Of a stretch of DNA of 64,000 bases, positions 1 to 64,000 are shown piece by piece. The notes beneath the pieces are model-generated. The model searched no databases. It was not told where the DNA came from and saw nothing but the letters and a program-made list of their open reading frames with translations. Numbering within the stretch: the stretch's first letter is position 1; every line of letters begins with the position of its first letter. Made by a program: the position numbers and the translations under genes. This DNA is from Arthrobacter yangruifuii (lineage in GTDB: Bacteria; Actinomycetota; Actinomycetes; Actinomycetales; Micrococcaceae), in NCBI RefSeq assembly GCF_009192775.1, contig NZ_VTFX01000005.1:496001-560000 (forward strand), read 5' to 3'.

Positions 1-1
1 C

Positions 2-2548
2 GGGCTTTGTGCGGATCTGATTGCCGGCAGGCCGGGAGCCGTCATTCTGGGCGGTGCGGGCGTCGGGAAGACTGCCGTGCTTCGCGCCGTAGCAGACCGT
101 CTCCAGGAGAACTTCCGCATTGTTCCGGTACGCGGCACCGCTATTTCCGCCCGGACCCCGTACGGTGCGCTGGCCTTCCTCCTCAGCTACGTGCCCGAAG
201 GCGCCGAGCAGGATCCGCTGCAGCTGCTCCAGGAACTGAACCGCTCCCTTTCCTCGCGCACCGGACAGGGCCGGGTCCTGGTCCTGGTGGATAACGCGGA
301 CCGGCTGGACCGGTTCTCCATCATGGTTCTGTCCCAGCTGCTGCGGCGGGGGAATATCGCCGTGCTGGCCACCGCCTCAAGGCACTCGGAAATCAGTGAA
401 GAGCTGGTCCGGCTGTGGAGCGAGGGACTGCTGGAGCGGGTGGAACTGGATCCGCTGACCGAGCGGGAGACCCGCCTGCTCATGCAGCAGCTCCTCGGCG
501 GGCAGGTGTCCTCCCTCGCTGCAGGCACCATGTGGCGGGAAAGCGAAGGCAATCCGTTGCTGGTCAGGCTTCTGACCCCCGCCCAGGTCCATCACGGCAC
601 CCTTGCTCTTCGGGATGCCGTCTGGGTCCGCATTGCTGCCTTCGTCCACACCGGGGAAGTCAGTGAAGTGCTGGGCAAGGTGCTGGGCAGGCTGGGCACA
701 GCCGAACGGCGGCTGGTGGAGATCCTTGCTCAATGCGTGAGCCTGCCCCTGTCCAGTGTCCTGGCATTTCTGCCGGCTTCGCGGGTGGATGCCCTGGAGG
801 AACAGCAGATCATTTCCGTAGCCGGCAGTCCGGCGGCCGTCAGGCTCAGGGGACGGGCCCCGGGAACGGTCATCGCGGAGAGTATTCCGCCGGGGCGTAA
901 ACGGAAACTGTGGGAAGACACGTCCGCGCTGGTGAACGCCGAAGATCTCGATGGTGAGGAACTGATGGCGTACGTGGGCTGGACACTGTCCTGCGGGGAG
1001 GAGGTTCCTCCGGCGGAGATTCTTCGTGCAGCGCGTGCCGCCAACAGGCGCGCGGACCCGGCGGCGGCGCTCCGGTTCGTCCGGACGGTGCCCCGGGACC
1101 GGCGCAGCCAGGAACTGGTCCTTGAAGAGGTTCGTGCCCTGCACCTGGCCGGGCACCTCCCGGAGGCTGTCCGCGTCCTGCAGGACGCGGAGCCGCAGCT
1201 GGTCCCGCAGGAGCGTTCCAGCTATGTTCCGCTGATGCTGCTGCATGTCCGGACCCAGGCCCGCCTGCCGGGGTCCGGAGATCCCCTGCAGACACTGGCA
1301 GCTGTGGAAGTATCGTGCCCGGCGGAGGGTGAGCACCCTGAGCTGGAAGCGGCAGTGGTTATGGCCCGGAGTGCGCTGGCGGCGGACGGGGGCTGTGTCC
1401 GGGACGTGCCGGACCGCCTCGCGGAGCTTGCCGGGGACAGTGCCCTGACTCCGTTCACCCGGATGGAGGCCGCAGCGCTGCACGCGCACGTGCTTGCCCT
1501 GACCGGACGGAACTCTGAAGCACTGCAGGTCCTGAAGCGGTTGGGTCCGCCGGAGAACTACGCCGTCCACCCCGGGAATGCGGGGGAGGTCTGCACCCGT
1601 ATTTTCGATGCCTACATCCTCACCGGTGAGCTCGGCCTGGCGGCGGACTTTGTTCGTTCCTTTGATGACCTTGGTGTCCGGCCGTCCTATCAGGGTGCCG
1701 CCGGCGAGCTGGCCGTGGCCGTCCTCGCGGCCTGGCAGGGGCAGGACCGTGCAGCCCGGGATGCGCTCGCCGGCGCCATGGCGCAGCTCCGGTTTGACGA
1801 CCCGCAGGATATGCTGCCGCTCGCGCGGGTCCTTTCGGCATACGTCCGCCGCGAACAGCATCCGGAGGCGGCGGGACTGCCCGGACAGCAGAAGGCGGCA
1901 GGCAGGCGGCCGGGATATGCCAAGGATTTCCTGCTCCGCTATTTTTCCGTTCTCACCGACACCACCGACGACGCCGTTCCCCGTCTACGCGCTGAAGCGG
2001 GATCTGCCCGGGCAGCCGGCTACGCAGCACCGGCGCTGCTGTTTCTTTCGGCAGCGGTGCGGAAGGGTGACAGGCAGGCCGCGGCAGAGGTCCTCTCGAC
2101 GGCGCGGGAGGTGAGCGGGCGGTTCAGTGAACTGGTGGCGGATTTCGCAGCCGGGATCCTCCGTGATGATCCGGCGCTGCTGGTCACAGCGGCCAAGGGC
2201 TTCAATGACCGCGGACACTACCTGCTGGCCCGGGACGCTGCACAGGCTGCAGAGGACCGGTTGGCGAACGGCAGCTCAGCGGAACGGAAAAAGCTGGCCA
2301 GAACGGCCCGTGCCCTGGTCAATGCCAGTTTGCGGCGCATGCACCACCTCGGAAGCCGCGCGGAAACACTGGCGATCTTGAGCCAATTCGAGGCCGATCT
2401 TGCGCAACGGGCGGTTACGATAGCGACCACCACGCAGATAGCCCGGGAGCTGAACCTTTCTCCCCGAACAGTCGAGTGGCACCTGGGAAAGATCTTCGCA
2501 AAGCTCCACGTCTCCGGCCGATCCGAGTTGGCGGAGATTCTGGTCTAG
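2..2548 (+). CDS. LAL-type LuxR-family ATP-binding regulator 1 (5' end outside window)
   Basis: The reading frame is open to the window edge, so the start codon lies upstream; 848 residues are visible. A Walker A motif GGAGVGKT is at visible residues 17-24 and a Walker B-like LVLVDNAD follows near residue 95, marking an AAA_16-type ATPase domain. A long helical, TPR-like alanine/leucine-rich middle follows. The last 56 residues are a LuxR-type helix-turn-helix with a clear recognition helix (LSPRTVEWHLGKIF), but the first helix reads LSQFEAD instead of the usual LTxRE. This is the architecture of large ATP-binding LuxR activators. Its C-terminus closely resembles that of the third gene in the array (SPRTV-D/E-WHLG, FAKL-VSGR). 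The next gene starts 19 bases downstream, so the two are probably co-transcribed. The inducer is unknown; targets are inferred to be the adjacent polysaccharide genes. Confidence 0.88.
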   Translation, partial: GLCADLIAGRPGAVILGGAGVGKTAVLRAVADRLQENFRIVPVRGTAISARTPYGALAFLLSYVPEGAEQDPLQLLQELNRSLSSRTGQGRVLVLVDNADRLDRFSIMVLSQLLRRGNIAVLATASRHSEISEELVRLWSEGLLERVELDPLTERETRLLMQQLLGGQVSSLAAGTMWRESEGNPLLVRLLTPAQVHHGTLALRDAVWVRIAAFVHTGEVSEVLGKVLGRLGTAERRLVEILAQCVSLPLSSVLAFLPASRVDALEEQQIISVAGSPAAVRLRGRAPGTVIAESIPPGRKRKLWEDTSALVNAEDLDGEELMAYVGWTLSCGEEVPPAEILRAARAANRRADPAAALRFVRTVPRDRRSQELVLEEVRALHLAGHLPEAVRVLQDAEPQLVPQERSSYVPLMLLHVRTQARLPGSGDPLQTLAAVEVSCPAEGEHPELEAAVVMARSALAADGGCVRDVPDRLAELAGDSALTPFTRMEAAALHAHVLALTGRNSEALQVLKRLGPPENYAVHPGNAGEVCTRIFDAYILTGELGLAADFVRSFDDLGVRPSYQGAAGELAVAVLAAWQGQDRAARDALAGAMAQLRFDDPQDMLPLARVLSAYVRREQHPEAAGLPGQQKAAGRRPGYAKDFLLRYFSVLTDTTDDAVPRLRAEAGSARAAGYAAPALLFLSAAVRKGDRQAAAEVLSTAREVSGRFSELVADFAAGILRDDPALLVTAAKGFNDRGHYLLARDAAQAAEDRLANGSSAERKKLARTARALVNASLRRMHHLGSRAETLAILSQFEADLAQRAVTIATTTQIARELNLSPRTVEWHLGKIFAKLHVSGRSELAEILV

Positions 2549-2567
2549 GAACCGATGGGGGAAGAGG

Positions 2568-5264
2568 ATGTACGGGTTGAACCCGCGGCCGCTGATGGGC
2601 CGGGACACTGTCCTTTCCTCCGTGCTCGAGAGCCTGACCCGGCCTGCTGGACACGGCGCGGCCGTTGCCGCGGAAACAGGGCTGGGGAAGACTGCCTTCG
2701 CTGCGGCAGTTGCGCAGAAGCTGCAGGAAAAGATGCCCGTGCACTGGGTCTATTCCAGCCCGGCCCTGCAGAGTGTTCCGTACGGGGCGCTGGCTTCCCT
2801 CCTGCCGGACCTCGCTCCGGGGCAGACCGGATCTCCGCTGGCGGTGATGCGTGCCCTGATAGGCAAACTGTCGGAAACGGCCGGCGGGCTGCCGGCCGGG
2901 CAGGGTGCAGAACCCCTGATCATCGTCGATGATGCGCATGACATTGACGGGCCCAGCCTCGACCTGCTCGCCCAGCTGCTGGAGGCCCGCCATATCCGGC
3001 TCCTTGTCCTGACCCGGTCCTTCCAGGATATTTCCGGTGTCTTGCCGCATACGTGGGATGGCCAGCTGTCCCGGCACCGTCTGCTCCCGCTGGACGAACG
3101 GCAAGTGCTCAGCCTGTGCCAGCAGGAACTCCAAGGCCAGATCAGTGCTGCGGCAGCTGTTGAGCTGGCCCGCCTCACCGGTGGAAATCCGATGTACCTG
3201 CTGGCGGTGGTTGATGAAGCGGTGCGCGGCGGCTTCCTGGTCCAGCGGCAGGGCATCTGGGTAGCGACCAACGGGGCCCTCCCGGTGGGCGGACGCGTGG
3301 GCGATCTGGTCAAGACCCAGATCCGGGGCCTGGACCACGAGGACCGCGCCGCCATGGAGGTCATCTGCCTGGCGGAACCCCTGCCGCTGACGGCTGGCTT
3401 CCGGCTGGGCCTGCACGAGTCGGTGGACCGGCTGACGGATTCGCTGCTGGTCAAGGTCTCGGCGGATGCCCGTCTCGGCCAGGTCCTGCGTCCGATGCAT
3501 CCGCTTTACGGAGATGTTGTCCGCGGCATGGTGCCGGCTGTACGAAGCGCGCGTCTGCTTCAGCAGCTGCAGCACGCCCTCGACGGTGTGGAGGTGGGGG
3601 AGGAAGGAGTGCTCCGCCGCATTTCGTGGGCCCTGGCGCTGGGAGCCGACATCCCGGAGCAGCAGCTGCTGTTCGCGGCGGAAACGGCGAACAACCGTTC
3701 CGATCCGCGTCTGGCCCTCCGCGCAGCCGCTGCCGTCGGCCAGGGGAAGCTACGCATACCCGCACAGGTCCAGGAGGCCCGCGCGCTGCTGCTGCTCGGG
3801 GAAGCCGGCCCGGCCGCCGCGGCGTTGGAGGGAACACTGGAGCAGGCCCCGGATCTGCACACCGTAAAACAGGCGATGCTGGTGCATATCCGTTTCGCCA
3901 TGACAGCCACCGGGGAGACGGACTGGGCAGGCCCGCTGGCCCTCGCCTGGACCCGCGTAATCGACCGGCTGTCCAAAGACGAGCCGCTCGAAGCTGTGGA
4001 ACGTGCCCGCTGCGGGGCCCAGCTGCTCGGGATCCTGCGCATGGTCAGGGAGGGCGACTACGTCCACGCAGAACTGGAACTGGCCCAGATGCTCCGCCGT
4101 GCACGGGAGAGCGCAGACCGTGACGCGATCCTGTGTGCAGAGGCACTGACGGCAGAAGTCCTCATGGCGACGGGGCGGGCGCAAACCGCACTCGAACACA
4201 GTACGGTTGCCATGCAGATGCTGCAGGACGGCAGTGCGGAGTCACAGCTGATGGGTACGTTCGTCCTGCACCGGCACCTCGACGTGCTCGGATGGCTCGG
4301 AGAATGGGAACAGCTTCAGGAGACGGTTGGGTCTGTGGACTCGCCCGTCCAGCCGGCGCTTCTGTATTCCGGCGGCGTCGTTGATTTTGCGCTCGGTATC
4401 AGCCGCCTGCGCTCCAATGCCCCCGATGACGCCGCCAGGCACTTTTCCGCCGCGGCGGAAGCTGCGGCCCTCCACGATCCCCAGGGCATCCTGCCGCTGG
4501 CCCTGGCCCTGGGTTCGTTTGCAGCCGGCAGCCTGGGCCAGCGGGACCTCGCCGGGAGGATGCTCGCGGAGGCCGGAAGGACCGCCCCGCGGGGACCGGA
4601 ACAGTTCCGGCTGCTGGTTGAAGGAATCCTCGCCGGGGGCCGCTATCTGTGGGATTCGGACGAGGCCTCCATGAAGGCGCTGCGGGAGAGCGCGGAGCAG
4701 GCGCAGGAGCGTTCGTTCACGGCGGTGGAATTCACCCTCCGCCACCTGTACCTGCGGCTGGGCGGGTTCGACGACGCCGGCCGCCTGCTGAAGGTCACGG
4801 AGGGATTCGAGGGACCACAGGCGGCTGTGCTCAACCGGGTGGCCCGCGCCGTCGTCGACCAGGACTGTGCGGCCCTTGCTGCCCTGGTTGCCGACCCGGA
4901 TCCGGAAATGGATGAGCTGCTGGCCAAGCAGTGCCTCGCCGAGGCGCTGCGGCTGGCCCGCAGGAGCAACAACAAGGACGTCCTCAACCGGATCGAGCGC
5001 CTCACCGGGCGGCGTGGAAGCGGCAACCGGGGTTCCCTTCCCGGATTGACCCGCCGGGAACGCGACATAGCAGCGCTGGTCGCGGACGGACATCGCAATG
5101 CTGAAATCGCCGGAATGCTGAACCTCTCCGTCCGTACGGTAGAAGGGCATATCTACCGGACCTACGAAAAACTCGGGATCAGCCGCAGGGAAGAACTGAA
5201 GGAAATATTTCCCCAGCTGGACCAGCCATCCGGACTGCAAAACCGGATCGTGGGCGCCGAGTAG
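2568..5264 (+). CDS. LAL-type LuxR-family ATP-binding regulator 2
   Basis: 898 residues. The ATG at 2568 follows a good ribosome site (GGGGGAAGAGG). The P-loop region at residues 35-42 reads AETGLGKT: the first glycine of GxxxxGKT is alanine, a mild departure from consensus. Walker B is LIIVDDAHDID near residue 118-127. A TPR-like helical middle follows. Residues 827-898 are a canonical LuxR HTH beginning LTRRERDIAALVADG with recognition helix LSVRTVEGHIYRTY, plus a short tail. The family couples ATP binding to transcription activation. The C-terminus is closest to regulator 5 (KLGISRR in both). It follows regulator 1 by 19 bases. ATPase competence is uncertain because of the altered P-loop. 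Confidence 0.9.
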   Translation: MYGLNPRPLMGRDTVLSSVLESLTRPAGHGAAVAAETGLGKTAFAAAVAQKLQEKMPVHWVYSSPALQSVPYGALASLLPDLAPGQTGSPLAVMRALIGKLSETAGGLPAGQGAEPLIIVDDAHDIDGPSLDLLAQLLEARHIRLLVLTRSFQDISGVLPHTWDGQLSRHRLLPLDERQVLSLCQQELQGQISAAAAVELARLTGGNPMYLLAVVDEAVRGGFLVQRQGIWVATNGALPVGGRVGDLVKTQIRGLDHEDRAAMEVICLAEPLPLTAGFRLGLHESVDRLTDSLLVKVSADARLGQVLRPMHPLYGDVVRGMVPAVRSARLLQQLQHALDGVEVGEEGVLRRISWALALGADIPEQQLLFAAETANNRSDPRLALRAAAAVGQGKLRIPAQVQEARALLLLGEAGPAAAALEGTLEQAPDLHTVKQAMLVHIRFAMTATGETDWAGPLALAWTRVIDRLSKDEPLEAVERARCGAQLLGILRMVREGDYVHAELELAQMLRRARESADRDAILCAEALTAEVLMATGRAQTALEHSTVAMQMLQDGSAESQLMGTFVLHRHLDVLGWLGEWEQLQETVGSVDSPVQPALLYSGGVVDFALGISRLRSNAPDDAARHFSAAAEAAALHDPQGILPLALALGSFAAGSLGQRDLAGRMLAEAGRTAPRGPEQFRLLVEGILAGGRYLWDSDEASMKALRESAEQAQERSFTAVEFTLRHLYLRLGGFDDAGRLLKVTEGFEGPQAAVLNRVARAVVDQDCAALAALVADPDPEMDELLAKQCLAEALRLARRSNNKDVLNRIERLTGRRGSGNRGSLPGLTRRERDIAALVADGHRNAEIAGMLNLSVRTVEGHIYRTYEKLGISRREELKEIFPQLDQPSGLQNRIVGAE

Positions 5265-5552
5265 TTTCCGCCGGAAACACCAGTAGGTTTTACTCGGGCG
5301 CCGCCAATCCGGGCTTCGTAAAGTGAAAACCGCTACCCACGGTTCACTGGGTGCGGATGCGGACCGGGCCTAGGCCCACCGCCCGCGGTGCCCGGGAACT
5401 TCGGGTCCCACATACGGAGCCGGCGGCGTCGATGCCCTCTGAGACCGGGGTGTCCCCCCAGCCGCCGCCGGCTCCTTCCCGAACGCTTATCCGCAGGCAC
5501 TTCCGAATGCCGGCATCAACAGCACCGCGCAACCGGTGGAGGAGCCCGTTCC
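5265..5552 (+). promoter_or_regulatory. Leader and probable promoter of LAL regulator 3
   Basis: A 288-base gap. A TACTCG element at 5291-5296 lies 28 bases (start to start) before a TAnnnT hexamer TAAAGT at 5319-5324. The same spacing occurs before regulator 4 and nearly the same before the first glycosylphosphotransferase. Transcription from here would give a leader of about 220 bases. The leader contains a 12-bp perfect inverted repeat (GAGCCGGCGGCG 5417-5428 against 5463-5474, 34-base loop) ending about 80 bases before the ATG. Promoter assignment is by pattern only. Confidence 0.45.
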
Positions 5553-7748
5553 ATGGAAGCTGCCCTACTCCGTGGAAGCCCCGACGGCAGCCGGGAGCCC
5601 GGCCCTCGTGCCGAAGCCGTCCCGGCCCAGATCAGGAATGCGGCCGCAGGAGCAATGGAAGCACTGACCGAAGGCAAGAGCGTCCTGGTCACAGGGGCAG
5701 CGGGGGCCGGGAAGTCCACCGTAATGGCCACGGTCCTGGCGGGACTTGGCAGCGGCTATTCCGTGTTGCAGCTGCGGGGGAGCGCCTCCTGGGCCGGGAA
5801 GGATTTCGACGGTCTCCTGTGGCTCCTGAGTGAACTGCCCCCGGAGCTCCTGTCCGATCCGGTGTATGTACTCCAGTTTGTCCGCAGGGTATTGAAGGAG
5901 AAGGCAGCCGGACGCCGCCTGGTGATCTCCGTCGAAAACATGGGCGAGCTGGACAATGCCTCGGTGGCCGTTCTTCTCCAGCTGTGCAGGGCCGGTTGCG
6001 CCCTCCTGCTGGCCACGGTCCGGGAGCTGTCCTCCTGCAGCAGCGAACTCGTGCGCTGGTGGGCTGAAGGATCGGTACACCGGGAGGCCCTCGAGCCCCT
6101 GAACCCCGCAGCTACCCGGGTGCTGCTCGAGGAACTGGCCGGAGGAAAGGTCTCGAATCGAGTCGTGGCCCAGGTGCAGGCAAGGGCCCTGGGCAATCCG
6201 CTGCTTTCGGCCATGTTCCTCCGGGAACAACTCGATGCCGGGACGGTGCTGAAACGGCGCGGAACCCTTGTCTGGACAGGGGCGGTCTCGTATTCCGGCG
6301 CCCTGGCCGAGCGGGTGGCAGCGGAAACCTCCGGACTTGGTCCGGCGGAACGGTATGCGGCGGATGTACTCGCGGTGGCCGGGGCCGTGCCCCCGCTCCT
6401 GCTCCTGCAGGTCGCTGATCCGGCCGCCGTTGAAAGGCTCGAACGGGATCGCCTTCTCACCTCGGGTCCGCCCGGTACCGTTCAGCTCAAGGACCCGGTG
6501 CTCGCGGCGGCTGCCGCGGCCCTGGTCCCGCACGGCCGGGCCGCCGAGATCCGTTCCCGGCTCGACGCCGTCGCCGGCGGATCTTTCCTGCGTACCGGCA
6601 GGGAACCGTCATCGGCTGCCCGCCGGACGGCGGCCACCGCAGCGGTTTACGCTGCCGCGGATCTGTCCCGCCGCGGCCGCTGGGAGGAGGCCGCGGCCGC
6701 CGCCCGGGTGTGCCTTGACGCATCGACCGAACCCGACGCCGACGGCGGGCGGCGTCCGGACCTTGCTTCAGAGCTTTTCCATGTCTTCCTGCGGTGCGGT
6801 GAGGTGCACCAGGCTGCGGACCTGCTGGCAAGGACGGAGCAGGGCGCAGCGGACACGGAGCTTGACGGCGGAAATGACCTGTGTGGGGGCACCGTCCACG
6901 CTCTGGGCGGACGTGCCGACCGCGCCCTGGACTGTCTGGAACGGGCCATTGCCCAGTTCGAGGAAGACGGATCCGCCCATCTGCTGGCCCTGGCACGCAC
7001 CGCCGCAGCCTATGCATGCCTTGTGCTTGACGACGTCGAAACAGCGCGCGCCTACCTGGCCGCTGCCGTTCCCGGCGATCCCGGGCCGGACCGGGGTGAT
7101 CCTGCTGCGTCCGTGGCGGTGCACACCGGTCCGTGGGCCGATCTCACGGCATGCTTTTCCGGGTTGTGCGCTGTCCGCGGCCTCAGTGCCGCTGCCGCCG
7201 GAACCGGCCCGGACCTGCCCGGAACCCTCCTGGTCCTCGCCGCTGCTGCGCTGCAGGGCAGGCCCGGAGCAGCAGGGGAACTCGGCACCACGGCAGCCGG
7301 CTGCAGCGGGGACGCCGCCCGGATGTACCTCGAGCTGGCCGAAGGTCTCACGGCGTCGGAGCCCGCCGCCATCCTCCGGGCGGCAGAGCGGGCCTACGGG
7401 CGGGGACAGTTCCTGATGGCCCATGAGGCGGCCCGGCATGCGGCAGACCTGTCCCGCGGAGCGGCGGACAGGCCACGGCTGCGCGCCGCAACCCGGCTGG
7501 CGAACACCAGCTACCGGATGCTGCGGACCTCTCATTCCGTAACCGACCGGCTGCCGGAACTGACCGGCTTCGAGCAGCGGCTGGCACTGGGCGCCGCGGC
7601 GGGAACCAGCAGTTCCCACCTCGCTGCGGCGCTGCATCTCTCGCCCCGGACCGTCGACTGGCATCTCGGCCGTATCTTCGCGAAGCTACGCGTTTCCGGC
7701 CGCGCGGAACTGCGTGAGTGTCTGGAAACGGAAGAACAGCGTACTTGA
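5553..7748 (+). CDS. LAL-type LuxR-family ATP-binding regulator 3
   Basis: 731 residues from ATG 5553, chosen because GGTGGAGGAG lies about 9 bases upstream. The frame stays open back to GTG 5388, but that extension is arginine-rich and unlike family N-termini. Walker A GAAGAGKS is at residues 48-55. The Walker B position reads LVISVEN near 123-129, with glutamate where siblings have aspartate. A helical middle follows, shorter than in the siblings. The C-terminal HTH (about 670-731) has a divergent first helix (LTGFEQRLALGAAAG) and an intact recognition helix (LSPRTVDWHLGRIF). It is closest to regulator 1. It has its own upstream promoter-like element, so it can probably be transcribed apart from regulators 1-2. 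Confidence 0.88.
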   Translation: MEAALLRGSPDGSREPGPRAEAVPAQIRNAAAGAMEALTEGKSVLVTGAAGAGKSTVMATVLAGLGSGYSVLQLRGSASWAGKDFDGLLWLLSELPPELLSDPVYVLQFVRRVLKEKAAGRRLVISVENMGELDNASVAVLLQLCRAGCALLLATVRELSSCSSELVRWWAEGSVHREALEPLNPAATRVLLEELAGGKVSNRVVAQVQARALGNPLLSAMFLREQLDAGTVLKRRGTLVWTGAVSYSGALAERVAAETSGLGPAERYAADVLAVAGAVPPLLLLQVADPAAVERLERDRLLTSGPPGTVQLKDPVLAAAAAALVPHGRAAEIRSRLDAVAGGSFLRTGREPSSAARRTAATAAVYAAADLSRRGRWEEAAAAARVCLDASTEPDADGGRRPDLASELFHVFLRCGEVHQAADLLARTEQGAADTELDGGNDLCGGTVHALGGRADRALDCLERAIAQFEEDGSAHLLALARTAAAYACLVLDDVETARAYLAAAVPGDPGPDRGDPAASVAVHTGPWADLTACFSGLCAVRGLSAAAAGTGPDLPGTLLVLAAAALQGRPGAAGELGTTAAGCSGDAARMYLELAEGLTASEPAAILRAAERAYGRGQFLMAHEAARHAADLSRGAADRPRLRAATRLANTSYRMLRTSHSVTDRLPELTGFEQRLALGAAAGTSSSHLAAALHLSPRTVDWHLGRIFAKLRVSGRAELRECLETEEQRT

Positions 7749-7835
7749 GGGCGCAGATCTTCGCGAGGCGGGACCGTCGCAGGTGGTTCGCACCGGTAAT
7801 TACGTAGGCATACACGGCCATGTACGGGCGATTTC

Positions 7836-7900
7836 CGAGTAATCGAGTAGCGGAACTAGGGAGCGCTACTCGTGTAGCGCCCGGAAGGCCTTCCTACTCT
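7836..7900 (+). promoter_or_regulatory. Palindromic TACTCG operator and -10-like box before LAL regulator 4
   Basis: Two nested inverted repeats occur here. CGAGTAGCG (7844-7852) and CGCTACTCG (7864-7872) are perfect 9-bp arms around 11 bases. GCGCTAC (7863-7869) and GTAGCGC (7874-7880) are perfect 7-bp arms around TCGT. A further CGAGTA is at 7836-7841. A TAnnnT hexamer TACTCT is at 7895-7900, 28 bases after TACTCG at 7867. The arrangement fits an activator site overlapping a -35 region, with cooperative binding to several half-sites. The binding protein is inferred to be one of the adjacent LAL regulators. Confidence 0.5.
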
Positions 7901-7957
7901 GGTGGACAACAGCAATACCGGTGGCAACCCTCCCCCAGGGTAGAGGGCTACCTGCTG

Positions 7958-8027
7958 CTGAACCGACACACCTGAACCGCCGAATCTGAACCGCCGAATC
8001 TGAACCGCCGAATCTGAACCGACAGAA
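7958..8027 (+). repeat. Five tandem 14-bp repeats in the leader of LAL regulator 4
   Basis: Five consecutive 14-base units share the core CTGAACCG. Unit 1 (7958-7971) is CTGAACCGACACAC. Units 2-4 (7972-8013) are identical CTGAACCGCCGAAT. Unit 5 (8014-8027) is CTGAACCGACAGAA. The array ends 14 bases before the annotated GTG start and would lie in the mRNA leader of the promoter at 7836-7900. The period is not a multiple of three, so it is not a coding repeat. Function is unknown; protein or RNA binding sites, or a slippage-variable spacer, are possible. Confidence 0.8.
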
Positions 8028-8041
8028 ACCGGGTCTCAAAA

Positions 8042-10789
8042 GTGCAGCCACATGATGATCAGCGACTCCCGCTCCACGCTTCTCCTTCCGGTCTACCGGC
8101 ACCGGTTCCACCTGCCGTCCCGGCCGGCCAGGGTGCCTACCCGGCAATGATCGGCAGAGCCGGAGTCGTCGAGGAAATCCTGCGGAACCTCGCCGGAACA
8201 ACACCGGGGGCGGGCTGTCTCCTCGTGGGCGAACCCGGCATCGGGAAGACCGCCGTGATGCAGCACGTGCTTCGGAACCTGGAGGCGGAGACCTACATTG
8301 TGCAGGTGCGGGGTTCGGAATTCGCGAGCCGGACACCGTTCGGCGCCCTGACATTCCTGCTCTCCGACCTGGACCCCGAGTTTTCCGAGCATCCGGTCAT
8401 GATCCTGCGCGGACTCACCCGCCTGGTCACGGAGCGTGCCGGTGGCCTTCCCGTCCTGCTGGCCGTGGACAACGCCGAGGAACTGGACGAGTTCTCCGCC
8501 ATGGTGCTGACCCAGATGGTGCACAACCGAAGCGCAGGCATGCTTGTTGCCTTCCGCGACTTCTGTTCGGCTCCGGCGGAGTTCGCGGGCCTCTGGCGGG
8601 ACGGGATCCTTGCGCGGGTGGATCTGGAGCCGCTGAGCGTCAAGGAAACCGCCGCCTACCTCGGCTCACTGCTGGGGGGCACGGTCTCCCGCGCCGCGGC
8701 TGCCGCCATCAACGACTATGCCGGAGGCAACCCGCATCTGCTGACCCTGGCACAGGCAGACTTCCAGGACGCAGGCCGGCTCAGGCAGCACAACGGCAGC
8801 TGGATCCTGGTTCCCGGTGAGGATATCCGCGCCGGACGGGTGGCCGGTGCGGTGACGTCCACCATGGCGGCGCTGACACCTTCCCAGAGCACGTTGTTTC
8901 AGCTGCTGTCGATGGCAGGGTCCCTGCCGCTTCCGGTGGTCCTGGCACGGCTGGACAGCACGGAGCTGGATTCCCTGCAGGAGCAGGGGCTGGTCACCCT
9001 CAATGCGAATCCCGTACCGGACGTGCTGATCACCAACCCGGTAATGGCACGCTCGGTGCGGGCAGGGCTGACTCCGTCACGGCAGCGGCAGCTCTTCGAG
9101 GAACTTGCGCCTTCGCTGAACACCGGACTGGTCCTGGATCCGCTCGTCCTGGCCCGGTGGCTGGACAGCATCGGCGAAGTGCCGGCCCGGGACCTGGCTG
9201 TGGAAGCCGCTCGGCAGGCGACCGTCACCGGCCTGCCGGAAACCGCCGTCCGGTTGATCTCAGCCGCGTTCGACGGCGGCGAGAACGCGGCCGCCGTTAT
9301 CGAACTTGCCCGCGCACGCACGGCCCAGGGCGAATACGGGGCCGCACTCGGAGTGCTGGCACGCTTCCGGGGCAGCGACGTCGTTCCGTCCGCCGAGGAC
9401 AGGATCCGCCTGCTGCTCGCCGAGTGCCGGGTGCTGTGCATCGAGGCCACCGGGCTGCGGGATCCCCGCACCGCCGAAGCCGCAGCCGAGCCGGCACGCA
9501 TGCGGCACACGGAGCTCTTTGAACAGATAGAGCGCGAAATCGAGGCCTTGACCGGAGTGGGCCGGGCGAACACCGCCGGGCTGGTGCGCGAGCTGGCGCT
9601 CTCCCGGGCTGAATGCCATTCGGCCCACGGCCGGTTCCTGGTGAACGCGTCCTATCTGGACGGCCTTGAGCTCCCGGATGCGGACTTCCGGATCCTCAAA
9701 GGCGCCTGGCAGAGCGAGGCCTGGGGCATGACCAACCGCCAGGATGACGCCGCCGAACTGGCCGGAAAGGTGGAACGGCAGCTTGAAGGAACGGATGCAG
9801 GCACCCGTGCCAGGGTGGTCGGCCGGCTGCTGCATACATATCTGTTCACCGGAGCCCTGTCCGACTGCGAGCGGTTGCTGGACGACCCTTCCGCCACGTC
9901 CGGCATGGACGGCACCTACCTGGAGTTGGCCGAGGGCCTGCTGAATGCCTTCGCAGGCAAGCCGGAGCCGGCGCTCGCGGCACTGACCCCCGCGGTTGAC
10001 CAGTTGGCGGCCAGCGGACCCGCAGCCCTCCTGCCGCTTGCGGCGGCGGCTGCGGCGTACTGCCACGCCCTGGAAGAGCGGCGTGAGGACGCGGGCCGGT
10101 ATCTGCAGGTGCAGCGCTCAGCGGCCGACGGTGGCCCCTGGGTTGTCCGGCGCGGTGCCCGCCACTTCGCCGCCCTGGCGGAAGCGGCGTTGGGAGGAGG
10201 AAACGGAAGCGCCCGCTTCGTTTCCCTGGCCGCGCAGGACCACAGGCGCGGAGCCCATGCGTACGAACTCCTGGCCCGGGTCACCGCGATGCGGCTGGGA
10301 GACGCGGACAGCCTGGATGACGTGCTGTCCGTGGCGGCGAACCAGCAGGGGGACTTCGCAGCATTGTGCGAGCTGTATGCCAAGGGCCTGGGCAACGGCG
10401 ACGCGCAGATGCTCCTGCGGGCGTCGGAGCAGGCCGCCGGCTCCGGACATGTCCTGCTGGCCCGCGAAATTTCCGAGCACGCCCTGGGCATCGCCTCCGG
10501 CGCCGGGGACCGCGCCACGGTCCGCTTCATCCACCGAAGCCGCCGGACGGCGGCCCCCGATTCTCCGGTCGAGGCCTCAGACGAGTTCCTCGGCGCACTC
10601 ACGGCACGGGAGCGCTCGATTGCCCGCAAAGCCGTAGCAGGCACCAGCAACAAGAAGATCGCGGAGGAACTGGGCATTTCGGTCCGGACCGTTGAAGGGC
10701 ATCTGTACCAGGTGTATTCGAAGCTCCATGTAGGCAGCCGCCGGGAGCTGGCACGCACTATCGCCGAGCAGGCAGGGGCAAAGAAATGA
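8042..10789 (+). CDS. LAL-type LuxR-family ATP-binding regulator 4
   Basis: 915 residues from GTG 8042; no clear ribosome site precedes it, so the start is uncertain (ATG 8147 is another option). Walker A GEPGIGKT is at 63-70 and Walker B LLAVDNAEELD near 139-149, both intact. A helical TPR-like middle follows. The C-terminal LuxR HTH (853-915) is canonical: LTARERSIARKAVAGTSNKK followed by ISVRTVEGHLYQVY. The stop overlaps the next start as ATGA (10786-10789), so regulators 4 and 5 are translationally coupled. It is preceded by the richest operator region in the window and a 14-bp tandem repeat, which suggests tight or autoregulatory control. Confidence 0.9.
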   Translation: MQPHDDQRLPLHASPSGLPAPVPPAVPAGQGAYPAMIGRAGVVEEILRNLAGTTPGAGCLLVGEPGIGKTAVMQHVLRNLEAETYIVQVRGSEFASRTPFGALTFLLSDLDPEFSEHPVMILRGLTRLVTERAGGLPVLLAVDNAEELDEFSAMVLTQMVHNRSAGMLVAFRDFCSAPAEFAGLWRDGILARVDLEPLSVKETAAYLGSLLGGTVSRAAAAAINDYAGGNPHLLTLAQADFQDAGRLRQHNGSWILVPGEDIRAGRVAGAVTSTMAALTPSQSTLFQLLSMAGSLPLPVVLARLDSTELDSLQEQGLVTLNANPVPDVLITNPVMARSVRAGLTPSRQRQLFEELAPSLNTGLVLDPLVLARWLDSIGEVPARDLAVEAARQATVTGLPETAVRLISAAFDGGENAAAVIELARARTAQGEYGAALGVLARFRGSDVVPSAEDRIRLLLAECRVLCIEATGLRDPRTAEAAAEPARMRHTELFEQIEREIEALTGVGRANTAGLVRELALSRAECHSAHGRFLVNASYLDGLELPDADFRILKGAWQSEAWGMTNRQDDAAELAGKVERQLEGTDAGTRARVVGRLLHTYLFTGALSDCERLLDDPSATSGMDGTYLELAEGLLNAFAGKPEPALAALTPAVDQLAASGPAALLPLAAAAAAYCHALEERREDAGRYLQVQRSAADGGPWVVRRGARHFAALAEAALGGGNGSARFVSLAAQDHRRGAHAYELLARVTAMRLGDADSLDDVLSVAANQQGDFAALCELYAKGLGNGDAQMLLRASEQAAGSGHVLLAREISEHALGIASGAGDRATVRFIHRSRRTAAPDSPVEASDEFLGALTARERSIARKAVAGTSNKKIAEELGISVRTVEGHLYQVYSKLHVGSRRELARTIAEQAGAKK

Positions 10790-13527
10790 CACACCGGGAA
10801 CAGACCAGTGAGCTCTTCGGCCGCGACCGGGAACTCGCCGAGGTGACCAGCCGGCTGCTGGACCCCGGACTGCGGGGCGTGGTCCTGCTCGGGGCAGAGG
10901 GAATCGGCAAGTCCTCCCTGGCCGCATCCGCCGCAGAACACCTGCGCTCGGTCATGGCTCCGTACTACGTCAGCGGAAGCCCCGTGTTGTCCCGCATGCA
11001 GTACGGCATTCTCTCCACCTACCTGGGATCGGCCACCGCCGCCGATATGGAGTCACCGCTGGCCGTCCTGCGGACAGTACGGGCGCACTTCCAGCGGCTG
11101 ACGGAAACCAGCGGCATGCAGAGCCTCCTGGTGGTGGACAACGCCCAGCATCTCGATGAAGCCAGTGCACACCTGCTCACCCAGCTGGCCATGTCCGGAG
11201 AGCTCCGGCTGATGGTGATTTCCCGGCCGAGGGCACCCCGGATCCATGAACTTCTCTCCCTTGCCCGGGACGGGCTGCTGGCCCGGATCGATCTGGAGCC
11301 GTTGTCCGGCCCCGCCGTCCACGAGTTCTGCGCCAGTGTGCTGGGCGGACCGGTACTGCAGGCCTCCAGTACGGTGCTGCACCGGATGTCCCGCGGCAAT
11401 CCGCTGTATGTGAAGGAAATGCTGACCCGTGCCCGGCGGCAGCAGCGGCTGGTGGAACGCAACGGCGCCTGGTACCTCTCCGGCGAGCCGGACTGCGTGG
11501 ATACCCCGCTGTTTGACCTGGTCAAGACGCTGCTGGCAACACGCAGCCCCGCCGAACGCAGCGTGCTGGAGACGGTGGCACTCGCCGGGCGCCTGCCGCG
11601 GTCCGTGGCGTCGGCGGTTTCCGACGACGAGGCGGTGCGGTCGCTGATGATCGACGGCCTCGTGGAAATCCTGCCGGGCCAGGATGAATTCGCGCATTTG
11701 GTGCAGCCGCTGCACGAGGAGATCATCCGCTGCCTCGTTCCGGCAGCCCGGAGCGCGGAGATCCATGCCAGGGTCCTGGGCCGCTATGACCCAGGCCCGC
11801 TGCGGGAGCAGACGGACCCCGAGGGGCTCGATATGGCGCTGCGCTATGTCGAGTGGGCACTGGACTGCGGCGAACGGCTTCCACCTGAAGACCTGCTCGC
11901 GGCGGCTCGTGCGGCCAATAACATGGGGGACGGCGCCCGTGGCCGGAGATTCGCGGCCGCGGTCCGACCGCTGCCGTTTAGGAAGGACGCGGAGGTGGAG
12001 CTCGCCGTCGCCTATGCACAGGAGGGCAGCTACGGGCGGGTACGCACGCAGCTGGAGACGCTGAGGGCTGGGACGGACGACGCCGGCAGCTGGACCCAGC
12101 GCAGCCTGCAGCGAACGGCCTTCACCAGTGCCCTGATGCTTCGCCAGTCGCACGCGGACGGCAATGAACTGACCGGCCTGGCCGAAAGGTGGGTGGAAGC
12201 GGCAACGCGGCTGTCCGCCTCGGAAGATGCCTCCGCGGGCACACCGGCCGGCGTTTCGGCAGCGGCGCAGCTGCTGGCCGCAGCTGCTCTGATCGTGGAC
12301 GGCAACTATACCGAAGCCCGAAGCCGGCTGGCCGATCTTGCCGCGGGGGAGACGGACCAGGATGCTGAACGGGCGCTCGTACTGCACGGTCTCTACGCAG
12401 AGGTCCTCACGGCGTGCGGCGAGGTGGAAGCTGCGCTGGAGCAGGCGCAGGCCGCCGCGGATCTGCTGAATAACAGTGCCGGACAGCTGTGGGGCTACAC
12501 CGGATTTGTCTTCGTGCGCCATGCCTTCGCCCTGCTGCACAGCGGGCGGTTTACGCAGGTGGAGCAGCTGGCCGCCCGGATACATTCCGGCCCCCAGCAC
12601 CTGCTGACCGCACTGGGCGGGACGCTGGGTGTGATCGAGGGGGCTCTCGAAATCCACCGGGGAAGGCTGCACGAAGGGCTGCGCCGGCTGCGGCCTGCGG
12701 TGGAAGCGCTGCGGGACGGGGACCCCGAGGTCCTGCTTCCCTACGCGCTGGGGCTGGCAGGTTACGCATCGGCCGTGGTCGGCGACGGAGCCTCCGGTCC
12801 CGCGGGCAGTACCCGGGTTTCCACGGCGGGCTACACCGGCCGCCGGCATTTGTGGCTCACGGCCCAGGCCTACGCCGCTGCGGCCGAAGCCTCTCAGTCC
12901 ACCGAGGGTCCGCCTCCTGAGCAGCTTGCCGCGCTTGCCGCCGAGGCCAGGGAGGCCGGACTGCATAGCAGCGAGAAGGACATCCTGGAATTGTGCCTGG
13001 CCGTCGGCGGCCTCGCGCAGCTGGGGCGCCTGGCGGAGCTGACTGCGGACTTCGACGGCGCGGAGGCCCAGGCCCTGCACGCCTATGCCGTTGCCGTCGC
13101 CTCAGGCAACCCGGACCGGATGGTCGCGGCCGCCGAGGATGCCATCCGCGCGCAGAAATACCTCGTGGCCGTGGAGAGCATCGGACATGCCATCCGCTTC
13201 TACGGCAACCACGGAAACCTCCGCCGGCAGCGTGCCCTGATCCAGCAGCTGCGGCGGCGTCGGGAGGAACTGGCCGGAGTGACGGTTTCCTATCTCAGCC
13301 CTTCACTGCATCTGGTGCGGCTGACCCGCCGGGAACACGAAATCGTGGATCTGCTTCTCTCGGGTGCCACGACCAAGGACATTGCCGTCCATTTCACACT
13401 GTCCCAGCGGACCGTGGAAGGGCACGTCTACCGGATCTACGTGAAGCTCGGAATCAGCCGCAGGGCGGACCTCGAGTCGGCCTACCGTGCCCTGGAACCC
13501 GGCCACCGGACGGGGTCACTGCTCTAG
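10786..13527 (+). CDS. LAL-type LuxR-family ATP-binding regulator 5
   Basis: 913 residues; the ATG overlaps the previous stop by four bases. Walker A GAEGIGKS is at 36-43 and Walker B SLLVVDNAQHLD near 113-124. The middle is alpha-helical. The C-terminal HTH (846-913) is canonical: LTRREHEIVDLLLSGATTKD then LSQRTVEGHVYRIY. The C-terminal helix KLGISRR matches regulator 2. It is the last gene of the array and directly precedes the first polysaccharide operon on the same strand, making it a plausible pathway-specific activator (inference). Confidence 0.9.
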   Translation: MTHREQTSELFGRDRELAEVTSRLLDPGLRGVVLLGAEGIGKSSLAASAAEHLRSVMAPYYVSGSPVLSRMQYGILSTYLGSATAADMESPLAVLRTVRAHFQRLTETSGMQSLLVVDNAQHLDEASAHLLTQLAMSGELRLMVISRPRAPRIHELLSLARDGLLARIDLEPLSGPAVHEFCASVLGGPVLQASSTVLHRMSRGNPLYVKEMLTRARRQQRLVERNGAWYLSGEPDCVDTPLFDLVKTLLATRSPAERSVLETVALAGRLPRSVASAVSDDEAVRSLMIDGLVEILPGQDEFAHLVQPLHEEIIRCLVPAARSAEIHARVLGRYDPGPLREQTDPEGLDMALRYVEWALDCGERLPPEDLLAAARAANNMGDGARGRRFAAAVRPLPFRKDAEVELAVAYAQEGSYGRVRTQLETLRAGTDDAGSWTQRSLQRTAFTSALMLRQSHADGNELTGLAERWVEAATRLSASEDASAGTPAGVSAAAQLLAAAALIVDGNYTEARSRLADLAAGETDQDAERALVLHGLYAEVLTACGEVEAALEQAQAAADLLNNSAGQLWGYTGFVFVRHAFALLHSGRFTQVEQLAARIHSGPQHLLTALGGTLGVIEGALEIHRGRLHEGLRRLRPAVEALRDGDPEVLLPYALGLAGYASAVVGDGASGPAGSTRVSTAGYTGRRHLWLTAQAYAAAAEASQSTEGPPPEQLAALAAEAREAGLHSSEKDILELCLAVGGLAQLGRLAELTADFDGAEAQALHAYAVAVASGNPDRMVAAAEDAIRAQKYLVAVESIGHAIRFYGNHGNLRRQRALIQQLRRRREELAGVTVSYLSPSLHLVRLTRREHEIVDLLLSGATTKDIAVHFTLSQRTVEGHVYRIYVKLGISRRADLESAYRALEPGHRTGSLL

Positions 13528-13760
13528 CCCTCCGGAGGCACGGGCAGGAGTTTTCCGGCAGTACCGGTGGCACGGGCCGGACCGCGGATACCGGTGTCAA
13601 CAGGAACCCCTGCAGTGTCAGCAGCCACTGTGTTTCCGGTACCCGCGTAGCAAGACAGGTAGAAGCCCTGCGGTGCGGGGCACGCCCGCCGGTTCAACTG
13701 AGTACCCGGTACTCGTGCCCGTGGCAGGGGGGCGCTCCTAGATTGATGTCCGTTGGATAA
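13528..13760 (+). promoter_or_regulatory. Promoter region of the first polysaccharide operon
   Basis: A 233-base gap. The short palindrome CCTCCGGAGG (13529-13538) just after the stop could form a weak hairpin. An inverted repeat GAGTAC-CCG-GTACTC (13700-13714) contains TACTCG at 13710. It is followed 29 bases later by the -10-like TAGATT at 13739-13744. Initiation about seven bases downstream would leave only about ten bases before ATG 13761, so the message may be leaderless or nearly so. It resembles the elements before LAL regulators 3 and 4. Pattern-based only. Confidence 0.5.
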
Positions 13761-15503
13761 ATGGTCTGCACAAAAAGGAATGACGGTCTCGTTATGGGTG
13801 CTGATATGCAGCCCGGGCTTCTGCCGGGCGCCCCGGCGTTGGAGGTGCCGGGGTCGCCAGCCGGCGCGGACATCATGGGCACGCCGTTTCCCACTGACGC
13901 ACCACCTCTGTCCGGGCAGGTGTCCGGCCATGTGTCCGGCCCGCTTCGGACACTCCCACCGGCGCCGGCGTCTGCCCATGTACGCACGGCCGCCCCCGCT
14001 GCACCGCCGGCGGAAGCGTTCGTCTTTCCCAGTTTCACCAAACGGCGGCCGTTTCCCGGGACCGGCCAGTCCAGGAGTGCCGCCGCTGCGTGGGCCCGCA
14101 AATACTCCCGGATCATCACCGTGACGGACGCCGTGGTGGTGTTCGCGGCGGCCCTGGCCGGACACCTGGCCTGGTTCGGCCTGTCACCGGCCCCGCTGCA
14201 CATCGGTTCGGTGACCACCACCTACCTGGTCTTCTCCGTGATAGTCGGCTCCGGCTGGATGCTGGCCCTGCACGTTTACCGAAGCCGGGATTCCCGCATC
14301 ACCGGCATGGGAGCCGACGAATACAAACGGGTGGTCAACGCCAGCGTCATGCTGCTGGGTGGCCTGGCCCTGGCCTCAGTGGTCTTCCAGTTCGATGTGT
14401 CCCGGGGATATCTCGGACTGGTTTTCCCTGCGGGGGTGGGCGGGCTCGTCTGCTCGCGGTGGCTGCTGCGCCAGTGGCTGCAGGCCCAGCGGCAGCGTGG
14501 ACGGTACCTCTTCAAGGTCGTTGTGCTGGGGCGCGCCCGGGACGTGCGGTACGTCGTCCACCAGATCAACGCCAAGTCCAAGGCTGCCTACCAGGTGGTG
14601 GGCGTGGCCCTGACGGGCAAGAAGCGGACCTGGCTAGATGTGGACTCCACCAGGCTGCCCGTGGTTTCCGACGAACAGACGGTGGTCGACGCCGTGGGCC
14701 GGCTCCGCGCCGATGCCGTCATTGTCGCGGGCCCCACCAAGGGCGGAAGCCGTTATGTCCAGGAACTCAGCTGGGAACTGGAAGAGTCCTCCACCCAGCT
14801 GATCCTGACCACCGGGCTGACCAATGTGGCCGGTCCCCGGATCCATTCCCGGCCCGTCGAGGGCCTGCCCCTGATGCACGTGGAGCTGCCGCAGTATTCC
14901 GGCGCCAAGCACGTGCTCAAGCGCAGCCTGGACGTTGCGCTTTCCGGCGCCGCCCTGCTCGCCCTGATCCCGGTCTTCCTCATCCTTGCGGTGCTGGTCC
15001 GGCGGGACAGTCCCGGACCGGTGATATTCCGGCAGAAGCGGGTGGGCCGTGGAGGGGAGGTCTTCGAAATGCTTAAGTTCCGCTCCATGGTGCAGACGGC
15101 GGAGGATGACCTGGCCGGGCTGCTGGACCGGAACGAAAGCTCGGGGGTGTTGTTCAAGATGCAGCATGATCCGCGGGTCACCCGGGTGGGCCGCTGGATG
15201 CGCAAGTACTCCCTCGACGAGCTTCCCCAGCTGTGGAACGTGTTCCTGGGGCACATGTCCCTGGTCGGTCCCCGGCCCCCGCTGCCGCGCGAGGTGGCCC
15301 AGTACGGCAACCGTGTCCACCGGCGCCTCTACATCAAACCGGGCCTTACCGGCATGTGGCAGATCAACGGCAGGTCCGAACTCAACTGGAAAGACGGTGT
15401 CCGCCTGGACCTGTACTACGTCGAAAACTGGTCGCTTGCCGGCGACCTCATCATTCTCTGGCGCACGGTGCAGATGCTCCGCAGGCCCGTGGGTGCCTAT
15501 TAG
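13761..15503 (+). CDS. Exopolysaccharide polyprenyl glycosylphosphotransferase (first copy)
   Basis: 580 residues. Several hydrophobic segments lie between about residues 115 and 235, followed by a soluble nucleotide-binding-like region. From K387 (KRSLDVALSGAALLALIPVF) a bacterial sugar transferase domain begins, with LKFRSMV, DELPQLWNV, SLVGPRPPLP and the C-terminal GLTGMWQINGRS. Such enzymes (WcaJ/WbaP/CpsE type) transfer a hexose-1-phosphate from a nucleotide sugar to undecaprenyl phosphate at the membrane, starting repeat-unit synthesis. The first 100 residues are Pro/Ala-rich and atypical. ATG 13794 is a possible alternative start with AAGGAA upstream. It heads an operon with the next two genes and has a paralogue at 43059-44528. 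Confidence 0.92.
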   Translation: MVCTKRNDGLVMGADMQPGLLPGAPALEVPGSPAGADIMGTPFPTDAPPLSGQVSGHVSGPLRTLPPAPASAHVRTAAPAAPPAEAFVFPSFTKRRPFPGTGQSRSAAAAWARKYSRIITVTDAVVVFAAALAGHLAWFGLSPAPLHIGSVTTTYLVFSVIVGSGWMLALHVYRSRDSRITGMGADEYKRVVNASVMLLGGLALASVVFQFDVSRGYLGLVFPAGVGGLVCSRWLLRQWLQAQRQRGRYLFKVVVLGRARDVRYVVHQINAKSKAAYQVVGVALTGKKRTWLDVDSTRLPVVSDEQTVVDAVGRLRADAVIVAGPTKGGSRYVQELSWELEESSTQLILTTGLTNVAGPRIHSRPVEGLPLMHVELPQYSGAKHVLKRSLDVALSGAALLALIPVFLILAVLVRRDSPGPVIFRQKRVGRGGEVFEMLKFRSMVQTAEDDLAGLLDRNESSGVLFKMQHDPRVTRVGRWMRKYSLDELPQLWNVFLGHMSLVGPRPPLPREVAQYGNRVHRRLYIKPGLTGMWQINGRSELNWKDGVRLDLYYVENWSLAGDLIILWRTVQMLRRPVGAY

Positions 15504-15585
15504 CCATTCCCCTCCGGCTTCGGCTGGTCTCACCAAGAAGAAAGCTGACAACCATGAACTCTCTCGTTTCCGGAAGGGGATAGGC

Positions 15586-16893
15586 ATGCATATCCAGATG
15601 CACGATTTCTCGGGTCACCTGTTTCCGGCTGAGTTGTCCCGCTACCTGGCGGCGCGCGGACACAACGTGGACCATGTGTACTCGGCCCAGTACGCCAGCG
15701 GAAAGGGAACCCTGGAACGAACGGCGGAAGATCCGCAGCAGCTGCGTTTTTCACCGCTGACCGCGGGCCGGCCCTTTCAGAAGTACAGCGCCGTGGGCCG
15801 CATCCGCTTTGAACGGTCCTATGCCTCCGCCTGGCTTGCCCACACGGAACGGACGGCTCCGGACTGCGTGGTGGCCTGCAACGTCCCGCTGTTTGCCCTG
15901 GCCGCGTTCCGGCGGGCTGCTGCGCGATGGAACCAGCCCTGGGTGCTCTGGCACCAGGACCTCTTCAGCAATGCCATTTCCGATGAGATAAACCGCCGGC
16001 TGCCGGGGCCGGCCGCGGGAGCCGGCAGCGCACTGGTCCGCAGGACAGAGGCCAACGTGGTGCGCAGTGCCACCCAGGTGGTGGCCATTGGGGAAGAGTT
16101 CCGGCGGGCCTACCGCCAATGGGGGGTGCGGACCAGCCACGTCACGGTGATCCCGAACTGGGCGCCGATCGGGGAGATAGTGCCCCGGCCCCGGGAGAAC
16201 GCCTGGGCGGACCAGCATCTGCCCCGGGGGTCGGAATTCCGGCTGCTTTATGCCGGGACGCTGGGACGCAAGCATAATCCCCTGCTGCTGACGGGCCTGC
16301 TCCGCTCGGCCCTGGGTGCGGGTCTGCCCGCCCGGCTGATTGTCGCGTCGGAGGGGGAAGGCATTGACATGCTGCGCCAGGACCTGGAGCGGTCTCCGGA
16401 CCTGCCGGTGACCCTGCTGCCCTTCCAGTCCGCGGCCGACCTCCCGGACATGCTCGGCTCCGCCGATGCCCTGCTCACCATCCTGGAACCGGAGGCTTCG
16501 CGGTTTTCCATTCCCAGCAAGGTGCTTTCCTCACTTGCCGCAGGGCGCCCCGTCCTCGGGCTCATGCCCGCCGACAACCCGGCGGCAGCGGATATCAGGG
16601 CTGCCGACGGCTTCGTTGGACCTCCCACTGACTTCGGGATTGCCGCCGCGGTCGGCTGGCTCCGGATGCTGGCCCGGGAGCCCGAAGCCGCAGCGGCCGT
16701 CGGGCGCAAGGGAAGGCAGCTGGCAGAGCGCCGGTTCGGCATCGGCCCCATCGCGGACCGGTTTGAAACGGTACTCAACCGTGCCGCGGGACCCGGCTTC
16801 ATCCCCGGAACGGCGGAGGCCGGCCCCGGAGCCAGGAACCGTCCCGCCCATGCCGCCCCGCCTCCGCGCGGCTTCCAGCGGAAGGCCTCCTGA
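15586..16893 (+). CDS. Glycosyltransferase family 4-like protein
   Basis: 435 residues. ATG 15586 is preceded by GGAAGGGGA; the frame is open further upstream but that part overlaps the previous gene. The N-terminal half resembles a GT-B acceptor domain (HDFSGHLFPAELSRYLAARG near residue 5), and the C-terminal half has the GT4-like core LLYAGTLGRKHNPLLL, then IPSKVLSSLAAGRPVLGL. The classical EX7E is not clean. It probably transfers a nucleotide sugar to the lipid-linked intermediate at the cytoplasmic membrane face. A nine-codon mini-ORF (15554-15583) ends two bases before the start and covers its ribosome site. The stop overlaps the next start by one base. Confidence 0.88.
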   Translation: MHIQMHDFSGHLFPAELSRYLAARGHNVDHVYSAQYASGKGTLERTAEDPQQLRFSPLTAGRPFQKYSAVGRIRFERSYASAWLAHTERTAPDCVVACNVPLFALAAFRRAAARWNQPWVLWHQDLFSNAISDEINRRLPGPAAGAGSALVRRTEANVVRSATQVVAIGEEFRRAYRQWGVRTSHVTVIPNWAPIGEIVPRPRENAWADQHLPRGSEFRLLYAGTLGRKHNPLLLTGLLRSALGAGLPARLIVASEGEGIDMLRQDLERSPDLPVTLLPFQSAADLPDMLGSADALLTILEPEASRFSIPSKVLSSLAAGRPVLGLMPADNPAAADIRAADGFVGPPTDFGIAAAVGWLRMLAREPEAAAAVGRKGRQLAERRFGIGPIADRFETVLNRAAGPGFIPGTAEAGPGARNRPAHAAPPPRGFQRKAS

Positions 16894-17543
16894 TGCTCCG
16901 GGAACAGCCGGCCGGGCCTCCGGGGGACGGCGGATCCCCGGAGACGCTCCGCCGGCCCCCCGTCATTGACCTCTCCCGGGCCCCCGGATCCGGCGAGGCC
17001 TGGGGCAGGCCCCGCCCGGTGGTGTACCTCTGGTCTGCCTGTGAACTGGTGTTCCTCACCAATCCGTGGCAGATCAGTTCGCGTCTGCGGGTGGCGGTGC
17101 TGCGCGCCTTCGGGGCCGAGATTGCCGACGGCGTGGTCTTCCGGCCGCGGACCAGGGTGAAGGCACCGTGGAAACTGCATATCGGCGCACGCAGCTGGAT
17201 CGGGGAGGGCGTCTGGTTCCACAACCAGGACCACATCTATGTAGGCAGCGATGTGGTCATCTCCCAGGAGACGTTCCTGACCACAGGCAGCCACCGGGTC
17301 CGTACCGACATGGGACTGGTGACCAGTCCCATCCGGATTGACGACGGCGCCTGGATCACGTCCCGCTGCATGGTGCTGGGAGGCGCGGGAATCGGGAGGT
17401 CCGCCGTCATCCAGCCCATGACCGTGGTGAAGGGGACGGTGCCGCCGGGGCAGGTCTTGGGCAGCGCCTCCGGACCAACCGGGCTGGGGGAGAGGTTTCC
17501 CTCCGGAGCCGGGGGCAGCACACCGGAACGGGAGGAGCGGTGA
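16893..17543 (+). CDS. WcaF-like left-handed beta-helix acetyltransferase
   Basis: 216 residues. After a Pro/Gly-rich N-terminus, residues from about 50 match colanic-acid-type acetyltransferases: NPWQISSRLRVAVLRAFGAEI, then hexapeptide-repeat sequence (KLHIGARSWIGEGVWFHNQD, DVVISQETFLTTGSH, GAWITSRCMVLGGAGIGRSA). The family transfers acetyl from acetyl-CoA to a sugar hydroxyl, so O-acetylation of the repeat unit is the likely role. The histidine of GSH and the HNQD motif fit the active-site region. It is the third gene of the operon, overlapping the glycosyltransferase by one base. The opposing SGNH gene ends 14 bases away. Confidence 0.88.
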   Translation: MLREQPAGPPGDGGSPETLRRPPVIDLSRAPGSGEAWGRPRPVVYLWSACELVFLTNPWQISSRLRVAVLRAFGAEIADGVVFRPRTRVKAPWKLHIGARSWIGEGVWFHNQDHIYVGSDVVISQETFLTTGSHRVRTDMGLVTSPIRIDDGAWITSRCMVLGGAGIGRSAVIQPMTVVKGTVPPGQVLGSASGPTGLGERFPSGAGGSTPEREER

Positions 17544-17550
17544 GGGCCCG

Positions 17551-17568
17551 GCACCGCCTAGGCGGTGC
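17551..17568. terminator. Perfect palindrome at a convergent gene end
   Basis: GCACCGCCTAGGCGGTGC is an 18-base perfect palindrome between the acetyltransferase (plus) and SGNH (minus) genes. It overlaps the last codons and the TAG stop of the SGNH gene. It has no U-tract and, being a loopless palindrome, would form a shorter hairpin in RNA. It may act as a weak bidirectional terminator. Confidence 0.35.
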
Positions 17569-18373
17569 GCATCTCGCGCATGGCATCTGCCAGCAGCGGA
17601 AAAATCTTCCCGGCCAGGTAATCGTGGCCGGCGTCCGTGGGATGGATACCGTCCTCACTGATCAGCCCGGTGCTGTCCCCGGCGAACCAGCCGGCCGCGA
17701 TGGCATCAACGTAACGCACGTCTTCCTCACTGGCAGCCCGTGCCATGGCCTCGTTGTTGGCCCGGATGAAGTCCGGCGCGGACTCCTCGCCCCAGGCGGG
17801 TCCTACGGCGATGATGCGCGCCGACGGAGCACGGTCCCGGATATCCGCGTACAGCGACTTGGCGGCCGTGTACATGGCGTCGTCCGTCTGGACGCCGTCA
17901 TTCCTGCTGCCGAACACCAGGACAACGTCTGCATCCTCCCTCAGCCTGAGGGTGACGATCTCCCGGAAGTGGAGGCCGGCATTGCCGCGGGCTATGTAAC
18001 CGGATCCCGGCTGCGCCATGACGTTCAGTTCAACGGTATCGCCGCGGTCCGTGAACCGGGTGCCCACCAGCCTGGTCCAGTTTGCCGCTCCGCGGCCGCC
18101 TTCCACGGAACCTGCCGTATAGGAATCGCCCAGAACATCGATCTTCACCACGGAGTCAGCCAGGGCCGGACCTGCGCCCGGGGTGACTCCCGCGGATGTG
18201 GAGGACGGGCGCGGGTCATCGGCCCGGCTGGTCCCTGTGGACTGGGTGAGTGCGTACGCCGAAACCAGCCCGGCGGCCAGGGCGAGGACCAGGAACCAGA
18301 CGATGTTCCTGCCCCGCCGTTTCCTCCTCCGGGAACGGGGCTTGGATGTGTGGCGTCCATGTCGTGTAGGCAT
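17558..18373 (-). CDS. Membrane-anchored SGNH/GDSL-type hydrolase
   Basis: 271 residues. A strongly basic N-terminus (RSRRRKRRGR) precedes one membrane segment at about 24-43, then a Ser/Pro/Gly linker and an extracytoplasmic SGNH domain. Seen motifs: block I VLGDSYTAG (nucleophile S84), block II-like glycine PGSGYIARGNAG, block III-type VFGSRND, and block V DGIHPTDAG with the catalytic Asp/His pair. The family removes acyl groups from carbohydrates or lipids. Next to an acetyltransferase and the glycan operon, it may be a polysaccharide deacetylase/esterase that trims the exported polymer (inference). It runs opposite to the operon. Confidence 0.85.
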   Translation of the reverse strand: MPTRHGRHTSKPRSRRRKRRGRNIVWFLVLALAAGLVSAYALTQSTGTSRADDPRPSSTSAGVTPGAGPALADSVVKIDVLGDSYTAGSVEGGRGAANWTRLVGTRFTDRGDTVELNVMAQPGSGYIARGNAGLHFREIVTLRLREDADVVLVFGSRNDGVQTDDAMYTAAKSLYADIRDRAPSARIIAVGPAWGEESAPDFIRANNEAMARAASEEDVRYVDAIAAGWFAGDSTGLISEDGIHPTDAGHDYLAGKIFPLLADAMREMRTA

Positions 18374-18923
18374 TCCTGAATTCTAATCTAATCATCTCGG
18401 AAATAAACGCTAACGCGACCAATAAATACCTAATTCGGGGGAAGTAAGTGAGTAATATACCTGTTTTACTTTTGGCTGATACACGCAATTCCGAAAATGC
18501 CGCCGTAATGTCGTCGAGGGCCCTTGCCGTCTTCGGTTCGGCCCTCCTCCGAAACTGTGTGTACCCCGGTCGAAACGCTGGGACGGCAGCGCGGCAGCCT
18601 GCACCGGCAGGCAGTCTCACCGGGAATCACGTGCTGCTGCGGGAAAGGCAGAGCCGGCAGTACGGCATTGACATTCGAACCGGCCGGGGTGCCGCGGCTA
18701 TTTTTCCCAAGTGCAGGTTTATGCCGCCTGGAGGCTCGATTTTGCCGGTTCCCCGTTATTCCGGGCGGTGCCGGGTGAGACCCGAAGAGAAAATGATTTC
18801 TGAGGCTTTCCAGCGCCCCGGGTTTACCGTTTCACGCAGAATCCGCGAGGTGCGCGGGCACGGCCAGGGCGGACAGCGCCGAGGCACGGGATCTGTCTCT
18901 TCCGCTGCCCGAGGGGGCGGCAG
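18374..18923. other. 550-base intergenic region, no recognised gene
   Basis: Divergent gap between the SGNH hydrolase (minus) and a glycosyltransferase (plus). The first 100 bases near the SGNH start are AT-rich (around 18380-18480) and may hold promoters for either direction. A GTG-started frame at 18448-18927 has a GGGGGAAG site ahead of it, but its product has no protein-like character. I see no RNA gene, repeat or clear TACTCG element here. Confidence 0.4.
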
Positions 18924-20219
18924 GTGACGGCCGGAATACGGGGTGCCGCCGGCGCGCAGCTCCCTGAGGCACAGACCGCGGCCGCCCTCGAGGACTCAGC
19001 ACTCCCCGTCGCGGACTCCGGCCGGGTCAGGGACGGCTCGGAGTGGGCCCCGGCCGTCCTGCAGGTGGGCGGTCTCGCCGGCCCGGGCGCGGCAGCGGGC
19101 GGTGTCTGGGTGGTGGCCCGGATGCAAAGCGATGCCCTGGCCCGGCTGGGAGCGAAAGTCGAGCTCCTTGGCGGCTGGCTGGGCATCCCGCCCCGGCAGG
19201 CCGCCGGTCCGCAGGCTCCGTCGCTCCCGGCGGCAGCAGGACGCCCGACGGCGGCCGTCCGCTTTTTCCGGATGCGCCGACCCGTACCGGGAGCCCGGCT
19301 CCGGGCCCCGGTCAGTCTGGCACTGCCGCGCTACGTCCGGCGGGCGGCAGCAGGGGCCGACGTCGCGCACGTCCACCTCTGCCGGGACTTCGTCACCTGC
19401 GCGTCCACGCTGCTGCTGGGCCGGGCCCGGGTCCCGGTGGTGGCCCAGACCCACGGGATGCTTCAGCCTTCACAGCGCCCGGCGCTGCGGGCCTTCGACC
19501 TGCTGATCACGCGCCGCATCCTGCAGATACCGAGCCTCTGGCTGACCCTGACCGAGGACGAGGAAAGGGGACTGGCCGCGCTGGGCGTGGACCCCGGCCG
19601 CTTCCGCCGCGTAGTGAACGCGACCGCGGAGCCGGAACAGCGGTGGTCGGATCCGGACACACCGGTGTTCCTGTTCGCGGCCCGGCTGGCACCGCGCAAA
19701 CAGCCCGGAGTCTTCATCCAGGCCGCTGTCCAGGCCCTGGACGCAGGGCTGGACGCCCGGTTCGCCGTCGTCGGCCCCGATCAGGGGGAAGCAGGGACGG
19801 TGCGCAGCCTGATTGCCGCCTCACGGCACGCGGACCGGTTCGAGTTCGTTGGCGAACTGCCGTCCGCCGGCGTCCAGGCGCGGATGGCGGCGTGCACGGC
19901 CTACGTCCTGCCCGCGCTGTCCGAGCCGTACCCCATGACGGTGCTCGAGGCGGCGGCGCTGGGCACACCGGTGATTCTCACGGCCCAGTGCGGGCTGGCT
20001 CCGCTGATGGGCCGGCAGGACGCCGCCGTCGTGGTGGAGCCGAGCGTGTCCGCCGTGCGGGACGCGATGCTTCAGCTGGCCCGGGACCCTGCCGCCCGGG
20101 AACGTCTCGGCGGCAACGCGCGGCAGGTCCACCGCGATAACTGGTCCACCCGCGCCCTGGCGCAGGACCTGCTCACGGCCTACCGCGGCGTCGCGGTCCC
20201 GGAAGGAAACCAGCCATGA
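18924..20219 (+). CDS. Glycosyltransferase family 4 protein
   Basis: 431 residues from GTG 18924 (GAGGGGGCGG upstream). GT-B fold features: an N-terminal glycine-rich LQVGGLAGPGAAAGGVWVVA, a C-terminal donor domain starting FLFAARLAPRKQPGVFIQAA near residue 250, and an EX7E motif in EPYPMTVLEAAALGTPVILT. It retains a nucleotide-sugar-dependent mechanism and probably extends the lipid-linked repeat unit. Its stop overlaps the start of the polymerase-like gene (ATGA at 20216-20219), beginning a tightly packed four-gene operon. Confidence 0.9.
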   Translation: MTAGIRGAAGAQLPEAQTAAALEDSALPVADSGRVRDGSEWAPAVLQVGGLAGPGAAAGGVWVVARMQSDALARLGAKVELLGGWLGIPPRQAAGPQAPSLPAAAGRPTAAVRFFRMRRPVPGARLRAPVSLALPRYVRRAAAGADVAHVHLCRDFVTCASTLLLGRARVPVVAQTHGMLQPSQRPALRAFDLLITRRILQIPSLWLTLTEDEERGLAALGVDPGRFRRVVNATAEPEQRWSDPDTPVFLFAARLAPRKQPGVFIQAAVQALDAGLDARFAVVGPDQGEAGTVRSLIAASRHADRFEFVGELPSAGVQARMAACTAYVLPALSEPYPMTVLEAAALGTPVILTAQCGLAPLMGRQDAAVVVEPSVSAVRDAMLQLARDPAARERLGGNARQVHRDNWSTRALAQDLLTAYRGVAVPEGNQP

Positions 20220-21655
20220 CCACTCTGCTGCCCGACCAGACCGGCGTGGACAGGCGCTCCAGCGCCCGTCCCGCCGCTGCCATCGCGGCGTTCCTCGTCT
20301 TCGGGGTGGTGCTGCCGCTGCTGATCCGCGGCTCGAGCGCCGTCTTCTACACGGACACGGATTTCTTCATCCGCTACGCCGTGGTGCTCTACGCCTCCGT
20401 CAAACTTGCCCTCGTCCTGAGCCAGCGGGACATCCGCCCGGTCTCCGGCGTGTTCTGGATCTTCGTCTACACGTGCATGGGGGTGGCACCTCTCGCTCAG
20501 CTGACCACCGGACGATCCACGCCGCTGGCCATCCAGGTGGATGACTGGATGCTGACGGAGGCCACTCTGCTCACCCTGCTGGGGCTGGTGTGTTTCGACG
20601 TCGCCTACCATTCGCGGCTGCGCCGGCCGCCGGCCAATAATCCCCCCAGGCGGGTGCTTCGGCTGCGCAGCATCAAGGTCCTGCGCATTTTCTCCCTGGC
20701 CGCCCTGGCAGCGGCACTGATTTACATCACCCAGGTGGGCGGCCCGGCCGTCTTCTTCCTGAGCCGGGAGGAGGCCGGGGACGCACTCGAAGCCATCAAC
20801 CCGGACAGCGGGCAGGCAATACGGGCAACCATCTCCGGCGCGGGGTCCGTGGCTGTCCTCTGCGCGCTCATCTTCTACATCCATGTGGTTCGTGCCCGGG
20901 AGCATGCGGTGGCCATCCCGGACATGGCGCTGATGGCGGCGCTCGTGGTGATGAACGTCGTCGTGAACAATCCGATTTCCAACTCCCGCTATTGGACCCT
21001 GGCGGTGCTCTTCGGACTGGTCCTCCCGCTGATTCGAGGACGCAGGGGCTTGTTCAACCTAGCCATCATCGGCGGAACCTTTGCCTCGATCTTCATCTTT
21101 CCGCTCTCGGACATCACCCGCCGTGCCAACGGTACGCAGGCACCCCTGCAGGTGGATTCGGTGTGGACCATGATCGCCACCAAGGATTATGACCAGTTCA
21201 CCATGCTGGCCAACACCGTGGGCTACACCGCGGACCATGGATTCTCCTGGGGCATGCAGGCGCTCGGGCCGCTGCTTTTCTGGGTGCCGCGGGTGGGCTG
21301 GCCGGATAAGCCGTATGACACGGGTGTTGAGGTGGGCATATGGATGAACAACGCGAATCTCAACCTCTCGGCGCCGCTGTGGGCGGAAGCCTGGATCAAC
21401 TTCGGCCTGGTGGGCGTCATGCTGGTTTTCATCGGCCTCGGGGTGCTGGCCCACCGGCTGGACACCGGGTACCGCGCGGATGTGCTCGGTATGGGATCCG
21501 TGGGGTACCTGGGCATCTCGATCTTTGCCGGATACCTCTTCATCCTGATGCGCGGATCACTGCTTCAGTCCATGGGCCGGCTGATGATCCTGGCGGTAGC
21601 CATCCTCATCCTGACCACCGCGGCCGGCGGCCGCAGGAAACGGAGAACCCCATGA
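20216..21655 (+). CDS. O-antigen/exopolysaccharide repeat-unit polymerase-like membrane protein
   Basis: 479 residues with about ten or more hydrophobic segments spread along the chain, beginning at about 20-40. There is a large hydrophilic loop around residues 290-400 (including KDYDQFTMLANTVGYTADHG and a WPDKPYD stretch) between late membrane segments. That topology and the EPS context match Wzy-type polymerases, which join flipped repeat units at the outer membrane face. Wzy proteins share little sequence, so the call rests on topology and context. It overlaps both neighbours by ATGA, showing translational coupling. Confidence 0.78.
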   Translation: MTTLLPDQTGVDRRSSARPAAAIAAFLVFGVVLPLLIRGSSAVFYTDTDFFIRYAVVLYASVKLALVLSQRDIRPVSGVFWIFVYTCMGVAPLAQLTTGRSTPLAIQVDDWMLTEATLLTLLGLVCFDVAYHSRLRRPPANNPPRRVLRLRSIKVLRIFSLAALAAALIYITQVGGPAVFFLSREEAGDALEAINPDSGQAIRATISGAGSVAVLCALIFYIHVVRAREHAVAIPDMALMAALVVMNVVVNNPISNSRYWTLAVLFGLVLPLIRGRRGLFNLAIIGGTFASIFIFPLSDITRRANGTQAPLQVDSVWTMIATKDYDQFTMLANTVGYTADHGFSWGMQALGPLLFWVPRVGWPDKPYDTGVEVGIWMNNANLNLSAPLWAEAWINFGLVGVMLVFIGLGVLAHRLDTGYRADVLGMGSVGYLGISIFAGYLFILMRGSLLQSMGRLMILAVAILILTTAAGGRRKRRTP

Positions 21656-22476
21656 GCGGGCCCCTGCCCCAGGCAACGGACCGGCCGGGGTTCCGTGCCT
21701 CCTTCGATCAGCTCCGGCGGGCGCAGAAGACCCGCAAGGGCGTGCCGCTGTATCTGCTGTACGTGAACCGCCCCGCCGGGCGGGCGGTCGCGGCGGCCCT
21801 CCGGCCTACCCGGGTCACGCCCAACCAGGTGACCTGGGCCGGGGCGGCCCTGACCTACGGTGCGCTCCTGTGGCTGGCCCTGTGGGCGCAGCCCGGCCCG
21901 GCGGCCGCGCTGACCGGAGTGCTGCTCGCGGCCGGATATGTCCTGGATTCCGCGGACGGGCAGCTGGCCCGGCTGCGGGGCAGCAGCTCGGCCTACGGTG
22001 AGTGGCTGGACCATGTGCTGGACAACGGCCGGATGACCGTGATGCACGTGGCCGTCTTCTGTTTCCTGGCACGGACCACGGATTACGACGTCGTGCTGCT
22101 GGCTCTTGCCTGCGGTGTCTTCCTGCTGGCCAGCTCGCTGATTTTCTTCGGCGGGGTGCTGTTTGACCAGCTGGCGCGGAACGCCCGGACAGATCCCGGC
22201 CCGGCTGGCGCGGCTGACGGACGTTTTGCACCGGCGGGGACTCCGGCGGCGGGGACTCCGGCGGCAGGAACCCCGCAGGCGTCGCCGGACCGCCGGTTGC
22301 TCCTCCGCTCCGTGGTGATGCTGCCCGTGGATTACGGAATCACCTGCCTGGCGTTCCTGCTGGTGCCCGCGCCTTCGGCCTTCCTCGCCGTTTACCTCGT
22401 TCTGGCTGCCGCGCACGTGGTGATCGGCGCCGCGTTTATGCGGCATTGGCGGTCCAAGCTTCTCCGGCTGAGCTGA
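21652..22476 (+). CDS. CDP-alcohol phosphatidyltransferase family protein
   Basis: 274 residues from ATG 21652, overlapping the previous stop. The family signature DGxxARx8GxxxDxxxD is complete: DSADGQLAR (from D99), then G-EWL-D-HVL-D. Several membrane helices follow. These integral membrane enzymes move a phosphoalcohol from a CDP-alcohol to an acceptor hydroxyl. Within a polysaccharide operon the acceptor could be a lipid or a glycan. Residues about 194-210 contain three TPAAG-like units encoded by a 15-base tandem repeat (22236-22280). A cytidylyltransferase that could supply a CDP-polyol is encoded at 29528-29977. Confidence 0.88.
   Translation: MSGPLPQATDRPGFRASFDQLRRAQKTRKGVPLYLLYVNRPAGRAVAAALRPTRVTPNQVTWAGAALTYGALLWLALWAQPGPAAALTGVLLAAGYVLDSADGQLARLRGSSSAYGEWLDHVLDNGRMTVMHVAVFCFLARTTDYDVVLLALACGVFLLASSLIFFGGVLFDQLARNARTDPGPAGAADGRFAPAGTPAAGTPAAGTPQASPDRRLLLRSVVMLPVDYGITCLAFLLVPAPSAFLAVYLVLAAAHVVIGAAFMRHWRSKLLRLS
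22236..22280 (+). repeat. Three 15-bp tandem repeats inside the CDP-alcohol phosphatidyltransferase gene
   Basis: Units GGGGACTCCGGCGGC at 22236-22250 and 22251-22265 are identical; a third, diverged unit is at 22266-22280. They encode a repeated Gly-Thr-Pro-Ala-Ala in a hydrophilic loop. Copy-number change would keep the frame. Confidence 0.75.
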
Positions 22477-22483
22477 TGAGCTG

Positions 22484-23719
22484 ATGGGAGCACTGCGCCG
22501 CTTCACAACCTTCGCGGACCAGGGCGTCTCGAGTGTGTCCAATTTCGTGGCTGTGGCCGTCGCGGCGAACGTGGCGGGCACCGGCGAGTTCGGCCAGTTT
22601 TCCCTTGCCTACGCCGGGCTGCTGCTGTTCCTCGGAGCCCAACGCGCCTTTGTGGGCGAAACACTACTGGTGCGTTACTCCCGCACCGGAGCACTCAACG
22701 CCCCGGTGATCGCCGCCAGCCTGGGCGGGTCGGTGCTCGTGGCCGTACCGGCGGCGTTGTTCCTGCTGGCCGGTGCCGGCCTGGCCGGAGGGCAGGATGC
22801 GCTGTTGTGGCTGGTCATGGCGCTGGCGGCACCGTTTATCCTGCTGCAGGACAGTCTGCGGTACCTCTTTATCTGCCAGGGACTGCCGGTGCGGGCACTG
22901 GCCGTTGACGGGATCTGGGCCTGCGTGTCCATTCCCGCCATGCTGCTGGCAGCCGCCGCCGGCCGGCCCCTGCTGCCCGTGCTCGCCTGCTGGGTAGGGG
23001 GTGCGCTCGCAGCGCTGGTGACGGGCCTGGTTCTTGCCCGTAGCCTGCCGGCCGTGCCGGCCGGAGCGCGGTGGCTGTGGCTGAACCGGGACTGTGCCTT
23101 CCGTTACCTGGCAGAGTTCGCTGCGCTGAATGCCTCGAGCTTCGCGGTCCTGTACCTGCTGGTCTTTCCGCTGGGGGCCGCCGGGGTGGGGGCCCTGCGT
23201 GCGGCGCAGCTGCTCTTCTCTCCGCTGAACACCGTTTTCAGTGCGCTGAAGACGGCGATCATTCCGGAGCTGGTGCGCTCGCGGGGGACGGCGGCGTTCC
23301 GCCGGCGGATGCTGGAGGCCTCGGCGGTGGTCGGTGTCCTGGCCGTGGGCTGGGGTGCCGCCGTGCTGTTCCTGCCCGCTGCCGCCGGCGAATGGATGTT
23401 GGGGGATACCTGGGCCAACGCCACGGAGCTGCGCTGGCCGTACGCCGTTCAATACCTGGCGATGGTGCCTTACACGATCATGCTGGCCTACTTCCGGGCG
23501 TCCGTTGCCAACCGGCTTTCCACCGCCATGCGCGGAGTCCTCGCCGGATCCACCCTCGTCCTGCCGCTCTGCTTCGCCCTGAACAGTTCCGCGGCATCCG
23601 CAGCCTGGGGCTTCGCGGCAGCCGTTGCGCTGGCCTCGGCCTGCGGGTTGCTCAGCATCGCCGCGGGACGGCGCAGCAAGCCTGAGGCCGCGGCTCCGCA
23701 GCAGGTCTCCAGCGGATAA
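22484..23719 (+). CDS. Polysaccharide flippase-like membrane protein (Wzx/MATE-type)
   Basis: 411 residues, mostly hydrophobic with about twelve predicted membrane helices. The N-terminus (RRFTTFADQGVSSVSNFVAV) resembles Wzx/polysaccharide-transporter proteins, which move undecaprenyl-linked repeat units across the membrane. It starts seven bases after the CDP-alcohol transferase and is the last gene of the operon, followed by a strong hairpin. As with all Wzx proteins, the substrate cannot be read from sequence. A second flippase is at 49382-50713. Confidence 0.82.
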   Translation: MGALRRFTTFADQGVSSVSNFVAVAVAANVAGTGEFGQFSLAYAGLLLFLGAQRAFVGETLLVRYSRTGALNAPVIAASLGGSVLVAVPAALFLLAGAGLAGGQDALLWLVMALAAPFILLQDSLRYLFICQGLPVRALAVDGIWACVSIPAMLLAAAAGRPLLPVLACWVGGALAALVTGLVLARSLPAVPAGARWLWLNRDCAFRYLAEFAALNASSFAVLYLLVFPLGAAGVGALRAAQLLFSPLNTVFSALKTAIIPELVRSRGTAAFRRRMLEASAVVGVLAVGWGAAVLFLPAAAGEWMLGDTWANATELRWPYAVQYLAMVPYTIMLAYFRASVANRLSTAMRGVLAGSTLVLPLCFALNSSAASAAWGFAAAVALASACGLLSIAAGRRSKPEAAAPQQVSSG

Positions 23720-23733
23720 GTGGTGAAACGAGG

Positions 23734-23769
23734 GGAAGGCCCGGCACCTGATCAGGTGCCGGGCCTTCC
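23734..23769. terminator. Strong bidirectional terminator (36-base perfect palindrome)
   Basis: The 36 bases centred on TGATCA are perfectly self-complementary (18-bp arms, GGAAGGCCCGGCACCTGA and its complement). They lie between the plus-strand flippase and the minus-strand Wzz/BY-kinase gene, as expected for a shared transcription stop. No long T-run follows on either side. Confidence 0.75.
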
Positions 23770-23837
23770 GTTGTAGCCGTTCCTTACCGTTCAGCGTGCC
23801 GCGCCGCTTGCGCGATCCGCAGTGAACTGAACACCAG

Positions 23838-25313
23838 TCAGCTCTTCACCGGGTGCTTCCGGCGGGTGTTGCCGTGGTCCTCCTCGCCGTGCGCCATGAC
23901 AGCCTTGGCTTCAGCCGCCGGCGACGACGGCTGTCCGCCCTTCTCCCAGTCCAGCGGAGAGGCCAGCGCGGCTCCGTAACCGGTGAGGTACGCCGAGTTC
24001 GCGTCCGGGCCCTTGCGCGGGATCCGGTTCAGGACCACGCCGATGACGTCGGCCTTGACCAGGTTCAGCTGTTCAACGGCCTTGGACAAATTGTGCTGGC
24101 TAACCTTTGTGGCACCAACCACCAGCAGCAGGCTGTCCGTGTACCGGGTGAGGATGGTGGCGTCCGCCACCGGCAGCACCGGCGGAGCATCAAGAATCAC
24201 AACGTCATACGCTGCCTCCATTTCCCCGATCAGCTTCTGCATGGTGGAGGAACCCAGCAGTTCGGTGGGGTTTGGCGGCAGCGGACCCGAGGTCAGGACG
24301 GACAAACCGCCGGTGCCCCACTGCTGGGCTGCGTCGGAGAGGTTGGTCCGTCCGATCAGCACCGAGGTCAGTCCCACGGTCTGCTCCAGGCCGGTGGCGT
24401 CAGCCACCGAGGGCAGCCGCAGATCAGCGTCCACCAGCAGGACACTGCGGCCGCTCTGCGCGATGCTCAGCGCCAGGTTCAGCGCCACGGTGCTCTTGCC
24501 CTCTCCGGCCTGGGAGGACGTGACCACCACGGACCGCATCTCATGCCCGACGGCGGCGAACTCCAGATTGGTACGCAGCTGGCGGAACGCATCGCTGCCC
24601 GAGCCGGCCAGCACAAACGGTGCGGTGGAGGACCGGGGCGTTGCCGATTCGGTGATGCCGCCCAGCAACGGCAGGGAGGTGGACTTGCGCACGTCGGCTT
24701 CGGTCCGGACATGCCGGTCCAGGACGTTGCGCAGGATGGCGACCACCAGCCCGGCGGCCAGGCCGTACAGCAGCCCGAGCAGCAGATTCAGGGATGTTTT
24801 GGGACTGGACGGCCCGTCCGGCGGCTGCGCGGTATCCACTGAGGACAGCCGGACCGGGGAGGGCAGCCCGTTGGTGGGACGCTCCAGGTCAGCCACGGAC
24901 AGAATCAGGCTGGAGACGATGCCGTTGGCAATGTCCGCTGCACGCTGGGGATTGGAGTCCACGGCTTCGATCTGGATGAGAACCGTGTTGCGGGAGGTGG
25001 AGGCTTTGACGTTTTCGGCCAGTTCCGCCGCGGTGGTGTCCAGACCGAGCTTTTCAATCACCGGGTCCAGGACCTGCGGCTTCCTGACCAGGCTCACGTA
25101 GGACTGCACCCGTGCCAGCGCGAACACGCTGCCCTGCTGCAGTTCGGCTGAGGACTCCACGTTCTGGGTTGAGACAAAGATGCTGCTGCTTGCGGTGTAG
25201 GCCTTCGGCATGAGGACAGACAACACACCGGCCGTGATCAGGCCGATGAGTGCGAATGAAACGATGAACATCCAATTTCTTCGCAGAATGAGAATCTGTT
25301 CGTGCATATCCAT
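23838..25313 (-). CDS. Wzz-like chain-length determinant fused to BY-kinase domain (first copy)
   Basis: 491 residues; ATG follows GGGAAGGGG. A membrane helix at about 15-37 and a Wzz-type external domain are followed by a second membrane helix near 175-200. The cytoplasmic kinase domain has Walker A QAGEGKST, Walker A' LLVDADLRLPS and Walker B VVILDAPPVLPVADA. BY-kinases autophosphorylate on C-terminal tyrosines and control polymer length and export. Here the tail has only YLTGY and then a Lys/Arg/His-rich end, without a tyrosine cluster, unlike the copy at 44531-46006. It lies downstream of the lipoprotein and propeller genes on the minus strand, opposite the polysaccharide operon. Confidence 0.9.
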   Translation of the reverse strand: MDMHEQILILRRNWMFIVSFALIGLITAGVLSVLMPKAYTASSSIFVSTQNVESSAELQQGSVFALARVQSYVSLVRKPQVLDPVIEKLGLDTTAAELAENVKASTSRNTVLIQIEAVDSNPQRAADIANGIVSSLILSVADLERPTNGLPSPVRLSSVDTAQPPDGPSSPKTSLNLLLGLLYGLAAGLVVAILRNVLDRHVRTEADVRKSTSLPLLGGITESATPRSSTAPFVLAGSGSDAFRQLRTNLEFAAVGHEMRSVVVTSSQAGEGKSTVALNLALSIAQSGRSVLLVDADLRLPSVADATGLEQTVGLTSVLIGRTNLSDAAQQWGTGGLSVLTSGPLPPNPTELLGSSTMQKLIGEMEAAYDVVILDAPPVLPVADATILTRYTDSLLLVVGATKVSQHNLSKAVEQLNLVKADVIGVVLNRIPRKGPDANSAYLTGYGAALASPLDWEKGGQPSSPAAEAKAVMAHGEEDHGNTRRKHPVKS

Positions 25314-25375
25314 TGGTTACCCCTTCCCTTGGATAAGACGGTTGGTTGGCTTTTCTGAGGAACGCTCGCGGCGCG

Positions 25376-26149
25376 TCATGAGCGGAACCACGAGTAGCAT
25401 CCGCTCGAATCCACGCGTGCGGCATCCGGGCCGACGGTGACGGGCGCGGAGGCGTCATATTCTCCGAGCAGAGCGCCGGAGCCGGCATAGATCGAGATGC
25501 TGCACCCGTCGACGCCCGCGTAGGCGCGGTAGCTGCCGGGAGCGATTGACGGTTGCTCTGCGTGCGGTGCATGCGCGCCCACGGTGAAAACCCCGTCCGG
25601 GAACCCGAGTGCGGCTGCCTCGAGTTCGGGCAGGAGATCCGTGCACAGGGACCGAATGGCATCCGTGGCCTCCGCCGAGGGATTCATGATCAGCTCGCTG
25701 ACCACGGCCCCCGGATCGGACGTCTTGGCGTTGAGCAGGACGTCGCAGCGCTCCTGGCCAACCTGCAGGACGGCGTTGGGATCCACACCCGCCGGCACTT
25801 TGCCCTCGAGGAAGACGTCCTCAGCGGCGTTGAAGGTGGGCTCCGGAGCCGGCTGCGGGGACTGTTCCTCCGGCACCGGTTCCTCCCCGTCCGGTGCTGC
25901 GGACGGAGATTCGCCGGTGGCGGTGCCTCCGACGGACGGCGAAGCGTTAGCCGAAGTGGATGGGGCGGAGGTGGACGGAACGGTGGTGGACGGAGCGGAG
26001 GCGGAGGGAGTTGAGCCGGCGGAAGCCTTGGGCGTTCCGCGGGATTCAGGATCAGCGGATCGGCATGCTGTGGCCGTTCCCAGCAACGGCACCACCAGCC
26101 CGGCGGCGAGCAGCCGCGCAGCCATGGATTTATTGAGACCTATTCTCAT
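25376..26149 (-). CDS. Secreted, probably lipid-anchored protein of unknown function
   Basis: 257 residues. The signal peptide (about 1-28, basic start then AARLLAAGLVVPLLG) ends in TATAC at C29. This is lipobox-like but lacks a hydrophobic residue at -3, so lipidation is uncertain. Residues 30-110 are a Ser/Thr/Pro-rich, low-complexity spacer, then acidic. The C-terminal half is globular with several cysteines (RCDVLL, SLCTDLL, DGCSISIYAG, SGCYSW). No family recognised. It sits between the propeller/LamG gene (51 bases upstream) and the BY-kinase (62 bases downstream), so a cell-surface role in polymer handling is possible. Confidence 0.75.
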   Translation of the reverse strand: MRIGLNKSMAARLLAAGLVVPLLGTATACRSADPESRGTPKASAGSTPSASAPSTTVPSTSAPSTSANASPSVGGTATGESPSAAPDGEEPVPEEQSPQPAPEPTFNAAEDVFLEGKVPAGVDPNAVLQVGQERCDVLLNAKTSDPGAVVSELIMNPSAEATDAIRSLCTDLLPELEAAALGFPDGVFTVGAHAPHAEQPSIAPGSYRAYAGVDGCSISIYAGSGALLGEYDASAPVTVGPDAARVDSSGCYSWFRS

Positions 26150-26200
26150 GCGGTGTGCTTTCTCTTTCGGGGCGGAACGGATGCCCGCCGGATGGATTGG

Positions 26201-29200
26201 TCAGGGGGCGAAAACGAGGGTCAGGACCGGACGGCGCGTGGAGGAGGCTTCTTTGGTGAAGAACCACGCATTGTCGGTGCCGGTGCTGGTGATGCCCAGG
26301 TCCACGGACCCGGAGAGCATGGCGGATACCGCGCCCGGATCGAGGTCCACGGTGTAGGCGGTGTTGACCGCGGTGGGTGCGACGCTGCCCAGCAGAACCG
26401 AGGCCAGTGCCGGCCGGGTGTTCCAGGTGGCGGCCGCCTCCGACCAGCTGCCGGTGACGGGGTGGATGGTGTGCTGGTCCACCGATCCCGCGATGGACTC
26501 GGTAGTGGTGTAGAGCCGGAGGGTGGCCGACTGCAGGCGCATTCCGTTCGGCACCCCGGCTCCGGGCTGGAACCGCAGATAGGAGGTGTACCCCGGGCTG
26601 CCGCGGGTGGCCATGCTTGCGGAGCTGCCGTTCGCGGTGTTGGGTGCTCCCTGGTTGGCGTAGGTGTCCTCCGACGGCGTCAGTGTCAGCGTGACCGGCG
26701 CAGGTGCCGGGGGAGCAACCGTGGCGGAGGCCTGGGCGGAGGAGGGCCCCGCGTTGTCCGCAGCATCCACCGCCACGATCCGGTAGTAGTAGGTCCCCGG
26801 AGCCGGGTTCTTGTCCTCGTAGGTAAGCGCCGCAGTCCCGGGCACCGTGGCCAGCAGGGTTCCCGCGGACGGCGTGAATCCGTTCTCCGTGGACCGGTGG
26901 ACCCGGTAGCCGGTAACGCCCACGTTGTCGGTGGCAGCGCCCCAACCCACGTTCACGGTGGTTCCGGAGAGCGAGGCGGTGGCACCTTCCACTGCCGATG
27001 GAGCCGTGGTGTCCGGAACCGGAGCAGGGGTGGGTGCGGTTCGACCGGCGGCCGCGTAGTGCGCCTGCACCCGGGCCTGGCTGAGGGCCGCGGGGTAGGC
27101 CGCGAATTCATCAATGCTGCCCTTGAAGTACCGGCTGCTGGGCATCTGCGGCCAGGTGGAGCCCAGCTGGTCTCCGCCGATCCGCCAGGACCCGGTGATC
27201 GCTTCGTTGCCGGTCACGCTGTTCGCACCCACCTGCACGCCGTCGACGTAAAGCACCATGCCGTCCCGGCCCTGGGTGGCCACCACGTGGTGCCAGGCGT
27301 CGTCGTTGTATGTTCCGGGAGAGACAACCGTCTGTGCGCTGCCGGTCCATACCCCGAAGACCAGGTTGCCGGCGTTGGTCATGTAGACATGCCGGTCATA
27401 GCTGTTGCTTAGGCCGGGGTTGGTACCGCTGCGGCGCGGCTGGCCGTTGCCGAAGCCGAAGATCTTTCCGCCCGCGGTGGTGTCGGTGCGGAACCAGGCC
27501 TCGGCGCTGAACTCCTTGGGCGCGGCGGTCCGCTGCTGGGCGTAGACCAAATCATCGGTGCCGTCGAAGCTGCCGGCCTTGTTGGTGTCACCGGCCAGGG
27601 CTCCGGCGGCAGCACCGATGCCGGGCGAACCGTAGGGCAGGCCCATCCGGTTTCCCGGAGAAGAGTCCGACGCCGCTGCGAAGGAGTCGCCGAGCCGCCA
27701 GTAGGTGTCGGCGCCGTCGGCGCGGACCGCCGAAGGGTACGCCTGGGCCGCGGCAGCGGTGGTGAGCTGCACCTGGGCCGAGAGCGCTCCTACGTGTCCG
27801 TCGGGATCATTGGCGCGGACCCGGTAGGAATAGCTGACCCCCGGTGCGGCGGTGGTATCCGTGAACGAGGCCTGCGGAAGGTTCCACCAGAGCGAGGTTG
27901 CCTGCACGGTGCCCAGCGGGGTGGAGGATCCGTTGCGGTAGATGCTGTAGGTCAGCTCCGAGTCGTCGGGGTCCGTGGCGGTCTGCCACCGGACGGTGTT
28001 CTGCCCGGCGGCGCGGGACTCAACACTCACGAACCGGGGTGCGCCGGGCCCGGTGGTGCCCGGACCGGGACCGAACCGCGTCAGGCTTTGCTGGGCCTTG
28101 CCGTTGGTGGTGGTGAATTCGCCGCCGACCCACAGCACGTCATTTGATCCGGTGGAGGTGTGTGCGAGGGCGCGCGGCCCAATGCCTTCGCCCTGGCCGT
28201 CATTGGTGAGGGGGTTCCACTGCCTCATGGGGGAGGGGTTGTCCACGTCCTGGGCACTGAGGTGGGTCCGGCTGCCGTCGGTGAACCCTCCCATGCTGCC
28301 GCAGTCGTGGGCGTGGTGGGCAGCGTAGAGATTGCGCTGGTAGACGGACACGGCCTGGGTGGCGCCGAGGCAGGTGTCCCGCCATACCTGGTCATACGTG
28401 CCCAGATCGAGGCGGACCCGCCCGTCGAACACCCCGCCGCCGGTTCCCTCGTTGCCGATGTAGAAACTGGTGGCGTCCGAGGTAATGGTCTTCACCACGG
28501 ACGTCCTCGGAATGAAGAACCCCGGGTAGGTCCGGATGCTGCTGCCCGAGACCGGGTCAACCACGGCCAGTGACTTGGAATCGGCTCCGTTAATGGTGGT
28601 GAAGTCTCCGCCGGTGATGACCACGTTCTTGGCCGGCGGGACGTGCAGGGCGCGCACGGGCAGGTCTGCTGCCGGTGCCCAGGGGAGCAGGGCCCCGGTG
28701 GGGGTGACGGCGGCGAGCCGCTGGCGGGCAGTGTTCCTCACGGAGGTGAAATCCCCGCCGAAATACACGGCGTCGTTCGTGGCATCAATGGCGCGGACGG
28801 TGGCGGACACTCCGCCGGGCTGGAAGCTGGTTTTCACGGTGCAGCTGGGCAGGTTGATGGCGGCGATGCTGGAGGCGCTGATGCCGTTCACCGAGTTGAA
28901 GCTGCCGCCGATGTAGAGGGTGCGTCCGTCGGGGGAGACATCCAGGGCCCGGACGGTGGCATTTGTGCCCGTGACCGAGAGACTACAGCTGGTGGGGTTG
29001 CCGGTATACGCGTCGAAGGCGGCGAAGTTCACGGCGCTGCGGGTTCCGGCGCCCCCGGCGGTAACGCCCGGCGGGCGGATGGCGGTGAAGGTGCCGCCGG
29101 CGTAGACCACGCCGTTGGCTTCGGTGAGTCCCCAGACAATGCCGTTGGTCTGCCAGGTAGGCAGGTCCGTGGCGGAAAAAGCCACTCCGGGACTGATGGC

Positions 29201-29281
29201 CGACGCCGGCGCGGCCGTACCTGCCAGTGCCGTGGCCGTTAGGGCCGCGACCGCCAACAAAGCCGCGAATGATTTACGCAC
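26201..29281 (-). CDS. Large secreted GGxF-propeller, Fn3, LamG and DNRLRE-domain protein
   Basis: 1026 residues from GTG 29281 (GAGGCGG upstream); the start puts a clean Sec signal peptide at 1-29 (VRKSFAALLAVAALTATALA...PASA). Residues about 30-390 hold repeated VYAGGTFT, LYIGGSFNSV, VYFGGDFTSV, VITGGDFTTI and LWVGGEFTTT units, the GGxF blades of a DUF5122-like beta-propeller. An Fn3-like segment (about 390-480) follows, then a LamG/concanavalin-like domain (about 490-720, WHHVVATQG and LYVDGVQVG). A second Fn3 follows (about 735-830), then a C-terminal DNRLRE/CBM-like module. Likely an extracellular matrix or carbohydrate-binding protein. Its first three modules are paralogous to 31996-34239. 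Confidence 0.88.
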   Translation of the reverse strand: MRKSFAALLAVAALTATALAGTAAPASAISPGVAFSATDLPTWQTNGIVWGLTEANGVVYAGGTFTAIRPPGVTAGGAGTRSAVNFAAFDAYTGNPTSCSLSVTGTNATVRALDVSPDGRTLYIGGSFNSVNGISASSIAAINLPSCTVKTSFQPGGVSATVRAIDATNDAVYFGGDFTSVRNTARQRLAAVTPTGALLPWAPAADLPVRALHVPPAKNVVITGGDFTTINGADSKSLAVVDPVSGSSIRTYPGFFIPRTSVVKTITSDATSFYIGNEGTGGGVFDGRVRLDLGTYDQVWRDTCLGATQAVSVYQRNLYAAHHAHDCGSMGGFTDGSRTHLSAQDVDNPSPMRQWNPLTNDGQGEGIGPRALAHTSTGSNDVLWVGGEFTTTNGKAQQSLTRFGPGPGTTGPGAPRFVSVESRAAGQNTVRWQTATDPDDSELTYSIYRNGSSTPLGTVQATSLWWNLPQASFTDTTAAPGVSYSYRVRANDPDGHVGALSAQVQLTTAAAAQAYPSAVRADGADTYWRLGDSFAAASDSSPGNRMGLPYGSPGIGAAAGALAGDTNKAGSFDGTDDLVYAQQRTAAPKEFSAEAWFRTDTTAGGKIFGFGNGQPRRSGTNPGLSNSYDRHVYMTNAGNLVFGVWTGSAQTVVSPGTYNDDAWHHVVATQGRDGMVLYVDGVQVGANSVTGNEAITGSWRIGGDQLGSTWPQMPSSRYFKGSIDEFAAYPAALSQARVQAHYAAAGRTAPTPAPVPDTTAPSAVEGATASLSGTTVNVGWGAATDNVGVTGYRVHRSTENGFTPSAGTLLATVPGTAALTYEDKNPAPGTYYYRIVAVDAADNAGPSSAQASATVAPPAPAPVTLTLTPSEDTYANQGAPNTANGSSASMATRGSPGYTSYLRFQPGAGVPNGMRLQSATLRLYTTTESIAGSVDQHTIHPVTGSWSEAAATWNTRPALASVLLGSVAPTAVNTAYTVDLDPGAVSAMLSGSVDLGITSTGTDNAWFFTKEASSTRRPVLTLVFAP

Positions 29282-29375
29282 GCTACCGCCTCTACTGCCA
29301 TGGGGAACGGGACTAAGCGGCCCGAAACTGAAAGCATCGTAGCCGCGCGGCAAAGACGGTTTGCAGGTGGCCCCT

Positions 29376-29443
29376 ACCTAACTTGGACCCGGTGTTACGC
29401 GGGGTCCGCGGGCCGGTACTCGTGTTTGAGGCGGCGCTACTCT
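29376..29443. promoter_or_regulatory. Divergent regulatory region with paired TACTC elements
   Basis: Between the propeller gene (minus) and the cytidylyltransferase (plus). TACTCGTGT starts at 29417 and GCGCTACTCT at 29434; their TACTC cores are 21 bases apart, about two helical turns. TACTCT at 29438-29443 could itself be a plus-strand -10. On the minus strand GTTAGG (29377-29382) is a possible -10 for the propeller gene. A related arrangement occurs before the paralogous propeller gene (34329-34393). Confidence 0.45.
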
Positions 29444-29527
29444 AATCCGGACAATTCGCTTTACCTCCGGTTTCCGGGACTGGAAGATCATCCGGACAGT
29501 CACCGTCTCACTGGGGGTCCACACGCC

Positions 29528-29977
29528 ATGCCTGTACGAATTGGTTATGCCTCGGGCGCCTATGATCTCTTCCACATAGGCCACCTGAACCTGCTGCGCC
29601 AGGCCCGGGAGCGGTGCGATTTCCTGATAGCAGGCGTGGCCTCGGCGGAAATGTCCCAACGGCTCAAAGGCACCACGCCGGTGGTGCCTTTGGCGGAGCG
29701 CCTGGAAATTGTGCGCAGTATCCGGTTCGTGGACGACGCGGTGGTGGATGAACACGTGAATAAGGCCGAGACGTGGCGCGAGGTCGGGTTCAACATGTTC
29801 TTCAAGGGCGATGACTGGCGCGGCACACCAAAGGGAGACCGGCTGGAACGGGACATGGAGCTGATCGGCGTGCAGGTTGTCTACCTGCCGTACACCCCCA
29901 CCACGTCCTCCACCATGCTGCGCCGCGCCCTGAGCGTGATGACCGGTTCGCCCGGGGACTCAGCCATGAACGCATGA
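29528..29977 (+). CDS. Cytidylyltransferase, glycerol-3-phosphate cytidylyltransferase (TagD)-like
   Basis: 149 residues from ATG 29528. The nucleotidyltransferase signature is YASGAYDLFHIGHLNLLRQA, with HIGH at 16-19. Other parts fit CTP:glycerol-phosphate cytidylyltransferases: a basic LKGTTPVVPLAERLEIV stretch, FKGDDWRGT, and a C-terminal TPTTSSTMLR in place of the usual RTxGISTT. It probably activates a small phosphoalcohol as its CDP derivative; glycerol or another polyol cannot be distinguished. Its stop overlaps the GDPD-like gene (ATGA). A CDP-alcohol phosphatidyltransferase at 21652-22476 is a candidate consumer. Confidence 0.85.
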   Translation: MPVRIGYASGAYDLFHIGHLNLLRQARERCDFLIAGVASAEMSQRLKGTTPVVPLAERLEIVRSIRFVDDAVVDEHVNKAETWREVGFNMFFKGDDWRGTPKGDRLERDMELIGVQVVYLPYTPTTSSTMLRRALSVMTGSPGDSAMNA

Positions 29978-31521
29978 AACCTGACCGCACAACCTTCGGC
30001 CTCGCTGCCGGTGCCGGTCCTGCCGCTCCTGCCGGTCCAGCAGGTCCCCCCGGCCTGCCGGCCACCGGACCGAGCCGCCGCAGCGTATTGGCGTTAGGGG
30101 CGATAGGCCTGGCCCTGGCCGGATGCATGCCCGCGAATGAGGAACCGCGGGCAGGCGCCTCCGGAGGGAGCCCATCCCCGACCCCGAGCCCGGCCCCGGT
30201 CCACACGGTGCGCTCACTCTTCGATTCCAGCCCCTTCCAGGTGGCCCACCGCGGATCCTGGGACAACTGGCCCGAACACACCATGACCGCTTACCGGGAG
30301 GCCGTCCTTGCCGGTGTCCCGGCACTGGAGCTCTCGGTGTGCGCGACGGCGGACGGCATCCTGGTCTGTCATCACGACACGGATACTGCAAGGACCACCG
30401 GGAAGAACCTGGTGATCGGCGAGACCACCTGGGACGAGCTGTCGAAACTGCGCGTCGATGCCCGGCAGTGGCTTGGCCCGGACACGCCGCTGGAACCGAT
30501 TCCGCTCCTGACGGAAGTCCTGGACGCCTACGCGGCCACGCACGTGATCTTCCTCGAGGACAAGCAGGGCAGCAACACCCGGCCGCTTCTGGACCTGATG
30601 GACACCTATCCGGACGCCCACCGGCACATCATCTGGAAGCAGTCCGCCGTTGCGGCGCAGATCCGGCTGGTGACTGAGCGCGGGTACGCCAGCTGGGGCT
30701 ACTTCACCGGGGAACAGATGTCCCTGCTGGCGGAGCGGTATGCCCGGTTCACGTTCCTAGGGATCAACACCCTCGCAACGGATGAGGAAATCACCGCCGC
30801 GGTGGCCACGGGCAAGCCGGTGATCTGCTGGGAGGTCCATTCGCGGGCGGAGCGGGACCGGCTGGTGGGGCTGGGGGTCGCGGGACTGATGAGTGCCAAC
30901 GTTCCCTATCTTGCGGATCAGGTGTCTCCGGAAACGGCTGACCGTTTCGGTGACGGTCACCGCGCCGCCGGGGACCTGCCCTGGACCGTGAAACAGGGCT
31001 GGTCCGTCCAGCCCCAGCTGAAGGGGGCCGAGGGAATCCTTCGGCTGCAGGCCCCGATGAACAGCAGCTACCGGATGGGGTCCATGGCGCCGGTGGAACC
31101 GGACGTCTACAGCATTGAGTTCGAGATGCGCTGGCCGGACCGGCTGCCCGGCGTCGAAGGCCACGCGGGACTGGCTTTCGGGCAGGACAATGACATGCCC
31201 TACCGGGTGCTCATCCCCAGCGAGGTGGGAGGCTACCACTTTGTGTTCCGGCCCAACGGGGAAATGACCCTGCTGCTGCGCCACGCAGGCGAAGCAGACG
31301 GCCTGCGGCTCGCCGTCGTCCAGACAGAGGCGGCCACACCCGGGGAGTGGCTCTCCTTTAAAATCGACATTTCACCCGACAGCCTGCGCTTTTCCCGGCT
31401 GGACAGCCTCGGCTGGGCAGGCATGGCGGTGGAACGCAGCTACCGCGGCGGCTACTTCAGCCTCACCCGCAACTATGCCGAGGATTTCCCGGTGGAGTTC
31501 CGCACCGTGGCAATCACCTGA
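29974..31521 (+). CDS. GDPD-family lipoprotein with altered metal-ligand motif and C-terminal sandwich-like domain
   Basis: 515 residues. The N-terminus has a Pro/Ala-rich stretch, then SRRSVLALGAIGLALAGC with twin arginines and a lipobox at C51, suggesting a Tat-exported lipoprotein. A glycerophosphodiester phosphodiesterase barrel follows: HRG at 92-94, PEHT, ALELSV at 118-122, HHD at 133-135 and FLEDKQG later. The usual E-x-D metal pair reads E119-L-S121, so one ligand is serine, and the late TD motif reads MSANVP. From about residue 345 a beta-rich, lectin/LamG-like domain is added. Co-translated with the cytidylyltransferase. It may hydrolyse or bind phosphodiester polymers; activity is uncertain. 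Confidence 0.85.
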   Translation: MKPDRTTFGLAAGAGPAAPAGPAGPPGLPATGPSRRSVLALGAIGLALAGCMPANEEPRAGASGGSPSPTPSPAPVHTVRSLFDSSPFQVAHRGSWDNWPEHTMTAYREAVLAGVPALELSVCATADGILVCHHDTDTARTTGKNLVIGETTWDELSKLRVDARQWLGPDTPLEPIPLLTEVLDAYAATHVIFLEDKQGSNTRPLLDLMDTYPDAHRHIIWKQSAVAAQIRLVTERGYASWGYFTGEQMSLLAERYARFTFLGINTLATDEEITAAVATGKPVICWEVHSRAERDRLVGLGVAGLMSANVPYLADQVSPETADRFGDGHRAAGDLPWTVKQGWSVQPQLKGAEGILRLQAPMNSSYRMGSMAPVEPDVYSIEFEMRWPDRLPGVEGHAGLAFGQDNDMPYRVLIPSEVGGYHFVFRPNGEMTLLLRHAGEADGLRLAVVQTEAATPGEWLSFKIDISPDSLRFSRLDSLGWAGMAVERSYRGGYFSLTRNYAEDFPVEFRTVAIT

Positions 31522-31999
31522 TCAGTCTCCGCTGCCTGCCCGGCCGCAGCAGCACGGCCATTCCCACCCCGGCCAGCGCGCCGGCGCCGTTGAGCAGCAC
31601 GTCCTCCGCGTTGCCCACCCGCTCGGGGAGGTACAGCTCCTGGGCCAGCTCGCCGGCTCCGGAGAGCATGGTGCAGGCCAGCAGCGCCAGCCACCACCGC
31701 TTCGGCGCCAGCAGGCGGCAGGCCAGGAAGCCCAGCGGCACGAAGAGCGCCACGTTGGCGGCGGCCTCCAGGGAGGCGTAGCCCACCGCGGGCAGTCCCA
31801 GCTCCTCGAGCCGGTGCAGGGTCCGCAGCAGCCGAACGTACAGCGGCCGGTCCACCGGCGTCGGCCACAGGAGCACAGTGAGGACGCCGGCGGTGAAAAG
31901 CAGAGTGGAGGCCAACTGGACTGCCGTGCGGACGCGGCTGCGGGTGCGGACGCGTTCGTGCCGGGGGGCCGGAACGCGTTGGAGGACCGGAGCGCTCAC
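31514..31999 (-). CDS. VanZ-family membrane protein (first copy)
   Basis: 161 residues with about four membrane helices. VanZ-like motifs are LEAAANVALFVPLGFLACRL and, near the end, ELAQELYLPERVGNAEDVLL with a polar E/N-D pattern. The biochemical role of VanZ proteins is not firmly known; they occur with teicoplanin resistance and cell-envelope genes. The start overlaps the stop of the propeller/LamG gene (ATGA at 31996-31999), so the two are co-translated. The 3' end overlaps the convergent GDPD-like gene by eight bases. Confidence 0.85.
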   Translation of the reverse strand: MSAPVLQRVPAPRHERVRTRSRVRTAVQLASTLLFTAGVLTVLLWPTPVDRPLYVRLLRTLHRLEELGLPAVGYASLEAAANVALFVPLGFLACRLLAPKRWWLALLACTMLSGAGELAQELYLPERVGNAEDVLLNGAGALAGVGMAVLLRPGRQRRLIR

Positions 32000-34239
32000 C
32001 GGCGCCCGAGCTGGTTGTGGGTTGCTACCTGGGCGGGGGAAAGGACCCTCGGGTAGGTAGCGAATTCATCAATGCTGCCCCGGAAGTACCGGCTGGTGGG
32101 TGCTTCGGGCCAGGAGGAGCCCAGCTGGTCTCCGCCGATCCGCCATCCGCCGATGGCCGTCTGGACGGCACTCACCGTGCTGGACGCCACCCGGACACCG
32201 TCCACATACAGCACCATGCCGCCGGGGCCCTGGGTGGCGACGACGTGGTGCCAGGCATTGTCGTTGTATGCGGCAGGGGACTTGATGGTCCTGGCCCCGC
32301 CGCTCCATTCCCCGAAGATCAGGTTGCCGGCATTGGTCATGTACACGTGCCGGCCATAGTTGCTGCTCAGCCCCGGGTTGGTGCCGTTGCGCCGTGGAAG
32401 CCCGTTGCCGAAGCCCAGGATCTTCCCGCCCGTGGTGGTGTTGGTGCGGAACCAGGCCTCGGCGCTGTAGGCCGTGGGCGGGGCGGCCTGCTGCGGGGCG
32501 TAGACAAAGTCATCCACGCCGTCGAACGTGGCGGCCCGGTTGGAATCCCCGCTCAGGGCGCCGGCGGTGTTTCCCAGGGACGGCCGGCCGTAGGGCAGGC
32601 CCATCCGGTTGCCGGGGGAGGAATCTCCGGCGGCGGCGAAGCTCTCACCGAGGCGCCAGAAGGTGTTGGCACCGTCGGCGCGGACGGCGGCGGCATACGC
32701 CGGCGGCGTGGCCGCAGTGGTCACGCTGACCTGCGCGGACAGCGGCCCCGTGTGCCCGTTGGGGTCAGTGGCGCGCACCTGGTAGGAGTACCTGACCCCG
32801 GGCGCGGCGGTGGTGTCCGTGAAGGAGGCCTGCGGAAGGTTCCACCAGAGCGAGGAGGCGTTGACCGTGCCCAGCGGGGTGCCGGATCCGTTGCGGTAGA
32901 TGCTGTAGGTCAGGGCCGAATCGTCAGGGTCCGACGTCGTCTGCCAGCGGATGGTGTTCCGTCCGGTGGCGAGGGACTCGGCGGCCACGAACTGAGGAGC
33001 CCCGGGGCCGGCGGCGCCCGGGCCAGGGCCGAACCGGGTGAGGCTCTGCTGGGCCCCGGCGTTGACGGTGGTGAATTCGCCGCCCACCCAGAGCATGTTG
33101 TTGGATCCGGCGGTGGTGTGCGCCAGGGCGCGCGGACCCAGTCCTTCCCCTTGCCCGTCATTGGTCAGGGGGTTCCACTGCAGCATGGGCGAGGGCGTGT
33201 CCACGTTCTGGGCGCTGAGGTGGATCCGGCTGCCGTCGGTAAACCCGCCCATGCTGGCGCAGTTGTGGGCATGGTGGGCGGCGTACAGGGTTTTGCCGAT
33301 CACGGACACGGCCTGGGTGGCACCGAGGCAGGTGTCCCGCCACACCTGGTTGTATGTGCCCAGGTCCAGCCGCATCCGTCCGTCAAACACGCCGCCGCCG
33401 GTGCCTTCATTGGCCACGTAAAAGCTTGTGCTGTCCGAGTCGATGCCTTTGACCACGGAGGTTCGGGGAATGAAGAAGTTGGGATACGTGCGGAGGTTTC
33501 TTCCGGCGCTGCTGTCCACCACCGCCAGAGCCTTGGAATCGGCACCGTTCATGGTGGTGAAATCTCCGCCGGCGATGACGACGTTCTTGGCCGGCGGAAC
33601 GTGCAGAGCACGGATGGGCAGGTCCGCCGCCGGCGCCCAGGGAAGCAGCGCCCCGGTGGGAGTGACGGCGGCAAGCCGCTGGCGGGCAGTGTTCCTCACG
33701 GACGTGAAGTCCCCGCCGAAATACACGGCGTTGCCGGTGGCATCAATGGCGCGGACGGTGGCGGACACGCCGCCGGGCTGGAAGCTGGTTTTCACGGTGC
33801 AGCCGGGCAGATTGATGGCCGCGAAGCTGGAGGCGCTGACGCCGTTCACCGCGCTGAAGCTGCCGCCAATGTAGAGGGTGCGTCCGTCGGGGGACACGTC
33901 CAGGGCCCGGACGGTGGCCCGGGTTCCCGTGACCGAGAGGTTGCAGCTGGTGGGATTGCCCGTGTAGGCATCGAAGGCCGCGAAGTTCACGGCGCTGCGG
34001 GTTCCGGCGCCGCCGGCCGCGGTGCCGGGCGGGCGGATGGCGGTGAACGTTCCGCCCACGTAGACCACGCCGTTGGCCTCGGCCAGTCCCCAGACAATGC
34101 CGTTGGTCTGCCAGGTGGGCAGATTGGTGGCGGAGAACGCGACCCCCGGTGAGAGGGCCGCGGCCGGCGGAGCGAATCCGGCCAGGGACACGAGGGTGAG
34201 CAGCAATGCGGTGAGCAGCGCGGTGAGTTTTTGGCGCAT
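31996..34239 (-). CDS. Secreted GGxF-propeller and LamG protein (short paralogue)
   Basis: 747 residues. Sec signal peptide at about 1-28 (MRQKLTALLTALLLTLVSLA...AAALSPG). The mature part parallels the first three modules of the 1026-residue protein almost position by position: GGxF blades (VYVGGTFTAI, LYIGGSFSAV, VYFGGDFTSV, VIAGGDFTTM, LWVGGEFTTV), one Fn3-like segment, then LamG (WHHVVATQG, LYVDGVRVA). It ends soon after LamG (VLSPAQVATHNQLGRR), lacking the second Fn3 and DNRLRE module. It is the upstream gene of a two-gene unit with VanZ. Likely extracellular matrix or glycan-binding; no enzyme active site seen. Confidence 0.88.
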   Translation of the reverse strand: MRQKLTALLTALLLTLVSLAGFAPPAAALSPGVAFSATNLPTWQTNGIVWGLAEANGVVYVGGTFTAIRPPGTAAGGAGTRSAVNFAAFDAYTGNPTSCNLSVTGTRATVRALDVSPDGRTLYIGGSFSAVNGVSASSFAAINLPGCTVKTSFQPGGVSATVRAIDATGNAVYFGGDFTSVRNTARQRLAAVTPTGALLPWAPAADLPIRALHVPPAKNVVIAGGDFTTMNGADSKALAVVDSSAGRNLRTYPNFFIPRTSVVKGIDSDSTSFYVANEGTGGGVFDGRMRLDLGTYNQVWRDTCLGATQAVSVIGKTLYAAHHAHNCASMGGFTDGSRIHLSAQNVDTPSPMLQWNPLTNDGQGEGLGPRALAHTTAGSNNMLWVGGEFTTVNAGAQQSLTRFGPGPGAAGPGAPQFVAAESLATGRNTIRWQTTSDPDDSALTYSIYRNGSGTPLGTVNASSLWWNLPQASFTDTTAAPGVRYSYQVRATDPNGHTGPLSAQVSVTTAATPPAYAAAVRADGANTFWRLGESFAAAGDSSPGNRMGLPYGRPSLGNTAGALSGDSNRAATFDGVDDFVYAPQQAAPPTAYSAEAWFRTNTTTGGKILGFGNGLPRRNGTNPGLSSNYGRHVYMTNAGNLIFGEWSGGARTIKSPAAYNDNAWHHVVATQGPGGMVLYVDGVRVASSTVSAVQTAIGGWRIGGDQLGSSWPEAPTSRYFRGSIDEFATYPRVLSPAQVATHNQLGRR

Positions 34240-34587
34240 GGCGATCCACCTCTGGCCTTTGAATCCCGGTACGCCTGAACGGGGCAGTCCCCGGGGTCGT
34301 CCCCTTGAGCGACGTATCCGGTACGGATCCTAACCGCCTGTATTCCGGGGTGATAACGCGTACCCCTACGCGTTTGTGCAGGCGGCGTTACCTACCACCG
34401 CATAGGCCCTCTTTGCCGCACAGGCCAGAGCGATGGACCGATCCCGTCCCGCCGGAGGACAGTGAACTAAGGCCCGGCTCAGATGCGCTCCGTGGCCAGC
34501 GGTGGGATGATTAGCGCAGACTTACGTTGCGTAATGGTGGACATCACCTGGACGCGCAATCCATCGGCCAGCCAAGGAGATTCTTCC
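34240..34587. promoter_or_regulatory. Divergent regulatory region of the short propeller gene and suf genes
   Basis: A 348-base gap. An inverted repeat CGCGTA-CCCC-TACGCG (34357-34372) lies 128-137 bases before the propeller start, much like the element before the long paralogue. Downstream on the plus strand, GCAGGCGGCGTTACC (34378-34392) matches GAGGCGGCGCTACTC-type sequence at 29.43 kb. GTTAGGAT on the minus strand (34327-34334) is a possible -10 for the propeller gene. The remaining 200 bases before sufS show a clear ribosome site but no convincing promoter. Confidence 0.4.
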
Positions 34588-35904
34588 GTGCCTGTGATTT
34601 CCACCCCTGACACCCTGCGGCCTGCCGCGGGTCCCATCGACAATGCCGAGGCGGAGCGGATCCGGAATGACTTTCCGATCCTGGACCAGGAGGTCAACGG
34701 GCACCGGCTGGTCTACCTGGATTCCGGAGCCACCTCGCAGAATCCGCTCAGCGTGATCGAAGCGGAGCAGGAGTTCTACGAACAGCGCAACTCCGCCGTC
34801 CACCGCGGTGCGCATACGCTGGCGGTCGCCGCCACCGATGTCTATGAGCAGGCCCGCGAAACGGTCTCGGCCTTCATCAATGCCCGTCCCCAGGAGCTGG
34901 TCTGGACCTCCAACGCCACCGAGGCGCTGAACCTGATCGCCTATTCCTTCTCCAACGCCTCGCTGGGCCGCGGCGGGGAAGCGGCCCGCCGCTTCGCGCT
35001 GGGTGCCGGCGATGAGATTGTGGTGACGGAAATGGAGCACCACGCCAACCTCATTCCCTGGCAGGAGCTCGCGGCGCGCACCGGCGCAACCCTGCGTTTC
35101 ATTCCGGTGGACGACGACGGCGCGCTGCGGCTGGAGGAAGCGGAACGGATCATCGGCCCGCGCACCCGCCTGCTGGCCTTCTCCCACGCCTCCAACGTGC
35201 TCGGCACCATCAACCCGGTGGACACCCTGGTGGCAATGGCACACCGGCACGGCGCACTGGTGGTGCTGGACGCCTGCCAGTCCGTGCCGCACCTTCCGGT
35301 GGACGTGAAAGCGCTCGACGTCGATTTCCTGGCCTTCTCCGGGCACAAGATGCTCGGCCCCACCGGCATCGGTGCCCTGTACGGCAAGGCGGAACTGCTG
35401 AACGCGATGCCGCCCTTCCTGACCGGCGGGTCCATGATCACCACCGTGACCATGGAGAAGGCCGACTACCTGCCCGCACCGCAGCGCTTCGAGGCCGGCA
35501 CGCAGCGGATTTCGCAGGCGATGGCCCTGGGCACCGCCGCCAACTACCTGAGCGAAACCGGCATGGACCGCATCCACGCCTGGGAGGCGCAGCTGGGGCA
35601 GCGGCTGGTGGCCGGCCTGGAACAGATTGACGGTATCCGGGTCCTCGGCCCGAAGGCGGGCGTGGAGCGGATCGGGCTGGCGGCGTTCGACGTCGTCGGC
35701 GTCCACTCCCACGACGTCGGCCAGTTCCTGGATGACCAGGGCATCGCCGTCCGCGTGGGCCACCACTGCGCCCAGCCGCTGCACCGGCGCCTGGGGCTGG
35801 TTTCCACCACCCGCGCCAGCACCTACCTCTACAACACCACCGACGACGTCGATGCCTTCCTGGCCGCGGTGGCCGGCGTCCGTCCCTTCTTTGGAGTGAA
35901 ATAA
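34588..35904 (+). CDS. sufS: Cysteine desulfurase SufS
   Basis: 438 residues from GTG 34588, chosen for the AAGGAG ribosome site eight bases ahead; the open frame extends upstream to 34483 without support. Fold-type I PLP enzyme: VYLDSGATSQNP near the N-terminus, EMEHHANLIPW, DACQSVPH, the PLP lysine K254 in FLAFSGHKMLGPTGIG, and the catalytic cysteine C394 in RVGHHCAQPLHRRLG. It takes sulfur from cysteine as a persulfide for Fe-S assembly in the cytoplasm. The SufU gene follows immediately, supplying the sulfur acceptor. Housekeeping in character, unlike its neighbours. Confidence 0.95.
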   Translation: MPVISTPDTLRPAAGPIDNAEAERIRNDFPILDQEVNGHRLVYLDSGATSQNPLSVIEAEQEFYEQRNSAVHRGAHTLAVAATDVYEQARETVSAFINARPQELVWTSNATEALNLIAYSFSNASLGRGGEAARRFALGAGDEIVVTEMEHHANLIPWQELAARTGATLRFIPVDDDGALRLEEAERIIGPRTRLLAFSHASNVLGTINPVDTLVAMAHRHGALVVLDACQSVPHLPVDVKALDVDFLAFSGHKMLGPTGIGALYGKAELLNAMPPFLTGGSMITTVTMEKADYLPAPQRFEAGTQRISQAMALGTAANYLSETGMDRIHAWEAQLGQRLVAGLEQIDGIRVLGPKAGVERIGLAAFDVVGVHSHDVGQFLDDQGIAVRVGHHCAQPLHRRLGLVSTTRASTYLYNTTDDVDAFLAAVAGVRPFFGVK

Positions 35905-36363
35905 ATGAGTTCCGACCTGCAGCAGCTGTACCAGCAGATCATCCTGGAACACGCCAAGCGGCGCCTCGGCGACGGGCTGGCCGAGGTTCCGGCCGGTGCT
36001 GCGTCGGGGGAATCCCACCAGCTCAATCCCACCTGCGGAGACGAGATCACGCTGCGCGCCGTCGTCGACGGGTCCACCGTGAAGGGGATCAGCTGGGAAG
36101 GGCAGGGCTGCTCCATCTCGATGGCCTCGGCCTCGGTACTGACCGAAATGGTGGCCGGACTGGACCGCGGGCAGGCAGCCGAGCTGGTGGAGGAATTCCG
36201 GACGCTCATGCGCTCCCGCGGCAGCATCGAGCCGGACGAGGAAGTGCTGGGCGATGCCGCAGCCTTCGCCGGTGTGGCCCGCTATCCGGCCCGGGTCAAG
36301 TGCGCGATGCTCGCCTGGGTGGCCTTGGAAGAGGCCCTGGACTCGGCCGCCCCGGCAGCCTAG
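35905..36363 (+). CDS. sufU: SufU-type Fe-S assembly / sulfur-transfer protein
   Basis: 152 residues; ATG directly abuts the sufS stop. Ligand residues of the SufU/IscU-like fold are present: C44 and D46 in NPTCGDE, C69 in GQGCSIS, and C133 in VKCAML. These form the Zn site that accepts persulfide sulfur from SufS. The insertion between the second and third cysteines (about 63 residues) matches SufU rather than IscU. Co-transcribed with sufS. Confidence 0.94.
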   Translation: MSSDLQQLYQQIILEHAKRRLGDGLAEVPAGAASGESHQLNPTCGDEITLRAVVDGSTVKGISWEGQGCSISMASASVLTEMVAGLDRGQAAELVEEFRTLMRSRGSIEPDEEVLGDAAAFAGVARYPARVKCAMLAWVALEEALDSAAPAA

Positions 36364-36522
36364 GCGCCTCCGCGTCCGCAGGTAACCGTGTGCGCAGTTG
36401 CGCGTAACGCGCCAGGCTTAGCGGGTATCCAACACGCTTCCGAGACTCCCGGACCTGAGATTGGCTTCAGGTAACTAGCCGCCCGCCGCAGAGGGGCCGG
36501 CTTCAATCTCCGGGGGGACATT
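36364..36522 (+). promoter_or_regulatory. Probable promoter/leader region of gmd-fcl
   Basis: A 159-base gap. It contains an imperfect palindrome GCGCGTAACGCGC near 36399-36411. Similar GCGTAAC/TAACGCG sequence occurs in the two propeller promoter regions. A GGGGGGA ribosome site precedes the TTG start of gmd. No confident -10/-35 pair identified. Confidence 0.3.
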
Positions 36523-37551
36523 TTGCCTAAGCGCGCAGTGATTACAGGTATCACGGGACAGGACGGCTCCTACCTTGCAGAGCTTCTGCTGAGGAAGGGG
36601 TACGAGGTCCACGGCCTCATCCGCCGCGCCTCCACCTTCAATACCTCCCGGGTGGAGCACCTCTACGTGGACCCGCATGATCCCGAGGCAAAGCTCTTCC
36701 TGCACTACGGGGACCTCAGCGACGGATCCCGCCTGGTGACCATGTTGGCCGGACTGAAGCCGGACGAGGTCTACAACCTTGCCGCGCAGTCCCACGTCCG
36801 GGTCTCCTTCGACGAGCCCGAGCACACCGGGAATACCACCGGCATGGGAACGGTCCGGCTCCTCGAGGCCGTGCGGCTGGCGGGAATCGACACCCGGTTC
36901 TACCAGGCGTCCTCGTCCGAAATGTACGGGGCCACGCCGCCGCCGCAGAGCGAGGACACCCCGTTTTATCCCCGGTCGCCCTACGGTGCCGCGAAGGTCT
37001 ACAGTTACTGGATTACGCGGAACTACCGTGAGGCCTACGGCATGTACGCGGTGAACGGCATTCTGTTCAACCACGAATCCCCCCGGCGCGGAGAAACGTT
37101 CGTCACCCGGAAAATCACGCGGGCGGTCGCCGCTATCAAGGCCGGTCAGCAGCAGCATCTCTTCATGGGCAACCTGGATGCGAGCCGTGACTGGGGCTAT
37201 GCCGCCGAATACGTGGAGGGCATGTGGCGCATGCTGCAGGCCGACGAGCCCGATGATTATGTGCTGGCCACCGGCGGCAGCTACAGCGTGCGGGACTTCC
37301 TCACCATCGCGTTTGAGCATGCCGGCCTCAACTGGGAAGACCACGTCAAGTTCGACGAACGCTACCTCCGCCCCACGGAAGTCGATTCCCTCCTGGGGGA
37401 TCCATCCAAGGCGCAGGAGAAGCTCGGATGGAAGGCCACGGTGCACACTCCGGACCTGGCCCGCATCATGGTGGACGCGGACATTGAGATGCTCAAGCAC
37501 CCGGGCCGCAACTGGATTGACACGGTGAACCTCGACTGCTGGAACGATTAG
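36523..37551 (+). CDS. gmd: GDP-mannose 4,6-dehydratase
   Basis: 342 residues from TTG 36523 with GGGGGGA upstream. Short-chain dehydrogenase fold: nucleotide-binding [17 protein letters not shown] at the N-terminus, a GDP-mannose-type [15 protein letters not shown], the catalytic tyrosine/lysine Y154-xxx-K158 ([12 protein letters not shown]), and [16 protein letters not shown], all typical of Gmd. It converts GDP-D-mannose to GDP-4-keto-6-deoxymannose. The next gene finishes GDP-L-fucose, one base downstream of this stop. No mannose-1-phosphate guanylyltransferase gene is in the window, so GDP-mannose comes from elsewhere. Confidence 0.96.
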
Positions 37552-37552
37552 C

Positions 37553-38542
37553 GTGGTCTCGGTTCCTCTGGCGGACGGTACGGGCTTCCAGCCCGGGATC
37601 CTGGACCGCGCCGCACCCTTCTATGTTGCCGGACACCGCGGCCTCGTGGGCTCGGCTATCTGGCGCAGACTCGAATCCGCCGGTTTTACGGATCTTAGCG
37701 GCCGGACTTCCAGCGAACTGGATCTGAAGGACCGCGCAGCCGTCTTCGACTACTTCGCGGAGACCACCCCCCGCTACGTGGTCCTGGCGGCAGCAAAAGT
37801 GGGCGGAATCCTCGCCAATGACACGTACCCGGTGGACTTCCTGACCGAGAACCTGCAGATCCAGATCAACGTGCTGGACGCCGCCCGCGAACACGGCGTG
37901 GAACGCCTGCTTTTCCTGGGCTCGTCCTGCATCTATCCCAAGTTTGCCGAGCAGCCCATTTCCGAGGACGCGCTGCTCACCGGGCACCTCGAGCCCACCA
38001 ATGACGCCTACGCGATCGCGAAGATTGCCGGCATCATGCACATCCAGGCCGTCCGCCGGCAGTACGGCCTGCCCTGGATCTCGGCGATGCCCACCAACCT
38101 GTACGGCCCCGGGGACAACTTCTCCGCGGAGGGATCCCACGTCCTTCCCGCACTCATCCGCCGGTACGACGACGCCGCGCGGCAGGGCCTGGACACGGTG
38201 ACCAACTGGGGGACCGGTTCCCCCCGGCGGGAATTCCTGCACGTGGATGACATGGCTGCCGCCTGCCTTCACCTGCTGGAGCATTATGACGGCCCGCAGC
38301 AGGTGAACGTGGGCACCGGCTCGGACCTCACCATCAGGGAACTGGCCGGCCTGGTTGCGGAGGCCGTGGGCTACACCGGGGCCATCGAGTGGGACACCTC
38401 CAAACCCGACGGAACACCGCAGAAGCTTTTGGACGTCTCCAAACTGACCGCCGCCGGCTGGACCGCGCAGATCAGTCTGGCGGACGGGATCCGGGACACG
38501 GTGTCCTGGTACCGGGGCAACCAGGCCGCGTTGCGCGGCTGA
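37553..38542 (+). CDS. fcl: GDP-L-fucose synthase
   Basis: 329 residues from GTG 37553. Extended SDR: dinucleotide-binding FYVAGHRGLVGSAIWRRL, GSSCIYPKFAEQPI containing the active-site serine/cysteine region, and Y153-xxx-K157 in DAYAIAKIAGIMH. It epimerises and reduces the Gmd product with NADPH to GDP-L-fucose. One base separates it from gmd, so they form a two-gene operon. It provides a deoxy-sugar donor for one or both polysaccharides in this window. Confidence 0.96.
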   Translation: MVSVPLADGTGFQPGILDRAAPFYVAGHRGLVGSAIWRRLESAGFTDLSGRTSSELDLKDRAAVFDYFAETTPRYVVLAAAKVGGILANDTYPVDFLTENLQIQINVLDAAREHGVERLLFLGSSCIYPKFAEQPISEDALLTGHLEPTNDAYAIAKIAGIMHIQAVRRQYGLPWISAMPTNLYGPGDNFSAEGSHVLPALIRRYDDAARQGLDTVTNWGTGSPRREFLHVDDMAAACLHLLEHYDGPQQVNVGTGSDLTIRELAGLVAEAVGYTGAIEWDTSKPDGTPQKLLDVSKLTAAGWTAQISLADGIRDTVSWYRGNQAALRG

Positions 38543-38590
38543 CTATTCGGCGGCAGGATCCCGGGTCGCGTTGAGCGGTGTCTAGTCCGG

Positions 38591-39904
38591 TTACGGGCGG
38601 CCCATGCTCCGGTAGGTCCAGCCGGCGGTCCGCCAGGCGGCCGGGTCCAGCACGTTCCGGCCGTCAATGATGTTCGTGTCCGTGACGAGGGCGGCCGTGG
38701 CTGCCGGGTCCAGGTTCCGGTATTCCTTCCATTCGGTCAGCAGCACCACGGCGTGGGCGTTCAGCAGCGCGTTTTCGGTGACCGGTTCGTAGGTCAGCTC
38801 GGGGAATCGCCCCTTGGCGTTCTGCAGGGCCTCGGGGTCCGTCACGGTGACGGTGGCGCCCTGCAGCTGCATCTGCGCTGCGGCGCTGAGCGCGGGGGAG
38901 TCCCGCACATCGTCACTCTCCGGCTTGAAGGCAGCGCCCAGGATGGTGACGCGCTTGCCCATCAGGGAGCCGCCGCAGATCTCACGCGTCATCTCCACTA
39001 CCTTGGAGCGGCGGCGCATGTTGATGGCATCCACCTCGCGCAGGAAGGTCAGGGCCTGGTCGGCGCCCAGTTCTCCGGCGCGGGCCATGAAGGCGCGGAT
39101 GTCCTTGGGCAGGCAGCCGCCGCCGAAGCCGACGCCGGCGTTGAGGAACTTGCGGCCAATCCGGTCATCCATGCCGATGGCATCCGCCAGGGCCGAGACG
39201 TCTGCCCCCGAGGCCTCGCAGACCTCCGCCATGGCGTTGATGAAGCTGATTTTGGTGGCGAGGAAGGAATTCGCGGCGGTCTTGACCAGTTCCGCCGTGG
39301 CGTAGTCCACGGTCAGGCGCGGGGTGCCCGTGGAGAGGGGTGCGGCGTAGACCTCGTCCAGGGCGGCGACGGCGGCGGTGCCGGCAGCGCCGTCAGGGAC
39401 GCCGTAGACAAAGCGGTCCGGGGAGAGGGTGTCCTGCACGGCGTGGCCTTCGCGCAGGAACTCAGGGTTCCAGGCCAGGACGGCGCCCGGGGCGTCCTCG
39501 GCCAGCTGGTCTGCCAGGCGGGCGGCGGTGCCCACCGGGACGGTGGACTTGCCCACCACGATGTTGCCCGGCTTCAGGTACGGTGCGAGGCCGGCGACGG
39601 CGGCGTCGACGAACCGCAGGTCGGCGGCGTATTCACCCTTGCGCTGGGGGGTGCCCACGCAGACGAAGTGCACGTCCGCTCCGGCGGCGTCGGCCAGGTC
39701 GGTGCTGAACTTCAGCCGGCCGGTGGCCTGGGACTCGGCGAGCAGCTCCGGCAGGCCCGGTTCGAAGAACGGTGCCCGCCCTGCGGCAAGCTCGTTGACC
39801 TTGGCCTGGTCAACGTCAATGCCTACAACGTCATGACCCAGTTTCGCCATGGAGGCGGCGTGGACTGCTCCCAGATAGCCGCAGCCGATAACCGAAAGAC
39901 GCAT
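38591..39904 (-). CDS. ugd: UDP-glucose 6-dehydrogenase
   Basis: 437 residues. Rossmann N-terminus (MRLSVIGCGYLGAVHAASM), FFEPGLPELL, NPEFLREGHAVQD, the catalytic cysteine C264 in GFGGGCLPKD, and a C-terminal UDP-binding domain. It oxidises UDP-glucose twice with NAD+ to UDP-glucuronate, giving an acidic building block for the polymer. It runs convergently to fcl with 48 bases between their stops. Confidence 0.95.
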   Translation of the reverse strand: MRLSVIGCGYLGAVHAASMAKLGHDVVGIDVDQAKVNELAAGRAPFFEPGLPELLAESQATGRLKFSTDLADAAGADVHFVCVGTPQRKGEYAADLRFVDAAVAGLAPYLKPGNIVVGKSTVPVGTAARLADQLAEDAPGAVLAWNPEFLREGHAVQDTLSPDRFVYGVPDGAAGTAAVAALDEVYAAPLSTGTPRLTVDYATAELVKTAANSFLATKISFINAMAEVCEASGADVSALADAIGMDDRIGRKFLNAGVGFGGGCLPKDIRAFMARAGELGADQALTFLREVDAINMRRRSKVVEMTREICGGSLMGKRVTILGAAFKPESDDVRDSPALSAAAQMQLQGATVTVTDPEALQNAKGRFPELTYEPVTENALLNAHAVVLLTEWKEYRNLDPAATAALVTDTNIIDGRNVLDPAAWRTAGWTYRSMGRP

Positions 39905-40058
39905 ATTTCCCCATTAGCTCGAAAACAAAAAGACCCGAGTATCTTATCCCTTCCGAGGGTGCAAGTGGAAAACACGCGGCAGTCATACGTACCGCAAGTC
40001 ATTGTGCCAGTATGAATTACTGTTTCCAGGAACGAAATTCCCCCATAGTTTCGGGGCC

Positions 40059-40196
40059 ATGAGCACAACTGAACCGAGAAGAGAATGGCGCCGCACGCGC
40101 ACCCGCCGGACCCGCCGCGAATGGGCGGCATATGCGGCCGTTGTGGCGCTGGCGCTGGTCACAGTAGTGGTGTTGTTCTTCGCTCTATCCAGATGA
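40059..40196 (+). CDS. Small basic single-pass membrane protein (hypothetical)
   Basis: 45 residues from ATG 40059. An Arg-rich N-terminus (EPRREWRRTRTRRTRREW) precedes one hydrophobic helix (AAYAAVVALALVTVVVLFF). The frame is open back to 40002 but the upstream residues are less convincing. It is followed by a strong stem terminator at 40221-40262, which supports a real transcript. No family recognised. It is monocistronic between ugd (minus) and the LAXTG protein (minus). Confidence 0.5.
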   Translation: MSTTEPRREWRRTRTRRTRREWAAYAAVVALALVTVVVLFFALSR

Positions 40197-40220
40197 ACGC
40201 ATAATCTCACGTGAAAATGC

Positions 40221-40262
40221 CAGAGGGAGGCTGGAAACCGCTTGGTTTCCAGCCTCCCTCTG
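40221..40262. terminator. Strong bidirectional stem-loop terminator
   Basis: A perfect 19-bp stem (CAGAGGGAGGCTGGAAACC at 40221-40239 against 40244-40262) with loop GCTT lies between the convergent small membrane protein gene and the LAXTG surface protein gene. T-rich sequence (TTGCTGATT) follows on the plus strand. Confidence 0.8.
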
Positions 40263-40303
40263 TTGCTGATTAGCTGTGCCGTTGAACCCAGCTAAACGGC
40301 TAG

Positions 40304-40900
40304 TTAGGCATTCTTGCGACGGGCAACCGTCACGGTGGCTACGCCTGCACCCAGAGCCAGGACGCCTGCGGCACCCCACAGCATCATGGCGGAGTCGGCA
40401 CCGGTGTTGGCCAGGCCGTTGTCAGCAGAAGCATTGGTGCCTGTGCCTACACCAGTTCCTGCACCACTTCCGGTGCCAGCGCCGCCGGCAGCTGCGGGGT
40501 CAACCACAACGGCCGCGGTCACCTGGTGGCCCGAGGTCAGGCCCGTGGCAGTCAGGGTGTAGGTACCGGGAGCATCACCAAGGGTGACGTCGGCGGAGAA
40601 TGAACCGTCGGGGTTTGCCACGACGGTATTGGTGCCCACGAGCTGCGCGAGGATAATGGGGCTGCTGATGCCAGTGCCGGCCACGATCTGGGGATCATTG
40701 GCGTAGGTCACGTCAATGCGGATCTGCTCTCCACCGGTGAATCCGGCTCCGCTGAAGACGATGGTGGCGCCGGGGGTAACGATGGTGGCGCTGACAGAGC
40801 CGGTGACGGGGGCGGGGTAGCTGGAGACGGCGTTAGCGGCGCCGGCGCCGACAAAGGCGAGGGATCCGGCCAGGACCAGTGCGGATACGGTTTTTTTCAT
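40304..40900 (-). CDS. Secreted surface protein with LAXTG sorting signal
   Basis: 198 residues from ATG 40900 (GGGGAG upstream). Sec signal peptide (MKKTVSALVLAGSLAFVGAG...ANA, about 1-24), then an immunoglobulin-like beta domain of about 110 residues (TPGATIVFSGAGFTGGEQIR, APGTYTLTATG). A Gly/Thr/Ala-rich spacer follows, and at 163-198 comes LANTG, a hydrophobic segment and an ARRKNA positive tail. LAXTG is the preferred site of class E sortases in actinobacteria, so covalent anchoring to peptidoglycan is expected. No sortase gene is in this window. Confidence 0.85.
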   Translation of the reverse strand: MKKTVSALVLAGSLAFVGAGAANAVSSYPAPVTGSVSATIVTPGATIVFSGAGFTGGEQIRIDVTYANDPQIVAGTGISSPIILAQLVGTNTVVANPDGSFSADVTLGDAPGTYTLTATGLTSGHQVTAAVVVDPAAAGGAGTGSGAGTGVGTGTNASADNGLANTGADSAMMLWGAAGVLALGAGVATVTVARRKNA

Positions 40901-40936
40901 GTGTGAGACTCCCCGGTGCGATAGATAAAGACTGCG

Positions 40937-40942
40937 GTTATA
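40937..40942 (-). promoter_or_regulatory. Possible -10 element of the LAXTG gene
   Basis: On the minus strand TATAAC lies about 37 bases before the ATG at 40900, in otherwise AT-rich sequence. No good -35 hexamer is present at 16-18 bases. The rest of the 239-base gap up to 41139 holds nothing else I recognise. Confidence 0.35.
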
Positions 40943-41139
40943 GACGGTCGGTTCCCACCAAGAACCCGTGAAACCAAGCCCAAAATTTTTTGATGTTTCA
41001 TGTGCTCCGGCGTTCACTCTGCATTGCCAGCAACACATTCCGTCCGCAAATACTTTGCGGTGAGGAACACTCTTACGGTAACAGGTACTGCCCCCAGTTC
41101 CAAGCGTTGTGTGATATGTACTGAGAATGTACCTTCCCT

Positions 41140-43017
41140 CTATTGGCAGGACTCACGCCGATCCATAGGAATTATGACATCTTGAACTGCTTGCACTGAG
41201 GGAGTTACCTGGAGCTTGGGCTCGGAATCCTGAACTACCCGGGTGAACCCGATGTCAATCAGTGCCGTTTCCCCGGGCGCTAGCTCTAACGTCACAGTTC
41301 CAACCGGCCGTTGGCCATGTTTACCAGCTCCGATGGGTACGGGGATCCCATTGATTCGGGCCGATGCCACGAGAGCTTGTGATGGCCCATAAAACACGTA
41401 GTTTGTACGGAAATTTCCCGGTTCCACCCCAAATGCCCCGTCACCCGTCACGTAGGAGGGAAGCGAAGCGGCAGCATCCAGGGGTGCCTTGTTCTGCACG
41501 GTGAGATGGACCGTGTACTCGCCGTAGCCGTCGTGTTGGCATGTCTGAACCAACTGCACCGTGCGTGATGCGTAGTAATCCATTTTGGCACCGGTTCCAT
41601 CATTGAAGTACGCTCCGAAGCTGGCGCCACCCGCGTCCGAGCCCGTAACTTCGCCTCCGAGGGCCGTGGACGAAATGATGTTCTGTTCATCTCTGACATT
41701 GGACCACAGATATAATCGGCGCTCTTGAGCGCTGGTGCTCAAGGCCTTGATCAGTTGTTCGCTGTCTCCTCCCCCATCCGTAAAAGCTGAAAATATACTT
41801 GCAGCTACTGCCGCAAAGTAGGCATCCTGGGCTGCGGGCTCCTCGATTTCCCGATACACATCGGACAGGAGAGTGCTGACCACATTATCCTGGGTCAAGG
41901 ACTGGGGCAGTGACGTTCCGTCGATTGCGCTTACTACCACGGGGTCGGTCAGATCTACAGGTCCGGTGGCCTCCAACAGGTGGGCCAATACTACGGGGTC
42001 CAACGCCAGTACTCCGTCTATTGTTTGACCGGGCCGGCGTGCTTCCCACATCCGCTTGGCAGTTTCTGCGGCGGTCGGGAAATGGGGGGTGAGATTGACG
42101 TTCTGCATCTGCGTCCCGAGCCGTTTTGTGTATAGCTTCTCCTGATCTGTATCCACGTCGAGCGCCGGTGTGAATGCCTCGATGGCCCCCGCGCTGCTTT
42201 GCTCTCCCAGGCTTATGCGGCCGTTAGCCGCTTTTAACACCGCTATAGCACCAGGAATTCCACCCGTGGCCCTAGACTCGGCGCTGTTCTGGACTAAGAC
42301 CAGGTAGTTCCGCTCCCCGTCAGCGCCAAGCATGCTGGGGAGCAGCTGCGCTGCGGATGACGCGGTAGCAAGCGCTCCGCTGACGGGCTTGAGTTGCTCA
42401 GTGACGGCACGGACGGGTTCCGCCACCTCGGGCCTCAATGCATCAAGATCAATCGCAGCGAGACGTTCATAAGAAAGGCGAACGGTATCCGCTGCGGCGC
42501 GGATACTTGGAGCGGCGTCTTCCAATTGCGTGACGTTCACCCCGCCGTCGGTAGGGGAAAGCGTCTGCCAGTTCAGTGAATCGTATTTGTCCAGCAGGGG
42601 ACCCGCAGCTCGGATGGCGATGTCGTCAGCAGAGACTGCTACCTCTCGGACTGCACTGAAATTGCTCCCATATTCAGGAACGTAGGAAGCAATCTTCCAA
42701 AGCGGCCCCGCGGTTGTTGAACGGGCGCCGGATGTTTGCGCTTGAATGGCCTCTAAAGATATCTTGGCCGCCTGATGATCGCCATTCTCCAAGTTGTCTC
42801 GTAGCTGTGGCACCAGATCCATTGCCATTTCGAGTTGGCTCCGGACAGAAGATACCTGATGCGCCACGACGACACCAGCGCCGGCGGCTATCAGTAGCAG
42901 CCCGAATGCTCCGAGGGCGATCTGAAAAAAAAGCCGACGACGTTGTTCGCGCTTCGAGGGGCGGCGCTGGTTTTTCTGGATATGGTCGTGCGTGATGCCG
43001 TCGTCGATGGTAGTCAT
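41140..43017 (-). CDS. DUF4012-family membrane-anchored protein
   Basis: 625 residues from ATG 43017; the open frame upstream overlaps the preceding gene. A basic N-terminus (RRPSKREQRRRLFFQ) and one membrane helix (about 33-56) anchor a large external domain. It has the DUF4012 pattern: LLPSMLGADGERNYLVLVQN, SRATGGIPGAIAVLKAANGR, DQEKLYTKRLGTQMQNVNLT and PVVLAHLLEATGPVDL. Function of the family is unknown, but members are common in actinobacterial polysaccharide clusters. It is the last of a minus-strand unit BY-kinase, glycosylphosphotransferase, DUF4012. GC is lower than in the left half of the window. Confidence 0.85.
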   Translation of the reverse strand: MTTIDDGITHDHIQKNQRRPSKREQRRRLFFQIALGAFGLLLIAAGAGVVVAHQVSSVRSQLEMAMDLVPQLRDNLENGDHQAAKISLEAIQAQTSGARSTTAGPLWKIASYVPEYGSNFSAVREVAVSADDIAIRAAGPLLDKYDSLNWQTLSPTDGGVNVTQLEDAAPSIRAAADTVRLSYERLAAIDLDALRPEVAEPVRAVTEQLKPVSGALATASSAAQLLPSMLGADGERNYLVLVQNSAESRATGGIPGAIAVLKAANGRISLGEQSSAGAIEAFTPALDVDTDQEKLYTKRLGTQMQNVNLTPHFPTAAETAKRMWEARRPGQTIDGVLALDPVVLAHLLEATGPVDLTDPVVVSAIDGTSLPQSLTQDNVVSTLLSDVYREIEEPAAQDAYFAAVAASIFSAFTDGGGDSEQLIKALSTSAQERRLYLWSNVRDEQNIISSTALGGEVTGSDAGGASFGAYFNDGTGAKMDYYASRTVQLVQTCQHDGYGEYTVHLTVQNKAPLDAAASLPSYVTGDGAFGVEPGNFRTNYVFYGPSQALVASARINGIPVPIGAGKHGQRPVGTVTLELAPGETALIDIGFTRVVQDSEPKLQVTPSVQAVQDVIIPMDRRESCQ

Positions 43018-43058
43018 ATTGTGCCTTCGGAAGCAGGGGAAAGGAATTAGCGCGTAGG

Positions 43059-44528
43059 TCAGTAAGCACCTTGTCGAGCGAGGACCGCACGGAAGGTCTT
43101 GAGCAGGATGGCAATATCCCCTGGGACGGACCAGTTTTCCACGTAATACAGATCGAGACGGACTGTGTCGTCCCAGGAGAGGAGCGAGCGTCCACTGACC
43201 TGCCAAAGGCCGGTTAGCCCTGGGCGTACCATGAGCCGCCGGCGAACGTGACTCTGATATAGCTCTACCTCGGACGGAAGAGGCGGACGCGGACCAACCA
43301 AGCTCATTGTGCCGTTTAGAACGTTGAAAAGCTGAGGCAATTCATCCAAGCTGTAACGACGTAGGAAGCGGCCTGCTCTGGTGATGCGGGGGTCAGCTTT
43401 CAGCTTGAACATGACGCCGTTACCTTCGCTTTGGGCCCTTAAAGCGTCGAGACGGGCCTCAGCATCTACCACCATCGAACGAAACTTAAACATTTTGAAA
43501 TGTACGCCGCGGTTACCCACTCTTTCTTGGGTGAAAAATACTGGTCCAGGTGAGTCAAAACGGACGATAGCAATGACCGCCAGGAGTATAGGAGACAATA
43601 GAACCACCAAAAAAATAGCTCCAGCGAGGTCAAATGCCCGCTTTAGGATTCTCTGGCCGCTGCCCAGATTTGGTGTAGAGACGTGGATCAGTGGGAGCCC
43701 CGCCACCGGCTGCGTATGAATGCGTGGGCCCGCGACGTCAGTTAGCGCAGGTGCCATAATCATCTTCACTTGCATATCAGCAAGTGCCCAGCCGAGTTCC
43801 CTGATCACGCGGGGCGGCAATGGGACTCCGCTCGAAAGCGCTACAGCATCCGGACGCGACCGATCAATCGCGTCGATAATCGATGCTGCTGAAGGATCGC
43901 TCCCTAAGATGGGCAAGTCTGGGTCAACATTGAGAGATGTATCGAACTGTGCGCCAGGTATGTAACTCGCAATTGGACGGTACCCCGCCATCGGGTGACT
44001 TCGTAGCGCACGAGTTAGATGCTCAACGCCATGGGGGCCACCTATTATAAGGATACTGGAACTACTAGAGCCGGCTCGCCGTTGACTTCGAAGGTAGCTT
44101 CGAACCAGCATCCGAGCCATAAGTAATGAAATTATCCCGGCGGGTAAGGCTATGGCAATGTATCCGCGGGCGGTGTCAAGCTGAAACACATATGAAACTG
44201 TCGCAATAAGGCCGAAAAGCCAGAATGAGGCGCTAATCAGCCGCTTATATTCCTCGGGGCCATATCCCAAGATTGTTGTATCGCGGCTGCCCCACAACCC
44301 AAGCATGCACCACCATATAGCTGAGAGAATGAGCGTTATAGCCAGATAAGGCCGTTCGTCGGCATCGATCCAATCCATACCGGATTTCGTTCCGAATCGG
44401 AGAACCAGTGCGCCAGACATGGCCCATACAACAGCGACTCCATCCACAATTGCCAGCACTCGTATGTGGTGCTTTCGCCAGTTAGCCATGGAGCCGGCCC
44501 GGGCGGACCCTGCCGAGATTGTTGGCAT
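43059..44528 (-). CDS. Exopolysaccharide polyprenyl glycosylphosphotransferase (second copy)
   Basis: 489 residues. About four to five N-terminal membrane helices lead to a soluble nucleotide-binding-like region with SSILIIGGPHGVEHL. The catalytic sugar-transferase domain from about residue 298 reads KRAFDLAGAIFLVVLLSPIL, SPGPVFFTQERVG, FKFRSMV, DELPQLFNV, SLVGPRPPLP and GLTGLWQVSGRS. It loads the initiating sugar-1-phosphate on undecaprenyl phosphate. Paralogous to 13761-15503 but without that protein's Pro-rich N-terminus. The ATG is two bases after the BY-kinase stop. Confidence 0.93.
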   Translation of the reverse strand: MPTISAGSARAGSMANWRKHHIRVLAIVDGVAVVWAMSGALVLRFGTKSGMDWIDADERPYLAITLILSAIWWCMLGLWGSRDTTILGYGPEEYKRLISASFWLFGLIATVSYVFQLDTARGYIAIALPAGIISLLMARMLVRSYLRSQRRAGSSSSSILIIGGPHGVEHLTRALRSHPMAGYRPIASYIPGAQFDTSLNVDPDLPILGSDPSAASIIDAIDRSRPDAVALSSGVPLPPRVIRELGWALADMQVKMIMAPALTDVAGPRIHTQPVAGLPLIHVSTPNLGSGQRILKRAFDLAGAIFLVVLLSPILLAVIAIVRFDSPGPVFFTQERVGNRGVHFKMFKFRSMVVDAEARLDALRAQSEGNGVMFKLKADPRITRAGRFLRRYSLDELPQLFNVLNGTMSLVGPRPPLPSEVELYQSHVRRRLMVRPGLTGLWQVSGRSLLSWDDTVRLDLYYVENWSVPGDIAILLKTFRAVLARQGAY

Positions 44529-44530
44529 GG

Positions 44531-46006
44531 CTAGCGCCGTTCTTCAACCGTGTCACGTGTGCTTGTCCTGACCCTATTCGCGCGAGTACGGACTGTCATC
44601 GAGCCGCTATTTAGCGATTTATTCCCGTGTCGACCAGGGTGGGTGGTATCGGGCCTAGTTTCGTAAGAATAATAGCTCTGTGCATATGCGTCTGGTCCCT
44701 TGGCAGGAAGCAGATTTAGGACGATGCCCAAGATATTTGCTTTGACCAAGCTCAAGGACGACAACGACTTTTCCAGATCCTGAATCCTGATCTTTGTTGT
44801 ACCAACTACTACTACTACGCCCCCGACCTTCTGGGCCAGAACCGTTGCATCCGTAACCGGAATAAGCGGGGGAGCGTCAATGATGATTACATCAAAAATA
44901 GTCTCCAACTCGGTGAGGAGGTCGGCCATGGCCTGGGAACCGAGGAGCTCACTTGGGTTTGGAGGGATCTGCCCAGACGTGAGGACATTCAATCCGTTCT
45001 GGCCCCATGGTTGGAGTAGATCCCGGACCTCAGCCGCGCCAATTAACGCCGTTGTGAGCCCTGCGTTTCTTTCCAACCCAAGGTACTCGGCAACCATCGG
45101 CCGTCGTAAATCAGCATCAATGAGGACAACTCGCTGTCCTGCTTGGGACATTGCAACGGCCATGTTAGTTGCCGTTGTACTCTTACCCTCGCCGGGCAAG
45201 GAGGAAGTGATCAATACTGACTTAGAATCGCTGTTAACATTCGCGAACTGGAGATTAGTCCGTATCTGGCGGAACGTTTCGGCTCTTGAACTCTGCGGAG
45301 GAACTTGTGTAAGGAGCGGTGCCTTAGATGCTTCGGGATCAAACGCAAGACCTCCGAGTAAAGGCGCTTGCGAAATTCGGCGCAAATCGGACTCGCTGCG
45401 GATACGAGTATCGAAAGCGGAACGTAGAGCCACAAATCCGAGAGCCGCACCTAGGCCCAGAATAAGACCAATGGCTAAATAGAGCTTTGTATTAGGCGAG
45501 GATGGAAAAGGCGGAGCCGTAGCAGGAGTGACCACGGAAAGCTTTACAGGTGAGATGCCTCCAGCCGCAGGACTCTCCAGGGTTTCGATCGTGGCGATCA
45601 GGCTTTCGCTTATTGCGCTAGCGAGTGCCGCTGCTTGTATCGGAGAGTCATCTAGGACTGAGATCGAGATTATGACCGTGTCAAGATCCGCAGTAGCACT
45701 GACTTTATTCGCCAACTCTGCGGGGGTGATATCTAAACCCATGGAGTCGATTGCCGGTTGCAGGACTGCCGGCGTGCCTACGGTTTCAACGTAAGATTTC
45801 ACGCGTGCCTGGCTGAAGGTGTTACCTTGCTGCAACTCTTGGACCGATCCTGAGTTCTGGATCGCCACGAAAAGCTGCGTCTTGGAGGAATACATTGGCG
45901 CGGTAAAGGTCGCTAGAAGCCCAGAAATGAGCAGGCTTAATAGCAGACAACATGACGCCGGAATCCAGTTTCGCCGAAGGAGGCGAAGGTAATCGCTGAG
46001 CTCCAA
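44531..46006 (-). CDS. Wzz-like chain-length determinant fused to BY-kinase domain (second copy)
   Basis: 491 residues from TTG 46006. Two membrane helices (about 13-35 and 170-195) flank the external Wzz domain. The kinase domain has Walker A LPGEGKST, Walker A' VVLIDADLRRPM and Walker B VIIIDAPPLIPVTDA. The C-terminal tail contains a tyrosine cluster (YAQSYYSYE), the expected autophosphorylation site, which the copy at 23838-25313 lacks. It controls polymer length and export together with the phosphatase that removes the phosphates. First gene of the minus-strand unit, divergent from the glycosyltransferase operon. Confidence 0.93.
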   Translation of the reverse strand: MELSDYLRLLRRNWIPASCCLLLSLLISGLLATFTAPMYSSKTQLFVAIQNSGSVQELQQGNTFSQARVKSYVETVGTPAVLQPAIDSMGLDITPAELANKVSATADLDTVIISISVLDDSPIQAAALASAISESLIATIETLESPAAGGISPVKLSVVTPATAPPFPSSPNTKLYLAIGLILGLGAALGFVALRSAFDTRIRSESDLRRISQAPLLGGLAFDPEASKAPLLTQVPPQSSRAETFRQIRTNLQFANVNSDSKSVLITSSLPGEGKSTTATNMAVAMSQAGQRVVLIDADLRRPMVAEYLGLERNAGLTTALIGAAEVRDLLQPWGQNGLNVLTSGQIPPNPSELLGSQAMADLLTELETIFDVIIIDAPPLIPVTDATVLAQKVGGVVVVVGTTKIRIQDLEKSLSSLSLVKANILGIVLNLLPAKGPDAYAQSYYSYETRPDTTHPGRHGNKSLNSGSMTVRTRANRVRTSTRDTVEERR

Positions 46007-46288
46007 AAAGGGTCGCCTTTCTTGGGCAGTTCCGACTGGGCGGCCGAGCAGGTCGATGGGTCAGAACCGCTATGCGGAGACTAAGAAGAACCTGATCATA
46101 GTAGCTGAAAGCAACTCTTACCCCTAACGAGCGGTCACTATCAATGGACTGAGCGGTGTATTTGACATGTGTCGGATTCACTGAGTGGCGGGCATGCGGC
46201 GCAGACCGACTACTATTGGATTCGAAGATTCCGTATCTTCGAAGCGGAAGCGGGACGTCACTAGTACCGGACAGGTAGAAGAGCTGCA
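46007..46288. promoter_or_regulatory. Divergent promoter region of the second polysaccharide cluster
   Basis: A 282-base gap between the BY-kinase (minus) and glycosyltransferase (plus) genes. A perfect 9-bp inverted repeat TTCGAAGAT (46221-46229) / ATCTTCGAA (46235-46243) with spacer TCCGT lies 45 bases before ATG 46289. It has no T-tract, so it is more likely an operator or leader hairpin than a terminator. AGAAGAG precedes the ATG. No TACTCG element is present. Confidence 0.45.
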
Positions 46289-47269
46289 ATGACAACGACG
46301 AGCGTGGGCCAGTTTGACAAAAGACTCCATTCGGAGACACGGCAAAAATATCTTTTTGTCGCCTCTACAGGGGGCCACCTTGCACAGCTGGTTCGGATGT
46401 CAGCGGCGATGAACCCAGCAGAAGATTCGTTATGGGTTACGTTCGAATCCCCGCAGAGCGAATCGCTCTTGGCCGGACGAAGGGTGCGATACGTCCCATA
46501 CATCGCCTCGCGCGACTTGCGAGGTGTGGTGAGAGCCTCTAAGTCAGCCAGACAGATTCTTAAAGACGAGGCCTTTGACTGCGTTATTAGTACTGGGGCC
46601 GCACTGGCGCTTGCGGTTATGCCGGTTGCCAAGATTCGGAGGATCCCCGCACGATACGTCGAGAGTGTGTCACGGGTGCAGGGCCCCTCCCTGACAGGCC
46701 GGGTGATTGCAGCTCTGCGCCTAGCCGAGACGCATACTCAGCATTCGAATTGGGCTAGTCGGCGGTGGATCAAGCACCCCAGCGTCCTGTCACAGTTTTC
46801 TCAGGCGACCAAGACCTCGTATTCCGAACCGGTAAAGAAACCAAGTGTTTTTGTTACCCTCGGTACCATTCGACCTTACCGGTTCGATTCACTCGTCGAT
46901 GCACTACTATCTACCGGCCTATGCAACGAGTTAACCACATGGCAGTTGGGACACACTAACCGAAGTGACCTTCCAGGGACTGTGGTAGACCAGATTTCCG
47001 CAGAGGATTTCAGTCGGCTTTGTAAGGAATCCGATATCGTCGTTACGCATTCGGGCGTAGGCACTATATTGAACCTACTTGAAGCGGGCATCCATCCAGT
47101 AGTAGTTCCTAGGCGTAAATCGCGGGGTGAGCACGTGGATGACCATCAGCTACAGATAGCTGCACTAGTTGCTGAACTCGGGATAGCAACGGTAGCTGAG
47201 GCTGACGCACTCAAAGCAGAGCATCTTCTTACCGCGTCTCAACTTAAGACTGTTCCGGTGAGACCATGA
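46289..47269 (+). CDS. Alg14-Alg13-type fused glycosyltransferase
   Basis: 326 residues. The N-terminal half is Alg14-like (YLFVASTGGHLAQLVRMSAA, TFESPQSESLLAGR, DCVISTGAALALAVMPVAKI, ARYVESVSRV). From about residue 188 the C-terminal half is Alg13/GT28-like (SVFVTLGTIRPYRFD, DIVVTHSGVGTILNLLEAG, PVVVPRRKSRGEHVDDHQ). Together they form one GT-B enzyme that adds a sugar (GlcNAc or a uronate in known relatives) to the lipid-linked glycan. In many bacteria these halves are two genes. It overlaps the next gene by ATGA. Confidence 0.9.
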   Translation: MTTTSVGQFDKRLHSETRQKYLFVASTGGHLAQLVRMSAAMNPAEDSLWVTFESPQSESLLAGRRVRYVPYIASRDLRGVVRASKSARQILKDEAFDCVISTGAALALAVMPVAKIRRIPARYVESVSRVQGPSLTGRVIAALRLAETHTQHSNWASRRWIKHPSVLSQFSQATKTSYSEPVKKPSVFVTLGTIRPYRFDSLVDALLSTGLCNELTTWQLGHTNRSDLPGTVVDQISAEDFSRLCKESDIVVTHSGVGTILNLLEAGIHPVVVPRRKSRGEHVDDHQLQIAALVAELGIATVAEADALKAEHLLTASQLKTVPVRP

Positions 47270-48378
47270 AGTCGAGAACGAAACAGCTTGAGTCAGCAAA
47301 CTCAGTTCTTCTTGTTACAGACAACCTAAAGATTGGCGGCGTACAGAAGGTAGTAGTCCGACTGGCTGAGGCGCTATTGAAAAGAGGGGTACGGGTAGGC
47401 GTTGCGGCCTCCCCCGAGGGCGACCTCTGGCAAGAACTCCCTGCAGGCTGTAACACCTATCAGATCCCAGGCAGAAATGGTATATATAGCCAAATTGGGA
47501 GAGCTAGAGCGCTCCGAAATATCGTCAAGAGCAACAAATACGGTATTGTTCACAGCCACCAACGGGGAATAACACTTGAGGCCAAACTGGCGACGACCGG
47601 ATTGACTACTTCGATTGTTGAGCACGTCCACAATACCTTTCTGCCGGTCACGAACGCACGCGCCTCGTTTCGGGGCAAGTATCTAATAGCGTGCGGTTCG
47701 GCGATCAAGCAAATGCTACAAGATGACTACAAGAGAGACCCGCAGCATATATTCACCATTCTAAACGGCGTACCCGATCCTCTCGATGGAGCGATTGCAG
47801 CGCCCGTCTCCGCTAAGAGCCGCAATGAACCTATAAAAATTATTGCGGTCGGCCGCGTCAGCGAACAGAAGAACCCGCACAAGTTCATCGACATAATTGA
47901 ATCCCTGAACCAGAGGCAAATATCCATCCAAGCAGAGTGGGTAGGGGACGGTGAGCTTTTAGATCAGTGTCGAGCTGACGTCGCACGAAGAGACATTTCC
48001 AACTTAGTTTTTAGTGGTTCCCATTCTGACGTGTCTGCAAAGTTGGCCAGGTCCGACGTATTACTTCTAACTTCGCGATGGGAAGGGCTTCCTCTGGTTG
48101 TTTTAGAAGCTATGTCACTCGGCATCGGGACAATACTGCCAAACGTAGGAAGCTGTAAAGATGCGGTAGATCCTTGGCGCAACGGGATTCTCTATCCGGC
48201 GGAAGCAAACGCGGATGAGATTACTGATCTGATTGTGGGCTCGATGGACCACTCAGTCCTGCACTCATGGGGGAGTGTGAGCAGAACTCGCTACCTTGCT
48301 TCGTTTACATTCGATCGAATGGTTGACGAGGTCGAAAACGTGTATGCCATTGCCAACCTGGAGATGAGCCACAGATGA
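47266..48378 (+). CDS. Glycosyltransferase family 4 protein
   Basis: 370 residues; ATG overlaps the previous stop. GT-B: SVLLVTDNLKIGGVQKVVVR near the start with the glycine loop, VHSHQRGITLEAKLA, then IIAVGRVSEQKNPHKFIDII in the donor domain and an EX7E-like EGLPLVVLEAMSLGIGTILP. Retaining mechanism expected. Second glycosyltransferase of the island operon. Codon use is AT-richer than the flanking genome. Confidence 0.92.
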   Translation: MKSRTKQLESANSVLLVTDNLKIGGVQKVVVRLAEALLKRGVRVGVAASPEGDLWQELPAGCNTYQIPGRNGIYSQIGRARALRNIVKSNKYGIVHSHQRGITLEAKLATTGLTTSIVEHVHNTFLPVTNARASFRGKYLIACGSAIKQMLQDDYKRDPQHIFTILNGVPDPLDGAIAAPVSAKSRNEPIKIIAVGRVSEQKNPHKFIDIIESLNQRQISIQAEWVGDGELLDQCRADVARRDISNLVFSGSHSDVSAKLARSDVLLLTSRWEGLPLVVLEAMSLGIGTILPNVGSCKDAVDPWRNGILYPAEANADEITDLIVGSMDHSVLHSWGSVSRTRYLASFTFDRMVDEVENVYAIANLEMSHR

Positions 48379-49256
48379 AGACGGAGTTTGAATGCTCCTG
48401 CGTTATTACGACACACGATCGCGATGTTTTCCTGCGTGACGCTATATCGAGTGTCTTAGGACAAACGATCCGTCCCATGGAGGTCATAATTGTGGACGAC
48501 GTCGGATCTAAGGCGACCTCCCTACTAGTAGATAGCCTTTCTACAGCGGCCCTTCCACTGCGCTATATGGATGCGAGCGGTTTGCAACTGAAAGGAGCAG
48601 GGGCTTCACGTAACTTCGGTGCGAAAGCCGCAACAAAGCCCTATGTCGCGTTCCTAGACGATGATGACATATGGAAGCCGACACTATTAGAGGAATGCCG
48701 GATGCAGTTTCTGGCGAATCCCACTGCCCTAGTCGCCGTATGGGCGAGCTTCCTATCCAATGACAAGGAATTCGACGGACAGTCTCTACCGACCGGGCTC
48801 CGCCCATCGGACGGGTTCAGCAAGAACCCTGGTTTGACTGGAAGTAACTTCATAATTAAAAGAGAGGTTTTCTGTGAACTCGGCGGCTTCGATACGACCC
48901 TCTGGGTCTCGAATGACCGGGACTTCCTCATTCGTTTCCTTGATGCGGGCCACCCATACGGCGTAATCAAGCAACGGCTAGTCTTACAACGAATTCACCA
49001 ACAGGGCCAATTAACGAATCGGAACGAGCACCGTGCCCGGGGCATCGAGCATTTTATGAACAAGTACCGACCGAGATTGAGCTCGAGAGACCTGCGGTTA
49101 TTGAATCGCGAACTCTACAGTATCCGACGCGTATGCCACGCAAAGTTAGGTATGCGTGTCATATTTACAGTCAGGCAATTGCTAACCTATAGGCCCGGGG
49201 AACTTATTGCGACCATTACGAAAAAAGCCTTGAATCGCACCACCACCTATAGGTGA
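48375..49256 (+). CDS. Glycosyltransferase family 2 protein
   Basis: 293 residues; ATGA overlap with the upstream gene. GT-A fold: CSCVITTHDRDVFLRDAISS at the N-terminus, DDVGSKATSLLVDSL, and the nucleotide-sugar DXD region YVAFLDDDDIWKPTLLEEC. The acceptor/catalytic region includes GGFDTTLWVSNDRDFLIRFL. Inverting transfer onto the lipid-linked oligosaccharide is expected. Third gene of the operon. Confidence 0.92.
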   Translation: MKTEFECSCVITTHDRDVFLRDAISSVLGQTIRPMEVIIVDDVGSKATSLLVDSLSTAALPLRYMDASGLQLKGAGASRNFGAKAATKPYVAFLDDDDIWKPTLLEECRMQFLANPTALVAVWASFLSNDKEFDGQSLPTGLRPSDGFSKNPGLTGSNFIIKREVFCELGGFDTTLWVSNDRDFLIRFLDAGHPYGVIKQRLVLQRIHQQGQLTNRNEHRARGIEHFMNKYRPRLSSRDLRLLNRELYSIRRVCHAKLGMRVIFTVRQLLTYRPGELIATITKKALNRTTTYR

Positions 49257-49381
49257 TACGACGTCGGCAAGATTAGTTGATCGGCCGCTATTGCTCACTC
49301 GGGTAGTCTGCCCACTGTTACCGTGCGAATGACGGCGCATAATTAGATTGGCCCGGGCTGAATACCTAAGAGAGTAGATGG

Positions 49382-50713
49382 ATGACAAAGGTTGTAGCCC
49401 AAGGACCGGATGGCATATTTCACAATATATCCTTGACTGCTGTTGGCAACTTGGCATTTCCGGTCGCAGCGTTCGTCACCGCGCCCGTCCTGGCCTGGCA
49501 GTTGGGGGCTAATGGCAGGGGGGAGTTGGCAGCAGCTATTGCCCCGTTGATGCTACTCGTAAGCGTTGCAGCACTCGGAATGCCGGAATCGCTGTCTTAC
49601 CACACAGCTGCGCGGCTGATGCCGTATAAGAAATCGCTTCCAACCGCACTGGTCCTGCTTTGGATAACAGGTTCGGCTGGAATAGCGCTAACCTGGGTCG
49701 CCGCCCCTGTCTTATCCGCGGGGAATCATCATGTTGCGGTATTGACGATAATCGCAGCCGGCGCGCTGCCTCTTTCACTTTCGGTAGCTGCGCTTCGAGG
49801 CGTGGCTATCGGACTCCACAAATGGAAACGTGTCAATGCCGAGAAATACATTACCGCGTCCGTAAGATTGGTGGCTATTGTAGCGTGCGCACTCTCCGGC
49901 AATTTGTCTCTTGTGGTCGCAGTAGCGGTGATGGCATACTCCCCAGTCATCGGGGGGCTTGCTTACTTGGGCTTGAAGAACGACTCTGCATGCAACACAT
50001 ATCATAAGGATGGAAAACGACCGGTCGCCCGCCTCCTGAATTATTCACTGAGTGTCTGGGTCGGTGCAATGTCCGGCGTCCTACTTATGCGTATAGACCA
50101 AATCCTGTTGCTCCCCATGGCAGGAGCGGTCCAACTTGGAATGTATGCTGTCTCCGTCAATGTAGCTGAGCTATTACTGGTCGTAAATAACGCGGTGAGA
50201 GACGTCATGTTCTCTGCCGATGCTGCAAACAGGAACGACGACCGTATTCACCGTGCCGGTCGGCTCAGTTTAATTGTAACAACGGTCGTCGCCTTACCGA
50301 CAGCTTTGACTTCCCCACTCTGGTTCCCAATGCTGTTCGGGGAGGAGTTCAGTGAAGCCTTGCCCATTGTCATTGTTTTGATTATAGCAATCGTCGTGGG
50401 CGTACCTGGGTCAGTCGCCGGGTCAGCATTGAGCGCAAGGGGACGCCCCGGCCTCAGAAGCCGATCGCTGATTGTAGCAAGTATCATAAACGTAGCGGTA
50501 TTGGTCCTTCTTGTACCTGTTATGGGAGCATTGGGCGCGGCCTATGCAACGCTTATCGGCAATCTCGTTTCATCCAATTTAAATATTTTATGGCTATCAA
50601 AGCACTTTCAAGTAAAGGCTCTGGGTTTTTATCGGTTCAGCAGGGTGGACTTTGTCTTCCTCGGTGAAAAAATGTTAGGCACGATTAAGAAGGTTGCTCA
50701 TGGAAGAAACTGA
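49382..50713 (+). CDS. Polysaccharide flippase Wzx-like protein
   Basis: 443 residues with about 12-14 hydrophobic helices and the Wzx-like start ISLTAVGNLAFPVAAFVTAP. Function: moves undecaprenyl-linked repeat units outward. A 125-base gap separates it from the GT2 gene, and its end overlaps the next gene's start by 14 bases. AT-rich codons compared with the flippase at 22484-23719, and clearly a different lineage. Confidence 0.88.
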   Translation: MTKVVAQGPDGIFHNISLTAVGNLAFPVAAFVTAPVLAWQLGANGRGELAAAIAPLMLLVSVAALGMPESLSYHTAARLMPYKKSLPTALVLLWITGSAGIALTWVAAPVLSAGNHHVAVLTIIAAGALPLSLSVAALRGVAIGLHKWKRVNAEKYITASVRLVAIVACALSGNLSLVVAVAVMAYSPVIGGLAYLGLKNDSACNTYHKDGKRPVARLLNYSLSVWVGAMSGVLLMRIDQILLLPMAGAVQLGMYAVSVNVAELLLVVNNAVRDVMFSADAANRNDDRIHRAGRLSLIVTTVVALPTALTSPLWFPMLFGEEFSEALPIVIVLIIAIVVGVPGSVAGSALSARGRPGLRSRSLIVASIINVAVLVLLVPVMGALGAAYATLIGNLVSSNLNILWLSKHFQVKALGFYRFSRVDFVFLGEKMLGTIKKVAHGRN

Positions 50714-51653
50714 AGAGAAGACGCCTGGTATAGGTGTGGGAGGTATCCGAAATGCTAATGCATCGGAACTAACCATTGGTGAAGAGTTCTCGACTGCGCA
50801 GGAGTATTCATTCTGGCGTCGTGTTGTGCGACTGGTGCGCGTGAGAACAAAGATGTTCGGGTTATTGCTGAGAAACAAGACAAGCAAGCAAGCGATCACG
50901 GGCGATACGCCCGCGGTGGTATCGCTTACGACCCACGGTCACCGGATTAGACTTGTTCACTACGCAATTGAGAGTATCGGGCGGGGGAATAGCCGGCCAC
51001 AGCGGGTGATTCTCTGGCTGGACGATCCGGCTGCTATGACGTCGCTGCCGCGGGAACTGATCCGGCTACAATCGCGCGGGCTGGAAATCAAGATCGCTAA
51101 AAACTATGGCCCTCATACAAAATATTATCCTTATGTCGCTTCGCGTTCGTCGGGTTCCGACCTCGCGCTTGTTACCGCGGATGATGACACAATCTATCCG
51201 AAACAGTGGTTGAGGAACCTAATTAAGGCATTGCACGAGGATCCATCAGCAGTGTGGTGCTACCGCGCACATCGCCTGACGTTTAAAGACGGGGTTATCT
51301 TGCCTTACTCTAGCTGGAAACGGGCAACATCCAGTGTGGGGTCATACAGAAACTTCGCCACGGGAGTATCTGGTGTGGCTTACCCTCCCAAGATGCAAGA
51401 TGCTCTGAAGGAAAACGGATCTATTTTCACAGAGTTTGCCCCGCGTGCTGATGACATTTGGCTCCATGCCATTGCGGTTCGATCCGGATTTCGGGTTCGA
51501 CAGGTCGGGTCTATAAGCAGGGAATTCGACATCGTGAGAGGTACGTGGGCTGGCGGATTAGTTGGCAGCAACACCTCTGGAGGTAACGACGTTCAAATTC
51601 GTTCAACTTATACGGACCAGGATAGATCGAAGATTCTCTCCGATGGGGAATAG
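50700..51653 (+). CDS. Putative glycosyltransferase with GT-A-like DDD motif
   Basis: 317 residues from ATG 50700 (AGAAGG six bases ahead; TTG 50694 is also in frame). The first 70 residues are low-complexity and basic. From about 72 it reads PAVVSLTTHGHRIRLVHYAI, then LILW-type strand VILWLDDP, NYGPHTKYYPY, and LALVTADDDTIYPKQWLRNL with a DDD metal-binding motif. Later APRADDIWLHAIAVRSG supplies a probable catalytic acid pair. This matches uncharacterised glycosyltransferases found in capsule clusters. Donor unknown. Confidence 0.75.
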   Translation: MEETEEKTPGIGVGGIRNANASELTIGEEFSTAQEYSFWRRVVRLVRVRTKMFGLLLRNKTSKQAITGDTPAVVSLTTHGHRIRLVHYAIESIGRGNSRPQRVILWLDDPAAMTSLPRELIRLQSRGLEIKIAKNYGPHTKYYPYVASRSSGSDLALVTADDDTIYPKQWLRNLIKALHEDPSAVWCYRAHRLTFKDGVILPYSSWKRATSSVGSYRNFATGVSGVAYPPKMQDALKENGSIFTEFAPRADDIWLHAIAVRSGFRVRQVGSISREFDIVRGTWAGGLVGSNTSGGNDVQIRSTYTDQDRSKILSDGE

Positions 51654-51657
51654 ACAG

Positions 51658-51676
51658 GTGTGCACTCGGTGCACAC
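51658..51676. repeat. Inverted repeat at the start of the polymerase gene
   Basis: GTGTGCAC (51658-51665), TCG, GTGCACAC (51669-51676): perfect 8-bp arms. It lies just after the stop of the putative glycosyltransferase and about 30 bases before the preferred start of the next gene, where it could act on transcription or translation. Confidence 0.6.
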
Positions 51677-51707
51677 ATTTTTATCAACGTTACGCAGGAG
51701 TATAATC

Positions 51708-52976
51708 GTGCAGCTAGTTGGATGGTTGATTGTCTGCGCGATTGTGGTTGTATATTTCCGAAGCCGTATAGATATACTTGTGGCAATTGGGATTGTGTTG
51801 TTTCTAGCAGTTCCCAGTGTAGCGCGTAGCGTCATCGTAGGCGCCGGTACTCCTTTGCACCCCGCTACTATATTCGTTCTCGTCGCCTCTTTGTGGCTTT
51901 GTTCTACTCGGTTTAAAGAAATACTCGAAGTCGCCGTGACATCCCTCGGCAATACCATCTTTATAACGCTTTTGTCTCTGCATTCGATTCTTCTCACTTT
52001 CGTAGGTACTGGTGCCTTAGGACAGTTGCTGAACAATTTAATTGGCCCTTTGTTGCTTATGGGTCTTGTTGTGTTAGCAGTAAGGGATGGTCACAGTAGG
52101 GTCACGCTAGTTTTTGTGAGGGTAGTTCTTGGTTCGGCGCTGTTACAAGCCGCATTTGCGGTGGTTCAAGTGTTTCTGGGGAGGCCCATACTATATGAGG
52201 CCCAGTATGCGAGATTCTACTGGTTTGATTCTGAACGGTTCAGTAGGGCGGTCGGAACCCTGGACAGCGCCTTGGACCTCGCTTTGCTGCTGGTCGTTGC
52301 CGTTCCATTTACGGTCTACATTCGCAGCAACACTCTGCGCGTGCTGGCTGTTGGGGTGTTGCTCGCGGGCGTATTCGCAACTCAATCACGACTAGGTGTC
52401 GTCTTGGCGTTGATAGGAGTCGTCTATGTGGTATTTGCGGGCGATACATTGAGGACCCGGCTGGTGAGCGCTTTGGGTCTTTTAGTATGCGCCGGTGGTC
52501 TGCTCATGAGCCGTTTCGGGCAAGGATTTCTTGATCGGCTGCAGAATGCTTCTGGATCGACTATACGGCGGACTGAGGCAATAGATTATGTTTTTGATAA
52601 TATCTTCAGCAAGGTCCTTATAGGCCGCGGCCTTAATTCGAGTTACGAGTTGAAGATGTCGGGTTCTCTCGGCTCGAGCTTAGAAAACGGATTTGCTATG
52701 TACGCATTCGATTTTGGGTGGGTTCCAGCTGCTGGCATTCTTATCTTTTTATTGAGAGTGTTTGTTATCTCTTTCGCGAAAAGGGAGTGGGGAAGCGCGT
52801 TGGTCATGTTTATCCTGATAACAATGCAGGCGGGGTACAGTTCTTTTATGACGCAAAGCGCCAGTGGAGCAATCATGTTTTTCTTGGCAGGAATCCTGGC
52901 GGCCCGTTTGCCTGGTTTGGAAGACTCGGGGCGGCAGCCTAGTTCGGACAGGATTAGCACTCAGAGCCCCGCCTGA
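51708..52976 (+). CDS. O-antigen polymerase/ligase-like (Wzy) membrane protein
   Basis: 422 residues from GTG 51708, preferred because GCAGGAG lies seven bases ahead; GTG 51660 in the same frame would add 16 residues. About ten or more membrane helices, with a hydrophilic external loop around residues 265-335 that includes RTEAIDYVFDNIFSKVLIGR and GLNSSYEL. That pattern (GRGLNSS...LENGF) resembles the Wzy/WaaL family. It probably polymerises the repeat units of the second cluster. Last gene of the plus-strand operon that begins at 46289. Confidence 0.85.
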   Translation: MQLVGWLIVCAIVVVYFRSRIDILVAIGIVLFLAVPSVARSVIVGAGTPLHPATIFVLVASLWLCSTRFKEILEVAVTSLGNTIFITLLSLHSILLTFVGTGALGQLLNNLIGPLLLMGLVVLAVRDGHSRVTLVFVRVVLGSALLQAAFAVVQVFLGRPILYEAQYARFYWFDSERFSRAVGTLDSALDLALLLVVAVPFTVYIRSNTLRVLAVGVLLAGVFATQSRLGVVLALIGVVYVVFAGDTLRTRLVSALGLLVCAGGLLMSRFGQGFLDRLQNASGSTIRRTEAIDYVFDNIFSKVLIGRGLNSSYELKMSGSLGSSLENGFAMYAFDFGWVPAAGILIFLLRVFVISFAKREWGSALVMFILITMQAGYSSFMTQSASGAIMFFLAGILAARLPGLEDSGRQPSSDRISTQSPA

Positions 52977-53226
52977 GTATGACTATGGGATGAATCACCC
53001 ATGAGGGCAGCGCATGCTGGCCGCTCGGCCCCCTGAATATGCCGTCGCATTTTTGATTTCGTTAAAGTGCTCCGGCGGAGTAAAAAGCAGCACTCGTTTT
53101 CGTAACGCGCTAGCCAGAGGTGTAGATACTCTGACGACGTGTGAAGGCAGAGTCCTCCAGAAACTACCCTCCAGGCGTCAGCATCACATTTTGGGGCGGT
53201 CTTCCAAATCAGTGAGGTCGGCAACG
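52977..53226. other. Convergent intergenic gap, nothing recognised
   Basis: About 250 bases between the polymerase-like gene (plus) and the serine-acetyltransferase-like gene (minus). No convincing terminator hairpin with a T-run and no coding potential that I can support. Confidence 0.4.
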
Positions 53227-53229
53227 ACA

Positions 53230-53727
53230 CTAAGCGGCATTAGATATGGTCCTTGCAGGGATCCCGATAACCGTTGCTCCAGCATGGATATCTTTGACGA
53301 CAACTGCTCCAGCCCCTATTTTCGCTCCAGTGCCGACCTTTATGCGGCCAATCAGAGTTGCCCCGCAACCAACGTATGTTCCGTCCCCCAGCGTGGGTAC
53401 GTTGTAAACGTCGTTTCCTGAGACCCCGATCGTTACACGATGGTAGATTGTGACGCCTGATCCGATCACGGCATTGGGGTGGATTATTACACCACGCCCC
53501 CCGTGAGGCAGTCGAAGCCCGGGTCCGCACTGGACGTTCCCGGGGAGATCCGAACCGACGATGCCCTGCATCCAGACTATGTCGAGGATTTTTGCCGCCA
53601 CGCGGCGAGGAAATTGCACTTTACCTCGTCGGGAGGCTTGGCTTAATCGAAAGACCGTCACTGTGATGCGGTCGAGGAGGCGGTGGTTGACCGCGTAATC
53701 AGTACGCAGAGTCGATATGAGATTCAT
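53230..53727 (-). CDS. Serine acetyltransferase-like hexapeptide acyltransferase
   Basis: 165 residues from ATG 53727 (MNLISTLRTDYAVN is family-like); GTG 53769 in frame would add 14. The C-terminal half is a left-handed beta-helix: GPGLRLPHGGRGVIIHPNAV, GSGVTIYHRVTIGVSG, GDGTYVGCGATLIGRIKVGT and GAKIGAGAVVVKDIHAGAT. It resembles SAT-type transferases that act on sugars in capsule clusters as well as true CysE. The context favours O-acetylation of the polymer. Minus strand, monocistronic. Confidence 0.82.
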   Translation of the reverse strand: MNLISTLRTDYAVNHRLLDRITVTVFRLSQASRRGKVQFPRRVAAKILDIVWMQGIVGSDLPGNVQCGPGLRLPHGGRGVIIHPNAVIGSGVTIYHRVTIGVSGNDVYNVPTLGDGTYVGCGATLIGRIKVGTGAKIGAGAVVVKDIHAGATVIGIPARTISNAA

Positions 53728-53769
53728 GGATCCAATCAAAGAGATGTGACCCTGCCATAGCTCTAGCAC

Positions 53770-54415
53770 CGGTTCTGTCTGAGTGGAGCTTAGTACTTCA
53801 TTAGCAGGCGTTCGGAACGGTATCCAACAATCCTAGATTATCCCGGGATCAGCCTTGGACGTATCGGCTGCGCGCTGTCCTCTTTGAACGTTCCGTCATA
53901 TATCTATTCTCAGCGATATTCGATGCCCGCGGATTTTGGCGTCAGGAGTCCGCTGAGTGGCCTGAGGGCGTAGCGAGCCGGCGAGCTCGTCAACGGAAGC
54001 GGAGTACAACCCAAGACAGACATTTTCTCATCGTCCGTTCGCGAAGCCCATGCGCAGAGTTTAGACGATGATGGGCTGTCCCACCGCCCATTCTCGCCCG
54101 GCCGCCCGGGAGCAATCTGTATTCTGTGTGTCGCCCCACCTGACCACGGCTAGTGCAGGCTGCCTGTTTGAGTGTGGCCGTGTCCAGGAGTGCTTTGATC
54201 GTCGTGGTCTGCGGCACCCCAACCAGTACCGCACTGGTCCTGATCGTGGAAGCAATTTTTACGCAATTTAGTGCAGTGGTACACGGACTCTTCACAAGAT
54301 TGGCCACGACACCGCAGCGATGATCCCCTGTTTGATTGCTATCTGCTAGCTCCGACATCATCAGCGCCGAGCTTGCTGGGCGCCGACTCCAGCAAACAGA
54401 GTTCAGGAAGGGTCT
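53770..54415. other. 646-base gap, possible decayed sequence
   Basis: Lies between two minus-strand genes. Open frames here (such as a minus-strand frame at 53990-54361) have no recognisable domain. GC is mixed, with a GC-rich core around 54050-54230 inside AT-rich surroundings, which could be a remnant of a lost gene or mobile element. No inverted ends or transposase motif seen. Confidence 0.35.
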
Positions 54416-55477
54416 CTAGCGTGAGGTGACGGGCATCGACTTCCCGGACGACCTGGCGCCCTGCGGGGGACGGAAGAGAATGCTTACCTGGCTTCGTTCT
54501 GAGAGATAGCCAAAGGCACATCCAATGGCGACGCAAACCACGAGACTTGTAGCAGTGATTATGACAGGTGAATCTAACCCCATAAAGCGGGTCAGAGCAA
54601 CGCGAACAGCCGCAAGCACCGGAACATGCGTCAGGTAGATATGGAGACTCCATCGGCCTAGGCGCGCCAGAAATGGGCCGAGACCGCTGATAGCCGCCGT
54701 GATTCGGCTCAGAGCCACCAAACCAAGGATTCCTATTCCGGATCCCAGCACAAGAGAAGGAACGTCGAGGTAAAAATCTCTGCCGGGACCGACCCAGACT
54801 AGGATGATGAAAACAAAAATCGCCGCGATAGTGAGGAACGATAAAACAGAGCGGACACTAGCAGATGCTCCCTTCACCCATCCTCCGAAAGAGGTGGACG
54901 CGATAAGGGCAGCTGTTGAAAGCCACAGAGTGTACTGCAACTGTTGGTTCCATGAGGGTAGGACAGCAACCATTGCGGCCATTCCTAAGGCAAAAGAAAG
55001 GAGTAGAGTCTTCCAACGCGGCCCTCCGAGACGGAAGGCTGTTGCAGCTACCGCAAATGCAAGAAATAAGGCCGGGAGAAACCACATATGGTCCCTGGGC
55101 TTCCACGGCAGAAGCCCTGTAAGTACTTCAGAAAATCCGATAGAACCGGTATTCGTATACGAGGAAAACACCATTTGCGTTACACCAAAAATGAACGACC
55201 AGATGATGAACGGGTATCCTAGTTCTACTGCTTTATTCAGGATGAATTTCCAAGGACCCTCTCTGTGGAGCCCTTTTTCCATGAACAGGCCAGACGCAAA
55301 AAAGAAGGCGGCCATGTACCAGAGGTAGAACGGCATAGAACCATAGATGAAACCATCCGAGATGTGGCCGGTTTTATTCAGTCCGAGTGTGATGTGCGCG
55401 AAAACGACAACGAGTATTGCTACTCCCTTCATGTTGTCTACCGTGATCGAGCGTCTGGGCCTGTGCGTTTCCGTCAT
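54416..55477 (-). CDS. Acyltransferase-3 family membrane protein (first of two)
   Basis: 353 residues with about ten membrane helices. Family features: DNMKGVAILVVVFAHITLG near the N-terminus with the conserved histidine in helix 1, SMPFYLWYMAAFFFASGLF, and a C-terminal RLGRWSLHIYLTHVPVLAAV. These integral membrane enzymes O-acylate surface glycans using cytoplasmic acyl-CoA. Probably modifies the second cluster's polymer or another envelope glycan. The basic cytoplasmic tail (SGKSMPVTSR) is unremarkable. Confidence 0.88.
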   Translation of the reverse strand: MTETHRPRRSITVDNMKGVAILVVVFAHITLGLNKTGHISDGFIYGSMPFYLWYMAAFFFASGLFMEKGLHREGPWKFILNKAVELGYPFIIWSFIFGVTQMVFSSYTNTGSIGFSEVLTGLLPWKPRDHMWFLPALFLAFAVAATAFRLGGPRWKTLLLSFALGMAAMVAVLPSWNQQLQYTLWLSTAALIASTSFGGWVKGASASVRSVLSFLTIAAIFVFIILVWVGPGRDFYLDVPSLVLGSGIGILGLVALSRITAAISGLGPFLARLGRWSLHIYLTHVPVLAAVRVALTRFMGLDSPVIITATSLVVCVAIGCAFGYLSERSQVSILFRPPQGARSSGKSMPVTSR

Positions 55478-55515
55478 CCGGTAAGCATAGTCCGCCTACG
55501 CCTACCGAACGTGCA

Positions 55516-55710
55516 TCAGTATTCAGCTGCCCGGATCATGGGAAGAGCCAGCCAGGAGAGGACGCCACCACTGATCAAAAAGCTGCGCCGGGTAACGCCC
55601 CGAGACGCGTAGGGTTCATCTGCCCTGTCAGGCCCTCGTCCTTCGGAATCGGCGCCTCCGATAATGAGGTTCCGGGATTCGGTGCCCGAGTGCTTGCGTT
55701 TTCCAGGCAT
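55516..55710 (-). pseudogene. Truncated Tat-signal ORF (remnant or orphan leader)
   Basis: 64 codons from ATG 55710. The chain is polar up to residue 40 and then reads RGVTRRSFLISGGVLSWLAL, a twin-arginine signal with a hydrophobic core, and ends PMIRAAEY. There is no mature domain after the signal. The exported protein that would follow is absent, and the stop is 38 bases before the acyltransferase start region. It is likely the 5' remnant of a gene cut by recombination, though a tiny Tat-exported peptide cannot be excluded. Confidence 0.45.
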
Positions 55711-56115
55711 TGTTTCCATGCCGCACATCGCCACCGGACTACTGCCTCCCGGACACGGAGTACACCCGGACTTTCGCGAAAGAAAAACGAGTATCGTTGA
55801 CGTTTGCAGGCCACCGCCCGCGGTCGCGATTTCATATGATCGGAGGGCAGAAGGTGTGGGTCTCAACTTCTGGGCAATTGCCAGCACTAGCCACTGTCGT
55901 CGGCATCGAGACAACTTACTGGGGAGATTGACCACAGGCGCCTCGGAAATCTATGTCTTATCGTTCTATAGGGGAAGCAGTTAAGGCCGCTCTGCAACAC
56001 TAACGGCGATCGGGAGTGACATCTGACGACACCCCGAACCCCAAAGGCCAATTTATGGAGTTGCGTGTCATCCGCCATATACTAACCTTGCCCCATCGCT
56101 CACTGAGAGAAGATC

Positions 56116-57183
56116 ATGACGGACGCTAAAGTCTTAACCTCTGGACGTATTGGCTGGATAGATGCCGGCAAGGGGTTGTCTATACTTCTCGTAGTCCTCT
56201 ACCATTCAACGTCTTGGCTTCGCTCCGCCGGTGTTGAAGTTGAACCCCTTGAGGTAGTCAATCGGATGCTGGCTGATTTGAGGATGCCGGTATTTTTTTT
56301 CATATCAGGGATTTTTGCCGCTAAGTCGGTTCAGGGCTCATGGCATGACTTATTTGCCAAAAAACTGTCTTTGTTTCTTTGGATATATCTGCTTTGGTCA
56401 ATATTGGAGCTCCCAACTAAATGGTTGGCAATGTGGCAATTGACCCAGAAGATTGACGACGGGTTTTTACTTTCACAGGTTGTCGTTGTAGCAGCAATCC
56501 CGTTTCGAGCATCCGGTGCCTTGTGGTTCATCTGGGCTCTCGCAGTGTTCTTCGCAGCTGCAAAACTGACTTCTCGGTGGCCATTGTGGGCGCAATTTTC
56601 ACTTGCCTGCATGGCAGCGCTTGGTGCCCGCATTGTTCCCACCGAATTGATGGAGCCGTTCATGGAGTTGACGGGTCTCGGTCCTCGTGGGTGTCTTGTT
56701 TTCTATGTCTTCTTTCTTGCCGGTTGTTACTTGCGGAGCTTGATTATTCCCGCTGTAGCCCGCGTGGGGAGATTGGCTGCAATCGGTATGGTGCTGATTT
56801 GGGCCGTCCTTTGGATTGTCCTTGACTCGAGGAATTTAAATGAAAATGGGTATATATCCTTTCTCATGGCGTTTGTCGGATGTGCCGCAGGCGTTGGATG
56901 CGCCATCGTCTTAGCCGATTTGTCCTGGCTGAGATACATAGGTTTGCGGACGCTTTCCGTCTACGTTACACATTCTAGTCTGCTCATAATCGTAACCACG
57001 ATGCTTACTTTCCTCCCTCAAAGCGATAGTGCATTTGCGGGGGTAACCGTAGCTTTGGCCTCCAGTGCGTTTACGGTTGCCACTGCGCTCCTCTTCTATG
57101 CCCATCGGCAAGTCGGGTATGTATGGCTATTTGAGCAGCCGAAGTGGTTGATGAGCAGGATTAATAGGGTTCGGACATCCTGA
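56116..57183 (+). CDS. Acyltransferase-3 family membrane protein (second of two)
   Basis: 355 residues, about ten membrane helices. The N-terminus has RIGWIDAGKGLSILLVVLYH with the family histidine H35, then RMPVFFFISGIFAAKSV; the C-terminal region has YIGLRTLSVYVTHSSLLIIV. A likely O-acyltransferase for a surface glycan. It is divergent from the first acyltransferase and has AT-rich codons. The 180 bases before it hold a possible promoter that I could not resolve. Confidence 0.88.
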   Translation: MTDAKVLTSGRIGWIDAGKGLSILLVVLYHSTSWLRSAGVEVEPLEVVNRMLADLRMPVFFFISGIFAAKSVQGSWHDLFAKKLSLFLWIYLLWSILELPTKWLAMWQLTQKIDDGFLLSQVVVVAAIPFRASGALWFIWALAVFFAAAKLTSRWPLWAQFSLACMAALGARIVPTELMEPFMELTGLGPRGCLVFYVFFLAGCYLRSLIIPAVARVGRLAAIGMVLIWAVLWIVLDSRNLNENGYISFLMAFVGCAAGVGCAIVLADLSWLRYIGLRTLSVYVTHSSLLIIVTTMLTFLPQSDSAFAGVTVALASSAFTVATALLFYAHRQVGYVWLFEQPKWLMSRINRVRTS

Positions 57184-57729
57184 GAGGAATGTTCTTGGAG
57201 GTAAACCGCCCTGGCCCATAGTTTGAAATTGTCGACTTGCAGTTTTTCCAAGACGTGATTGTAACAACTAGCCAAGGGGTGCCAGCGAGTAGCAGTTCGT
57301 AGAATCATGCTGAGGAACGCTCTGGATGTTCCTTTCGCCCTCGCCAGAGATCTTTATTTATACCTCGACGTTTGAGAAGGGGATTAGGGGGCGGGTGAAA
57401 GTTTGTAGCTTCTTCAAAACGCATGGACGCGAATCAGTTTGAACGCTTTTGGGGTTGTGAATCAGCGTATTCGCTTTTATGTCAGATACTATTGAGCTTT
57501 TGATGTGACCTATCGGTACCCAAAGGTGAAGTCTTCGAAACGACTCGAAGCGGACGGATCCACCCGAGATTTGAATGTTCGCAAGGATAGTACTCCGCTG
57601 AGGGGTATCTGCTGACATGCCAGAGCGTCGCGAGTCCTTCCTGATCAGTTGCCAGCTGGCTTGTCACAGGTCTGATTGGTGAGGGGTGCGGCTTTTATTT
57701 TTGTGGGTCCACGCGGGAGCGGCCACAGA
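57184..57729. other. 546-base gap at the right edge of the low-GC block
   Basis: AT-rich convergent gap between the acyltransferase gene (plus) and a histidine kinase gene (minus). No gene, integrase, tRNA or clear repeat seen. Base composition changes abruptly to high GC at about 57.73 kb, where the kinase gene begins, so this gap is the likely junction of the exchanged block. Confidence 0.4.
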
Positions 57730-59391
57730 TCAGGGCACCTCTACCCGAAATGTACTGCCCGCACCTAACTCCGAACTAAACGAGATCCGCCCGCCGTGGG
57801 CCTCCACAATGGACTTGGAGATCACCAGGCCCAGGCCCACCCCGGGGATGGCGGCCTTCTTCACCTGCCCGGTGCGGAAGAACTTGGTGAACACATCCCG
57901 CTGGTCGGCCTCGCTCATGCCGATGCCGGTGTCCTCCACCTCCAGGATGAGGCTCTCACCCTCCTGCCGGGAGCGGACGGTGACCTTGCCGCCGTCGGGG
58001 GAGTACTTGATGGCGTTGGAGAGCAGGTTGTCCAGAACCTGGGAGATCCGCGCCGGATCAATCACAGCCCGCAGCTCCGGATCGCAGTCACAGTGCAGGG
58101 CCACGCCGCCGGCAGCCGCACGGTTACCGGCGGAGTCCAGGGCGGCACGCACCAGCTCGGCAACGTCCGTCTCGGTGCGGTGCAGGTCCATGGTTCCGGA
58201 CGCAGTGGTCAGCAGATCCGCCACCAGCAGCAGCAGCCGCTCCGCGTTGCGCTGCGCCACCTGCAGGGCACTCTGCAGACGCGGCGGCAATCCGTCCAGT
58301 TCCTCGTCATCCAACACCAGGTCCAGATAGCCGATGATCGAGGTGAGCGGCGTGCGCAGCTCATGCGAGACGCTGGAGACAAAGTCCTCCCTGGCGTTGA
58401 GGGCGTTGACCATCTCCGTGACATCGCTGTACGCCAGTACGGAACCGGTAAACTGCCCGTTCTCCCGCATGGGCCGGGCACAGACGGCCAGGGCGCGCTG
58501 GCGCTCACCCGTACCCACCCAGATCACGACGTCGGAAAAGGACTCGTTGCGCATGGCCCGCTGGGACGGCCGCTGGTCTAGGGGCACGGGTGTGAGCTGG
58601 TCCAGGCCGAAAATCAGGGCGTCACCGTCCGTATCCGACGCATGCAGAAGACCGGCGAGAGCGTGGTTGGTGCGCTGCCGGCTGTTCATCAGGATGGTCC
58701 GGCCCGCGGCATCCACAGCCGTGACGCCCACGTCCACTGTTTCCAGTACCGCGTCCAGCAGCTGGGACCGCCGGCTGATTTCGTGCAGGCTGGCCTGGAG
58801 TTCGGATTCGATGTCCGCAAGCCGTTTCTGGTGGGCGGTGGTATCGGCTTCCATGGAGGAGGCGACTATGCAGATACCCAGCATCACAAAGGGGATCAGC
58901 AACGGAGCGGCCAAGCTGTCTATACCGGGGAAACCCCCGGCTTGGATAAACAGCGGGGCCCACAACACCAGCGTGGTGCAGAAATAGCTGAGAAGGCAGG
59001 CCCGCCGCGGTGCCGCACCGGACCACGCCATCCAAAAGACTGGAAAAGTTGCCAAAAAACTCAGGCCGATCACGGAGTTTCTGCCGTCGAAGTAAAGCCC
59101 GCCGACCACCGCGAAATCCAGCACGGGAATGGACCAATAAGCCAGCGGTGAATACCGTTCCCACGGAATGGCAACGCAGGCCACGGTGAGCACCGCAAGA
59201 AGTACTGCGGCGAAACGGAAGCCGGGACTTCCATACAGTTCCGGGGCAACTACGGCGGAAATCAGGAGTGCCACGGCTACGGCAAGTACGAGCGGAAGTT
59301 GGCTCACCAGCAACCGGTACCGCAGCCTTAGTTGATTGAAAGAAGAGGTGATGCCCGTAAGGGTTGCCACACGGTCTTTGAGACTGGACAT
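57730..59391 (-). CDS. Sensor histidine kinase (first copy)
   Basis: 553 residues. About six to seven N-terminal membrane helices (to about residue 185), a coiled stretch (about 185-220), then a PAS-like region (about 220-325, LDAVLETVDVGVTAVDAAGR). The dimerisation domain carries H343 in SSVSHELRTPLTSIIGYLDL. The ATPase domain has the N-box LLSNAIKYSPDGG, G1 EDTGIGM, the F-box KFFRTG and G2 GVGLGLVISKSIVEAHGG. Very similar in layout to the kinase at 60382-62058. Transcribed divergently from the response regulator. Confidence 0.93.
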   Translation of the reverse strand: MSSLKDRVATLTGITSSFNQLRLRYRLLVSQLPLVLAVAVALLISAVVAPELYGSPGFRFAAVLLAVLTVACVAIPWERYSPLAYWSIPVLDFAVVGGLYFDGRNSVIGLSFLATFPVFWMAWSGAAPRRACLLSYFCTTLVLWAPLFIQAGGFPGIDSLAAPLLIPFVMLGICIVASSMEADTTAHQKRLADIESELQASLHEISRRSQLLDAVLETVDVGVTAVDAAGRTILMNSRQRTNHALAGLLHASDTDGDALIFGLDQLTPVPLDQRPSQRAMRNESFSDVVIWVGTGERQRALAVCARPMRENGQFTGSVLAYSDVTEMVNALNAREDFVSSVSHELRTPLTSIIGYLDLVLDDEELDGLPPRLQSALQVAQRNAERLLLLVADLLTTASGTMDLHRTETDVAELVRAALDSAGNRAAAGGVALHCDCDPELRAVIDPARISQVLDNLLSNAIKYSPDGGKVTVRSRQEGESLILEVEDTGIGMSEADQRDVFTKFFRTGQVKKAAIPGVGLGLVISKSIVEAHGGRISFSSELGAGSTFRVEVP

Positions 59392-59412
59392 GAAAAAAGG
59401 AAACCCCCGGAA

Positions 59413-59455
59413 TCCTGTAGCGATAGCTCAGATTATAGGGCCCCTCCTGTAGAAT
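59413..59455. promoter_or_regulatory. Overlapping divergent promoters of the kinase and response regulator
   Basis: The direct repeat TCCTGTAG occurs at 59413-59420 and 59445-59452. On the plus strand TAGAAT (59450-59455) is a plausible -10 for the regulator gene (start 59513). On the minus strand TATAAT (plus 59432-59437) is a consensus -10 for the kinase gene (start 59391). The repeats may be binding sites for the OmpR-type regulator (inference). Confidence 0.5.
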
Positions 59456-59512
59456 ACTGAGCAAGGGGAGCGGGGAATCAGAAGGTCTCGCAGGAACAGG
59501 AAAAAATAGAAC

Positions 59513-60334
59513 ATGGAAATTCAACGCGTAGCCGTCATCATCGAAGACGACGCCGATATCCGCGATCTTCTTTATGCGGTGCTTCAGCAGTCCGGGTTTG
59601 AAGTTTTTACCGCTCCCAACGGTTCCGAAGGTGTTGAAGCCGTGCGGCAGCACAATCCCACGGTGGTTACGCTGGACCTCGGCCTGCCGGACATTGACGG
59701 TTTTGAGGTCATCCGGCAGCTGCGGCAGTTCAGCGATGCGTACATCGTGATGCTCACGGCCCGCGCGGAGGAACTCGACACCCTGATGGGACTTGAGGCC
59801 GGGGCGGATGACTATGTCACCAAACCCTTCCGTCCCCGGGAACTGCGCGCCAGGATCTCCGCCATGCTGCGCCGGCCCCGGGGCGAGGCCGCCGCTGCCG
59901 AAACACCGGAGGCCGGTACCTCTTCCTCCCCGCTGGACAGCCCCGGAGCACCCGTTACGGGGCAGGCACCTGCACGCGTTTCCGCTCCCGTTTCCGATGC
60001 AATCCCGGGCACGCTGGCCCACAACGGCCTGACCCTGAACCCGGGTACCCGCACCACGGAAATCGAAGGCACAAACGTTGAGCTCACCCGCACGGAGTTT
60101 GACCTCCTGCAGGCCTTGCTGGAAGGCGGCCGCCTGGTCCGGACCAAGACCGATCTGGTCCGGCGGCTGCGGGGCGAGGAGTACGACACAGGATCCTTCA
60201 TCAGCGACGCGGATGAACGGACCGTGGAAGTGCACGTAGGCAACCTGCGCCGCAAGCTCGGGGACGATTCGAAGGCGCCCCGCTGGCTCGAAACCGTCCG
60301 CGGCGTCGGCTACCGGCTGGCACCCCAGAACTAA
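59513..60334 (+). CDS. OmpR/PhoB-family response regulator
   Basis: 273 residues. Receiver domain with acidic pair D12/D13, phospho-acceptor D55 (VVTLDLGLPD), switch threonine in MLTAR and K104 in DDYVTKPF. An unusually long Ala/Pro/Ser-rich linker (about 125-170) connects to a C-terminal winged helix (from about 175: TEFDLLQALLEGGRLVRTKT, RTVEVHVGNLRRKLGDD, RGVGYRLAP). It acts as a DNA-binding activator or repressor after phosphorylation. Flanked by two kinases, both of which could be its partner. Confidence 0.95.
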   Translation: MEIQRVAVIIEDDADIRDLLYAVLQQSGFEVFTAPNGSEGVEAVRQHNPTVVTLDLGLPDIDGFEVIRQLRQFSDAYIVMLTARAEELDTLMGLEAGADDYVTKPFRPRELRARISAMLRRPRGEAAAAETPEAGTSSSPLDSPGAPVTGQAPARVSAPVSDAIPGTLAHNGLTLNPGTRTTEIEGTNVELTRTEFDLLQALLEGGRLVRTKTDLVRRLRGEEYDTGSFISDADERTVEVHVGNLRRKLGDDSKAPRWLETVRGVGYRLAPQN

Positions 60335-60340
60335 TCCCGC

Positions 60341-60363
60341 CGGCCCCGGGTCTCTGACCCTGG
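60341..60363. terminator. Possible weak hairpin between convergent regulator and kinase
   Basis: GGGTC-TCT-GACCC (60348-60360) with flanking C/G pairs (CCC-GGG, one mismatch) forms a short stem in the 47-base gap. No T-run, so only a weak call. Confidence 0.3.
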
Positions 60364-60381
60364 GCCGCGGCCCGCCGCGCG

Positions 60382-62058
60382 CTACACGCCGGAGGGCAGC
60401 TCCACGGTGAAACTGGTGCCCTGGCCCAGTGTGCTGTCCACATGGATGCTGCCGCCGTGTCCTTCCACAATCTCCTTGCTGATGGCCATGCCCAGTCCCA
60501 CGCCGGGAATACCCGCCTGCCGGACCGTGCCGGTGCGGAAGAATTTCTCGAAGATCTCGTCCACGTCCGCAGCGGCCATGCCCATGCCGGTGTCCACCAC
60601 GCGGAACACCGCCCGGTCCCCGTCCCGCCAGGCATCCACGGTGACCGTGCCGCCGTCGGGCGAGTATTTGATGGCGTTGGACAGCAGGTTATCCAGGACC
60701 TGGGCTATGCGCTGCGGATCGGCGAGCATCGGCAGCGCGGCCGGGGCCTTGTTGACCAGTTCCACGCCCACCTCCCGTGCCCGTGCCTGGACGGCGCCGA
60801 TGCTGGTGCCGATGAGATCCGTCAGGCACATGGGCCGCGGTTCCAGGGACAGTTTGCCGGACGCCACGGTGAGCAGATCCGAAACGAGGCGTAGAAGCCG
60901 CTCGCTGTTGCGCAGGGCCACCCGCAAGGAGACGGGGATGCTGCCCTGCAGCTGGGTGTCCTCGGCCTCGTCGAGGGCGAGTTCCAGATAACCCATGATG
61001 GACGTCAACGGAGTGCGCAGCTCATGCGAGACGCTGGCCACGAAGTCATCCTTGGCAGCCAGCGCGTCAATCAGGGCTGTGACGTCGGAGAAGACGATCA
61101 CCGCACCGCTGAACTCGCCGTCGTTGTTGAGGTTCACGGCGGCCGAGGTATTCATGGCGAGCTGGTTGCCGGGAGGGCCGAGCCGCAGCGTGACATCACG
61201 GAAATCCGAGCCGAGCCGTGCCCGGGCAACGGGTCGCTGCTCGAAGGGCATCGGGGTGGTGCCGTCAAGGGTATAGAGGAGCAGATCGCGTTCGTGCGGG
61301 CGGAGGATTCCCGGGAGCAGGGCCTGCTCCTGCAGCAGCCGCTGGCGGTGGTTCATGTGCCGGGGGATGCCGTCCTCGTCCACCAGCAGGATCCCGACGT
61401 CGACGGCGTTCAGCACATCGTCCAGCAGCTGTGATTTCCGTTTGCTCTCGGCCAGTGCTTCCTCGAGCAGCCGGTCCTTGTCCTCCAGGGTTTTCCGCTG
61501 GGCACGGATGTCCTCGCGCAATACGGACACAGTGACCGCGACACCGAGGGTCACCAGCGGAACCAGCATCGGGGAGGCGAGGTCGCCGCCGTCGGTCGGG
61601 CTGGCCACGCCCAGCAGGTAGGGGTGCCAGACGGAGATCAGGGGGCAGAAAAAGCTCAGATAGCGGGCCGTCACCGGGGAGACGCGGGACCAGGACATCC
61701 AGAACACGGGGAAGACGTGGAGCAGGTTCAGCCCGGTGAGGATGCCGGTACTGCCGTGTTGGAGCTGGGCGATGGCGACGAAGTCGAGCAGCGGGATGAT
61801 CCAGTGGGACGGGTACCAGAGACCGTTCCACGGGATGACGATGCAGGCCACGGTCACCACGGCCAGCGTGATCAAGCCGTAGACGAATTCCGGCCGGTCA
61901 AAGACCTCCGGCAGCTGCCAGGCGGCGACGGCGCAGATTAGCCCCACCACAATGACCAGCGGAGCCTGGCTCACCACGGTGCGGTACCGCAGCGGCAACT
62001 CGTGGAACTGGGAGCTGATGCCGAAAAACTCCAGCGTCGACTGCGACAACCGCGACAT
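60382..62058 (-). CDS. Sensor histidine kinase (second copy)
   Basis: 558 residues from ATG 62058 (GGGGGG upstream). Same plan as the first copy: about six to seven membrane helices, a coiled linker (about 175-205), a PAS-like region (LDDVLNAVDVGILLVDEDGI), H345 in ASVSHELRTPLTSIMGYLEL, N-box LLSNAIKYSPDGG, G1 DTGMGM, and G2 GVGLGMAISKEIVEGHGG. Convergent with the response regulator, 47 bases apart. The pair probably arose by duplication and may feed two signals into one regulator. Confidence 0.93.
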   Translation of the reverse strand: MSRLSQSTLEFFGISSQFHELPLRYRTVVSQAPLVIVVGLICAVAAWQLPEVFDRPEFVYGLITLAVVTVACIVIPWNGLWYPSHWIIPLLDFVAIAQLQHGSTGILTGLNLLHVFPVFWMSWSRVSPVTARYLSFFCPLISVWHPYLLGVASPTDGGDLASPMLVPLVTLGVAVTVSVLREDIRAQRKTLEDKDRLLEEALAESKRKSQLLDDVLNAVDVGILLVDEDGIPRHMNHRQRLLQEQALLPGILRPHERDLLLYTLDGTTPMPFEQRPVARARLGSDFRDVTLRLGPPGNQLAMNTSAAVNLNNDGEFSGAVIVFSDVTALIDALAAKDDFVASVSHELRTPLTSIMGYLELALDEAEDTQLQGSIPVSLRVALRNSERLLRLVSDLLTVASGKLSLEPRPMCLTDLIGTSIGAVQARAREVGVELVNKAPAALPMLADPQRIAQVLDNLLSNAIKYSPDGGTVTVDAWRDGDRAVFRVVDTGMGMAAADVDEIFEKFFRTGTVRQAGIPGVGLGMAISKEIVEGHGGSIHVDSTLGQGTSFTVELPSGV

Positions 62059-62169
62059 GTGACCCCCCTGTAAGCACAACAGCGTCTAACGATACCGGTG
62101 CTGAGGGAGACTCGTGACCGCGCTCACCATGGCCGGGCAGGGGGTGAGTGCGGGCAGGGGGAGGCGGGG

Positions 62170-62547
62170 CTAGGCTGCGAGAAACAGATCCGGCTCGTTC
62201 AGATACGCCATGGTTTCGGTTCCGCAGGCACGGACCGCAGCCAGCATGTCCTCCAGCCCGCGCACGTCGCGGCGGACCACTAGGCCCTGCGCGGCCTCGC
62301 CCAGGGCCGAAAGCCGCTCCGCTCCGGCCATGTGGCTGGAAATCTTGATGCTCAGGACCACGTCCATCGCGGCGTCGAAGTCCCGTTCCTGCACGGCGTG
62401 GTGCAGCCGGGTGACGCGGCCGTCCCACATGGAAACGAACCTGGAGACAAACTGCCGGCAGGGCTCGGCGCCCACCTGGTCGATGAGCCCCCGGAGCTTG
62501 TCCAGGGAGATCAGCTGCGGCTCGGGGTGGTCCAAAGGAGCCGTCAC
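62170..62547 (-). CDS. HPt-like domain protein lacking the phospho-histidine
   Basis: 125 residues from GTG 62547 (GGGGAA upstream); the open frame extends to 62778 without support. The size and helical pattern match histidine-phosphotransfer proteins. The segment VVLSIKISSHMAGAERLSAL aligns without gaps to the HPt core (AHxLKGxxxxxGxxxL). The phosphorylated His position is L65 and the following glycine is isoleucine. It lies downstream of two hybrid-style kinases on the same strand as the second. It may be a non-catalytic HPt-fold adaptor or kinase inhibitor (inference). Confidence 0.65.
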   Translation of the reverse strand: MTAPLDHPEPQLISLDKLRGLIDQVGAEPCRQFVSRFVSMWDGRVTRLHHAVQERDFDAAMDVVLSIKISSHMAGAERLSALGEAAQGLVVRRDVRGLEDMLAAVRACGTETMAYLNEPDLFLAA

Positions 62548-62813
62548 CTGATGTTCCCCGTGTGCAGGACGGTGGTGTTCCGCCTCCGCGGTCGCGCTGG
62601 TACAGCGGCGGACGGGCTCGGTGGCTCGGCCGGCGGGGACTGCGGGGGAGTGAGTGGCAAACAAAATATCCTTTGGAGGGTGGGGCCGCCGGAGGCGTCC
62701 GGTTCCGGATGCAAACCGGCCGGATTCCCGGCCGATGCCCCACGCTTTCACCCCAACCTCAGGAAGAGTTGCCTGCAACGCTCAAGATCGAGGCAATATT
62801 GCGGCCCGCCGTT
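62548..62813. other. Gap between HPt-like and VanZ genes
   Basis: 266 bases between two minus-strand genes. It must hold the promoter of the HPt-like gene, but no clear -10/-35 pair or terminator was recognised. Confidence 0.35.
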
Positions 62814-63281
62814 TCAGGCGTCCCTCCGATGTCCTCCGGGCACCGGTCCGGTGTGCTTCCAGCTGCGCACCACGTAGACGGCGAGGGTGCCGAGCACCGC
62901 GCCGAGCGAATTGGCAATCACGTCATGGACGGTGGCATACCGGGCCGGCAGGAACAGGTGCTGCCCGGCTTCAATGACACAAGAGGCTCCCATGCCGACG
63001 ACGGCGGCGAGCCAGGCGAACCGTTCGGTGAGGTAGGCGGCGGCCAGGATGCCGAAGGGAATGAACAGCAGCACATTCGCCGTGGACTCCACCAGGGTGT
63101 AGTTCACCCAGCCCGGCACGCCGCGCTTATGCAGGGCATCCAGCAATGCCTGCAGCGTGCCGGCGGATCCGGCGTCCACGGGCGAGGGCCAGAACACGAT
63201 CAGGGCCAGCGCACCCAGATACAGCAGAAACAGGACGGCCAGGCGCCGTCGTCTTTCTCTTCCCGGGATCACCAGGTTCAC
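62814..63281 (-). CDS. VanZ-family membrane protein (second copy)
   Basis: 155 residues, about four to five membrane helices. VanZ features: WPSPVDAGS, LVESTANVLLFIPFGILAAA, and CVIEAGQHLFLPARYATVHD followed by VIANSLGAVLGTL. It resembles the VanZ at 31514-31999 in the E-xx-ANV-LF-P-G core. The start overlaps the phosphatase stop by ATGA (63278-63281). Role unknown; envelope context. Confidence 0.87.
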   Translation of the reverse strand: MNLVIPGRERRRRLAVLFLLYLGALALIVFWPSPVDAGSAGTLQALLDALHKRGVPGWVNYTLVESTANVLLFIPFGILAAAYLTERFAWLAAVVGMGASCVIEAGQHLFLPARYATVHDVIANSLGAVLGTLAVYVVRSWKHTGPVPGGHRRDA

Positions 63282-63856
63282 CGGTAGCGGCGTTCCCAGG
63301 CCAGCAGCTCCTCCACCGCGGGGGTGAGTTCGCGGACCATCTGCTGGTAGACGTCGTCGCTGCGGCGGTAGGGGTCCACCACGTCATCTTCCTTCGGTCC
63401 TGCGGGGTGCGCGCTGCGCAGGCGCAGGGCGCGGGACATGGCGGCCTTCCAGCGGTCCGCGGCGGCTGCCTCCGGATCGGCGTCCACCAGCGGCAGCAGG
63501 CGGGCCAGTTCGCGCAGGGTGAAGGTGCGGCGCAGCAGCCCCGGGGCGAGCTCCATGATCTTGCTCCGGTGGCCGCGGGTCAAAGCCAGCACCAGGTCCT
63601 GGCCCTGGAGGATGTCCGCGGTGAGCTGCCGGGAGGTGAAGTCCTCGGAATTGCCGCCGAAGATGTTCACGAAACCGGCCACATGCGGTTCGATGCCCGA
63701 TCCCACCAATGCGCCGGTGCCGGCACTGGTGACCTCGAACTCACCGGGGGCCATCTGGTCCAGTCCGGACTGGAGCAGGCGTTCGGCCATGGGGGAGCGG
63801 CAGATATTGCCGGTGCAGACGGTCAGAATGCGGAACGGTTCGGTGGTGGTTCTCAT
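63278..63856 (-). CDS. Low-molecular-weight protein-tyrosine phosphatase
   Basis: 192 residues from ATG 63856. The P-loop C-X5-R is C14-R20 in LTVCTGNICRSPMAE, and the general-acid region is near the C-terminus in DVVDPYRRSDDVYQQM. Central LTRGHRSKIMELAP fits the family. Such Wzb/Etp-like enzymes dephosphorylate BY-kinases and thereby allow polymer export; two BY-kinases are encoded in this window. The chain is about 40 residues longer than the usual 150. Translationally coupled to VanZ. Confidence 0.9.
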   Translation of the reverse strand: MRTTTEPFRILTVCTGNICRSPMAERLLQSGLDQMAPGEFEVTSAGTGALVGSGIEPHVAGFVNIFGGNSEDFTSRQLTADILQGQDLVLALTRGHRSKIMELAPGLLRRTFTLRELARLLPLVDADPEAAAADRWKAAMSRALRLRSAHPAGPKEDDVVDPYRRSDDVYQQMVRELTPAVEELLAWERRYR

Positions 63857-64000
63857 GTCCTCGTGCTTCGGATAGGGCTGGTTTTCAGGGCCGGATACGG
63901 CCGGATGTGCTGGTTTTGAGGTTACCTTGTGTAGCGCTTGAGCTTTGCCGGAATGTTTCATCAACACTGTGTTTGGGCGGCGTTGTTTCTTGAGGAGAGG

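Follow-up and report, generated by a model that had tools for sequence, protein, structure and literature searches.

How is a tandem of five LAL-type regulator genes, followed by a glycosylphosphotransferase gene (GPT), brought under common control? The window, the whole 64,000-nt stretch of DNA that was analysed, spans positions 496001-560000 of contig C5 in a 3.5 Mb genome. A Pfam domain search of the window gave the following genes:

77..2548, + strand: LAL1 (GerE; true 5′ end possibly left of the window edge)
2568..5264, + strand: LAL2 (AAA_16 and GerE)
5553..7748, + strand: LAL3 (GerE; AAA-type matches under the Pfam cut-off)
8042..10789, + strand: LAL4 (AAA_16 and GerE; GTG start)
10786..13527, + strand: LAL5 (AAA_16 and GerE; start overlapping the LAL4 stop)
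13794..15503, + strand: GPT, glycosylphosphotransferase (Bac_transf and CoA_binding_3; proposed start ATG 13794)

GerE was present in all five LAL proteins. AAA_16 scored above the cut-off in LAL2, LAL4 and LAL5 and below it in LAL3, and LAL1 as translated from the window gave no AAA match in Pfam. The make-up of a LAL regulator, an AAA/STAND ATPase with a C-terminal GerE HTH in about 700-950 aa, was found here. For GPT, the search was run on 13761-15503 and the start at ATG 13794 is inferred. A relative of LAL4 is present in all 29 genus genomes, own included, and Arthrobacter zhaoxinii zg-Y108 is a relative with the same locus. A LAL at the LAL3 position followed by LAL4 and LAL5 was seen in the 28 genus stretches compared, one of which (L060) starts only at that position. 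LAL1 and LAL2 do not adjoin the LAL3-position gene in L046, L049, L050 and L054, and among the 28 stretches L037 and L044 showed no GPT match downstream of LAL5.

The first-pass annotation had pointed to TACTCG at 5291, 7867 and 13710, ahead of the -10-like hexamers TAAAGT (5319), TACTCT (7895) and TAGATT (13739), as a candidate shared operator. The letters and coordinates proved correct, with start-to-start spacings of 28, 28 and 29 nt, and the genes downstream are those it had named: LAL3, LAL4 (GerE/AAA-type in Pfam) and the glycosylphosphotransferase (Bac_transf). We refer to the three sites as A, B and C:

5282..5298, + strand: operator A, AGTA-N5-TACTCGGG, upstream of LAL3 and conserved in the genus
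5319..5324, + strand: -10-like TAAAGT of promoter A
7844..7852, + strand: left arm CGAGTAGCG of the perfect repeat at B, unconserved
7855..7874, + strand: operator B, ACTAGGG-N6-TACTCGTG (counted to the A of ACTCGTG), conserved in the genus
7895..7900, + strand: -10-like TACTCT of promoter B
13700..13717, + strand: operator C, GAGTA-N5-TACTCGTG, upstream of the glycosylphosphotransferase and conserved in the genus
13739..13744, + strand: -10-like TAGATT of promoter C

By itself, TACTCG is mildly enriched in the window (23 occurrences vs 15.0 expected, sd 3.1; 0 of 100 shuffles as high). The composite TACTCG-N21..24-TA...T is found three times on the + strand, exactly at A, B and C, and once on the - strand (57291), compared with a mean of 0.325 and a maximum of 3 in window shuffles, 0 of 200 of which reached 4. 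When the three intergenic regions were shuffled, the composite appeared in two or more of them in 0 of 2000 trials. A chance origin of the three sites was rejected on these grounds, and the motif is commoner upstream of these genes than at random. A genome-wide motif scan, as the first-pass annotation had recommended, was made with the bare word GTACTCGTG. That word lies at 17 places in the window's own genome, two of them inside the window, vs 54 for its reversed control. None of its 11 minus-strand places has TA...T at an offset of 19-36 (this scoring covered the minus-strand places; four more places lie on the plus strand outside the window). The word alone is therefore not diagnostic. With the strict word-plus--10 pattern, site C was the sole match in this genome. 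Separately, a candidate fourth operator at 29417 was set aside; it recurs in 4 relatives (5 of 29 genomes with the window's own) with TAC[TC]CGTG retained and an indistinct -10 spacing.

The shape of the operator differs from the one first proposed at one of the sites. Perfect inverted repeats had been claimed at 7867 and 13710, and both are perfect in the window: GAGTACC-C-GGTACTC (13700-13714) at C, and CGAGTAGCG (7844-7852) with CGCTACTCG (7864-7872) at B. At C, the AGTA-N5-TAC frame is conserved, but at B the two arms occur together only in the window (1 of 29 genomes) and the perfect repeat was rejected there as the operator. Sites A and C are inverted repeats of the form [AG]GTA-N5-TACTCG, and the conserved form of B has a direct-repeat-like layout.

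Counted with one fixed pattern per site, operator A plus its -10 was present at 18 of 24 genus loci (12 TACTCG, 6 TACCCG; L046, L049, L050, L054 and L060, where LAL2 was not placed, are omitted). CTNGKK-N5..7-TACTC[GA] matched site B at 28 of 29 loci, and the remaining one (L049) has TACTCA with TA...T under a looser pattern. Operator C was present at 21 of 28 loci (18 TACTCG, 3 TACGCG; L055 omitted). All 67 matched genus sites carry a -10 of the form TANNNT, at a distance of 28 nt in 56 and 29 nt in 11, although the pattern permitted a wider spread. In the window and its 11 nearest relatives, site A reads AGTAG(G/C)TTTTACTCG in 12/12, with AGTAGGTTTTACTCG exact in 11 and changed once in L037, and site B reads ACTAGGG-N5-TACTC(G/A) in 12/12. 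More distant genus members have A as GGTA-N5-TACCCG, C as (G/A)GTA-N5-TACTCGTG and B mostly as CTGGTG-N5..7-TACTC(G/A), with CTGGTG replacing CTAGGG. Based on this conservation, we consider it highly probable that the operator with its fixed -10 spacing is functional.

Taking the -10 hexamer as -12 to -7, with the transcription start inferred, the repeats at A and C are centred near -43 (5288) and -44 (13707). The -35 positions read GGGCGC, GTGTAG and TGCCCG, with no -35-like hexamer at A, B or C, which makes these promoters look activator-dependent. The earlier suggestion of a site over the -35, as for class II activators, is upheld by these centres, by the missing -35 and by the fixed 28-29 nt to the -10. 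Rigid spacing (28 or 29 nt at 67/67 matched sites) and the absence of a consensus -35 would also be expected if TACTCG belonged to an unusual sigma-factor promoter and no activator site existed. We think this very improbable, since the upstream half-site has a spacing of its own, the -10 has the ordinary TANNNT form, and a distance of 28 nt exceeds that of a usual -35/-10 pair by about 5 nt.

Alignment of site A also revealed a block downstream, as conserved as the operator itself, which folds into a hairpin in the LAL3 leader:

5400..5486, + strand: conserved hairpin RNA of the LAL3 leader (hairpin 5416-5475)
5439-5446, + strand: apical loop CTGAGACC of the hairpin
about 5455-5461, + strand: C-rich bulge of the hairpin

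The hairpin consists of a 13-14 bp outer stem, an inner stem, the loop and the C-rich bulge. Its core pattern occurs once per locus in 29 genus loci, giving 87 gapless alignment columns in which the loop UGAGACC is invariant and the bulge is also conserved. It lies before LAL3 in the window's clade and between LAL5 and GPT in other genus members. In the leader alignment, 98.3% of cells are paired, and both sides of a pair changed in 48 cells, compared with 19.2 for shuffled alignments and no more than 8 for slid controls. Two of the five covariation measures for this hairpin fell within the shuffles (8 both-side pairs, with 50/500 as high; 17 pair types, with 477/500). The covariance model (R1) found the hairpin in 29/29 genus genomes. 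At E 1e-3 it gave matches in 157 of the 295 family genomes, covering 19 of the 32 genera; outside the window's own genus the count was 133 of 271 genomes. At E 1e-4 it matched 25 of 396 genomes from the order; of these, 22 belong to the window's family and the three others are weak. Searches of Rfam 15 gave no match at the gathering cut-off and, in E-value mode, one unrelated microRNA model each at a chance-like E of 0.66 and 1.5.

A second, weaker copy of the hairpin is located just left of the window at C5:495657-495740, and 28 of 29 genus genomes have one (none in G024). It has the same fold, with the loop CYGAGACU. In L117 (genus g5) the gene preceding this copy is pth, and a pth-like C-terminus was read before the copy in L061, L111, L116 and the g8 stretches L159 and L166; the linkage was read in these stretches. 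Upstream there are stretches resembling promoters (CATTGTT...CCTAAAAT, with similar ones across the genus), and a T run closes some copies (L116, L117 and L047; CCCTTATTTT in the window's own genome). In an alignment of 25 of the 27 pth-type copies (A3; L039 and L041 omitted), 99.4% of cells are paired and both-side changes number 16 vs 2.9 in shuffles and at most 1 when slid, with one of five covariation measures not above shuffles. Compensatory changes were thus found in both the leader hairpin and the pth-linked copy. Taken together, these analyses make it nearly certain that the hairpin is a real RNA element.

Other genera, too, carry the operator ahead of leaders with the hairpin, in front of LAL, transferase or BTAD genes. 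For this comparison, 20 stretches (175.8 kb) and 80 further leaders were our choice among the matches listed in a family-wide hairpin search; surroundings were read for 30 of the 99 matches of the follow-up search. In the 20 stretches, among the matches listed, the inverted-repeat operator plus -10 gave five matches in three genomes (0 in shuffles), each 153-242 nt upstream of a hairpin. TAC[CT]CGTG plus -10 gave ten matches there vs 0.1 in shuffles, again among the matches listed, and eight of the ten precede a hairpin (the exceptions are L102 5142 and L118 3578). These 20 stretches held no match to the direct-repeat form B. TAC[TC]C[GA]-N20..24-TA...T was present in 18 of the 80 further leaders (among the matches listed), vs 0.71 in shuffles with a maximum of 4, and absent from the other 62. 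The 80 upstream stretches are all different, and since many come from related species or from one genome they are not independent.

Which protein would bind this operator? A LAL protein is the somewhat better supported candidate. An alternative is that the operator is real and recognized by some other regulator, such as a BTAD/SARP protein or a response regulator, with the LAL genes merely as targets. In G046, a BTAD gene (L109) has the same operator, -10 and hairpin upstream of it, and L106 and L108 look BTAD-like in translation. Against this, GerE was found in 15/15 tested long proteins beside hairpins in other genera (10/10 + 5/5), and the mix of inverted and direct half-sites suits a LuxR/NarL-type HTH, with ComA as the precedent (PMC4797271). 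We judge a non-LAL regulator to be unlikely. Other proteins beside the hairpins of these genera were Bac_transf in 3/3 transferase candidates, and one was BTAD.

The hairpin loop GAGACC has an exact complement, GGTCTC, at two starts in the window:

8032..8037, + strand: GGTCTC box of LAL4, 4 nt upstream of the GTG start, complement of the hairpin loop
13785..13790, + strand: GGTCTC box of GPT, 3 nt upstream of ATG 13794

The LAL4 box stands before GTG in 29/29 genus genomes (3 nt away in 25 genomes, 4 nt in three and 1 nt in one), against a background of 15 GGTCTC in coding sequence from the same genomes (29 x 2500 nt). Downstream of LAL5, GGTCTC-N0..6-ATG is found at 12 of 28 loci, and the GPT box itself in only 5 of 12 close genomes. 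A possible start, defined as ATG or GTG within 8 nt of a box and not as a proven start codon, lies upstream of 10 of 25 hairpins vs 0.8 in shuffles (maximum 5); in this set, a single box serves for two hairpins of L100, and three of the 25 are pth-type copies. The 80 further leaders, among the matches listed, all have the loop GAGACC, and 40 of them have a box at a possible start vs 2.7 in shuffles (maximum 8). In this sample of the matches listed, GGTCTC ranked first of 90 letter permutations, the next scoring 15. An unpaired stretch complementary to target starts is thus present for LAL4 (29/29), the GPT stretch (12/28) and half of the further leaders (40/80, among the matches listed). Box and operator pattern occur together in 11 of the 80 (among the matches listed). 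In 17 of the 40 boxed leaders (among the matches listed), the GG of the box closes GGAAGG, AGAAGG or AAGAGG, and pairing would therefore cover the ribosome-binding site.

An ORF begins at the boxed start in several genera; it extends across the hairpin and stops at or close to the GPT start, and in L048 and L113 it is fused to GPT (second copies of L061, L043, L052 and L058 were omitted from this survey, and L115 has no GAGAC loop). With the stretch inside such an ORF in many genomes, a conserved peptide motif might account for the conservation in place of an RNA. In L104 and L107, however, extra C residues break the reading frame while the hairpin stays; base pairs change on both sides; and the copy after pth folds alike without that peptide. 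These frame breaks and paired changes led us to reject the peptide reading, which we consider exceedingly improbable.

Another idea is that the hairpin binds a protein or serves in attenuation or RNA processing, and that the boxes act otherwise than by loop pairing. The bulge is conserved like the loop and may bind a protein. In genus g8, six of the 13 readable hairpins (of 14 matches; the L160 stretch is too short) have no GAGAC loop (L158, L165 and L167-L170). The box is absent from 40 of the 80 further leaders among the matches listed, including 14/22 in g10 and 9/10 in g7. The six-base match hardly varies, and in the same 80 leaders (among the matches listed) the base beside it does not covary: loop C faces box A 5, G 2 and C 1 times, and loop U faces A 20, G 7 and other bases 5 times. 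Nevertheless, box and loop are exactly complementary, the box sits at the LAL4 start in 29/29 genomes, and its frequency at possible starts (40/80, among the matches listed) exceeds that of the 89 other letter permutations. On balance, we find this explanation rather doubtful, and the loop probably pairs with the GGTCTC box. A co-change of loop and box in g8 (L115/L158) was set aside, as it spans no more than about five bases and concerns a single genome. Elsewhere, the hairpin was observed between a boxed start and the transferase, with a further copy after pth that has its own promoter-like sequence.

Based on these observations, we predict an activator operator in which TACTCG is the half-site nearer the promoter, arranged as an inverted repeat at A and C and in a direct-repeat variant at B. 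Once bound, the activator would lie over the -35 region and bring RNA polymerase to promoters with no usable -35. With one or more LuxR-type LAL proteins of the neighbouring genes as the probable activator, LAL3, LAL4-LAL5 and the first glycosylphosphotransferase gene would form an autoregulated circuit. The first-pass annotation's shared operator for the LAL circuit therefore survives as a conserved site in a class II-like position, without the perfect repeat at 7867 as a conserved feature. The hairpin RNA and the GGTCTC boxes on the same transcripts are new beyond that annotation. The loop GAGACC of the LAL3-leader hairpin is complementary to the boxes at the LAL4 start and, in the window's own genome, the transferase start. 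Hairpin loops, in cis and in trans, would pair with these boxes and block translation initiation. The operator would then set transcription and the hairpins would gate translation of the polysaccharide genes. In the window, the hairpin is in the LAL3 leader, away from its proposed targets, and so would have to act in trans. Whether the predicted effect of pairing would be repression rather than activation we put at even odds.

Activator-driven promoters combined with antisense hairpins that cover ribosome-binding sites are our best reading of the sequences, with a probability of roughly 0.58. A fuller scheme is more tentative, and we would not yet bet on it: a two-layer polysaccharide switch of the Micrococcaceae, in which a LAL-bound TACTCGTG operator might drive transcripts carrying the anti-box hairpin and a pth-linked sRNA, its loop almost identical, might silence GGTCTC-tagged starts in trans. 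With the anti-box hairpin on LAL-driven transcripts, the LAL3 leader would also serve as an RNA regulator of LAL4 and the transferase. If true, these proposals would provide a defined operator for the LAL regulators of a common soil family and an added regulatory RNA family, which occurs in 157 of the 295 family genomes sampled and for which the Rfam search gave no match. The match of loop and box predicts a six-base pairing that can be tested. To our knowledge, base-pairing RNAs have been little studied in the bacterial group to which the window belongs. Among the open-access papers listed in literature searches, none showed a LAL operator of TACTCGTG sequence or a description of a TACTCGTG operator or a GAGACC-loop hairpin RNA.

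Among known systems, the lux box is a LuxR-type operator. The sites described here resemble the class II operators of the LuxR/NarL group (ComA; lux box) in having short half-sites, both inverted and direct, for one protein family. ComA of Bacillus subtilis uses inverted and direct repeats, which serve different promoter types (PMC4797271). Our sites differ in the half-site, TACTCGTG, and in the candidate regulators, which are large AAA-type LALs. MalT and the SARP-LAL regulators of Streptomyces are LAL-type regulators, large AAA/STAND-type proteins with a C-terminal GerE HTH. The window's proteins share this plan, but here five LALs stand in tandem before polysaccharide genes. The 6C sRNA is a compact hairpin with C-rich unpaired loop residues. 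Our hairpin is like 6C and other C-rich-loop sRNAs in being compact and in having C-rich unpaired residues that could pair near a Shine-Dalgarno sequence. In contrast to 6C, it is one bulged hairpin with a GAGACC loop and no credible Rfam match, and it also occurs as a leader element within the regulated transcripts.

The operator and hairpin also precede genes of another regulator type. In one genome (G046), BTAD-type regulator genes at three loci (L106, L108 and L109) are preceded by the same operator and by the hairpin RNA, a leader element with a GAGACC apical loop and a C-rich bulge; the BTAD assignment was made via Pfam for L109 and by reading of the sequence for L106 and L108. In one Micrococcaceae genus, g8, six hairpins (L158, L165, L167-L170) retain the outer stem and the C-rich bulge, and their loop is without GAGAC.

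The glycosylphosphotransferase gene after LAL5 probably starts at ATG 13794 rather than 13761, since the latter start leaves a leader of only about 10 nt and its ATG is absent from L033, a relative's locus. At two related loci, L050 and L100, a single transferase is preceded by two hairpin copies. At L048 and L113 the transferase is fused in frame to a leader ORF whose start follows GGTCTC, the loop complement.

Further elements were located as follows:

C5:495657-495740 (L061 7658-7741), left of the window: second hairpin copy in this genome
29417-29424: additional TACTCGTG; the ORF that follows it (ATG 29529) is cytidylyltransferase-like
57291, minus strand: TACTCG with TA...T (TACAAT) 28 nt on

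The 57291 site is the sole other TACTCG in the window with this arrangement. At 29417, TACTCT lies just 21 nt downstream, and the ORF's leader carries GTCTCACTGGGGG (about 29500-29512), the complement of much of the hairpin loop and bulge. Four relatives retain a form of this stretch.

The second hairpin copy lies between an upstream pth-like gene and LAL1, with a promoter-like CCTAAAAT and with CCCTTATTTT at its end. About 55 nt upstream of the -10 of the pth-linked RNA (L047, L051, L052 and others) is a GGGTA...ACCCGTG-like repeat, similar to operator A, the inverted repeat upstream of LAL3, with shorter spacing.
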